A stretch of 35,125 nt of DNA from positions 1 to 35,125 of the forward strand of contig JAURVK010000165.1 of the NCBI GenBank assembly GCA_030655535.1, read 5' to 3'. Below are positions 1-35,125 of this stretch, in pieces (within the stretch, counting starts at the first letter, position 1; every line of letters begins with the position of its first letter). The stretch is from Methylobacter sp. GTDB taxonomy: Bacteria; Pseudomonadota; Gammaproteobacteria; Methylococcales; Methylomonadaceae. The translations under genes and the position numbers were made by a program. The notes below the pieces were generated by a model. It was given only the letters and a program-made list of their open reading frames with translations. It was not told the origin of the DNA and ran no database searches.

Positions 1-799
1 CCTCCAGCGCAGCCAACGCCACAGACGATAGTGGCACCTGTCGTTTAGAGCCGTTTTTTGTTTTATCCAGGAAGATCGTTTTTTTATCCAGATCAACCTG
101 ATCGATTGATAACGTGTACATTTCCCGAAGCCGCATTGCAGTCTCAACGGCCAGCGTAAACAGCAAATGCCATGCCAACCGGTCATTCATCGTTATGCCG
201 CGCTGAACCCCTTTAGGAAAATTCCCGTCCAAAACCCAGATAATCTTTTCATGCTCCCCAGGCAACAACCGCCGGTCGCGCTCAGTATCGGTTTTTTTAT
301 CGCCATCCGATGCAGTGTAACTAGCATAACGCTTAGACAGCATCCGCAGCGGATTTGCTCCAAGCCACTCATTTCGCAAACACCAATCCAATAGCCGAGC
401 AACCGCGCCGACTTTGTGTCGTATAGAGCTGGGCGACAACCGATCTTTTTGCTTCATCTCAGAAACCCAGGCTTGCGCCCAGGCAATGTTAATTTGTGCC
501 GTTTTAAATGTGGTAAGTTTGGGCAGCATAGCATTAAGCAGTAGCCGGTCAGACTCAGATATTGACACCTGAACCAGGTATTGCCTAGCCCACACATCGA
601 CCGTCGGCACCGCTGGCGGGGCAGAGTCCTGCAACTCCACCGGCAAAATACCTTGATCAAGCAATCGCTCCACGCCGACTGCATAAGCCCGCGCTTCATC
701 TTCTGTCTCAGCGCTGGCATAATGCGGCTTAGGCAGAATACCTTTGCGCCTGATAATAATTTCCCAGCTACCTGCCGAGCGTTGCCGTATTGTTGCCAT
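1..799 (-). CDS. Tyrosine-type site-specific integrase, partial (C-terminus beyond the left edge)
   Basis: The reading frame is open from an ATG at 799 to the window edge (266 codons, no stop). Residues 1-50 resemble the short N-terminal arm-binding segment of phage-type integrases. Residues about 65-160 look like the helical core-binding domain. The catalytic domain begins near residue 180: the first catalytic arginine lies in TAMRLRE (Arg223), and the beta-hairpin lysine in TKNGSKRQVP (Lys247). The HxxR box and nucleophilic tyrosine would fall outside the window, so activity cannot be judged. A G-rich stretch about 11 nt upstream of the ATG could be the ribosome site. The gene starts 160 bp downstream of the tRNA-Cys 3' end and points away from it, the usual arrangement of an island integrated into a tRNA gene. 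Longer ORFs in other frames here (454-846 minus, 581-943 plus) are shadows. Confidence 0.88.
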   Translation of the reverse strand, partial: MATIRQRSAGSWEIIIRRKGILPKPHYASAETEDEARAYAVGVERLLDQGILPVELQDSAPPAVPTVDVWARQYLVQVSISESDRLLLNAMLPKLTTFKTAQINIAWAQAWVSEMKQKDRLSPSSIRHKVGAVARLLDWCLRNEWLGANPLRMLSKRYASYTASDGDKKTDTERDRRLLPGEHEKIIWVLDGNFPKGVQRGITMNDRLAWHLLFTLAVETAMRLREMYTLSIDQVDLDKKTIFLDKTKNGSKRQVPLSSVALAALE

Positions 800-831
800 T
801 CTCGCGTAAGCCCCCTACCAAGATGTCTCGG

Positions 832-873
832 AGTGGTTTTAACCACTTCTTTCGGTATTTTTGGGGTATTTTT
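832..873. promoter_or_regulatory. Palindrome and 11-bp-spaced direct repeats upstream of the integrase
   Basis: AGTGGTT (832-838) and AACCACT (841-847) form a perfect inverted repeat around TT. Next to it GGTATTTTT occurs at 854-862 and again at 865-873, exactly 11 bp apart, about one helical turn. They lie between the integrase start and tRNA-Cys. Arm-type integrase sites or an operator controlling the integrase are plausible; this is inference from position and symmetry only. Confidence 0.35.
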
Positions 874-915
874 AGCTCATTTATGTCTATTATTGCAAGC
901 TATTTATTTCAGGCG

Positions 916-941
916 AAAAAAAACCGCCATGATAAGCGGTT
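916..941 (-). terminator. Rho-independent terminator after tRNA-Cys
   Basis: On the minus strand AACCGC (941-936) pairs with GCGGTT (927-922) and is followed by a T run (to 916). It lies about 20 nt downstream of the tRNA-Cys CCA end, so it should end the tRNA-Gly/tRNA-Cys transcript. If the element inserted at the tRNA, this terminator would have come with the element. Confidence 0.65.
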
Positions 942-959
942 GATTTTTATTAACTTCTA

Positions 960-1033
960 TGGAGGCTGCGGGCGGAATCGAACCGCCGTAGATGGCTTTG
1001 CAGGCCACTGCATAACCATTTTGCTACGCAGCC
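960..1033 (-). tRNA. tRNA-Cys (GCA)
   Basis: The minus strand gives a full cloverleaf of 74 nt with an encoded CCA. The acceptor stem is GGCTGCG/CGCAGCC, the anticodon loop is CTGCAAA (anticodon GCA) and the T arm contains GGTTCGATTCC. The discriminator base is U, as expected for tRNA-Cys. It is co-transcribed with the upstream tRNA-Gly, 53 bp away. The integrase gene immediately past its 3' end suggests that this 3' end served as the attachment site. Confidence 0.96.
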
Positions 1034-1046
1034 CTAAAAGGGAAAT

Positions 1047-1078
1047 AAAAAAGCCGCGATAGTTCGCGGCTTTTTTTT
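1047..1078 (-). terminator. Hairpin with T/A flanks between tRNA-Gly and tRNA-Cys
   Basis: AGCCGCGA (1052-1059) pairs with TCGCGGCT (1064-1071) around a 4-nt loop, with A residues before and a T run after on the plus strand. On the minus strand it follows tRNA-Gly and has about six T, so it could terminate partly or act as a processing hairpin between the two tRNAs. It could also stop plus-strand transcription. Confidence 0.55.
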
Positions 1079-1086
1079 AAATTAAT

Positions 1087-1161
1087 TGGAGCGGGAAACG
1101 AGGTTCGAACTCGCGACCCCAACCTTGGCAAGGTTGTGCTCTACCGCTGAGCTATTCCCGC
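1087..1161 (-). tRNA. tRNA-Gly (GCC)
   Basis: The minus strand gives a 75-nt cloverleaf with an encoded CCA. The acceptor stem is GCGGGAA/TTCCCGC, the D arm is GCTCAGCGGTAGAGC, the anticodon loop contains TTGCCAA (anticodon GCC) and the T arm contains GAGTTCGAACCTC. It is the first gene of a two-tRNA unit read from the promoter at 1180-1207. Confidence 0.97.
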
Positions 1162-1179
1162 ACTTCAATTTATTTGCTC

Positions 1180-1207
1180 ATTATAAGCCTTTTTTACATC
1201 CTGTCAA
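1180..1207 (-). promoter_or_regulatory. Consensus sigma-70 promoter of the tRNA-Gly/tRNA-Cys unit
   Basis: On the minus strand TTGACA (1207-1202) and TATAAT (1185-1180) are both perfect hexamers separated by 16 nt. The predicted start falls near 1173, about 12 nt before tRNA-Gly. The promoter begins right next to the stop codon of the 161 aa gene (1211). Confidence 0.8.
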
Positions 1208-1210
1208 TCT

Positions 1211-1696
1211 TTATTGAACATCAATTGCCGAAATCCAGCCTGAACTGCCTTTACATTGACCCTCATCAACCTGAACATTCACGAATGCATTTTTCTTTCC
1301 TGCAAAATCCTGGAAGCCGGTAATAATGACAGGCGTACCCTGAGCTATACGTCTGCAAGACTCAACCTTACCTTTACCTTCATCTTCACTATCATCAAAT
1401 GCCGCCATAGACCCAGGCACGGGAAGCAATTTAATAGGCGATTCAATTTCATAAGTATTGGGGTTTTTCAAAACATACCGCTGCCCGGCAACAAGATTCT
1501 TGGCCGAAGGTTCGGAAATAGTACCTGAATCACCACCGCTTAACATAATAACAAGCAGCAGGAAGATTACGCCACCAACAATACCAAAAAATACTTTTGG
1601 ATTTTTTTCTTTTAAGTCCATCATTGATGAAAGCAACTTTCCACCCGTTTCTTTTACAGCATCTACCGTTTTTTTAGCATTCTCTTCATTGCTCAT
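1211..1696 (-). CDS. Membrane-anchored protein of unknown function, possible SH3-like exterior domain
   Basis: The 161-residue protein begins with a charged cytoplasmic stretch (1-33), then one strongly hydrophobic segment (about 34-53) and a soluble C-terminal part. That part contains two cysteines (VESCRR and EGQCKG) and ends in GWISAIDVQ, reminiscent of the last strand of bacterial SH3 domains; the likeness is weak. A type II anchored topology with the C-terminal part in the periplasm is likely. The ATG is preceded by GAGGAT at good spacing, which supports the start. It lies alone, 219 bp after the 528 aa gene on the same strand. I do not recognise a characterised family. Confidence 0.75.
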   Translation of the reverse strand: MSNEENAKKTVDAVKETGGKLLSSMMDLKEKNPKVFFGIVGGVIFLLLVIMLSGGDSGTISEPSAKNLVAGQRYVLKNPNTYEIESPIKLLPVPGSMAAFDDSEDEGKGKVESCRRIAQGTPVIITGFQDFAGKKNAFVNVQVDEGQCKGSSGWISAIDVQ

Positions 1697-1915
1697 TTTA
1701 TATCCTCACAATTATAATTTTTTATTATTTTCAGGTTATCATTAAAAGTATATTACCTAATTACCCCGATAACTCATAGATACAAATATTCTCACTACGA
1801 TTAAAAAGCTGACAATTCATCACCAATAATCAACTTGACATGCCAACTTACCACGATAAAAAAACTTTTCAAGCGCTATATGCATATATCGCTATATTTC
1901 AATAACATACGTTAT

Positions 1916-3502
1916 TTAAATGAAATCGTAGCCTTTTTTAGCCTGTCCCGATACCGACTTGCCCTTTTCCGCTACCCGTCGACATTCAAACTGCCAGTAA
2001 CCCAAGCCGACATTCTTCCTATTACTCAACACAACAGGAAAGTCTTCGTTATTCATAAACATTCGAATAACATCACCATCTTTCAGCATAAAAGTATCGG
2101 TAATGATATAGCTTTTTTCGCCTTCCAATTCCTTTGCGCTATAAAACAGGCCTTTTTGCGGAACCTCTTTTCCCACTTCATCCAATTGAACATAAGTGAC
2201 GGCAATGGATTGATGAGCCAATAATTGCATGCCAAAGTTTATTCTGTCGTTTTGCTTATCGACAATGACCTTATTGACTATCCCTAATGAACGCTTATGC
2301 TCTGAGCTGTCTGTTTTTCTAAAGCTGACCAAGCTACCCACCGACAGTACGCCCGTTTTTTCAAATACACCGGACAATAACCGGTCAGACGCCGATTGAA
2401 CGAGAAGCTCCAGGTCTTTTTCACCGTCAATCCCCATAGCATTTTGCAGTTCATGGGTTGACTCCAAACCTACGGCAATATATCGGTCCATTCTATCGCT
2501 AAAAAAGGGCACTCCCTGCAGGTCAACTCCCAACCATCGTTGCTCAAGATAATCAAGCAATTCTGCAGCGGGTTTTCCGCTATTATTGTTCATCACATGC
2601 ATTGAACTAAACCTTGCCTCCGCCGCATTAATCAATTTTTCTTTTTGCTTAAAAGCCTTAAACAATTTGGAAAAGTCCAAATACAACATGGCTGAATCGT
2701 TTTTAGCACCCACCTCAAATTGATAATGCGGCGATTTATCCTCGTCCGTTAAGACTATGCACTGTATTTCTTGCCCATTTACCGGTTCTTTTTTTAGGCT
2801 AATCAAAGATCCTATCGTTTCTATAAAGCTATAAACCAGCAAAATTTCCTTTTGCATTAGGCCGGTCGGATCAGCGAGACTGAGTAACAGGATCTGCCGA
2901 TAGCACTCTTCAGGACTACTTGATTTAGTGGACTGACTTATATCATTGGCAACTTTGGCGGTGTTATTTTTTATGGTTACACTCAGACTGTAAAGTGAGT
3001 GTAAATCTATCCATACCCAGTCAGGTATCGGCATCCCCATAATAAAATGGCTGACAATAATACTACTCAGCCCTTTAATGCTGCGCTGAATTGCCAATGC
3101 GGCATTCTTTCCTTGAAACCAGCCGACATTACGCTTGGTTAGCTCCTTAACTACCATCCAATAACCGATCGTGAATTCTTTTTCAATTGAGATCAATACA
3201 TTCAAGATTTTCTTGTCATTTTCTTCTTTTGGAAAACCCGCCTTAATCAGTCTGGAGCGAAGATAGTCTTCAATAACATGAGTGCTTGATCTTAAAAGCT
3301 CCAGCGCATCCAACCGTAACTGAACAGTCATTTCAATAGAATTAAAATCTATAAGAAAATCATGCAACAGGCGAACGGCTAACCCAGGATTAGCCGTAGG
3401 TAATTCAGCAACCCAATGTCGCAGTGCCTTTACTTCAAATTCTTTTAGGCGCTGGGGATTATTTTGTTGTGCTGGAATAACCAGAAAAAAAGAAGTCTTC
3501 AC
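1916..3502 (-). CDS. Unassigned 528 aa cytoplasmic protein, possible PilZ-like c-di-GMP-responsive domain
   Basis: No signal peptide or clear membrane segment is visible. The N-terminal third is alpha-helical with the pattern LP..NP..A..LL..FL (about residues 34-50) followed by R.DALELLRS. The middle is helical and charged. The C-terminal part (about 385-520) is beta-rich: VLSVGSLVSFRK, then HKRSLGIVNKVIV, then INFGMQLLAH. That layout recalls divergent PilZ-type proteins of beta- and gammaproteobacteria, but the canonical RxxxR plus D/NxSxxG pair is not clearly present, so c-di-GMP binding is only a guess. The start is GTG at 3502. It lies 88 bp downstream of the ABC permease gene, so it may or may not belong to that operon. 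A stand-alone gene is equally possible. Confidence 0.72.
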   Translation of the reverse strand: MKTSFFLVIPAQQNNPQRLKEFEVKALRHWVAELPTANPGLAVRLLHDFLIDFNSIEMTVQLRLDALELLRSSTHVIEDYLRSRLIKAGFPKEENDKKILNVLISIEKEFTIGYWMVVKELTKRNVGWFQGKNAALAIQRSIKGLSSIIVSHFIMGMPIPDWVWIDLHSLYSLSVTIKNNTAKVANDISQSTKSSSPEECYRQILLLSLADPTGLMQKEILLVYSFIETIGSLISLKKEPVNGQEIQCIVLTDEDKSPHYQFEVGAKNDSAMLYLDFSKLFKAFKQKEKLINAAEARFSSMHVMNNNSGKPAAELLDYLEQRWLGVDLQGVPFFSDRMDRYIAVGLESTHELQNAMGIDGEKDLELLVQSASDRLLSGVFEKTGVLSVGSLVSFRKTDSSEHKRSLGIVNKVIVDKQNDRINFGMQLLAHQSIAVTYVQLDEVGKEVPQKGLFYSAKELEGEKSYIITDTFMLKDGDVIRMFMNNEDFPVVLSNRKNVGLGYWQFECRRVAEKGKSVSGQAKKGYDFI

Positions 3503-3590
3503 ATATTCACCGAATTTATTTTAGGATAGGGCGGCTAAAGCCACCCACTCATACAATTACCAACAGCATCACGATCCATTATTCGAGGCA

Positions 3591-4394
3591 TCAAGCCCCG
3601 CCTTTTCTCATCATCATCCCTTTTGACGGGTTATAGCCAATGATTGCTGCCGCCATAAACACGATAAAGGCAAGCAATGTATAAATAAATGTTTGGCTGT
3701 TAAACTGACCGTATAGGGCGAAACGGATTAATTCAACAGCTTGGGAAAATGGATTATAGTGCGCCAGATGATAAAGCAGCTCACTGGACTCTTTCATTTT
3801 CCATAAAGGATACAATGCGGTTGACATAAAAAACATCGGGAAAATCACAAAGTTCATCACTCCGGCAAAATTTTCCAATTGTTTTATAAAAGAAGACAAC
3901 AACAACCCCAGAGCGCCCAGCATTAATCCTGTCAATAACAGCGCAGGCGCCAGCCACAGATACCCTTGCCACGGCGCCTGAATATCATAAAGCCACGCAA
4001 TCGCTAAAAATACATAGACTTGCAGAATAGATACACCGGTGCCGGCCAGTAATTTACTGAGCAATAAAAACCAGCGCGGCAACGGGCAAACCATCAAGAT
4101 ACGCATACTGCCCATTTCCCGGTCGTAAACCATCGACAATGAACTCTGCATGCCGTTAAACAACTGGATCATGCCGATCAGGCCGGGGGTAATATAAACC
4201 TCGTAAAGAATATAGGTCTCGTAAGGCGGGGTGATCGCCAGTCCTAATGCAGCCCTAAACCCGGCTGCGAATACAAATAACCAGACTAAAGGCCTGACCA
4301 AGGCGGAAATAAAGCGCTCGCGTTGGGTCACAAATCGCCATAATTCGCGCCAGATGATGCCCCACATGGCGCGCCAGTAATGAAGCAACCTCAT
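3591..4394 (-). CDS. ABC-2 type permease of the PQQ-dependent alcohol-catabolism-associated ABC system (PedC-like)
   Basis: The 267-residue protein has about six hydrophobic segments and the ABC-2 membrane pattern. It opens with an amphipathic RAMWGIIWRELWRFVTQRERF, typical of this subfamily, and contains VYDREMGSMRILMVCPLPRW, the characteristic cytoplasmic loop. With the adjoining ATPase it should form an inner-membrane transporter, probably an exporter; the substrate is unknown. The start ATG overlaps the ATPase stop by 4 nt, so translation is probably coupled. The neighbours (ATPase, YVTN propeller, binding-like protein) match the gene set often found beside PQQ-dependent alcohol dehydrogenase genes. 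No dehydrogenase or PQQ biosynthesis gene is in this window. Confidence 0.86.
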   Translation of the reverse strand: MRLLHYWRAMWGIIWRELWRFVTQRERFISALVRPLVWLFVFAAGFRAALGLAITPPYETYILYEVYITPGLIGMIQLFNGMQSSLSMVYDREMGSMRILMVCPLPRWFLLLSKLLAGTGVSILQVYVFLAIAWLYDIQAPWQGYLWLAPALLLTGLMLGALGLLLSSFIKQLENFAGVMNFVIFPMFFMSTALYPLWKMKESSELLYHLAHYNPFSQAVELIRFALYGQFNSQTFIYTLLAFIVFMAAAIIGYNPSKGMMMRKGGA

Positions 4395-5131
4395 GCCTGC
4401 TCTCCTTGGGTCAATACATAAAAAGCGTCTTTAATCGTTGGCGTTTTTGTTACCTTAAGAACGTCGTCAACCGTTCCGTTGGCTTTAACCTGCCCTTTAT
4501 CAAGCACGATTAAATGATCGCCCGGATAAATTTCGTCAATCAAATGGCTCGCCCATAAAACCGCCAATTTTTCTTCTACGGCTAAGCGATGTACGTATTC
4601 GACGATAGACAGCCGACTGGGCACATCCAAACCGACGGTAGGCTCATCCAGCAACAGCACCGACGGTTTATGCAATAAGGCCCTGGCAATCTCCACGCGC
4701 CGCCTATGCCCGCCATTGAGCTGGCGTACTTTTTCAGAGCGTCGGTCATACATAGCTAATCGCTCCAACTCCTGCTGAATCCTTTGCGTAGCCTGTTTTC
4801 GACTCATGCCATGCAAGGCGGTGTGATAGCGCAAGTTTTGCATCACCGTCAAATCCATATCCAGGGTAGTTTGCTGGAACACCACACCCAGTCTTGCCAA
4901 CGCTAACAGCGTTTGCCGTTTAATATCAAAGCCGCATAACTCGATACGCCCGTCACGAGTATCATACAAGCGTGTAACCAAGGAAAATAAAGTGCTCTTC
5001 CCTGCCCCGTTAGGGCCTAACAAAATCGTGCATTCGCCCGGCTGAATCTTAAAATTAACCTGACTTAGCGCTTTTTTACCGCCATAAGAAAAACTTAAAT
5101 CTTCGACGGATAATGCTGCGGATGAGTTCAT
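4391..5131 (-). CDS. ABC transporter ATP-binding protein, PQQ-catabolism-associated
   Basis: The 246-residue nucleotide-binding subunit carries Walker A GPNGAGKST at residues 39-47, a Q-loop in GVVFQQT, Walker B LLLDEP with TVGLD as D-loop, and the switch histidine in WASHLIDE. The signature motif reads LNGGHRRR instead of LSGGQ, a deviation fitting this specialised subfamily. It energises the permease encoded directly downstream. Its start overlaps the stop of the propeller gene by 4 nt, and its stop overlaps the permease start by 4 nt, so all are one operon. The family assignment (type associated with PQQ-dependent alcohol catabolism) rests on gene order as well as sequence. Confidence 0.9.
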   Translation of the reverse strand: MNSSAALSVEDLSFSYGGKKALSQVNFKIQPGECTILLGPNGAGKSTLFSLVTRLYDTRDGRIELCGFDIKRQTLLALARLGVVFQQTTLDMDLTVMQNLRYHTALHGMSRKQATQRIQQELERLAMYDRRSEKVRQLNGGHRRRVEIARALLHKPSVLLLDEPTVGLDVPSRLSIVEYVHRLAVEEKLAVLWASHLIDEIYPGDHLIVLDKGQVKANGTVDDVLKVTKTPTIKDAFYVLTQGEQA

Positions 5132-6090
5132 GGCTTTACTGCGACTCCCCAGGGATACGTACCCACACCGACCGATTTAGTCACTTTTTGACTATCAAGA
5201 TCGATTATCGAAATATCGTTACTGGTACCGTTAGTGGTATATAGCCTTTTTTGATCCGGTGAAAACGCCAGATTCCAGACCCGCTGACCAACCAGCAGAT
5301 ATTTTTCCACCTCAAAAGTCCGGGCATTAATGACAGCAACACGATTAGCAGGCCCCAATGCCACATAGCCGCGTTTGCTGTCTTTATCGATAACCACGCC
5401 TACCGGCTGGATTTTATCGCGTGTCACGCCTTGTACATCGAACGGGATGGTTTTGATGATCTGTTTGGTTTTTACATCCAGAACCATCAAGGTACCGGCC
5501 ATTTCCGATGTAACCCACAGTTGCCGGCTATCGGCGGTAAAACCCAGCGCACGGGGACGCGGATCAACCAAGGTATTTTCTACGATAGCATTGGTCTTGG
5601 GGTCAATCCAATGCACCATATTGGTGGTTTCGGATGCACTGACCACCCAAAGATTATCAGGACTCGCGGTGATGCCCTCCGGCTCCACGCCCACCTTAAT
5701 CTGTTTAATCGTTTTTTTTTGCTGAATGTCGATAACAGTGACCAAGCTGTCATCTTCATTCGATACATAAAGCCTATCACCCGCAGGATTTATCGCAAAC
5801 GTTTCGGGATCGTCACCGGACGGTAACTGTCCCACTTCCTTCAGCGTCTCGGCATCAACAATCTTAATGGTATTGTCATCACTGGTTGCCACATACAAAA
5901 ACTTATTATCGGGGCTGATCACGATGCCTCTGGGGCGCTGACCGATTTCTACTGTTTTGATTAGTTTACCGGCGATAGGATCGACAACCGCCAGCGCATT
6001 ATCTTTTTCAAGCGTAACAAACACCGTTTCAGCCTGCGCTACTCCCGCCAGTACAGCCGTTACAAACAGCCCTAAAATATTTTTTTTCAT
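5128..6090 (-). CDS. YVTN-family beta-propeller protein, PQQ-catabolism-associated
   Basis: The 320-residue protein begins with a clear signal peptide (MKKNILGLFVTAVLAGVAQA, cleavage after residue 20), so it should be periplasmic. The rest is a series of about seven blades with recurring units such as RPRGIVISPDNKFLYVATSDDNTIKIVD and later PDNLWVVSAS, PDQKRLYTTNGTSNDISIID, and WGVAVKP at the end. Such propellers bind proteins or small ligands. This subfamily is known mainly by its position beside PQQ-linked alcohol oxidation genes, and its role is unknown. The start ATG touches the stop of the upstream binding-protein gene at 6090, and its own stop overlaps the ATPase start. Confidence 0.9.
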   Translation of the reverse strand: MKKNILGLFVTAVLAGVAQAETVFVTLEKDNALAVVDPIAGKLIKTVEIGQRPRGIVISPDNKFLYVATSDDNTIKIVDAETLKEVGQLPSGDDPETFAINPAGDRLYVSNEDDSLVTVIDIQQKKTIKQIKVGVEPEGITASPDNLWVVSASETTNMVHWIDPKTNAIVENTLVDPRPRALGFTADSRQLWVTSEMAGTLMVLDVKTKQIIKTIPFDVQGVTRDKIQPVGVVIDKDSKRGYVALGPANRVAVINARTFEVEKYLLVGQRVWNLAFSPDQKRLYTTNGTSNDISIIDLDSQKVTKSVGVGTYPWGVAVKP

Positions 6091-7286
6091 TATTTACTCC
6101 ATTTACAGGTCGATTCGGATTGATCATAGCCTAAAGTATCGAGTTCGGTTTTGGGATGCAAAAAACCTTCAATCGGTGCGACAGCAACCAACGATCTGGG
6201 CGCTGCCAGCAAAACAGGTTGCCGCAACTGCCCATCCCAAGGTCGGAACGACAAAGGATTGCCTTTATAGCCTTGCAACGCAAACGCATCGCTCAACATA
6301 TAGTCCTTAAGCCGGTTTACATCATTAGATTGAGTACGGGTAGCCGCCTCGCCAATGGCTCTAACCGCCAGATAAGCGGCATAATCGGGTTCTTCCATCC
6401 AGCGTCCCGCTTGCTCTTTAAAACGAGTTTGAATCTGCACCGAGCCCCATTGTTCATGGGTTCGATGCCATGCCGTAGCGATTAATCCCTGAGTACCGAT
6501 TACCGGTCTGGCATTCCAGGTCCGGTATTCAAGATATTCACCAAACCGGCCTTGCTCATCGGCAACGACCAGCACATCGTAATCGTCTACCTGAGTAAAT
6601 ACCGCCACATCCGATTGTGCAGTGCGCCGCGCATCGTAGGTATGTTCCCAGGTTTTTTCCTCGACTATTTTCATGCCGAATCGTTTAGCTGCCCGTCTGA
6701 GCGCATCGGCAAATAAACGATCTTCCTCGGTAGCGCCGATGACTAAAAACCACTTATTCCAGCGCTTTTTCATCATGTATTGCGCCAGCGCATCGGCACG
6801 CATTGCCCTATTAGGCAAAAGATGCAAAACGTTATTGCGGCATTGCTCATTGCGTAATACATCATCGATTGTTGCCACATCAAACAACAGCTTCTGTTTT
6901 GCGGAGGGCAAATCTGCGATGCTATTGATCGCATCGCTAGGCAAGTTAACAACGACATACGGATATTGATCGCCAATAGCTTTATTAAAGGTATCGATAA
7001 CATTGCCATCCAGAGGCACGATGACTTTTTTCAGCACAAACTGCTGCCCGGTAAACTGCCCGGTCGTATTATTGTCATCAGTCGCCAACGCTGCCCCCAA
7101 AACGCCCTTATCTTTGATAAACGCATCCAGATTAGACAACGGCGGAGGGACTTTCTGCTCTTGCGTTAAATAAGCAATATTGATCGTCTGTTTAGCCCCA
7201 GCATAAACAAAATTAACGCTAAGCAAATGAATAATAAATAAAAATCCAATAGTTGCCTGAAGAGACAAGTTAATTGATCGCATCAT
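6090..7286 (-). CDS. ABC-type branched-chain-amino-acid-like substrate-binding protein, PQQ-catabolism-associated
   Basis: The 398-residue protein has a signal peptide (hydrophobic residues about 11-28, ending FVYAGA). The mature protein opens with a beta strand NIAYLTQEQK and shows the two-lobe type I periplasmic-binding layout: LLFDVATIDDVLRN, then HLLPNRAMRADALAQYM and KRWNKWFLVIGATEEDR, as in LivJ-like proteins. It is the first gene of the four-gene operon. AGGAA precedes the ATG. The system lacks the usual BCAA-type permeases, so the protein may sense or deliver a ligand to the ABC-2 transporter. That is inference. Confidence 0.87.
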   Translation of the reverse strand: MMRSINLSLQATIGFLFIIHLLSVNFVYAGAKQTINIAYLTQEQKVPPPLSNLDAFIKDKGVLGAALATDDNNTTGQFTGQQFVLKKVIVPLDGNVIDTFNKAIGDQYPYVVVNLPSDAINSIADLPSAKQKLLFDVATIDDVLRNEQCRNNVLHLLPNRAMRADALAQYMMKKRWNKWFLVIGATEEDRLFADALRRAAKRFGMKIVEEKTWEHTYDARRTAQSDVAVFTQVDDYDVLVVADEQGRFGEYLEYRTWNARPVIGTQGLIATAWHRTHEQWGSVQIQTRFKEQAGRWMEEPDYAAYLAVRAIGEAATRTQSNDVNRLKDYMLSDAFALQGYKGNPLSFRPWDGQLRQPVLLAAPRSLVAVAPIEGFLHPKTELDTLGYDQSESTCKWSK

Positions 7287-7610
7287 TTCCTAACCCTAAT
7301 AAAACACACAGGTGCTAATTTTAACGGATTCATTCACTTTGTTTAGTTTTTCGATGAAGTTTACTAAAACTAACATGAAATATTTCATTCTAAAGTTGCC
7401 GCACCTGCCTGTAAAATCAGTCGCTCTAACTTTAACAAAATCCATTCTTTTGAGTTAGCCGGCATCACCAACAAATAGTCTATTGACTTCGTTCAACAAA
7501 GAGTTCAGCATTAATAAAGTACCCATTATTCTAGGGCTAAATTTCAGGTTCAAGACAAGACCGTTGCCGTTTTTTTACGGCCCGATTAACTCAGCTAAAA
7601 GGACATAAAA
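7287..7610. other. Divergent intergenic region between the PQQ-associated operon and the 115 aa gene
   Basis: No gene is visible in these 324 bp. It must hold the promoters of both flanking transcripts, but I see no consensus -35/-10 pair I would defend. A perfect 14-bp palindrome, ATGAAATATTTCAT, lies at 7375-7388 and could be an operator. A small hairpin, GCCGT/ACGGC (7566-7581), sits in the leader of the plus-strand gene; its loop is six T and it has no T tract after it, so it is not a terminator. Confidence 0.5.
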
Positions 7611-7958
7611 ATGGACGCCAGCAAAGTACAACCACGACAAGAGCCGCTTATTACCACGACATCCCAACGCACAAAAAGCGTGGAAAGTAATGAATCCGCT
7701 GTCGAAACCCGGTCAGCTAACGACCAGGACGACAGTTCAAAAGTTTCTGCTCAAACAGTACAACTTTCCGATACGTCAATAAGACTATCTGCATCTTCGC
7801 CAGTAAGAAGCAGCGACAGATCTGCCCCGATAGAAAATAGAGAACAAGCTCAACAGGCGGCCCGCCAAATTATCGCCGACTTTCAAAGCAACCCGGCCCA
7901 GGCACAAGGAACTCACAGCAACATAACCGAAAACGCAGTAAAATCTTTGTTAGGTTAA
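7611..7958 (+). CDS. Small serine/glutamine-rich protein of unknown function
   Basis: The 115-residue protein has no signal peptide, membrane segment or cysteine. Residues 1-80 are polar and low in complexity, rich in Ser, Gln, Glu and Asp, and probably disordered. The C-terminal 35 residues (from NREQAQQAARQIIADFQ to AVKSLLG) look like two amphipathic helices. The layout of a disordered head plus helical tail, with VQLSDTSIRLS in the middle, is loosely like the anti-sigma factor FlgM, but I cannot align it with confidence. The leader contains AAAAGGACAT just before the ATG, a fair ribosome site. The gene ends 18 bp before the MOSC gene and is probably co-transcribed with it. Confidence 0.65.
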   Translation: MDASKVQPRQEPLITTTSQRTKSVESNESAVETRSANDQDDSSKVSAQTVQLSDTSIRLSASSPVRSSDRSAPIENREQAQQAARQIIADFQSNPAQAQGTHSNITENAVKSLLG

Positions 7959-7976
7959 GACGACTGCTCATCGCCA

Positions 7977-8801
7977 ATGGCACATTTTATTTTAAGCGGC
8001 ATAGCCGTTTATCCGGTAAAGTCATTAGCAGGCATTAGTGCAAACAGCTGGCCTGTCACTGAAAACGGCTTTCAGCACGACAGAAAATGGATGATTATCG
8101 ACCATAACCGGCAATTCCTTAGCCAGCGCAAGTTGCCGGAAATGGTTTTAATTAAAACCGCACTGACCGATAAAAACCTGATCCTGTCAGCGCCGGGCAT
8201 GGAAGATTTATCCCTCCCCATTAAACCCGTTAATGGACAACTCATTAACAGCACCATCTGGCATGACCAGTGTGATGCCCGTAGCGTTTCAAAACAAGCC
8301 GACCAATGGCTGAGCGATTTTTTAAAACAAGATTGCCAACTGGTTTACCAGCCCGACGAGGTCATTCGACCGGTTGATCCCGACTATGCCAAGCCTTCCG
8401 ACAAGGTGGCATTTTCCGACGGCTTTCCTTTCCTGATCATTTCAGAAAATTCTCTGACTGCATTAAATAACGAAATGCAGCTGAATTTGGCTATGGCCCG
8501 TTTTAGACCCAATCTGGTTATTTCCGGCTGTCCCGGCTATGCAGAAGACAGCTGGCGCGAAATCAGCATTGGCGCTATCGATTTCAGACTACCCAAACCT
8601 TGCTCCCGCTGCTCCATTCCGACAATCGACCCTGAAACCGCACAAACCGGCAAGGAACCGCTGATCACGCTCAACCGTACCAGAAAATGGCAAAATAACG
8701 TTTATTTCGGACAAAATGCGCTGCATAATCAATGCGGTCAATTGAGTGTCGGCGATACCGTGCACATCAAACTAACCGGCGCAAAACAACCGCCCATCTA
8801 A
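7977..8801 (+). CDS. MOSC domain-containing protein (YcbX-like, molybdenum-cofactor-linked)
   Basis: The 274-residue protein begins with the MOSC N-terminal barrel hallmark: ISGIAVYPVKSLAGIS followed by GFQHDRKWMIID and FLSQRKLPEM. The MOSC domain itself covers roughly residues 140-270, with FRPNLVISG and the cysteine motif KPCSRCSIPTIDP. In this family that cysteine is the proposed site for binding or transferring sulfur or the molybdenum cofactor. E. coli YcbX has an extra C-terminal ferredoxin domain that is missing here, so this is the short form. Members act in reduction of N-hydroxylated compounds or in cofactor handling; the exact role here is unknown. It closely follows the 115 aa gene. 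Confidence 0.92.
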   Translation: MAHFILSGIAVYPVKSLAGISANSWPVTENGFQHDRKWMIIDHNRQFLSQRKLPEMVLIKTALTDKNLILSAPGMEDLSLPIKPVNGQLINSTIWHDQCDARSVSKQADQWLSDFLKQDCQLVYQPDEVIRPVDPDYAKPSDKVAFSDGFPFLIISENSLTALNNEMQLNLAMARFRPNLVISGCPGYAEDSWREISIGAIDFRLPKPCSRCSIPTIDPETAQTGKEPLITLNRTRKWQNNVYFGQNALHNQCGQLSVGDTVHIKLTGAKQPPI

Positions 8802-8840
8802 TCTCTCCGGGCAAGCAACAAATCTATGCCGTTTGTAATG

Positions 8841-9000
8841 GAACACAGATGACTCTGATTAGGCGGATTTACGCGAATTTCTAAAAAAGCGCAAGCCAAG
8901 TTTGCTGTAAACATGCCTTAACAATTTTATCTGTAATATCTTTTATGAAGAAGATCTATTTTATCCGCGCTTATCAGCTAAATCAGCGTCATCTGCGTTC
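8841..9000. repeat. About 160 bp element bounded by imperfect inverted repeats
   Basis: The left arm (8841-8880) starts GAACACAGATGACTCTGATT. The reverse complement of the right arm (about 8961-9000) starts GAACGCAGATGACGCTGATT. The arms match over about 20 nt and more weakly beyond. The centre is AT-rich and has no ORF. Such GAACGCAGATGA-type repeats are often dispersed in bacterial genomes, so this looks like a non-coding mobile or folded repeat. It fills the gap between the MOSC gene and the Na/Pi transporter and ends 29 bp before the latter's ATG. Confidence 0.7.
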
Positions 9001-9029
9001 TATTTTCCATATAAAATCGTTACAAAATA

Positions 9030-10838
9030 ATGCATAAAGCCCTACTGTTGATTGTCATCCCGCTATTGTCTTACGGCTTTTGGCTCAGTGAAGAATTTAA
9101 AGGCATTGCGGCGGGTGTCTCAATTTTTCTGTTCGGCATGCTGTCCCTGGAGCAAGGCTTTAAAGCATTTACCGGCGGCGTACTGGAACGAATTCTGCAA
9201 AAAACCACCGATACCACCTGGAAAAGTTTCGGCTTCGGCTTCCTATCGGCTTCCTTGATGCAATCCAGCAGCTTGGTCTCAGTCATCACCATATCATTCC
9301 TGAGTGCGGGCTTGCTTGATTTAGTTGCGGGCATCGGTATTGTTTTCGGCTCCAATCTGGGTACGACAACCGGCGCATGGCTGATCGCAGGGCTGGGTCT
9401 GAAAATTAATATTGCCGCCTACGCCATGCCAATGCTGGTTTTTGGCGTTTTATGCCTATTTCAGAACGGCAAACAGTTAAAAGGCATCGGCTATATCCTG
9501 ACCGGCTTGGGTTTTCTGCTGCTCGGCATACATTACATGAAAGAAAGTTTTGAGCACTTTGAAAGCGCCATAAACTTGGCCGAATATGCCATGCCCGGCG
9601 TCAAAGGCTTACTTATTTATACTGCCTTAGGCATCATCGCCACCATTATCATGCAGTCCAGTCATGCCACCATGCTATTAACCATTACTGCGGTTTCTGT
9701 GCATCAAATTACTTATGACAATGCGCTGGCGTTGGCAATAGGCGCCAATGTCGGTACAACAGTTACCGCAATCATTGCTGCTTTAGGTGCCAATGTTCAA
9801 GGTAAACGTCTGGCAGGCTCACATCTGTTAATCAACCTGAGCACCGGAATCTTTGCCCTGATTTTTATTAAACAATTCGGCATCGCCGTTGACATCATCA
9901 GCGCAAAACTGGGTATTGCCGACACCGACAATGCGCTGAAACTAGCGACATTTCACAGCCTGTTTAATCTTACCGGCATTATTCTGTTTTTTCCATTTAT
10001 CAATCAACAGGTTACTTTACTGGAAAGAATATTCATAGAAAAACGTCCCGCTATTTTCAAACCGATATATTTGGACCCGTCCGCCATGGATTTCCCTGAA
10101 ACAGTCGTTGAATCGGTCAGACTGGAAAGTATTCATTTATATGAAAATGCCATTCATATTATTTTGCACACTTTTGGCCTGCATAAACGCGATCTCCAAA
10201 AAAACGACTCACTCAAGCAACTCATAGATCAAAACACACAGCCGATTGAATACGACATAGACGCCAGCTATGAAAAGAGAATAAAAGGTATCTACAGCGC
10301 TATTATTGCTTTTATCAGCCAAGCCGGATTCACTTGGGAAATGACCCAGTCTTCAAGGCTTTCCTGGCTACGCGAGGCCAATAAACACCTTGTAGAAGCC
10401 ATTAAAGACACCAAGCACTTGCAAAAAAACTGGGGGCGAGCCAGATCCTCAACCAATCAAATCAGGATCGATGAATACAACAAAATTGCCTACCAAATAG
10501 TCTTGCATATCCAGAAAATTGAAACTTTCAGGCATAAAATTGCAGGCAACGAATTACCGTTATTATCGTTGGACACATTAAAAGCATCCATTAAAAATGA
10601 CGACATGCAAATGAATCGCGCCATTGAAACGCTGATTAGAGAACGAAAAATATCCCCTGAAACCGGATCCTCGCTGATTAATGACAGCGCCTATATGCGC
10701 AGCATTAAAAAAGATCTGCTCAAAGCCGCTGAAACGCTGTTTTTGCACCGCAACATCGGCGATGCCGATGTTGAAGATCAATTAAGCCTAAATGAAACCG
10801 AGATCAATGATGTTGTTCACACTATGGATACTCAATAA
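9030..10838 (+). CDS. Na+/phosphate cotransporter (NptA/YjbB type) with C-terminal PhoU-like domain
   Basis: The 602-residue protein has about nine hydrophobic segments in residues 1-330. It contains the two inverted QSS repeats of the Na/Pi-cotransporter II family, SLMQSSSLVSVITISFLSAG and IMQSSHATMLLTITA, each followed by a glycine/threonine turn (GSNLGTTTGAW and GANVGTTVTA). The C-terminal 250 residues are soluble, helical and charged, as in the PhoU-like domain of YjbB. The protein should move phosphate across the inner membrane using sodium; E. coli YjbB mainly exports phosphate. There is no clear Shine-Dalgarno sequence. A NhaD sodium/proton antiporter lies two genes downstream, which makes a joint sodium theme plausible. 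Confidence 0.93.
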   Translation: MHKALLLIVIPLLSYGFWLSEEFKGIAAGVSIFLFGMLSLEQGFKAFTGGVLERILQKTTDTTWKSFGFGFLSASLMQSSSLVSVITISFLSAGLLDLVAGIGIVFGSNLGTTTGAWLIAGLGLKINIAAYAMPMLVFGVLCLFQNGKQLKGIGYILTGLGFLLLGIHYMKESFEHFESAINLAEYAMPGVKGLLIYTALGIIATIIMQSSHATMLLTITAVSVHQITYDNALALAIGANVGTTVTAIIAALGANVQGKRLAGSHLLINLSTGIFALIFIKQFGIAVDIISAKLGIADTDNALKLATFHSLFNLTGIILFFPFINQQVTLLERIFIEKRPAIFKPIYLDPSAMDFPETVVESVRLESIHLYENAIHIILHTFGLHKRDLQKNDSLKQLIDQNTQPIEYDIDASYEKRIKGIYSAIIAFISQAGFTWEMTQSSRLSWLREANKHLVEAIKDTKHLQKNWGRARSSTNQIRIDEYNKIAYQIVLHIQKIETFRHKIAGNELPLLSLDTLKASIKNDDMQMNRAIETLIRERKISPETGSSLINDSAYMRSIKKDLLKAAETLFLHRNIGDADVEDQLSLNETEINDVVHTMDTQ

Positions 10839-10887
10839 CATCATTCTTGCACCAATTTAACTACACTCATAACCCGTCATTCCAGCC

Positions 10888-11145
10888 ATGAAAATAGAAA
10901 AATTGCTCCATAAATTACAGGCTTTTTTTGACACCGAAAAACACAAAAAAAGACAACATATCGAGGAATTGAAAAGAATCCTGCTTAAACTGAAGAAAAA
11001 AGAACGAAAAATCACCTATATCTTGCAACAGACTGACGACGATTGCTTAACAAAACATTATCAAACTGAATTGGAAATTATCAGGGTACAGCGAAAAAAA
11101 GGTATTGAAGTTTTGCAACAACTTAACGAACGTAAAAAAAATTGA
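10888..11145 (+). CDS. Small basic coiled-coil protein, unknown function
   Basis: The 85-residue protein is almost entirely helical and highly charged (many Lys, Glu, Arg), with a heptad-like pattern of Leu and Ile through residues 5-80. It has no signal peptide or membrane segment. It begins 49 bp after the Na/Pi transporter on the same strand and probably shares its transcript. It may be a regulator or partner of the transporter's PhoU-like tail, but this rests only on position. I do not recognise a named family. Confidence 0.65.
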   Translation: MKIEKLLHKLQAFFDTEKHKKRQHIEELKRILLKLKKKERKITYILQQTDDDCLTKHYQTELEIIRVQRKKGIEVLQQLNERKKN

Positions 11146-11301
11146 ACACAAGCCCTACCCCCACTCTGTCGCCGCCGCCGACTAACCAACACGCGCAACA
11201 TTTACCGGCGCATACCCATGCTGTTTCAAATATAATACTTTATTAAGCTAGTCTAGAATTTTCATCTTTCCGCTAATATTTTGTATTCTTGTGAGTCCCA
11301 T

Positions 11302-12942
11302 ATGCAATTTGCAGTGTTTTTATCCATTTTCACCTTAATAAAACTTTCATTAAGTGATGCGTTATTTAAAATTGACCTATTCTTAAGCATACTGGATAAA
11401 AACAGCTCCATTGCACATAAATCTTACCAGCTTTTTAAGTTACTAAAAGCCTTGCTTTGCTCAAAATATAATCCGTTTCTACTCGCCCTGCTTTTTCCTT
11501 CTCTATCGATGGCAGCCGCTGAGGTAAGTACTATTAGCCAAGTGCAACCGTTGGATTTAACCCAGCACTGGGCCGGTTATATGGCCCTGGTAGTTTTTAC
11601 AATTGCCTATATTCTCGCAATGACCGAGGAGGTGACTGAGTTAAGAAAATCGAAACCGATGGTATTTGCAGCAAGCGTGATCTGGATATTTATCGCCGCC
11701 ATTTATGCCAACGGCGGAATGAGCGAGCAAGCAGGGGTAGCGTTCCGGTCCACGCTGGAGGGCTATGCCGAACTGTTTTTGTTCATCATGGTGTCGATGA
11801 CTTACTTGAATGCCATGGAAGACCGGGGCGTGTTTGACAGCCTGCGGGTCTGGCTGTTGAGCAAGAACTTCACCTATAGGCAATTATTCTGGATTACCGG
11901 TTTTCAGGCGTTCTTTATCTCGTCCGGCTGCAACAACCTCACTACCGCTTTGCTGATGGGTTCGGTTATTTTGGCTATGGGTAAGGATTGCCCGCGTTTC
12001 GTTACCCTATCCTGCATCAATGTTGTGGTCGCCTCCAATGCAGGTGGCTCATTCAGCCCCTTTGGCGACATCACCACGTTACTGGTCTGGCAAAAAGGCG
12101 TAGTGCCTTTTACCGATTTCTTTTCCCTGTTGATTCCGGCCATCATCAACTTTGCAATACCTGCCGCCATCATGCATCTCTTTATTCCGCAAGAAAGGCC
12201 CGCAGCAGTAATGGAAGCTCAGGACATGAAGCGGGGAGGCTGGACAATCATTTTTTTGTTCGTATTGACCATTATTACCTCGGCTTGCTTCGAAAACTTC
12301 CTGAGCCTACCACCTGCGGCCGGGATGATGATGGGCTTGACCTATTTAAAGTTTTTTAGTTACTACCTGCAAAAAACCCACGACTCCCAATCAGTACCGA
12401 TACCCGTGGATTTGAGCGATGCCAAAATCGATCATTTTGCGCCCATGAAATACATGAACAATCTGCAACTAGAGGCGAATCAACAGCTGGCTAAAGAACT
12501 GCCTTTTGATATTTTCCAGAAAGTCGCACAATTGGAATGGGATACGCTGCTGTTCTTCTATGGTGTAATGGTTTGTGTCGGCGGATTGAGTTTTATCGGC
12601 TATCTGGGCGTGGCATCTCATCTTTTGTACGGCAGCATCGATCCTACAGTAGCCAATATTCTGGTAGGCATCGCCTCAGCGTTTGTGGACAACGGCACCA
12701 TCATGCTCGCGGTATTAACTATGGCGCCGGATATTTCCCAGGGACAATGGCTGTTGGTCACATTGACTGCCGGTGTAGGCGGCAGTATGTTGGCGGTAGG
12801 TTCCGCAGCAGGCGTGGGCTTGATGGGACAGGCTAAAGGAATTTATACCTTCACCAGCCATTTAAAATGGACACCGGTCATCGTGCTGGGTTACTTCGGC
12901 AGTATCGCCGCCCACTTTCTTATCAATGGTCGCTATTTCTAA
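11302..12942 (+). CDS. nhaD: Na+/H+ antiporter NhaD family
   Basis: The protein has about 11-13 membrane segments and the typical NhaD/arsenite-permease (IT superfamily) sequence: TEEVTELRKSKPMVFAAS near the start, then SGCNNLTTALLMGSVIL, NAGGSFSPFGDITTLLVWQ, and near the end ASAFVDNGTIMLAVLTM and GVGGSMLAVGSAAGVGLMG. It should export Na+ (or Li+) in exchange for H+ at the inner membrane. The start is uncertain. ATG 11302 is the first ATG but gives about 50 extra residues. An internal TTG at 11452 would give a 496 aa protein opening with a signal-like segment (LLALLFPSLSMAAAE), closer to family length and form. No good ribosome site marks either. Confidence 0.9.
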   Translation: MQFAVFLSIFTLIKLSLSDALFKIDLFLSILDKNSSIAHKSYQLFKLLKALLCSKYNPFLLALLFPSLSMAAAEVSTISQVQPLDLTQHWAGYMALVVFTIAYILAMTEEVTELRKSKPMVFAASVIWIFIAAIYANGGMSEQAGVAFRSTLEGYAELFLFIMVSMTYLNAMEDRGVFDSLRVWLLSKNFTYRQLFWITGFQAFFISSGCNNLTTALLMGSVILAMGKDCPRFVTLSCINVVVASNAGGSFSPFGDITTLLVWQKGVVPFTDFFSLLIPAIINFAIPAAIMHLFIPQERPAAVMEAQDMKRGGWTIIFLFVLTIITSACFENFLSLPPAAGMMMGLTYLKFFSYYLQKTHDSQSVPIPVDLSDAKIDHFAPMKYMNNLQLEANQQLAKELPFDIFQKVAQLEWDTLLFFYGVMVCVGGLSFIGYLGVASHLLYGSIDPTVANILVGIASAFVDNGTIMLAVLTMAPDISQGQWLLVTLTAGVGGSMLAVGSAAGVGLMGQAKGIYTFTSHLKWTPVIVLGYFGSIAAHFLINGRYF

Positions 12943-12968
12943 GCCGATCCTAAAATAGCTAATGTAAT

Positions 12969-13011
12969 TGCCTGGATAGATGCGGTCATGATTTTATCGC
13001 TTATCCAGGCA
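12969..13011. repeat. Inverted repeat between convergent nhaD and the metallopeptidase gene
   Basis: TGCCTGGATA (12969-12978) is repeated in inverted form as TATCCAGGCA (13002-13011), with a 23-nt loop. It sits in the 92-bp gap between convergent stop codons. It may serve as a transcript-end hairpin, but there is no T run, so an intrinsic terminator is not certain. Confidence 0.4.
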
Positions 13012-13034
13012 GCGATAGCGGCTCTCTGATGATG

Positions 13035-13715
13035 CTACAGGCCCATCATCAGACTGCTTCCATGCTTTTTCAGCCAATGTCTTCGGCTTTGATAATCCGG
13101 CAAATGTTCGGCGACCAAAGACCAGAAATGGACGGAATGATTTCTGATTCTGATATGGCAAAGTTCGTGTACCACGACGTATTCCAGAACTTCGGGCGGA
13201 GCTATAATTAGCAGCCAGTTGATATTGATGTCGTTATGAATGCCGCAACTGCCCCATCGACTCTTTTGCGTTTTAATTTTAATCGTCTGGGGAAATAGCT
13301 GTTTTTTTTCCGCATGCTGTTTTACCAACTGCTCTACCTGGCTTTTCGATTCCTTTTTCATCCAGCGTATCAATGCCTCTTTTATCTCGGCACTGTGGTC
13401 TTTAATCATCAATGCGTCGGGGACATGAGCAATAAATTCAATAAATTCTTGGCTAAATTCTATTTTTAGCCTTTTTAATTTTGTGGGTCTTACTGCCAAT
13501 TTATACGATACTCCCTGATAAGGAATTTCAGCGCCATGACCGTAAACAGCCGGAGCCAACGTTTTATACTGATGACTTTTAGCTGCAATTTTAGCCAACG
13601 CCTGGACTATCCACTGCTGCTTGGACTGAACGAATTGATGGATTTTATGTTCGGCGACTTTTACCGGGGCGACAACTTCCACTTTACCGGGCGTCACAAT
13701 GATTCGCGTCTGCAT
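13035..13715 (-). CDS. ygjP: YgjP-like M48/DUF45 metallopeptidase, 5' end probably disrupted
   Basis: The 226-residue ORF carries the zinc-protease signature HELCH followed by IRIRNHSVHFW in its C-terminal third, and KSRWGSCGIHNDININW upstream of it, all diagnostic of the YgjP/WLM family. The only in-frame ATG before the conserved region is at 13715, but the reading frame continues upstream with YHIRRSQRA, which matches the expected N-terminal IRRSxRA of the family. No ATG, GTG or TTG begins that extension: going upstream one meets only an ATG followed at once by TAG (13778-13773). Removing one T from the T5 run at 13759-13763 (on the minus strand) would join it to another ATG at 13797. So the gene looks frameshifted near its start, or there is a sequence error. 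Confidence 0.8.
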   Translation of the reverse strand: MQTRIIVTPGKVEVVAPVKVAEHKIHQFVQSKQQWIVQALAKIAAKSHQYKTLAPAVYGHGAEIPYQGVSYKLAVRPTKLKRLKIEFSQEFIEFIAHVPDALMIKDHSAEIKEALIRWMKKESKSQVEQLVKQHAEKKQLFPQTIKIKTQKSRWGSCGIHNDININWLLIIAPPEVLEYVVVHELCHIRIRNHSVHFWSLVAEHLPDYQSRRHWLKKHGSSLMMGL

Positions 13716-13822
13716 GGCTCGCTGACTGCGTCGAATATGGTAAGAAAAGGATAGATTAAAAATGACGGTTCTCTACATTACTGGGATTTTGTAACATTCT
13801 TCAGTTAAATCGGTTCATAAAC

Positions 13823-14218
13823 CTATTCACCCTGATTAATCATATGGGTTGCCAGTTGTTGTAAAGTCTGGCTTAAGTTTTCCCTGAAATTGGCGTCCAT
13901 GGTTATTTCATTTAGGGCTTTATTCATACACAACATCCACTGATCTCTTGCAACGTCGTCTATCGCAAAGGCAATATGTCGCTGCCGCAATCTTGGATGC
14001 CCGTATTCCTGAATAAACAAGTCGGGACCGCCCAGCCAGCCGGACAAAAATTTGAACAATTTGTCATGCGCAGCCGACAAATCCGCCGCATGCATAACTC
14101 GAATTCCGGAAGCTTCAGGCAAGCTGTCCATAAAAAAATAAAACCGTTCCACCAGACTGAGTATTGCCGCTTCTCCGCCTATCAGTTCATAAGGTGTTGT
14201 TTGTCTGTTTTCTGTCAT
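13823..14218 (-). CDS. Group II truncated hemoglobin
   Basis: The 131-residue protein matches the short 2-over-2 globin fold. The distal B10 tyrosine is Tyr27 in VERFYFFMD. The E-to-F part reads LSGWLGGPDLFIQEYGHPRLRQRHIAF, the classic group II motif with proximal His81, and the G8 tryptophan is in DQWMLCM (about 94). Group II members bind O2 or NO and serve in nitrosative or oxygen stress or as redox proteins. It is read from its own promoter region divergently from the Bax-inhibitor gene. No partner is evident next to it. Confidence 0.93.
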   Translation of the reverse strand: MTENRQTTPYELIGGEAAILSLVERFYFFMDSLPEASGIRVMHAADLSAAHDKLFKFLSGWLGGPDLFIQEYGHPRLRQRHIAFAIDDVARDQWMLCMNKALNEITMDANFRENLSQTLQQLATHMINQGE

Positions 14219-14355
14219 AATCCAGTGCTCTGAAAAACCATTCTTTCAATAATCCGATATTCTACTAAATATTTTTACCAATACCGCCAAACTCTTGTAA
14301 AATCAAAAAGACTATCTGTTCTGTTAACCGTTTATTTTTAAGGAATCCAAATACA

Positions 14356-15024
14356 ATGAAACTAAATACCGCTATTCCACGCCCGGAAGCCAGTGTTCTG
14401 GCAACCAATAAAGTACTGAGAAACACCTATTTGTTATTATCGATGACATTAATTTTCAGCGCCATGACTGCCGGGGCGGCAATGTCCCTGAATCTACCGC
14501 ATTTCGGCATTGTCATTACCCTAGTCGGTTATTTCGGTCTGCTGTTCTTAACGACCAAATTCAGTAACAGTAGCTTAGGCCTGGTTTTTGTTTTTGCCTT
14601 GACCGGTTTTATGGGATTAACTCTCGGCCCTATCTTAACCATGTACATTACCGCCTTCAGCAACGGCCACGAATTGATCATGACGGCATTAGGCGGCACC
14701 GGCGTTATATTCCTGGGACTTTCCGGCTATGCCTTAACAACACGCAAAGATTTCAGCTTTATGGGCGGCTTCCTGATGGTAGGCGTTCTGGTCGCATTTC
14801 TGGCGGGTCTTGGCGCAATGTTTTTCGCTATACCGGCTTTATCGCTGGCGGTATCGGCCATGTTTATCCTACTGATGTCCGGTATGATCTTATACCAGAC
14901 CAGCGAAATCATTCACGGGGGCGAAACCAACTATATTTTGGCGACTGTTTCTTTATACGTTACCATCTACAACCTGTTCTTAAGCTTGTTGCAATTGTTG
15001 GGCGTATTCAGCGGCGAAGACTAA
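14356..15024 (+). CDS. Bax inhibitor-1/YccA family membrane protein
   Basis: The 222-residue protein has seven hydrophobic segments and the BI-1 family features: an N-terminal LRNTYLLLSMTLIFSAM, ALTGFMGLTLGPILTMY in the middle, and near the end SGMILYQTSEIIHGGETNYILATVSLYVTIYNLFLSLLQLL, with the conserved acidic residues in the last loops. Related YccA in E. coli interacts with the FtsH protease. Family members also act as pH-gated calcium leak channels. AAGGA lies about 11 nt upstream of the ATG. The gene is followed by a strong terminator. Confidence 0.95.
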   Translation: MKLNTAIPRPEASVLATNKVLRNTYLLLSMTLIFSAMTAGAAMSLNLPHFGIVITLVGYFGLLFLTTKFSNSSLGLVFVFALTGFMGLTLGPILTMYITAFSNGHELIMTALGGTGVIFLGLSGYALTTRKDFSFMGGFLMVGVLVAFLAGLGAMFFAIPALSLAVSAMFILLMSGMILYQTSEIIHGGETNYILATVSLYVTIYNLFLSLLQLLGVFSGED

Positions 15025-15050
15025 ATAATCTTTGACGCCTATCCCACATT

Positions 15051-15087
15051 AAAAAGCCCGGCTAACTTGGTTAGCCGGGCTTTTTTT
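15051..15087. terminator. Bidirectional intrinsic terminator
   Basis: A strong hairpin has arms at 15051-15066 and 15070-15085 (core GCCCGGCTAAC with GTTAGCCGGGC) and a 3-nt loop, followed by a T run to 15087. The A run on the other side makes it functional on both strands. It serves the convergent Bax-inhibitor gene and the end of the flagellar operon. Confidence 0.9.
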
Positions 15088-15091
15088 CCTT

Positions 15092-15511
15092 TCATAGCTG
15101 GTTTTTAGATCCATGCAATCGAATCAATAAAGCCGCCTCATCATGGCTTAATCCTGAGCTTTGCATTAATTCATGGACGCCGGCCCCGCTTCTTACTTTT
15201 CGGATATCTACGCTATATGCGTGATCCGGCTGGTCATTTTGCTCTACCTCTGCAAGCTTTGTCGCCAGATCGTTGATCTGCCCGTCAGTCACGGCTATCC
15301 GGTTATCCACTGCGGCTATTCGACTATCCACCGTCAAAGCGGCGGTACACAAGCCGACAATATCATTCGTGTTCCCGTGAACAATATCGTTAAGAGCCTG
15401 ATAATCGTGTTTAAGCTTGCGCTGCGTGCGCACCAGCCAAAAAAGCACAACGAGCATCATAACAATCGCCACGCCCTCAATGATAAGAGCGGTCATCAAA
15501 GGATTATTCAT
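15092..15511 (-). CDS. DUF2802 family protein at the end of the flagellar operon
   Basis: The 139-residue protein has one N-terminal membrane segment (about residues 6-25), a coiled-coil stretch and a C-terminal helix with GVHELMQSSGLSHDEAALLIRLH, the DUF2802 signature. In Pseudomonas a DUF2802 gene ends the flagellar-chemotaxis region next to cheW. Here cheW is missing but the gene keeps its place. The best start is ATG 15511, whose first base overlaps the stop codon of the 52 aa gene (TGATG), implying translational coupling. A TTG three bases upstream is a less likely start. Function is unknown. Confidence 0.82.
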   Translation of the reverse strand: MNNPLMTALIIEGVAIVMMLVVLFWLVRTQRKLKHDYQALNDIVHGNTNDIVGLCTAALTVDSRIAAVDNRIAVTDGQINDLATKLAEVEQNDQPDHAYSVDIRKVRSGAGVHELMQSSGLSHDEAALLIRLHGSKNQL

Positions 15512-15669
15512 CAAACAACTTCATCAATATGTTGTATGGGTTCAGCATCCTGCGCTTCCACTTCCTGTTCTTTTCTACGCGGCTGTTTCTCCGGGCGATT
15601 ATCATCCCTTTTAATTTTTTTGGATTTTACGACTGGAAAAGAGAGTGATACGGGTTGTATTTCTAGCAT
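15511..15669 (-). CDS. Small protein (52 aa), unknown, between motD and the DUF2802 gene
   Basis: This short ORF is supported by an excellent ribosome site, AGGAGG, 6 nt before its ATG, and by a stop-start overlap (TGATG) with the downstream DUF2802 gene. Its protein begins LEIQPVSLSFPVV and is then highly charged (Lys, Arg, Glu, Gln) with no cysteine or membrane segment. I do not recognise a family. Its place in the flagellar operon suggests a role linked to the motor or to DUF2802. Confidence 0.65.
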   Translation of the reverse strand: MLEIQPVSLSFPVVKSKKIKRDDNRPEKQPRRKEQEVEAQDAEPIQHIDEVV

Positions 15670-15745
15670 GCCTGCCTCCTGCGACTGACATTAGTATTGA
15701 TTTAATATTAGCCGTCATTTTACTTTATTGTTGATCAATTCGGCA

Positions 15746-16615
15746 TCATCGTTGATCAACAGCCGTCGCTGTCGGCGCCAAATTTAATAATTTGGCGCGT
15801 TGTTCATCATTAGCGCCATAACGGGCGAAAGCCTGCGCCATTAATACCAAAACCACTCGCCTGTTCTTAAATCGCCCCGTCTCTATGTTGTTATCGCCAA
15901 TAGGATGAAACTCGCCATAACCAATGGCTGACAAATGGGGCGGATTAATGCCGTCCTTGACAAACTCATGTACGACGCTGGTCGCACGAGCAGATGACAA
16001 ATCCCAGTTCGACCTGAATTTTAGATTATCGATAGGAACATTATCGGTATGCCCTTCAATATTAATCATGTTTGGCAATGGCTTGATCACTTCGACAATT
16101 TTTTTCAACACGGGTATCGCTTTTTTGGACAATTCCGCCTCACCGCTCAAGAATAACAGCTCACTATTCATTTCCAGCTCTATCCAATAATCGTTTTTTT
16201 TAACTGAAACCAGCTCATCATCAATAAAAGGCGCTAAAACCTGTTCGAATTGATCGGACACTTGGCTCAACTGCCTTCTTTCTTTTAATATTTCTTCGCT
16301 CAGCTCCCGCCTTTTTTCAATTTCCACCGTCGTGGGATTTTCTAATGGAATAGGTTGTATGATCGTCGACAAAGCGCCAGCCTCAATGGAGATAACTTCG
16401 TTGCCCTGCTGTTCTTTATTTGAAAATGCTTCGCCTAATGAATCGGACAATGACTTGTACTTCCCTTCATTGACCGATGAAATTGAATACATGACCACAA
16501 AAAATGCAAATAACAAGGTAATGAAATCCGCGTAAGACACCATCCATCGGTCATGATTTGTAGTAGGCGACCGGCGGTCGGCCGCCCCTACATATCTTTT
16601 CATTCGCCTCGTCAT
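15746..16615 (-). CDS. motD: Flagellar motor stator protein MotD (MotB-like, OmpA family)
   Basis: The protein has a short charged N-terminus, one membrane helix (SYADFITLLFAFFVVMYSIS) with the proton-binding aspartate at Asp30, and a periplasmic OmpA/peptidoglycan-binding domain (NIEGHTDNVPID, then SNWDLSSARATSVV and GYGEFHP). It pairs with MotC to form a stator that drives flagellar rotation. I chose ATG 16615 because AAAGG lies 8 nt upstream. ATG 16639, overlapping the motC stop, would add eight residues. Unusually, the N-terminal codons for VGAADRRSP fall within a genome-type palindromic repeat (16563-16591). Confidence 0.93.
   Translation of the reverse strand: MTRRMKRYVGAADRRSPTTNHDRWMVSYADFITLLFAFFVVMYSISSVNEGKYKSLSDSLGEAFSNKEQQGNEVISIEAGALSTIIQPIPLENPTTVEIEKRRELSEEILKERRQLSQVSDQFEQVLAPFIDDELVSVKKNDYWIELEMNSELLFLSGEAELSKKAIPVLKKIVEVIKPLPNMINIEGHTDNVPIDNLKFRSNWDLSSARATSVVHEFVKDGINPPHLSAIGYGEFHPIGDNNIETGRFKNRRVVLVLMAQAFARYGANDEQRAKLLNLAPTATAVDQR
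16563..16591. repeat. REP-like palindrome inside the motD coding region
   Basis: The stretch reads GTAGGCGACCGGCGGTCGGC followed by CGCCCCTAC, a GC-rich inverted repeat closely related to the 51-bp palindrome at 33544-33594 (which has GTAGGGGGCGACCGGCCGGT). It lies in frame within the cytoplasmic N-terminus of MotD and does not break the reading frame. The surrounding DNA is much poorer in G and C. Confidence 0.65.
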
Positions 16616-16628
16616 AGCCAAGCCTTTA

Positions 16629-17399
16629 CTATGCGTCATGCAGATAGCCGTCCAATTTCAGCTTGATATTTATTGGATTTTCGCCATCTGCAATAGCGAT
16701 AATGCCCTCAGTCAGCATTTCCCTGGCTTGAGTCAATGCAAGCACATGGGTTTTTAATTTATTCGCAACCGGCAAAAAAATCAGGTTGGCAGAACCCACA
16801 CCGTATATTGTCGCGACAAAAGCAGTCGCGATCCCTTGACCTAAAAGTCCCGGGTTAGTCAGATTCTGCATCACATGAATTAAGCCCATGACGGCACCGA
16901 GAATACCGATGGTCGGCGCATAACCGCCCATAGCTTCATACAATCCTGCCGCCTGTAAGCCCATATTTTCCTTGGAATATATATCCAGATCCAATATCTC
17001 ACGTATTGCATCAGGATTATTTCCGTCAACCAACAACTGCAAACCCTTTTTTATAAACGGATCTTTTTCGTTAGGCAGCGCATTTTCAAGACCCAACAAA
17101 CCTTCCTTTCGTGCCAGATGGCTCCAGTAAATCACCTTGTCGATTTGCGCCGAAAGATCCGCTTCTTTGGGTATTAATATCCACGAAAACATTTTCATGC
17201 TTCTGACAAAAATAGCCGGTGGAAATTGCAAAAGCGTCGCCCCGAATGTTCCCCCAAACACAATAATAAGTGCCGGCACATTAACCAACGAACTGATGTC
17301 GCCGCCATCCAATACGATCCCCAGCAGAATCGCACCGACACCGACTAAAACACCGGTGATGCTTAAAATATCCATTTTTTTAGTTTTCAACTCGGCCAC
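16629..17399 (-). CDS. motC: Flagellar motor stator protein MotC (MotA family)
   Basis: The 256-residue protein has four membrane segments and the MotA/PomA layout. The first is near residues 10-30, with GVGAILLGIVLDGG. The cytoplasmic loop contains KKGLQLLVDGNNPDAIREIL. The final pair of helices includes GYAPTIGILGAVMGLIHVMQNL and GIATAFVATIYGVGSANLIFLPVANKLK. It is the channel partner of MotD. The length and the DGGDIS region suit the Pseudomonas MotC or Vibrio PomA type. It starts 9 bp after the fliA stop. Confidence 0.94.
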   Translation of the reverse strand: MAELKTKKMDILSITGVLVGVGAILLGIVLDGGDISSLVNVPALIIVFGGTFGATLLQFPPAIFVRSMKMFSWILIPKEADLSAQIDKVIYWSHLARKEGLLGLENALPNEKDPFIKKGLQLLVDGNNPDAIREILDLDIYSKENMGLQAAGLYEAMGGYAPTIGILGAVMGLIHVMQNLTNPGLLGQGIATAFVATIYGVGSANLIFLPVANKLKTHVLALTQAREMLTEGIIAIADGENPINIKLKLDGYLHDA

Positions 17400-17408
17400 T
17401 AAAAACTA

Positions 17409-18137
17409 TCACTCGGCTGTCCATTCAGACAGCCTTGAACGTAATCTCAACACGGCCTGAGTGCTGATCTGGCTGACCCTGGATTCACTCACATTTAACA
17501 CTTCGCCGATTTCCCGCAAATTAAGTTCTTCATCATAATAGAGCGATATAACCAGGCGCTCACGTTCGGGCAAACCCATGATCGCGTCTGCCAATGCCTG
17601 TTGAAAACCTTCGCGACCTAGGCCGTCTGCCAGACCTTCTTGCTGACTCAGGGATTCATCAAGATAATGATCCCCATCTTGCGCCAATTCTTCGACACTG
17701 AACACACGGCAGCTGCTTGAATCTTGCAGAATATGATTATATTCATCAATGGCTATGCCTAAATACTCAGCCACATCGACGTCTCTTGCCTCGCGCCCGG
17801 TTCTGTTTTCGATCGTCCGTATCGCGTCGGACACCCTACGCGATTTTTTATGCACGGAACGAGGCGTCCAGTCACTGCGTCTGACCTCATCCAACATCGA
17901 ACCCCGAATACGAATACCGGCATAGGTATCAAAACTGGCTCCCTGCGAGGCGTCATAATTCTTGATAGCCTCCAGCAAGCCAAGCATCCCTGCCTGAATC
18001 AAATCATCGACTTGAACCGAATCGGGCAGTCTGTTCAATAAGTGGTAGGCAATGCGCTTAACTAACGGTGCATGCTGCATGACACGCTCATCGGTGCCAC
18101 CCGCCTGTACCGCAGTGTACATTGCCACGCCACTCAT
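17409..18137 (-). CDS. fliA: Flagellar sigma factor FliA (sigma-28)
   Basis: The 242-residue protein shows region 2 (PLVKRIAYHLLNRLPDSVQVDDLIQAGMLGLLEAI), then SFDTYAGIRIRGSMLDEVR, characteristic of FliA. Region 3 has GREARDVDVAEYLGI. Region 4 ends in LVISLYYDEELNLREIGEVLNVSESRVSQI. It directs transcription of late flagellar and motility genes. The ATG overlaps the fleN stop (ATGA), so translation is probably coupled. The gene order fleN-fliA-motC differs from Pseudomonas, in which cheY, cheZ, cheA and cheB stand between fliA and motC. Confidence 0.95.
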   Translation of the reverse strand: MSGVAMYTAVQAGGTDERVMQHAPLVKRIAYHLLNRLPDSVQVDDLIQAGMLGLLEAIKNYDASQGASFDTYAGIRIRGSMLDEVRRSDWTPRSVHKKSRRVSDAIRTIENRTGREARDVDVAEYLGIAIDEYNHILQDSSSCRVFSVEELAQDGDHYLDESLSQQEGLADGLGREGFQQALADAIMGLPERERLVISLYYDEELNLREIGEVLNVSESRVSQISTQAVLRLRSRLSEWTAE

Positions 18138-19006
18138 GCAACATCCTTTTGTGAACCGTACTGAATCATTCTTTCAATAAAAAACTCGATATAACCGCCC
18201 GCCTGAGATTTCAGCGGCCAGCTGTCAATTCTTGCGGCTATCGTTTTCAATGCGAGAGCGGCTTTGCTTCTGGGAAAGCCGATAACGACCGGCATTTGTT
18301 TTTGAACTGATTTACGCAAATATTCGTCATAAGGCACTGCGCCTGCAAACTTCAGCGTAACATCCAGATAACGATCCGTTACTTTATTTAATTTCTGAAA
18401 TAGCGCGTGGCCTTGTTGAACGGTTTGAACCATATTGGTGATCACATGAAATTTGGACAAACCATAATCCCTGTTCAGCAACTTGATAAAGGCATAAGCA
18501 TCGGTTAACGAGGTCGGTTCATCGCAAACAACAACAACAATTTCCTGGCAGGCGCGGGTAAAATTCACTACACTCGCCGATATGCCGGCCGCTGTATCGA
18601 CAATCAATACGTCGATATTTTGGTCGATCTCGCTAAAGGCATGGATCACTGAGGCTTGTTCAATCGTAGTCAATTCAGACATCTTCTGAATACCCGACGC
18701 CCCTGGAATCACTCTCAAACCCAAAGGGCCGTCAATCATGATTTCATCCAGGGTTTTTTCTCCCGACAGCACATGAGAAAGATTGAACTTGGGGTACACG
18801 CCTAACAAAATATCGACATTAGCCAAGCCCATGTCGGCATCCATTAACACCACCCGCTGTCCCATTTGCGACAAGGCGATGCCGATATTAACCGACAAGT
18901 TTGTTTTGCCTACACCGCCTTTGCCGCTGGTGATTGCGATAACCCGAACCGGTTTAATTTGATTCATTTTCCGTATTCCCGCTGCTTGATCAGATTGCTT
19001 ATGCAT
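18134..19006 (-). CDS. fleN: Flagellar number regulator FleN/FlhG (MinD-like ATPase)
   Basis: The 290-residue protein from ATG 19006 begins with MHKQSDQAAGIRKMNQ, which contains the DQAxGLR-type motif that in FlhG activates FlhF. Then comes the deviant Walker A SGKGGVGKTN (residues 27-36), and MDADMGLANVDILLG and DTAAGIS follow, as in MinD/ParA-like ATPases. An amphipathic C-terminal tail (GGYIEFFIERMIQYG) probably binds the membrane. It limits the number of flagella by restraining FlhF and the master regulator. The longer ORF reaching 19075 would overlap flhF by 77 bp, so the 19006 start, with an 8-bp overlap, is more likely. Confidence 0.94.
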   Translation of the reverse strand: MHKQSDQAAGIRKMNQIKPVRVIAITSGKGGVGKTNLSVNIGIALSQMGQRVVLMDADMGLANVDILLGVYPKFNLSHVLSGEKTLDEIMIDGPLGLRVIPGASGIQKMSELTTIEQASVIHAFSEIDQNIDVLIVDTAAGISASVVNFTRACQEIVVVVCDEPTSLTDAYAFIKLLNRDYGLSKFHVITNMVQTVQQGHALFQKLNKVTDRYLDVTLKFAGAVPYDEYLRKSVQKQMPVVIGFPRSKAALALKTIAARIDSWPLKSQAGGYIEFFIERMIQYGSQKDVA

Positions 19007-20435
19007 AGCCTTGCGCCGCCCAAGCTTCATTATTTGCATCGTTATAGTCGTTCTCTTCGTCCAACTCAGCCGCACATTGCGCCACTAAAGTCAGGGCACA
19101 AGGGCTATGCATATCTTCAGGTACTTGCTGACCGTCGGCAATAAAAGACAGCGGCAAGTTATGTTCTATTATGGAAGAAATTGCCGAACCAATCGTTGCC
19201 GTCTCATCAAGTTTAGTCAAAATACAGGCTTGCGGTTCAAAAACCTGGAAGGCTTTGATAATTTCATTCATGGCCTTGTATTCGGTCGCAGCCGACATCA
19301 CCAGATAGGATTTAATGGCTTGTCCGCTTTGTTGCAGGGTATTAATCTGCTCGACCAACTTCATATCGCGTTGGCTCATACCGGCAGTATCAATCAAAAT
19401 AAGACGTTTGTCTGCAAAACCATTGATAATATTGCACAACTCAGAAGCGCTGGATGCCACCCGAACCGGAATACCCAGTATCCGTCCATAGGTATTCAGT
19501 TGCTCATGAGCGCCTATTCGATAATTATCGGTAGTAATCAAGGCAATCTGTCTTGGCCCGTGCTTTAAAATGAATTTTGCGGCCAGTTTGGCAATAGTTG
19601 TGGTTTTACCTACGCCCGTAGGCCCTACTAAGGCGGCAATACCGCCGTTCTGGAGCAAATCATCATCGGCTACCGGCATCACTTTAGCCAGCAGTTCTTG
19701 TGCCTGGCTAAAAGCAAGTTCGGCATCCGTATGATTGGCAAAACGGTTGGCAATTTTAACGCTCAGTTTTCTTGAAATACTCATGCCGGCTAAACGTTGC
19801 AGCAATTCAGCCCTGACCGGATTGGCTTGCGCATTATGCGCCCAACTAACGTTGGACAATTTGGAGTCCATCGCGGATCTTAAGGATTTGAGTTCCCGGC
19901 TCATTTCCAGCAACAAATTATCTGACAGATTGCTCTGTTTTTCCTCCGGCATGGCTATTTGCATAGGCCTTTCTCTTATAACCGGCTTGGTGCCTTTTGC
20001 TGTGACTGTTTCCAAATTTCCGCGCAGATGTACTTTTTCTGCATAGCCCACATACTGATCAATATTCCGGCGACCGCCAGGGACGGTGGAAGTGTCGGAA
20101 TCGGTAGGGAAGCGCTGCGACCGCGCTGGAGCATTCTCAGCCAAAAAACCATCCGTACTTTGTTTTCTTGAGCTGCTTAAGACGTGCAAGCGATTTTTTT
20201 CTGCTTCAAAATCAGGCAAATCCATTTTTTGCGACCGAGAGGGAGACTGTTGCTCTTCGGCCTGTTTTTGCAACTTGCTTTGAATCAACTGCTCATCAAA
20301 ATCTCGCGCTGCAACGATCTCAACACCGCCGTCAACCGACTTGTTTGACATGATGACTGCATCGGCGCCCAATTCTTCTTTGACCATTCGCATGGCCTGG
20401 CGTATATCTTCTGCAAAAAAACGTTTAATTTTCAT
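18999..20435 (-). CDS. flhF: Flagellar biosynthesis SRP-type GTPase FlhF
   Basis: The 478-residue protein opens with the FlhF B-domain start MKIKRFFAEDIRQAMRMVKE and ELGADAVIMSN. It then has a long, variable, polar linker (about residues 60-200). The NG domain follows: Walker A GPTGVGKTTT at about residue 271, then ITTDNYRIGAHEQL, DTAGMSQRD and LTKLDETATIGSAIS. FlhF places the flagellum at the cell pole and recruits FliF. It lies between flhA (16 bp) and fleN (overlap), the normal order for polar flagellates. Confidence 0.95.
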   Translation of the reverse strand: MKIKRFFAEDIRQAMRMVKEELGADAVIMSNKSVDGGVEIVAARDFDEQLIQSKLQKQAEEQQSPSRSQKMDLPDFEAEKNRLHVLSSSRKQSTDGFLAENAPARSQRFPTDSDTSTVPGGRRNIDQYVGYAEKVHLRGNLETVTAKGTKPVIRERPMQIAMPEEKQSNLSDNLLLEMSRELKSLRSAMDSKLSNVSWAHNAQANPVRAELLQRLAGMSISRKLSVKIANRFANHTDAELAFSQAQELLAKVMPVADDDLLQNGGIAALVGPTGVGKTTTIAKLAAKFILKHGPRQIALITTDNYRIGAHEQLNTYGRILGIPVRVASSASELCNIINGFADKRLILIDTAGMSQRDMKLVEQINTLQQSGQAIKSYLVMSAATEYKAMNEIIKAFQVFEPQACILTKLDETATIGSAISSIIEHNLPLSFIADGQQVPEDMHSPCALTLVAQCAAELDEENDYNDANNEAWAAQGYA

Positions 20436-20451
20436 AGGTTAGCCTCATGTG

Positions 20452-22551
20452 CTATGTTCGTCGCCCAACAGTTGAAACCACTTTGATCTGGCGATCAGCA
20501 GGTATTTCATTGTATGCCAAGACATGTAATCCGGGAATGGAATGGCGAACGAATCGGGATAACCAAGGGCGGATATAAGAAGAAACCAACAACACCGCTG
20601 TTTGTCCTTCCATTTCCATTTTCTGCATACTTGTCTGCAAGGATGTATGCATTTGTTCTGCTAACCCCGGTTCGATCCCGACACCACTTTCGCCTGCCGT
20701 CTGCAAAGACTTATGCAACAACTGTTCCAACTCATGATCCAGCGTAATAACCGGCAACTCGTCTTGCATCCCACTGATTTCATGGATGATTAATCGCCCC
20801 AATGCCGCGCGTACCGCTGACGTCAAGATGTCGGGATCTTGACTCTTAAGCCCGTACTCCGCCAAAGTTTCGACGATACTACGCATATCCCGGATAGGAA
20901 CATGCTCTTGCAGCAGGTTTTGCAATACCTTGACCACCACACCTAGCGGCAATGTTTTCGGCACCAAGTCCTCGACCAACTTAGGAGCGGACTTAGCCAG
21001 GTTATCGAGTATCTTATACGCCTCTTCATAACCGAACAATTCATGGGCATGCGCCTGCAACAGATGACTCAAATGGGTCGCCACCACAGTTCCCGGATCA
21101 ACCACCGTATAACCCAGGGTTTGCGCATGATCTTTCTGGCTCGGCTCTATCCACACCGCATCCAGACCAAAAGCAGGATCCTTACAGGCATTGCCCTTCA
21201 AGGTACCAAAAACACGCCCCGGATTAATCGCCATTTCCATTTCCGGCATAATTTCGGCCTCACCGACGGTCACTCCCATCAGCGAAATTCGGTAAGCTGT
21301 TGGACTTAAATCAAGGTTATCCCGGATATGCACCGATGGTATTAAAAAACCCAACTCTTGAGACAGTTTTTTCCGTACGCCTTTGATTCGAACCATGAGT
21401 TGTCCGCCCTGGTTCTTGTCCACCAACGGAATGAGTCGATAACCTACTTCCAGCCCGACAACATCGACCGGCATCACATCATCCCAGCCCAACTCTTTAG
21501 TCTCGGGAATGACGGTGTTTTGAGCCAGCTCCTGCGGATAATCGACAGCAACTAACTCGGCTTGTTTATGCTTCTTGTCAATTAAATAGGCGGAACCGGC
21601 TAAAATCAGGGCCAGCAAGATAAAGACCATATTCGGCATACCGGGAATGATACCCAGCGCGCCTACCACTGCTGCGGTAACCGTCAACGCTTTGGGATTT
21701 GCAAATAACTGAGTAGTGACCTGTTGTCCAATATTTTCGCCGGTGCTGCCGACCTTGGTAACCACCAGCGCGGATGCTGTCGACAATAACAACGAAGGAA
21801 TTTGAGCGACCAAACCATCGCCAATAGACAGCAATACATAAATCTCGCCTGCCTCGGCAAAACTTAAATTGTGCTGAGTAACACCAATGGCAAGACCGCC
21901 AATCATGTTGACAAATAAAATAATAATCCCGGCGATCGCATCGCCCCTGACAAATTTACTGGCGCCATCCATAGAGCCGTAAAAATCCGCCTCGGTAGCC
22001 ACTTCGGCACGCCGCTCACGCGCTTCATCCTGGGTCAGCAAGCCGGCATTCAAATCCGCATCAATAGCCATTTGTTTGCCCGGCATCGCATCCAGCGTAA
22101 ATCGTGCCCCAACTTCCGCAATCCGTCCGGCACCTTTGGTAACGACCATGAAGTTAATGATGATCAATATCGCAAAAACCACCAGACCTACAGCAAAGTT
22201 ACCGCCGATAACAAAAGCGCCAAAGGCCTCAATCACCTTACCGGCAGCATCGCCGCCCTTATGTCCGTCGATCAATACGACACGTGTCGAAGCCACGTTC
22301 AGCGCCAGTCGCAGTATGGTCGCCAGCAGAATAACGGTTGGAAATGACGCAAATTCCAACGGTTTAATGGTGTAGACAACAACCAGCAATATAATTAGCG
22401 AAAAAGCGATATTAAAGGTAAAGAACAGGTCGAGTACGAATGCCGGCAACGGTAATATCAGCATCGACAACACCATGATGATAACCAAGGGCGCACCCAA
22501 CTCGGCTTTGCCCAGTATCGCCAACGCTGCTTTTAATTTAGCAAAGTCCAT
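20452..22551 (-). CDS. flhA: Flagellar export gate protein FlhA
   Basis: The 699-residue protein has the normal family length. Its N-terminal half (1-325) has about eight hydrophobic segments, with the FHIPEP signature region near NFMVVTKGAGRIAEVGARFTLDAMPGKQMAIDADLNAGLL. Asp and Glu in GLLTQDEARERRAEV form the charged cytoplasmic loop. The C-terminal half (from about 350) is the cytosolic nonamer-forming domain with the linker and DELPVITLDHELE. FlhA is the core of the export gate that uses the proton motive force and binds chaperone-substrate complexes. It follows flhB by 6 bp. Confidence 0.97.
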   Translation of the reverse strand: MDFAKLKAALAILGKAELGAPLVIIMVLSMLILPLPAFVLDLFFTFNIAFSLIILLVVVYTIKPLEFASFPTVILLATILRLALNVASTRVVLIDGHKGGDAAGKVIEAFGAFVIGGNFAVGLVVFAILIIINFMVVTKGAGRIAEVGARFTLDAMPGKQMAIDADLNAGLLTQDEARERRAEVATEADFYGSMDGASKFVRGDAIAGIIILFVNMIGGLAIGVTQHNLSFAEAGEIYVLLSIGDGLVAQIPSLLLSTASALVVTKVGSTGENIGQQVTTQLFANPKALTVTAAVVGALGIIPGMPNMVFILLALILAGSAYLIDKKHKQAELVAVDYPQELAQNTVIPETKELGWDDVMPVDVVGLEVGYRLIPLVDKNQGGQLMVRIKGVRKKLSQELGFLIPSVHIRDNLDLSPTAYRISLMGVTVGEAEIMPEMEMAINPGRVFGTLKGNACKDPAFGLDAVWIEPSQKDHAQTLGYTVVDPGTVVATHLSHLLQAHAHELFGYEEAYKILDNLAKSAPKLVEDLVPKTLPLGVVVKVLQNLLQEHVPIRDMRSIVETLAEYGLKSQDPDILTSAVRAALGRLIIHEISGMQDELPVITLDHELEQLLHKSLQTAGESGVGIEPGLAEQMHTSLQTSMQKMEMEGQTAVLLVSSYIRPWLSRFVRHSIPGLHVLAYNEIPADRQIKVVSTVGRRT

Positions 22552-22557
22552 ACCCGG

Positions 22558-23682
22558 TTAATCCCGTTTAAATTCGTCAGGCACGTTAATATCTGCCGGC
22601 GGCAATGGCGCTCTCCAATCATTTTTCTGAGCAGCTTTTAACTGATAGACATAAGCGAGAATCTGAGCTACGGCCAAATAAAGCCCCTGCGGTATCTCAT
22701 TATCTATTTCGGTCGAATAATACAACGCTCTGGCTAACGGCGGAGACGCCACCAGCGGCACCTCGGCGCCAATCGCTGTATTACGGATTTGGGCGGCTAT
22801 CAAATCGACGCCCTTGGCAACCAGCTTTGGCGCGCTATTTGAGTTTTGATCATATTTTAAGGCCACCGCATAATGATTGGGATTGGTAACAATAACATCG
22901 GCGTTCGGCACTTCCGACATCATACGTCTTTGCGACATTTCCATTTGCACTCTGCGCTGCCTACCCTTGGTTTCCGGACTACCCTCAGACTCTTTATTTT
23001 CATCCTTAATTTCCTGCTTGGACATTTTTAGGTTTTTAGTGTGCTCCCACAGCTGATAAGGCACGTCGATCATCGCAATTAAAACCAACGAAGCGCTAAG
23101 CACTAAAAAGCACACACCGATAATATTCAGCGCATGACTGACTGATTGATCTAGCGGCTCAGCGCTCAATCCAAGCAATTTATCGATAAAGCTTTTGTAC
23201 AAAGCAACCGCTACAGCAAAGACCAATAAAATTTTCAATAAGGCTTTGAATAGCTCAACCAATCCTCGTACCGCAAAAATTCTGGCGATCCCTGTAATTG
23301 GATTCATTTTTGACGGTTTAAACGCTATAGCCTCCCAACTGAACACCCAGCCGCCCATCGATATGGGGGTAATAATGGCGACAAAGACCATCAGCGCAAA
23401 AAACGGCGCCATCAATAGGAGGCTATCAATCATCGCCTGTTTAAAAAAGACCATCGGACTAACGGGGTCGAAAATAATTTCGCGGCTCAACTGAAACTGC
23501 GCCTGCATTACCTCTATCAAGCCCTTGCCGATTTTTCCTCCCTGTATAAGAAACATCGAGGCACTTGCTATCAGCATGACAAAAGTATTGAGCTCCCTGG
23601 ACCTGGCAATCTGGCCTTTCTTTTTGGAGTCTTCTAGCCGCTTACCCGTGGGTTCTTCGGTTTTATCGTCTTTATCTGCCAT
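22558..23682 (-). CDS. flhB: Flagellar export switch protein FlhB (variant NPNH cleavage site)
   Basis: The 374-residue protein starts with DDKTEEPTGKRLEDSKKKGQIARS, the FlhB signature, followed by four membrane segments (about 30-210). Its cytoplasmic tail has the linker EIKDENKESEGSPETKGR. The autocleavage site reads TNPNHYAVALKYD, with Asn267, Pro268, Asn269 and His270, instead of the usual NPTH. The N-P bond itself is intact. FlhB changes export specificity from hook to filament substrates after self-cleavage. The third position is normally Thr. The start and neighbours (fliR 8 bp upstream, flhA downstream) are standard. Confidence 0.96.
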   Translation of the reverse strand: MADKDDKTEEPTGKRLEDSKKKGQIARSRELNTFVMLIASASMFLIQGGKIGKGLIEVMQAQFQLSREIIFDPVSPMVFFKQAMIDSLLLMAPFFALMVFVAIITPISMGGWVFSWEAIAFKPSKMNPITGIARIFAVRGLVELFKALLKILLVFAVAVALYKSFIDKLLGLSAEPLDQSVSHALNIIGVCFLVLSASLVLIAMIDVPYQLWEHTKNLKMSKQEIKDENKESEGSPETKGRQRRVQMEMSQRRMMSEVPNADVIVTNPNHYAVALKYDQNSNSAPKLVAKGVDLIAAQIRNTAIGAEVPLVASPPLARALYYSTEIDNEIPQGLYLAVAQILAYVYQLKAAQKNDWRAPLPPADINVPDEFKRD

Positions 23683-23690
23683 AACTTAAT

Positions 23691-24464
23691 TTACAATTGC
23701 AATAACTGGCCGATCAAATCGTAAGCATCCGTCAATATCCCGGAAAATTGAGTCAGCACATCAGGTAATGTTTTCCAAACCAACAGCATTCCCAACATTA
23801 AGGTTACCGGAAATCCCACCGAAAAAATTTGCAATTGCGGTGCCGCTCTGGCCGCTACCCCAAAAATGACATTAACCAACAACAGACTGGCCATAACCGG
23901 CATGGCCAGCAATAGGCCACCCGAGAACAACCGACCACTCCAGACGATAATTGACCAGACGCCTGCCTTATCTATACCGTCTATACCAATGGGCAAGGTT
24001 TTAAAGCTATCCAGCAGCATTTGTATCAACAACAAATGACCATTCAAACTGATAAAAACTAAGGTAGCGATAATAGTATAGAGTTGCGCAATCACCGGCA
24101 CCTGCTGCCCGCTTTGCGGATCTACCATCATTGAAAAACCCAAGCCCATGCTTAAAGCAATGGCTTGCCCGGCAAAAACGACGGCGGCAAAAACCAACTG
24201 CACGATAAAACCACTGGTCAAACCGATCATAGTCTGAGTAATAGCCATCATAAATCCAGTATAGCTAAACATTTCAACAGCAGGCAAAGGGGGGAGTAAA
24301 GGCATGATAACCAGCGTCATTACCAGCGCAAGAATCAGCCTGACTCGGGTCGGAACCGCTTGAATGCTGAACAAGGGCACGGATACAAACATCGCACTAA
24401 TACGCATTAAAGGCCATATAAATAATGCCGCCTGATCGAGGAGCTGCTCTTCGGTAAAGTTCAA
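23691..24464 (-). CDS. fliR: Flagellar export protein FliR
   Basis: The 257-residue protein has six hydrophobic segments with the FliR family features: FIWPLMRISAMFVSVPLFS near the N-terminus, RVRLILALVMTLVIMPLLP, and GLTSGFIVQLVFAAVVFAGQAIALSMGLGFSMMVDPQSGQQVP. With FliP and FliQ it forms the core export gate channel. Only 3 bp separate it from fliQ. Confidence 0.96.
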   Translation of the reverse strand: MNFTEEQLLDQAALFIWPLMRISAMFVSVPLFSIQAVPTRVRLILALVMTLVIMPLLPPLPAVEMFSYTGFMMAITQTMIGLTSGFIVQLVFAAVVFAGQAIALSMGLGFSMMVDPQSGQQVPVIAQLYTIIATLVFISLNGHLLLIQMLLDSFKTLPIGIDGIDKAGVWSIIVWSGRLFSGGLLLAMPVMASLLLVNVIFGVAARAAPQLQIFSVGFPVTLMLGMLLVWKTLPDVLTQFSGILTDAYDLIGQLLQL

Positions 24465-24467
24465 CGT

Positions 24468-24737
24468 TCAACCAATTAATTGAGGAATATCCCGGATCAA
24501 GCCCTGAAAGTAATCAAGGAACATTTGCATCATCCCCGGCCCCATAATCATCAAAACAATCCCTATAACCATTAACTTGGGGATAAATGTCAAGGTCGCC
24601 TCATTAATCTGTGTAGCCGCCTGAAACATCGCGATAATCAGGCCTACAGCCAATGATGGCAATAACACCGGAGCCGTCAGTTTAACCGCGACAATCATCG
24701 CATCCTGCGCAATGGTAGAAATGGTTTCCGGTGTCAT
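24468..24737 (-). CDS. fliQ: Flagellar export protein FliQ
   Basis: The 89-residue protein has the normal family length, two hydrophobic helices, and the typical MTPETISTIAQDAMIVAVKLTAP start with VGLIIAMFQAATQINEATLTFIPKL. It packs around the FliP-FliR core of the export channel. The order fliP-fliQ-fliR is kept, with 18 bp to fliP upstream. Confidence 0.97.
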   Translation of the reverse strand: MTPETISTIAQDAMIVAVKLTAPVLLPSLAVGLIIAMFQAATQINEATLTFIPKLMVIGIVLMIMGPGMMQMFLDYFQGLIRDIPQLIG

Positions 24738-24755
24738 AATTGACCTCTTTTGTTG

Positions 24756-25529
24756 TCAACCAACATAAAAACTCGCCGCTAACATTTCCATAATCAAAGA
24801 CCAGCCATCGGCCATAACAAATAGCATTATTTTAAAGGGCAAAGAAATAATCATCGGCGACAACATCATCATACCCATTGACATCAGTACGCTGGCAACC
24901 ACCAAGTCGATAATCAAAAAAGGCAAGAAAATCAAAAAGCCTATTTGAAATGCCGTTTTTAGCTCACTGGTCACAAAAGCCGGCAGCAATAACGAAAACG
25001 GCACGTTTTCGGCTGACTCCAATTCCGCATTACCGGAAATCCTGATAAATAATTCCAGATCAGCCTCTCTGGTCTGTTTCAGCATAAATTGTCTGAACGG
25101 CTCGGAAGCTTTTTCAATAGCGACAGTGACGTCAATTTTCTCTTCCAGATAAGGCTGGACGGCTTCGCTATTTACCTTATCGAAAACCGGCATCATAATG
25201 AAAATAGTCAAAAATAAAGACAAGCCTAATAACACCTGATTACTGGGGGCCTGCCCGGTGCCTAAAGCCGTGCGCAGCAAACTTAAAACAATCATGATCC
25301 GGGTAAACGAAGTCATGGTCAACAACAACGCAGGCAACACGGTTAACAAGGTCATTAACGCCAGAATCTGGATCGTTACCGTATAAGTCTGAGCGCCTTG
25401 CTTACCCGTAGTTACCGTGACCGCTTCAATCCCTGCTGCGGCATAAGCAGGTGTTTCGATCAACAAAAAAGCGAGGCCTATCATCAGCAACCGAAACGCA
25501 ACTGATCGAAATAAAGCGCTTTTAATCAT
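24756..25529 (-). CDS. fliP: Flagellar export protein FliP
   Basis: The 257-residue protein begins with a signal peptide (to about residue 30, ETPAYAAA). The four-helix FliP core follows, with the [35 protein letters not shown] signature, [35 protein letters not shown], and a C-terminal hydrophobic end. FliP forms the pentameric channel of the export gate. Its start overlaps fliO by 8 bp. Confidence 0.97.
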
Positions 25530-25965
25530 CCGATCGTCCCTTCATCACTTGCATCAGTTTTTGCGCAAACCCGCTATCCATAGCCATAGATGGCGACGGC
25601 TCGCTGTTCAAGCAATCGTCGCCCTCCAACACATGCAATGCGTCTATACGTCCCGGCGTCACACCCAAAATAAGCTGCTTTTTTCCGACTTGGAGTAAAA
25701 TGACTTTTTCCCGCATACCCAACGACAGGCCGCCGACCACGCGCATTTTTTCTGTGCTATTGACAGCGAGTCCGCTTAACTTGCGCATTCCCCAAACGCA
25801 GAGAAAAAAAATACCTAAGACTATCAGCAGCCCAACACTCCAGTGGAGCATATCCCCCGAAGAAACCGTCTTGACTGCCTGTTTAGGCGCGTCGACGCCC
25901 GACGCCGCAAAGCAGGCAGGAAACCACCAGAACAACAACCCAGTGACAATTTTTTTTCCAAACAT
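25522..25965 (-). CDS. fliO: Flagellar biosynthesis protein FliO
   Basis: The 147-residue protein has a hydrophobic N-terminus (possible signal, to about residue 22), a membrane helix in [24 protein letters not shown] (about 40-62), and a cytoplasmic domain with [24 protein letters not shown], the FliO hallmark. FliO helps assemble the FliP ring. It overlaps fliN by one base and fliP by 8 bases, so all are translated from one message. Confidence 0.93.
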
Positions 25966-26345
25966 CAGGCTAATCTTTTAACCCGTTCAGACGGACTTAT
26001 CACATCCGTTAAGCGAATACCGAACTTGTCATTAATCACCACCACTTCACCATGCGCAATCAGCGTACCGTTGACCAACACATCAAGCGGCTCACCGGCA
26101 AAACGCTCCAATTCGACAACCGATCCCTGATTTAACTGCAACAGATTCCTGATATTAATCTGTGTCCGTCCGATTTCCATTGAAATAGTAACGGGAACAT
26201 CCAAAATAACATCCAGATTGACTTCATCATTTGAAAATGAATCCGATTTTTTGTCTTCAATCTGATCATTAAACTCCTCAAATGCAGCGGCCTCAAAATC
26301 ACCCCTCGTTTCTGCACCCTCAGGCGCATTTGAATTTTCACTCAT
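25965..26345 (-). CDS. fliN: Flagellar motor switch protein FliN
   Basis: The 126-residue protein has an acidic, disordered N-terminal half and one SpoA domain: LDVILDVPVTISMEIGRTQINIRNLLQLNQGSVVEL, then GEPLDVLVNGTLIAHGEVVVINDKFGIRLTD. FliN builds the lower C-ring with FliM. I start at ATG 26345 because GGGAAA lies upstream at usual spacing. A TTG at 26357 in the same frame would add only four residues and is less likely. Confidence 0.95.
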   Translation of the reverse strand: MSENSNAPEGAETRGDFEAAAFEEFNDQIEDKKSDSFSNDEVNLDVILDVPVTISMEIGRTQINIRNLLQLNQGSVVELERFAGEPLDVLVNGTLIAHGEVVVINDKFGIRLTDVISPSERVKRLA

Positions 26346-26400
26346 CTTATTTCCCAAGCTAATATTGTCATAATCGAACCTTAAAGTGCATCAGGTTGAT

Positions 26401-27396
26401 TCAAGATCTTACCTTATCAATAATCTGGATGGCATAATTGCCGTCCGATATGCCAACCTTACCTTCAAACACAGGAATTCCTTCCGCTTTAAGGATCACC
26501 GTATCCGGCATATCGATAGGTATGACATCACCTTTTTTTAACCGCATAACGTCTCTTATGCTCATGTTTTTTTCCACCAAAAGACTGTTAATACTCACTT
26601 CCGCTCTCAGCACTTCGCCACGCAATGAGGCCTGCCAACTGCCGTCAACCTCACCGCTGTCACTACTGATAGCATCCAGTAACTCCCGGATTGGCTCAAG
26701 CATCGCATAAGGCATAGCAATGTTTATATCACCGCCCCCGCCTTCCAGCTCAACATGAATGGTAGAGATTACAATAATTTCCCCAGGACCGATAATATTG
26801 GCAAATCGTGGATTGATTTCTGCTCCCACATATTCAAAATCGAGATCCATAACCGGCTTCCAGGCTTCCTTCAAGTCCTTGAAAATCATATCAATGATGA
26901 TCCGAACCACCCGCATTTCGGTCGGTGTAAATTCCCTGCCTTCAGTCTGATTATAAAATTGTCCTGCACCACCGAAAAAATTGTCTACCACGGTAAAAAC
27001 CAGCCGCGGATCGATGACTACTAATGCTTTGCCGCGCAAGGGATTAAAACGAACAATCGTTAAATTAGTCGGAACCAGCAACCCTTGTATATATTCAGAA
27101 AACTTTTGAACCTGAATGCCCGATATAAAAATTTCTGCCGAACGACGTAGGAAATTGAACAGCGAAATACGGATAAACCGGGCAAATCGTTCATTCACCA
27201 TTTCCAGGGTCGGCATACGCCCACGAACAATTCTTTCCTGGCTGGCAAAGTCATAACCTCTGACTACGCCTTTTTCATAAAATTCTTCGGTATCCGCTTC
27301 AGCATAAAACTCGGATTCATCTTCCGTGTCAATATCTCCGTCGCTTACACCATTCAGTAGCGCATCGATTTCTGCCTGCGAGAGTAAATCACTCAT
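26401..27396 (-). CDS. fliM: Flagellar motor switch protein FliM
   Basis: The 331-residue protein starts with the CheY-P-binding peptide LLSQAEIDALLNGVSDGD. Its middle domain has the conserved NPLRGKALVVIDPRLVFTVVDNFFGG. The C-terminal SpoA-like domain contains EVSINSLLVEKNMSIRDVMRLKKGDVIPID. FliM forms the middle of the C-ring, binds phospho-CheY and sets rotation direction. The CheY-binding motif is intact, so a CheY is expected elsewhere, although none is in this window. It begins one base after fliL. Confidence 0.97.
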   Translation of the reverse strand: MSDLLSQAEIDALLNGVSDGDIDTEDESEFYAEADTEEFYEKGVVRGYDFASQERIVRGRMPTLEMVNERFARFIRISLFNFLRRSAEIFISGIQVQKFSEYIQGLLVPTNLTIVRFNPLRGKALVVIDPRLVFTVVDNFFGGAGQFYNQTEGREFTPTEMRVVRIIIDMIFKDLKEAWKPVMDLDFEYVGAEINPRFANIIGPGEIIVISTIHVELEGGGGDINIAMPYAMLEPIRELLDAISSDSGEVDGSWQASLRGEVLRAEVSINSLLVEKNMSIRDVMRLKKGDVIPIDMPDTVILKAEGIPVFEGKVGISDGNYAIQIIDKVRS

Positions 27397-27397
27397 G

Positions 27398-27904
27398 TTA
27401 TTGCATTACAAATGAAGTAAAGAATATCTCATTAATCTTACCCTTCCCTGCCATTTTCACTAAAACGGCAGTCACCTCATCTAATATGAGTTTACGTAAC
27501 ATGTCTTTTCCTTCACGGGTATTTAACACGCTGCTTTCCTGCGCACTAATCAGCATCAACAGATTATTGCGTATCATGGGTTCATTTTTTGTTAACACGC
27601 CAATGGTTTCAGCGCCTTCAACCAACATAGATAGCGTAATTCGTCCGTGTTTGGCTGCCGACCCCTTGGGGAAATCAACAACAATGGGCTTACTCATCTC
27701 AAAATAGAGCTTTTCTGCTGGAACTGCCGACTCATCTTTATCATCATGCTCAGCTTTTTCTCCTTTAGCAGAATCCCATTTCATAAAGAAATAAGCGGCA
27801 CCTGCGCCGCTCACTGCCAATAAAATCACTACAGCGACAATTATGATGATAAGTTTTTTAGGGAATTTCTTTTCCTTTCCATCTTCTTGTTCAAGTTCAG
27901 CCAT
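27398..27904 (-). CDS. fliL: Flagellar basal-body-associated protein FliL
   Basis: The 168-residue protein has a short charged N-terminus, a single membrane helix (KKLIIIIVAVVILLAVSGAGAAYFF, about residues 16-41) and a periplasmic domain with YFEMSKPIVVDFP and TLSMLVEGAETIGVLTKNEPMIRNNLLMLIS. FliL supports the stator around the motor. It is the first gene of the operon. AAAGGG lies about 10 nt before the ATG. Confidence 0.95.
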   Translation of the reverse strand: MAELEQEDGKEKKFPKKLIIIIVAVVILLAVSGAGAAYFFMKWDSAKGEKAEHDDKDESAVPAEKLYFEMSKPIVVDFPKGSAAKHGRITLSMLVEGAETIGVLTKNEPMIRNNLLMLISAQESSVLNTREGKDMLRKLILDEVTAVLVKMAGKGKINEIFFTSFVMQ

Positions 27905-28292
27905 GTTGCAAACCCTTTAGTTTTTAATCAGCAAATATGCAATTTAGAGACCATAAAAAATAATACATATAAGAACAACAGCCTATGTTTTAATTATAAT
28001 CCGGTTACCGCTGTGAATAACCCTAACACAGCGCTAAATGTTATCATTAACCTGCATCACAAAATCAAATCATACAAGAAAAAAGATCCTTTTAAAAGAA
28101 TAAGATAGGAATACTTGTAAATGTTAATAATTAACTACACCGCCATATCAATTATAAATGCGGCATAATTAAACAAATAAATACACCCAAAGAATCACAA
28201 CATTAAAAATGAAGATGTCGCGAAACCGACACCCTCACCTTTATTGAAATAAAAATGCCTTTAAAAGCCAAGCAATATGGACAATTTATTTG
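27905..28292. other. AT-rich divergent intergenic region before fliL and the Hpt gene
   Basis: No ORF here looks like a gene. The stretch must hold the fliL operon promoter on the minus strand and the Hpt gene promoter on the plus strand. I looked for sigma-54 (TGGCAC-N5-TTGCA) and sigma-28 (TAAA-N15-GCCGATAA) sites on the minus strand and found none I could defend. A TATAAT occurs on the minus strand about 100 bp from fliL but lacks a convincing -35 box. Confidence 0.5.
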
Positions 28293-28654
28293 ATGAATCC
28301 AAAAACGTTAGCTTTAGCTTATATCCAAATAATCTTGAGTATAACCAATAACAACAAACAGCTTACTTTGACCCTTTTTAAAAAGCTATTCGAGGAACTG
28401 CCCTTGCAAATCATTGACATTAAAGATGCGCTGAAAAAAAACAATACGATCTTGCCAATGAAATCACACACAAACTCAATGGTTCGGCAAGCTTTTGTGG
28501 ATTGATGGCTATTCGGCAATCGGCAAATATTTTGGAAAACTGCCTGTTAAACGATAATTACGCCATAATTGATCGGCACTTTCTGATGCTGCAACATATC
28601 TTAAATTTCGCACGCCATCAAAAATCCATCCTGGTAAATCTGGGTAAATGCTAA
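28293..28654 (+). pseudogene. Hpt (histidine phosphotransfer) domain gene split by a frameshift at an A8 run
   Basis: From ATG 28293 the frame encodes a helical segment ending KKLFEELPLQIIDIKDALKK, then goes out of register and stops at 28505. In another frame, open from 28435 to TAA 28654, the sequence continues with YDLANEITHKLNGSASFCGL and SANILENCLL. Together these give a single-domain Hpt of the BarA/GacS kind, with the phosphorylatable histidine in THKLNGSASFCG. The two frames meet at eight A (28434-28441); one extra A would restore the whole frame. The histidine lies after the break, so the first ORF alone would not be a working transmitter. It may be a pseudogene, a sequence error, or a gene read through by slippage on the A run. 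Confidence 0.72.
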
Positions 28655-28660
28655 TCTCAT

Positions 28661-28686
28661 AAAAAAAGCCCTAAAAGGGCTTTTTT
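28661..28686. terminator. Bidirectional terminator between the Hpt gene and fimV
   Basis: A run of seven A is followed by GCCC, loop TAAAA, GGGC and six T (28661-28686). It reads as an intrinsic terminator on both strands and serves the converging ends of the Hpt gene and fimV. Confidence 0.82.
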
Positions 28687-28706
28687 ATAAGCATCAAGAA
28701 TCGATT

Positions 28707-31616
28707 TTAGCCCAACTCGTCAAGCAATGCTTGGGCTATCTTTTTTTGCTCAACCGTACCTTGCTCAAGTACTTCCCTGGCCAGATCCTTGGCCGCATCG
28801 GCATCTCCCATATCGACATATGCTTTTGCCAAATCCAGTTTCGTTTCCAACTCATCCATATCGGTGAGAGCAGAAACACCAAACCCCTCATGCTGACCGG
28901 ACTCCTGATCCTTTGTTGTTGAGGGCAGATCCAAATCAAAATTAAAGTCAAAATCCCCCCCCATATCATCATTAAAATCCAACGAATTATCCGAAGAAAT
29001 ATCATCATTATCTAAAGTACTAAAGTCAAGACTATCAACTTCTTTTGTTTCAGCATTATCGAAACTAAAATCAAATTCATGCGTTTCATATTCCTGCTGT
29101 TTATTGTCTACGCTTGTCTCTGGAGGCAAAGACAATAAAGCGCTAGAATCTATAAGATTTTGATCTGCCTTATCTGATTCGTTGGCATCGGTTGAAAACG
29201 AACCAAAATCAATATCTTCTATCTGTGCTTTTGAGGTCTTGCCTGCCTGCGTATTGGGGGCTATAACACCATGATCCGATTCTATGGAAAATGAACTTAA
29301 ATCGAAATCAATGTCCTCTCCTGTCGCTCCCAAGGATCGACCGGTAATAGCGTTGGATGCAATAACACCCTTATCCGCTTCATCGGATTTCATTGATAAT
29401 AAACTTAAATCGAAATTAACATCCTCTACCTGCTCTCCTGAAAATGCATCAGCCTGAGCACTGAGATCAACAGCATCTTTTTCCGCCTCATTAGACTCTT
29501 TGGTATCCATTGAAAATGAACTCAAATCAAAATCAACGTCTTCGTTATTTCGCCGCGCTTCAACAATAACTTCATCTTTAGCTTTATCGGATGAAGTTAA
29601 ATCAAAATCAACTACGTTACGCTTTGACTCAGTTGCTTCCTTCCCAAAATCATCACCATCTGACTTCGCAAAAGAAACAACTCCGGTAATTACACGCTCT
29701 ATATTGGGCGCATTATCCCCAGCGATACTTTCGCCAGTATTTTCAATGACTTCGTCATCGGCCATAGCGAACAGATCATCCCCGGATGAAAATAATGGCG
29801 AAGCAGGACAAATTTCACGTCCCATTTCTGCCACTTTCTCCCAAAACTCAGCCTCATTCCGTTTACCGAATTTCGCCAGTTCAGTGGCATAAGCTTCAAA
29901 ATCCGCGTTGCTTTCATTAGCGTAAAAAATTTCCAGCAACTTCAATTTACATTCATCTCGATTAGGCTGATCTTTAATTGCCTGACGTATTAATTCTTCG
30001 GCCTGCTGATAACGACCATAAGCAAGATACACGTCAGCCTCGGATATCGGATCGATTTCTCCCTGATCGGTATCAAATGAGTCAAAGTCACTGGGTGTAA
30101 ATTCACTTAAGAAAGAACTTTCTCCCACTGTACCCGCATCATTATCGCGAACAACCAAACTATCTTCGACAACCGGCACAGAAATATTTTCATCGGCTTC
30201 AGATATTTCAATCATATTGGTAGAGTCAAACATACTTTCAGTATTCGTTTCCTCGTCAACCTTGCGTTTCCGCCACCAAAGCCAGCTTAGCAGAGTCAAA
30301 ATTGCCGCACCGGCACTACCCACCACCAGATAGTAAGTATCCAGTGAACTGCTTGCTTCAGGTTCCCGCTGAGCCGGTGAAGCCACTGGCTCAGCGGATT
30401 GAACAACAGTTGGTTGGGGAACAGATGTTATTTGATCCTCAAGTTTGGCTGCCGTATCCTCATCCGGCACTATCTGCTGTTGAGCAACAAGATTTGCCTG
30501 GGATTGTTTCTGCAAAGCTGCGAACTGTTGATCCTTTAAAACGATCAACTCCTGCATCATCGCCAATTGTTTTTCCAGCTCTGCTACCTTGCTTTGTAGC
30601 GCACCATCTGCCGACACGGCTGCACTTACATTTTCTTCCGCATTACCCTTAACTGTATCCGACCGATCTGCTGCATTGTTGTCAGAACCTTCCTGCTCAT
30701 TCACTGAGACTATAACGGCATGATCGGCAACCGCCTTTTTGACCGGAGCCGCCAGGGTTAACTGATTATCGACAGATCCGTCGACTCCGCTCAGGACAGG
30801 CTTTGCCTTTTCCGTATCAGCGTGAGCAAGGGCTGAATGATTTTTCCAAGCTTTTGTCTGCCGATTAAACTCCGCTAACGCCTGATTTTTTGATAATTTT
30901 AGAACAGTCCCTCTTTCAGGAATCTTCAGCATTTTGCCAGCTGTTAATGCATAAATATTTCCTTTATAGAATGCATGAGGATTTGCTTCATAAATCGCAA
31001 TCATCATTTGTTTTACAGAAATATCACCCTGTCCTCTTGTTCGCTCAGCCACGCTCCAAAGCGTATCATGTAAAAGTGTAGGGCCATATTCGCCCTCACG
31101 GCTTTGTCCATTGGCATGCGCTTGAGTTTGAGGCGTAGCGGCTGATGGTTGCGCATAGCTTTCAGTGCGGGTTGAAACGGGAATGGTCGCTTGCTTATAA
31201 ATTGAAGGAGGATCCACCAATACAGTAAATTCACGATACAAATTGCCTTTTGGCCAACTGACTTCGAGCAGAAAATCCAAAAAAGGTTCCTTTAATGCTT
31301 CGTTCGAAGTCAGCTTAATAAGCGCCGAACCATTAGAAAGAGTAATGGTTTCAAGTTTAATTTTCGACAAAAAATAAGTCCACGACACACCCGCCTCATC
31401 AAATTTTTCAGGCGAAGCCAATTTCACTTTAATGTCAGATACGCTCTCGCCTGACAATGTTAACGCAATTTCAGCATCCAGATTTTGATTAAGGGCCGAG
31501 TGCAATTTAATCTCGCCAATGCCTAACGTATGACCACTGGCCGGTGCCAGTAACGATACAACCGCTAAAGTTTTAGTTAAATTACGCACGCTACTCTTCT
31601 TCACAATAATTACCAC
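28707..31616 (-). CDS. fimV: Polar landmark protein FimV (HubP family)
   Basis: The 969-residue protein starts with a signal peptide (to about residue 30, ASGHTLGIGEIKLHSALNQ) and the conserved FimV N-terminal domain (LDAEIALTLSG, then FLLEVSWPKGNLYREFTVLVDPP). A LysM domain follows (about 178-235: DTLWSVAERTRGQGDISVKQMMIAIYEANPHAF), then a coiled coil (about 340-365) and one membrane helix (about 430-450). The cytoplasmic part has a TPR-like stretch (ADVYLAYGRYQQAEELIRQAIKDQP) and a long acidic region with degenerate repeats of DFDLSSFS. The C-terminal FimV domain is LETKLDLAKAYVDMGDADAAKDLAREVLEQ. FimV/HubP anchors proteins at the pole, including type IV pili and FlhF/FlhG-type partners. 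The first start is GTG 31616; GTG 31604 is an alternative. Confidence 0.95.
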   Translation of the reverse strand: MVIIVKKSSVRNLTKTLAVVSLLAPASGHTLGIGEIKLHSALNQNLDAEIALTLSGESVSDIKVKLASPEKFDEAGVSWTYFLSKIKLETITLSNGSALIKLTSNEALKEPFLDFLLEVSWPKGNLYREFTVLVDPPSIYKQATIPVSTRTESYAQPSAATPQTQAHANGQSREGEYGPTLLHDTLWSVAERTRGQGDISVKQMMIAIYEANPHAFYKGNIYALTAGKMLKIPERGTVLKLSKNQALAEFNRQTKAWKNHSALAHADTEKAKPVLSGVDGSVDNQLTLAAPVKKAVADHAVIVSVNEQEGSDNNAADRSDTVKGNAEENVSAAVSADGALQSKVAELEKQLAMMQELIVLKDQQFAALQKQSQANLVAQQQIVPDEDTAAKLEDQITSVPQPTVVQSAEPVASPAQREPEASSSLDTYYLVVGSAGAAILTLLSWLWWRKRKVDEETNTESMFDSTNMIEISEADENISVPVVEDSLVVRDNDAGTVGESSFLSEFTPSDFDSFDTDQGEIDPISEADVYLAYGRYQQAEELIRQAIKDQPNRDECKLKLLEIFYANESNADFEAYATELAKFGKRNEAEFWEKVAEMGREICPASPLFSSGDDLFAMADDEVIENTGESIAGDNAPNIERVITGVVSFAKSDGDDFGKEATESKRNVVDFDLTSSDKAKDEVIVEARRNNEDVDFDLSSFSMDTKESNEAEKDAVDLSAQADAFSGEQVEDVNFDLSLLSMKSDEADKGVIASNAITGRSLGATGEDIDFDLSSFSIESDHGVIAPNTQAGKTSKAQIEDIDFGSFSTDANESDKADQNLIDSSALLSLPPETSVDNKQQEYETHEFDFSFDNAETKEVDSLDFSTLDNDDISSDNSLDFNDDMGGDFDFNFDLDLPSTTKDQESGQHEGFGVSALTDMDELETKLDLAKAYVDMGDADAAKDLAREVLEQGTVEQKKIAQALLDELG

Positions 31617-31658
31617 AGTTTCTTACCGCGTCCAGTCAAATATGTAGACAAGCTTAGC

Positions 31659-32681
31659 CTAGATGTAATTTTTTACCAGCACTTCCGCTATTTGCACACT
31701 GTTTAATGCCGCGCCTTTTCGAACATTGTCACCCACCACCCACAAATCAATTCCTTGAGGATGCGATATATCTTCCCGGATACGCCCTACAAACACATCA
31801 TCATGGCCTGACGACTCGGTAACCGCCGTTGGATAACCGCCGTCTTTACGTTCATCCATAACCGTCACACCGGGCGCTTGCTCAAGCAAGGCTCTTACTG
31901 TAGCGACATCAATTTTCTTACGGGTCTCGATATGCACCGCCTCGGAATGTCCGTAAAAAACCGGAACCCGCACTGCGGTTGCGTTAACCAGAATACTGTC
32001 GTCACCCAGGATTTTTTGAGTTTCCCACACCATCTTCATTTCTTCCTTGGTGTAACCGTTGTCCATGAATACGTCAATCTGCGGTAATACGTTAAAAGCA
32101 ATCTGTTTGGGATAGACATCGGTTTTAATGGCTTGCATATTAAGAAGACTGGTCGTTTGCTTAACCAGCTCTTCTATCGCTTCTTTGCCGGTACCCGAGA
32201 CAGCCTGATAGGTACAGACATTGATACGCGAAATTCCCACTGCATCGTGAATAGGCTTTAACGCCATCAACATCTGAATCGTCGAGCAATTCGGATTAGC
32301 GATAATGCCGCGATTTTTATAGTCGGCGATTTTTTCGGGATTGACCTCCGGCACCACCAGAGGAATATCGTCGTCATAACGAAACTCTGAAGTATTATCA
32401 ATAACAATACAGCCGGCAGCGACGGCCTTGGGCGCATATTCTGCCGAAACAGAGGCGCCCGGTGAAAACAAACCGATTTGCACCTTTGAAAAATCGAAGG
32501 TAGCCAAATCTTTTACAACTAAAGATCCGCCTTTAAAAGAGATTCTTTTACCTGCTGAATTACTGCTGGCCAAGGCATAAACCTCGCCGACAGGGAAATT
32601 ACGCTCTTCCAGAAGAGACAACATGGCTTCACCTACTGCACCGGTAGCACCAACCACGGCAACATTATATAGTTTGGTCAT
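31659..32681 (-). CDS. asd: Aspartate-semialdehyde dehydrogenase
   Basis: The 340-residue enzyme converts aspartyl phosphate to aspartate semialdehyde with NADPH, toward lysine, threonine, methionine and diaminopimelate. GATGAVGE (residues 11-18) binds NADPH. The catalytic cysteine is Cys132 in NPNCSTIQM. ASNSAGKRI and the C-terminal FVGRIREDISHPQGIDLWVVGDN fit the family. I start at ATG 32681: GGGAGC lies just upstream, and the ten extra residues of the longer ORF (to 32711) do not resemble Asd. It lies between fimV and adk; in Pseudomonas fimV is also next to asd. Confidence 0.97.
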   Translation of the reverse strand: MTKLYNVAVVGATGAVGEAMLSLLEERNFPVGEVYALASSNSAGKRISFKGGSLVVKDLATFDFSKVQIGLFSPGASVSAEYAPKAVAAGCIVIDNTSEFRYDDDIPLVVPEVNPEKIADYKNRGIIANPNCSTIQMLMALKPIHDAVGISRINVCTYQAVSGTGKEAIEELVKQTTSLLNMQAIKTDVYPKQIAFNVLPQIDVFMDNGYTKEEMKMVWETQKILGDDSILVNATAVRVPVFYGHSEAVHIETRKKIDVATVRALLEQAPGVTVMDERKDGGYPTAVTESSGHDDVFVGRIREDISHPQGIDLWVVGDNVRKGAALNSVQIAEVLVKNYI

Positions 32682-32682
32682 C

Positions 32683-32784
32683 TTAAGCTCCCTTCTGGGC
32701 AACAGAAACAACTGCGCACATCAATTGCATCGCAACGGAACCTATATAACTATCAGCCGGTAAAATTACATCTTTCTTTGTCAT
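32683..32784 (-). CDS. Possible 33-codon ORF immediately upstream of asd
   Basis: ATG 32784 starts an ORF of 33 codons that ends with TAA directly before the asd start (TAAGATG). AAAGG lies upstream at rather long spacing. The product begins MTKKDVILPADSYIGS and ends with a hydrophobic stretch (VAMQLMCAVVSVAQKGA). It may be a leader peptide or a real small protein coupled to asd translation, or chance. The asd ribosome site (AAGGGAGC) lies inside its last codons, so translation of the ORF would affect access to it. Confidence 0.35.
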   Translation of the reverse strand: MTKKDVILPADSYIGSVAMQLMCAVVSVAQKGA

Positions 32785-32853
32785 TAAATTTAAAAACCTT
32801 TTATTCTAAAATTTGAATATCGATGATCACTACGTTTTTTTATGCCTGCCAAC

Positions 32854-33522
<669 letters not shown>

Positions 33523-33543
33523 TTAAACTCTAAATAACACTCG

Positions 33544-33594
33544 TGTAGGTCGTTGTAGGGGGCGACCGGCCGGTCGCCCCTACAACGACCTACA
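33544..33594. repeat. 51-bp near-perfect palindrome between adk and the CBS gene
   Basis: The left arm begins TGTAGGTCGTTGTAGG and is followed by GGGCGACCGG; the right arm is CCGGTCGCCCCTACAACG and ends ACCTACA. The arms match completely except for one extra G on the left (five G against four C). It is very GC-rich in an AT-rich gap of the divergent adk/CBS region and has no ORF. The core recurs in motD (16563-16591), so it belongs to a dispersed REP-like family. Its transcript would fold into a very stable hairpin. Confidence 0.85.
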
Positions 33595-33646
33595 AAACCA
33601 AATAAAAACATAACGGACTATTTTATAACACATCAAATTTTATCTC

Positions 33647-33675
33647 TTGTAAAAATAGCTATATATCCCTATTCT
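33647..33675 (+). promoter_or_regulatory. Candidate sigma-70 promoter of the CBS-domain gene
   Basis: TTGTAA (33647-33652) and TATTCT (33670-33675) are separated by 17 nt. The predicted start is about 25 nt before the ATG at 33709. The hexamers are near but not at consensus. Confidence 0.35.
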
Positions 33676-33708
33676 TAGCAAGTTTTTTTTACATTCAGGA
33701 GAATAATA

Positions 33709-34185
33709 ATGCGTGTTGAAGATTTAATGACTTCAAAAGTATTTACAGTCGAGCAACACGATTTGATTGATCGTGTCTTTTTCTTAATTCATTACGAAAG
33801 AATTCGTCACTTACCCGTTGTTGAAAAAGGCAAAGTTATCGGGATTGTATCCGACCGGGATCTGTACAAAGCCTTAGGCCCAAAAAGCAACTCTCAAGCC
33901 ATTGAAGCGGCAACCGGAACCGGCACGACAGAACTTCATGTCGTGCCTAAAAAAGTGCAACATATCATGCATCGGGGAGTTATAACCGTTAGCCGTGACA
34001 CCTACGCATCGGAAGCGGCTGCACTGATGGCCGAACATAAGATTGGCGCATTGCCTGTCGTCGATAAAGACAACAAGCTGGTCGGCATTCTATCCTCCAC
34101 CGACATACTTCGGGTTTTTTCAAAAATCGAAAAAGCGGGCGAAACACGGGAGCAAAGAATCGCAGCCGGCGTCAGCCATAAATAA
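33709..34185 (+). CDS. Protein with two CBS domains
   Basis: The 158-residue protein is almost only a Bateman module. CBS 1 is about residues 1-55 (MRVEDLMTSKVFTV to GKVIGIVSDRDLYKAL), and CBS 2 about 85-142 (VQHIMHRGVITVSRDTYASEAAALMAEHKIGALPVVD, then LVGILSSTDILRVFS). Such stand-alone CBS pairs usually bind adenosine nucleotides and control other proteins. The link to adk next door, divergently transcribed, is suggestive only. AGGAG precedes the ATG at good spacing, and the 3' end has a terminator. Confidence 0.94.
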   Translation: MRVEDLMTSKVFTVEQHDLIDRVFFLIHYERIRHLPVVEKGKVIGIVSDRDLYKALGPKSNSQAIEAATGTGTTELHVVPKKVQHIMHRGVITVSRDTYASEAAALMAEHKIGALPVVDKDNKLVGILSSTDILRVFSKIEKAGETREQRIAAGVSHK

Positions 34186-34209
34186 AGCGATGCAATTTGC
34201 GTAACCCCA

Positions 34210-34236
34210 AAGCCCCAATATAACGGGGCTTTTTTG
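34210..34236 (+). terminator. Intrinsic terminator after the CBS gene
   Basis: AAGCCCC (34210-34216) pairs with GGGGCTT (34225-34231) around an 8-nt loop and is followed by a T tract. It lies 25 nt after the CBS stop codon and just before the DUF1415 gene. Confidence 0.85.
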
Positions 34237-34255
34237 TTTTAACCGGCAACCGACC

Positions 34256-34822
34256 ATGACCCATAAAACACGCCCAGATCAATCTATTAATGCTGCAACA
34301 CAAGCCTGGTTGAAGTCTGTTATTATCGATTACAGCATCTGCCCGTTCGCAAAGCGTGAACTGGATCGAGGCAGCATTCATTTCAGCGTCAATCACGATA
34401 CCACCATTGAAAATTGCCTACTGCATCTGATACTTGAATGCGCTCGGCTGGATACCGATCCTGACATCGAAACCACGCTACTGATTTATGCCGATGCGTT
34501 TACAGAATTCGACGACTATCTGGACTTTGTTGAAATTGCCGAATCATTGTTAATTGAACAGGGCTATGAAGGCACTTACCAGCTGGCAAGTTTTCATCCC
34601 GATTACTGCTTTCAAGGCAGCGATCCAGACGATGCGGCAAATTACACCAACCGCTCACCCTACCCCATGCTGCATTTACTACGAGAAACCAGCATAGATC
34701 GGGCCGTAGCCAGCCACCCCGATCCGGAAAGCATTCCGCAACACAATATTGAATTAACCCGAAAACTGGGCTTAGCCAAAATGCAGGCTTTGTTAGCGGC
34801 ATGTTATCCGCTTAAGCCATGA
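34256..34822 (+). CDS. DUF1415 family protein
   Basis: The 188-residue protein matches the DUF1415 pattern: VIDYSICPFAKREL with a single conserved Cys near residue 29, LLIYADAFTEFDDYLDFVEIAESLL, YQLASFHPDYCFQGSDPDDAANYTNRSPYPMLHLLRE, and the end IELTRKLGLAKMQ. Its function is unknown; many bacteria and plastids carry it. No clear Shine-Dalgarno sequence is seen, but the start fits family length. It follows the CBS gene across a terminator, so it probably has its own promoter. Confidence 0.93.
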   Translation: MTHKTRPDQSINAATQAWLKSVIIDYSICPFAKRELDRGSIHFSVNHDTTIENCLLHLILECARLDTDPDIETTLLIYADAFTEFDDYLDFVEIAESLLIEQGYEGTYQLASFHPDYCFQGSDPDDAANYTNRSPYPMLHLLRETSIDRAVASHPDPESIPQHNIELTRKLGLAKMQALLAACYPLKP

Positions 34823-34883
34823 GAAGCGACTCAGTCTTGTTGTTTAAAAGCCTCTAACTTCTTAGCCCGCACGGCAAAAGAGT

Positions 34884-35002
34884 AGGGGCGATCCGGCACG
34901 ACTGCAAGGACAGATATTTGCTCCTGCAATATCTGCATTCACCACATCCCTGTGGATTATGCAGGAGGTAGAGCAACGCAGGAGCAGTTGCCGAGGTCGC
35001 CC
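34884..35002. repeat. Nested inverted repeats related to the REP-like family
   Basis: The outer left arm GGGGCGATCCGGCACGACTG (34885-34904) is an imperfect inverted match of CAGTTGCCGAGGTCGCCC (34985-35002). Inside, GCTCCTGC (34921-34928) faces GCAGGAG (34961-34967) and GCAGGAGC (34978-34985) in inverted sense. The outer arms share GTAGGGGCGA with the palindrome at 33544-33594, so this may be a REP-like pair with an internal insert. Confidence 0.5.
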
Positions 35003-35087
35003 ATGATTATCGCAATGCGGGCAATCGCCGGGATCACTCCATCCCAGCTTACTTTGCTGTCATTACGTTAAGGGCTAGTCGTTGTGG

Positions 35088-35105
35088 GCGCGAATTTATT
35101 CGCGC
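35088..35105. repeat. Short perfect hairpin near the right edge
   Basis: GCGCGAA (35088-35094), loop TTTA and TTCGCGC (35099-35105) form a perfect 7-bp stem, preceded by GTCGTTGTGG, which resembles the start of the palindrome arm at 33551. It is probably another member or fragment of the dispersed repeats. Confidence 0.5.
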
Positions 35106-35125
35106 AGTGACAGCCAAATGCGCGA

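Follow-up and report, generated by a model that had tools for sequence, protein, structure and literature searches.

GTAG-type REPs have been known inside genes, including tRNA synthetase and recBCD genes, since 2013 (Di Nocera et al., PMC3733652). In Rickettsia, palindromic elements of about 150 bp have been described (PMC10969869), and RPE-4 and RPE-6 are counted as short REPs of R. conorii in PMC3733652. The TnpA-REP enzymes cut at CT, and one group of them acts on perfect palindromes (PMC8266576).

The repeat described here, found inside motD of a Methylobacter-like genome, resembles the GTAG REPs of PMC3733652 in being a short GTAG palindrome that is dispersed and mostly intergenic, with RAYTs in the genome and some copies in genes. 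It differs from them in that many copies have CTAC at the other end, that filled and empty sites can be compared genus-wide, and that one copy appears to fuse two genes. Like the Rickettsia elements, it is a palindromic repeat lying in frame inside unrelated protein genes, but it measures 28 nt instead of about 150 bp and belongs to another bacterial class, a line that RPE-4 and RPE-6 blur. With the group 3 REP/RAYT pairs of PMC8266576 it shares a perfect palindrome next to GTAG and the presence of the enzyme family in the genome, whereas no RAYT was found here flanked on both sides by this repeat.

It is therefore a new family of a known kind, in-frame copies of GTAG REPs in genes having been published already; what is new is the filled/empty comparison, the gene fusion and the filling of the same sites in separate lineages. 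The string "methylo" has no hit in the main text of PMC3733652, and a literature search, whose coverage excluded most subscription journals, gave among the matches listed neither a Methylobacter report of this family nor a case in which a REP joins two genes. On the question of how REPs move, a genus in which 11 of 23 genomes have the family, alongside empty relatives and with inserts in conserved genes, offers junctions to read. Such natural filled and empty sites can reveal how these repeats spread and alter proteins; here a tiny repeat rewrites core proteins (IleS, Fmt, PBP1A and RecC) and seems to merge two genes into one open frame.

The palindrome in motD

The window, i.e. the whole stretch of 35,125 nucleotides that was analysed, is contig C140 of a Methylobacter-like MAG (G000; 2.76 Mb, 179 contigs, 88% complete), most of whose named relatives are Methylobacter. 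The features around motD are the following.

15746 to 16639, reverse strand: motD open reading frame, 297 codons from the first ATG
16563 to 16591, reverse strand: REP-like palindrome GTAGGGGCGGCCGACCGCCGGTCGCCTAC, encoding VGAADRRSP in frame in MotD
16629 to 17399, reverse strand: open reading frame directly upstream of and overlapping motD, which by its position we take to be motA

An earlier note had placed a REP-like palindrome inside motD, and it is present exactly there: positions 16591 to 16563, read on the motD strand, give GTAGGGGCGGCCGACCGCCGGTCGCCTAC, and the reading frame stays open through it (...KRYVGAADRRSPTTNHDRW...). The true start of motD, judged by comparison with relatives, is probably 16615 (MTRRMKR) and not 16639. 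The NCBIfam MotD model scores 295.6 bits (cut-off 283) and covers residues 26 to 269, directly after the repeat peptide, which sits in a variable N-terminal stretch before the conserved RW..SYADF segment. An insert at this point, before the conserved membrane-proximal segment, is probably neutral.

A GTAG-type repeat family in the genus

A genome search with the initial 16 nt of the motD copy returned 29 strand hits at up to 2 mismatches (control: 1) and revealed the consensus GTAGGGGCGACCGGCCGGTCGCCCCTAC of a dispersed palindrome family, of which the motD copy is a divergent member. The 20-nt core occurs at 43 genomic places at up to 3 mismatches (reversed control: 0); these places and the motD copy form the 44 copies examined, among which C159:8264 and C135:7449 were kept even though they look like chance matches. 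A 24-mer at up to 1 mismatch is present in 11 of the 23 genus genomes, with 1 to 99 strand hits each, and in none of the 214 other genomes of the taxonomic family that were searched outside the genus. Most copies are intergenic, 13 of the 44 being judged to lie in genes and one more (msbA) being doubtful.

The unit of 28 nt falls within the 20-40 bp range of GTAG REPs and is present in many dispersed copies. Of 98 distinct copies in the fetched loci, a set that was in part (the G012 loci) chosen for having both ends, 53 show a single one of the two ends, GTAG or CTAC, 33 show both and 12 show neither; in many cases the GTAG head can pair with a CTAC tail, in contrast to the classical unpaired head. 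The ends are altered but remain perfectly paired in three in-gene copies, those in fmt of G022 (L157, GTTG/CAAC), recC of G021 (L201, GTGA/TCAC) and c101 of G021 (L241, GTAA/TTAC). Selection on the paired arms was considered and set aside, the signal being weak.

Very probably, the palindrome in motD belongs to a family of GTAG-type REPs with a unit of 28 nt, which among the genomes searched is confined to the window's genus; its copies were presumably spread by a RAYT, with selection removing inserts that broke reading frames. The view of the earlier note that a dispersed repeat lies in frame in the MotD N-terminus is borne out by the 43 genomic places besides the motD copy and by filled and empty orthologues across the genus.

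Copies inside genes

The genome-wide count and in-gene fraction that the note had proposed as a check come to 44 copies, 13 of them judged to be in genes: motD, ileS, recC, PBP1A, pepN (last codons), the genes of a YbfF-like esterase, an Hsp70-like protein and a CHAD protein, an 826-aa open frame without family, c101, cbiG, fmt and comEC. Where no family match backed them, short ORFs and copies at the edge of an ORF do not enter this count, and the msbA copy probably lies upstream of the true start. For six of the 13 (motD, ileS, recC, PBP1A, c101 and fmt) empty orthologous alleles were read, and the other seven calls were made from ORF and family context, joined in the case of the 826-aa open frame by its G021 orthologue, which has a copy at the same place.

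The 13 copies are read as VGATGRSPL in eight cases and as RGDRPVAPT in five. The third reading frame of the repeat begins with TAG and is used by none of the 13, partly by construction, because the search for spanning ORFs misses copies whose TAG ends the ORF. The frame bias was accordingly dropped as a proof of selection, since the search sees neither TAG-ended ORFs nor frameshifted genes; open frames are what selection against broken genes would leave. A preference of in-gene copies for the two-sided form was dropped as well (classes assigned by eye): in G000, 8 of 10 two-sided copies against 5 of the 34 others are in genes (P 0.00025), but the same comparison runs in the opposite direction in G021 (1 of 17 against 5 of 14, P 0.07), and the G012 regions, chosen as two-sided, were not used.

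Other repeats are also read as protein. A second repeat, TCCCACGCNNGAGCRTGGGAACGAG, is in frame in PBP1A (L128, G000:C74), giving SHAGAWERG where relatives have QDKT or similar, and is found elsewhere in the genome at L029 and L095. A third, GCATACACACCATCCCTGGCGATC (AYTPSLAI, in reverse IARDGVYA), adjoins the REP in frame in the Hsp70-like gene and in comEC (L020 and L107; G000:C121 and C177).

Filled and empty orthologous sites

Across the genus, orthologous sites occur in both filled and empty form. IleS is filled in one of the 20 genus genomes with an orthologue (G000, VGATGRSPL); the 19 relatives have a four-residue segment instead (REQL in 18), and two PDB alignments of IleS are five residues shorter at the repeat site. 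At the DNA level 12 host nucleotides are replaced by 27, which rules out a clean insertion in ileS. The earlier reading as an insertion needs correcting here: at the site that can be read in detail (IleS) host codons have been replaced.

Fmt is filled in 4 of 21 genomes, PBP1A in 6 of 23 (two of these with 3 core mismatches) and site A of RecC in 4 of the 21 genomes with any match, of which four are weak matches. These counts were taken from core scans and not from the alignments, which, being made by pattern, missed alleles and hold 16 of 23 rows for PBP1A and 11 of 22 for RecC. The loop length of PBP1A varies among empty alleles too. The empty PBP1A allele of G016 reads TCCCTACAAATCGG, and the right end CTAC can therefore pre-exist. 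Site B of RecC is filled in G019, G009 and G008 and degraded in G018, and its filled and unfilled alleles are mostly equal in length. In G005 (L285) the RecC site of the REP is occupied by another insert, about 20 residues long. G008 has two RecC matches on different contigs (L271 and L290), the second of which groups with G001 and is possibly contamination or transfer.

An orthologue-level match to MotD is found in 17 of the 23 genus genomes. The note had called this motor gene essential; MotD is not, and six of the 23 genomes, some of them incomplete, have no such match (G002, G007, G013, G015, G020 and G022, in which the gene is lost or missing from the assemblies). The comparison of MotD among close relatives, which the note had suggested, gave an intact palindrome in two of the 17 (G000 and G021), a degraded one in five and a shorter segment in ten, as is also seen in outgroup genera. 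In G021 the same place in motD holds near-consensus DNA, and not the same residues in unrelated codons, the case that the note had named as counting against it. G006 keeps the 3' half (14/17 matches). In G003, G014, G016 and G017 the segment has the filled length and 18-21/33 matches to G021 (shuffle P <= 0.0003), a similarity to which shared flanking codons, uncontrolled by the shuffle, add; we read this divergence as decay of the repeat. The range of intact, half, diverged and empty alleles suggests that the filling of the motD site is old or happened more than once, and that its copies decay.

Fusion of two genes at c101

In 17 of the 20 genomes with a match to c101 there are two separate matches, an ATP-grasp ORF and an ORF for H4MPT-linked C1 transfer. 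The 16 that were readable (all but G003) agree: the upstream ORF ends, in another frame, 10 or 13 nt ahead of the second ORF's conserved motif. An ATG at -18 or -21 makes the ORFs overlap in 13 of the 16; for G015, G011 and G019 the script took a nearer ATG, and the sequence has one at -18 as well. In the other three of the 20 the REP replaces both the upstream stop and the downstream start, and a single open frame runs through both genes (721 codons in G000, 687 in G012 and 738 in G021). To judge from these sequences, the REP has joined two overlapping genes into one open frame.

The same sites in separate lineages

At c101, fmt, PBP1A, RecC and motD the repeat is found at the same position in different clades, each of which has close relatives with an empty site. 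In a genus tree built, with the repeat masked, from the six genes for which empty alleles were read, G000, G021 and G012 belong to three well supported groups. The single-gene trees for fmt, PBP1A, recC and c101 largely track the species, and filled alleles from different clades do not cluster in them; the weak spots are fmt, where support for the positions of G000 and G021 is poor, and c101, where that for G000 is only 0.58.

Three histories are candidates: favoured sites may have been filled anew, very short recombination tracts may have been exchanged, or an old insertion may have been lost repeatedly. Repeated loss appears the least likely at c101, because the empty alleles keep the same start and stop. 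It is plausible, and we propose it tentatively, that these in-gene sites have been filled again and again, either by site-directed re-insertion or by filled alleles spreading through very short recombination tracts. If so, REPs would be a recurrent protein-editing element that can even fuse two neighbouring genes.

Transposases and the spread of copies

G000 has 12 Y1_Tnp matches, and all 10 ORFs scanned pass the cut-off of NCBIfam REP_Tyr_transpos (REP-associated tyrosine transposase). In this assembly (88% complete) the exact repeat flanks none of the 12 loci. A solitary half-site lies 652 nt from one of them, and one RAYT has a sibling repeat, GTGGGGGCGACT..AGTCGCCCCCAC, on either side. Among 37 Y1_Tnp loci of relatives (a subset of the matches) scanned by pattern, one, at a short IS200-like ORF in G021, has a copy, on one side only. 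At L117 (G000:C31) the open frame of a RAYT opens with three tandem copies of a peptide like RNPECKLCLQGRRSLHSN, probably another repeat read as protein.

A RAYT acting as single-strand transposase would spread copies by cutting at C|T and joining them to a CT-containing target. Inserts that break a frame would be removed by selection, and those in loops, termini and linkers would survive, some of them long enough to degrade. The CTAC score at empty junctions exceeds that of the control by a small margin among related alleles (IleS 2.47 against 1.89, PBP1A 2.53 against 2.10, RecC 2.27 against 2.02, c101 2.58 against 1.98, motD 2.90 against 1.91, and fmt 2.00 against 1.96, with the anchor failing for most fmt alleles). 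By eye, CT stands at the right junction of the empty allele in 15 of 19 for IleS, 10 of 17 for PBP1A, 7 of 11 for RecC, 9 of 12 for c101 and 7 of 10 for motD, counts that come without a CT-only control, from related alleles, with G006 taken as empty and with the upstream stop codon within the CTAA of c101. What is seen are filled and empty sites and no movement; the action of a RAYT is inferred.

The main rival dispenses with a transposase: by template switching, or by gene conversion over very short tracts between REP copies, a replicating end that matches in a few bases would copy a REP at another place and then switch back. Such a process would account for the replaced host bases and for microhomology, several empty RecC alleles already having the palindrome's left arm, GGCGAC. 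For c101 and fmt, filled alleles of different clades resemble one another more closely in the adjoining 20 nt of flank than they resemble their empty sisters, and ACGTCC next to the c101 repeat is common to G012 and G021. The flank result is, however, partly an artefact, inflated by gaps beside the insert that count as mismatches, and PBP1A and RecC have no such pattern overall. The three in-gene copies with altered yet pairing ends (GTGA/TCAC, GTAA/TTAC and GTTG/CAAC) also fit this process, but paired changes exceed the shuffles weakly (inner pairs 4 against 1.06, P 0.019; outer pairs P 0.85; all 14 pairs P 0.53). We regard this explanation as rather unlikely and prefer spread by a RAYT.

The motD hairpin and other copies in the window

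The RNA fold of the motD strand has -23.9 kcal/mol (z = -5.5), with none of 200 shuffles equally stable. This stable fold, just behind the motD start, would suit a cis regulatory mRNA hairpin kept for that role; the palindrome is, however, absent in 10 and degraded in 5 of the 17 genus genomes with motD, and the positions of the in-gene copies vary from gene to gene, which makes such a role very improbable.

The window holds two further features that belong here.

33552 to 33584, no strand assigned: second family member, an almost perfect palindrome that lies between a pair of divergent ORFs and within a longer inverted repeat (33544-33594)
34882 to 34890, forward strand: isolated half-site GTAGGGGCG, followed by ATCCGG

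The first lies in the gap that the earlier note had labelled adk/CBS and said to contain the same palindrome; it is a member of the family, but it is not identical to the motD copy (76% over 33 nt). The 26 nt of the motD palindrome have a GC content of 85%, against 44% for motD, and a search of the window with this 26-mer at up to 3 mismatches gave no second match, nor did 100 shuffles. That a GC-rich coding stretch became palindromic by chance would agree with the divergence of the motD copy from the other window copy, but is scarcely credible given that no shuffle matched, that G021 has near-consensus DNA at the same place and that there are 43 genomic copies. The half-site at 34882 to 34890 is perhaps a degraded copy.
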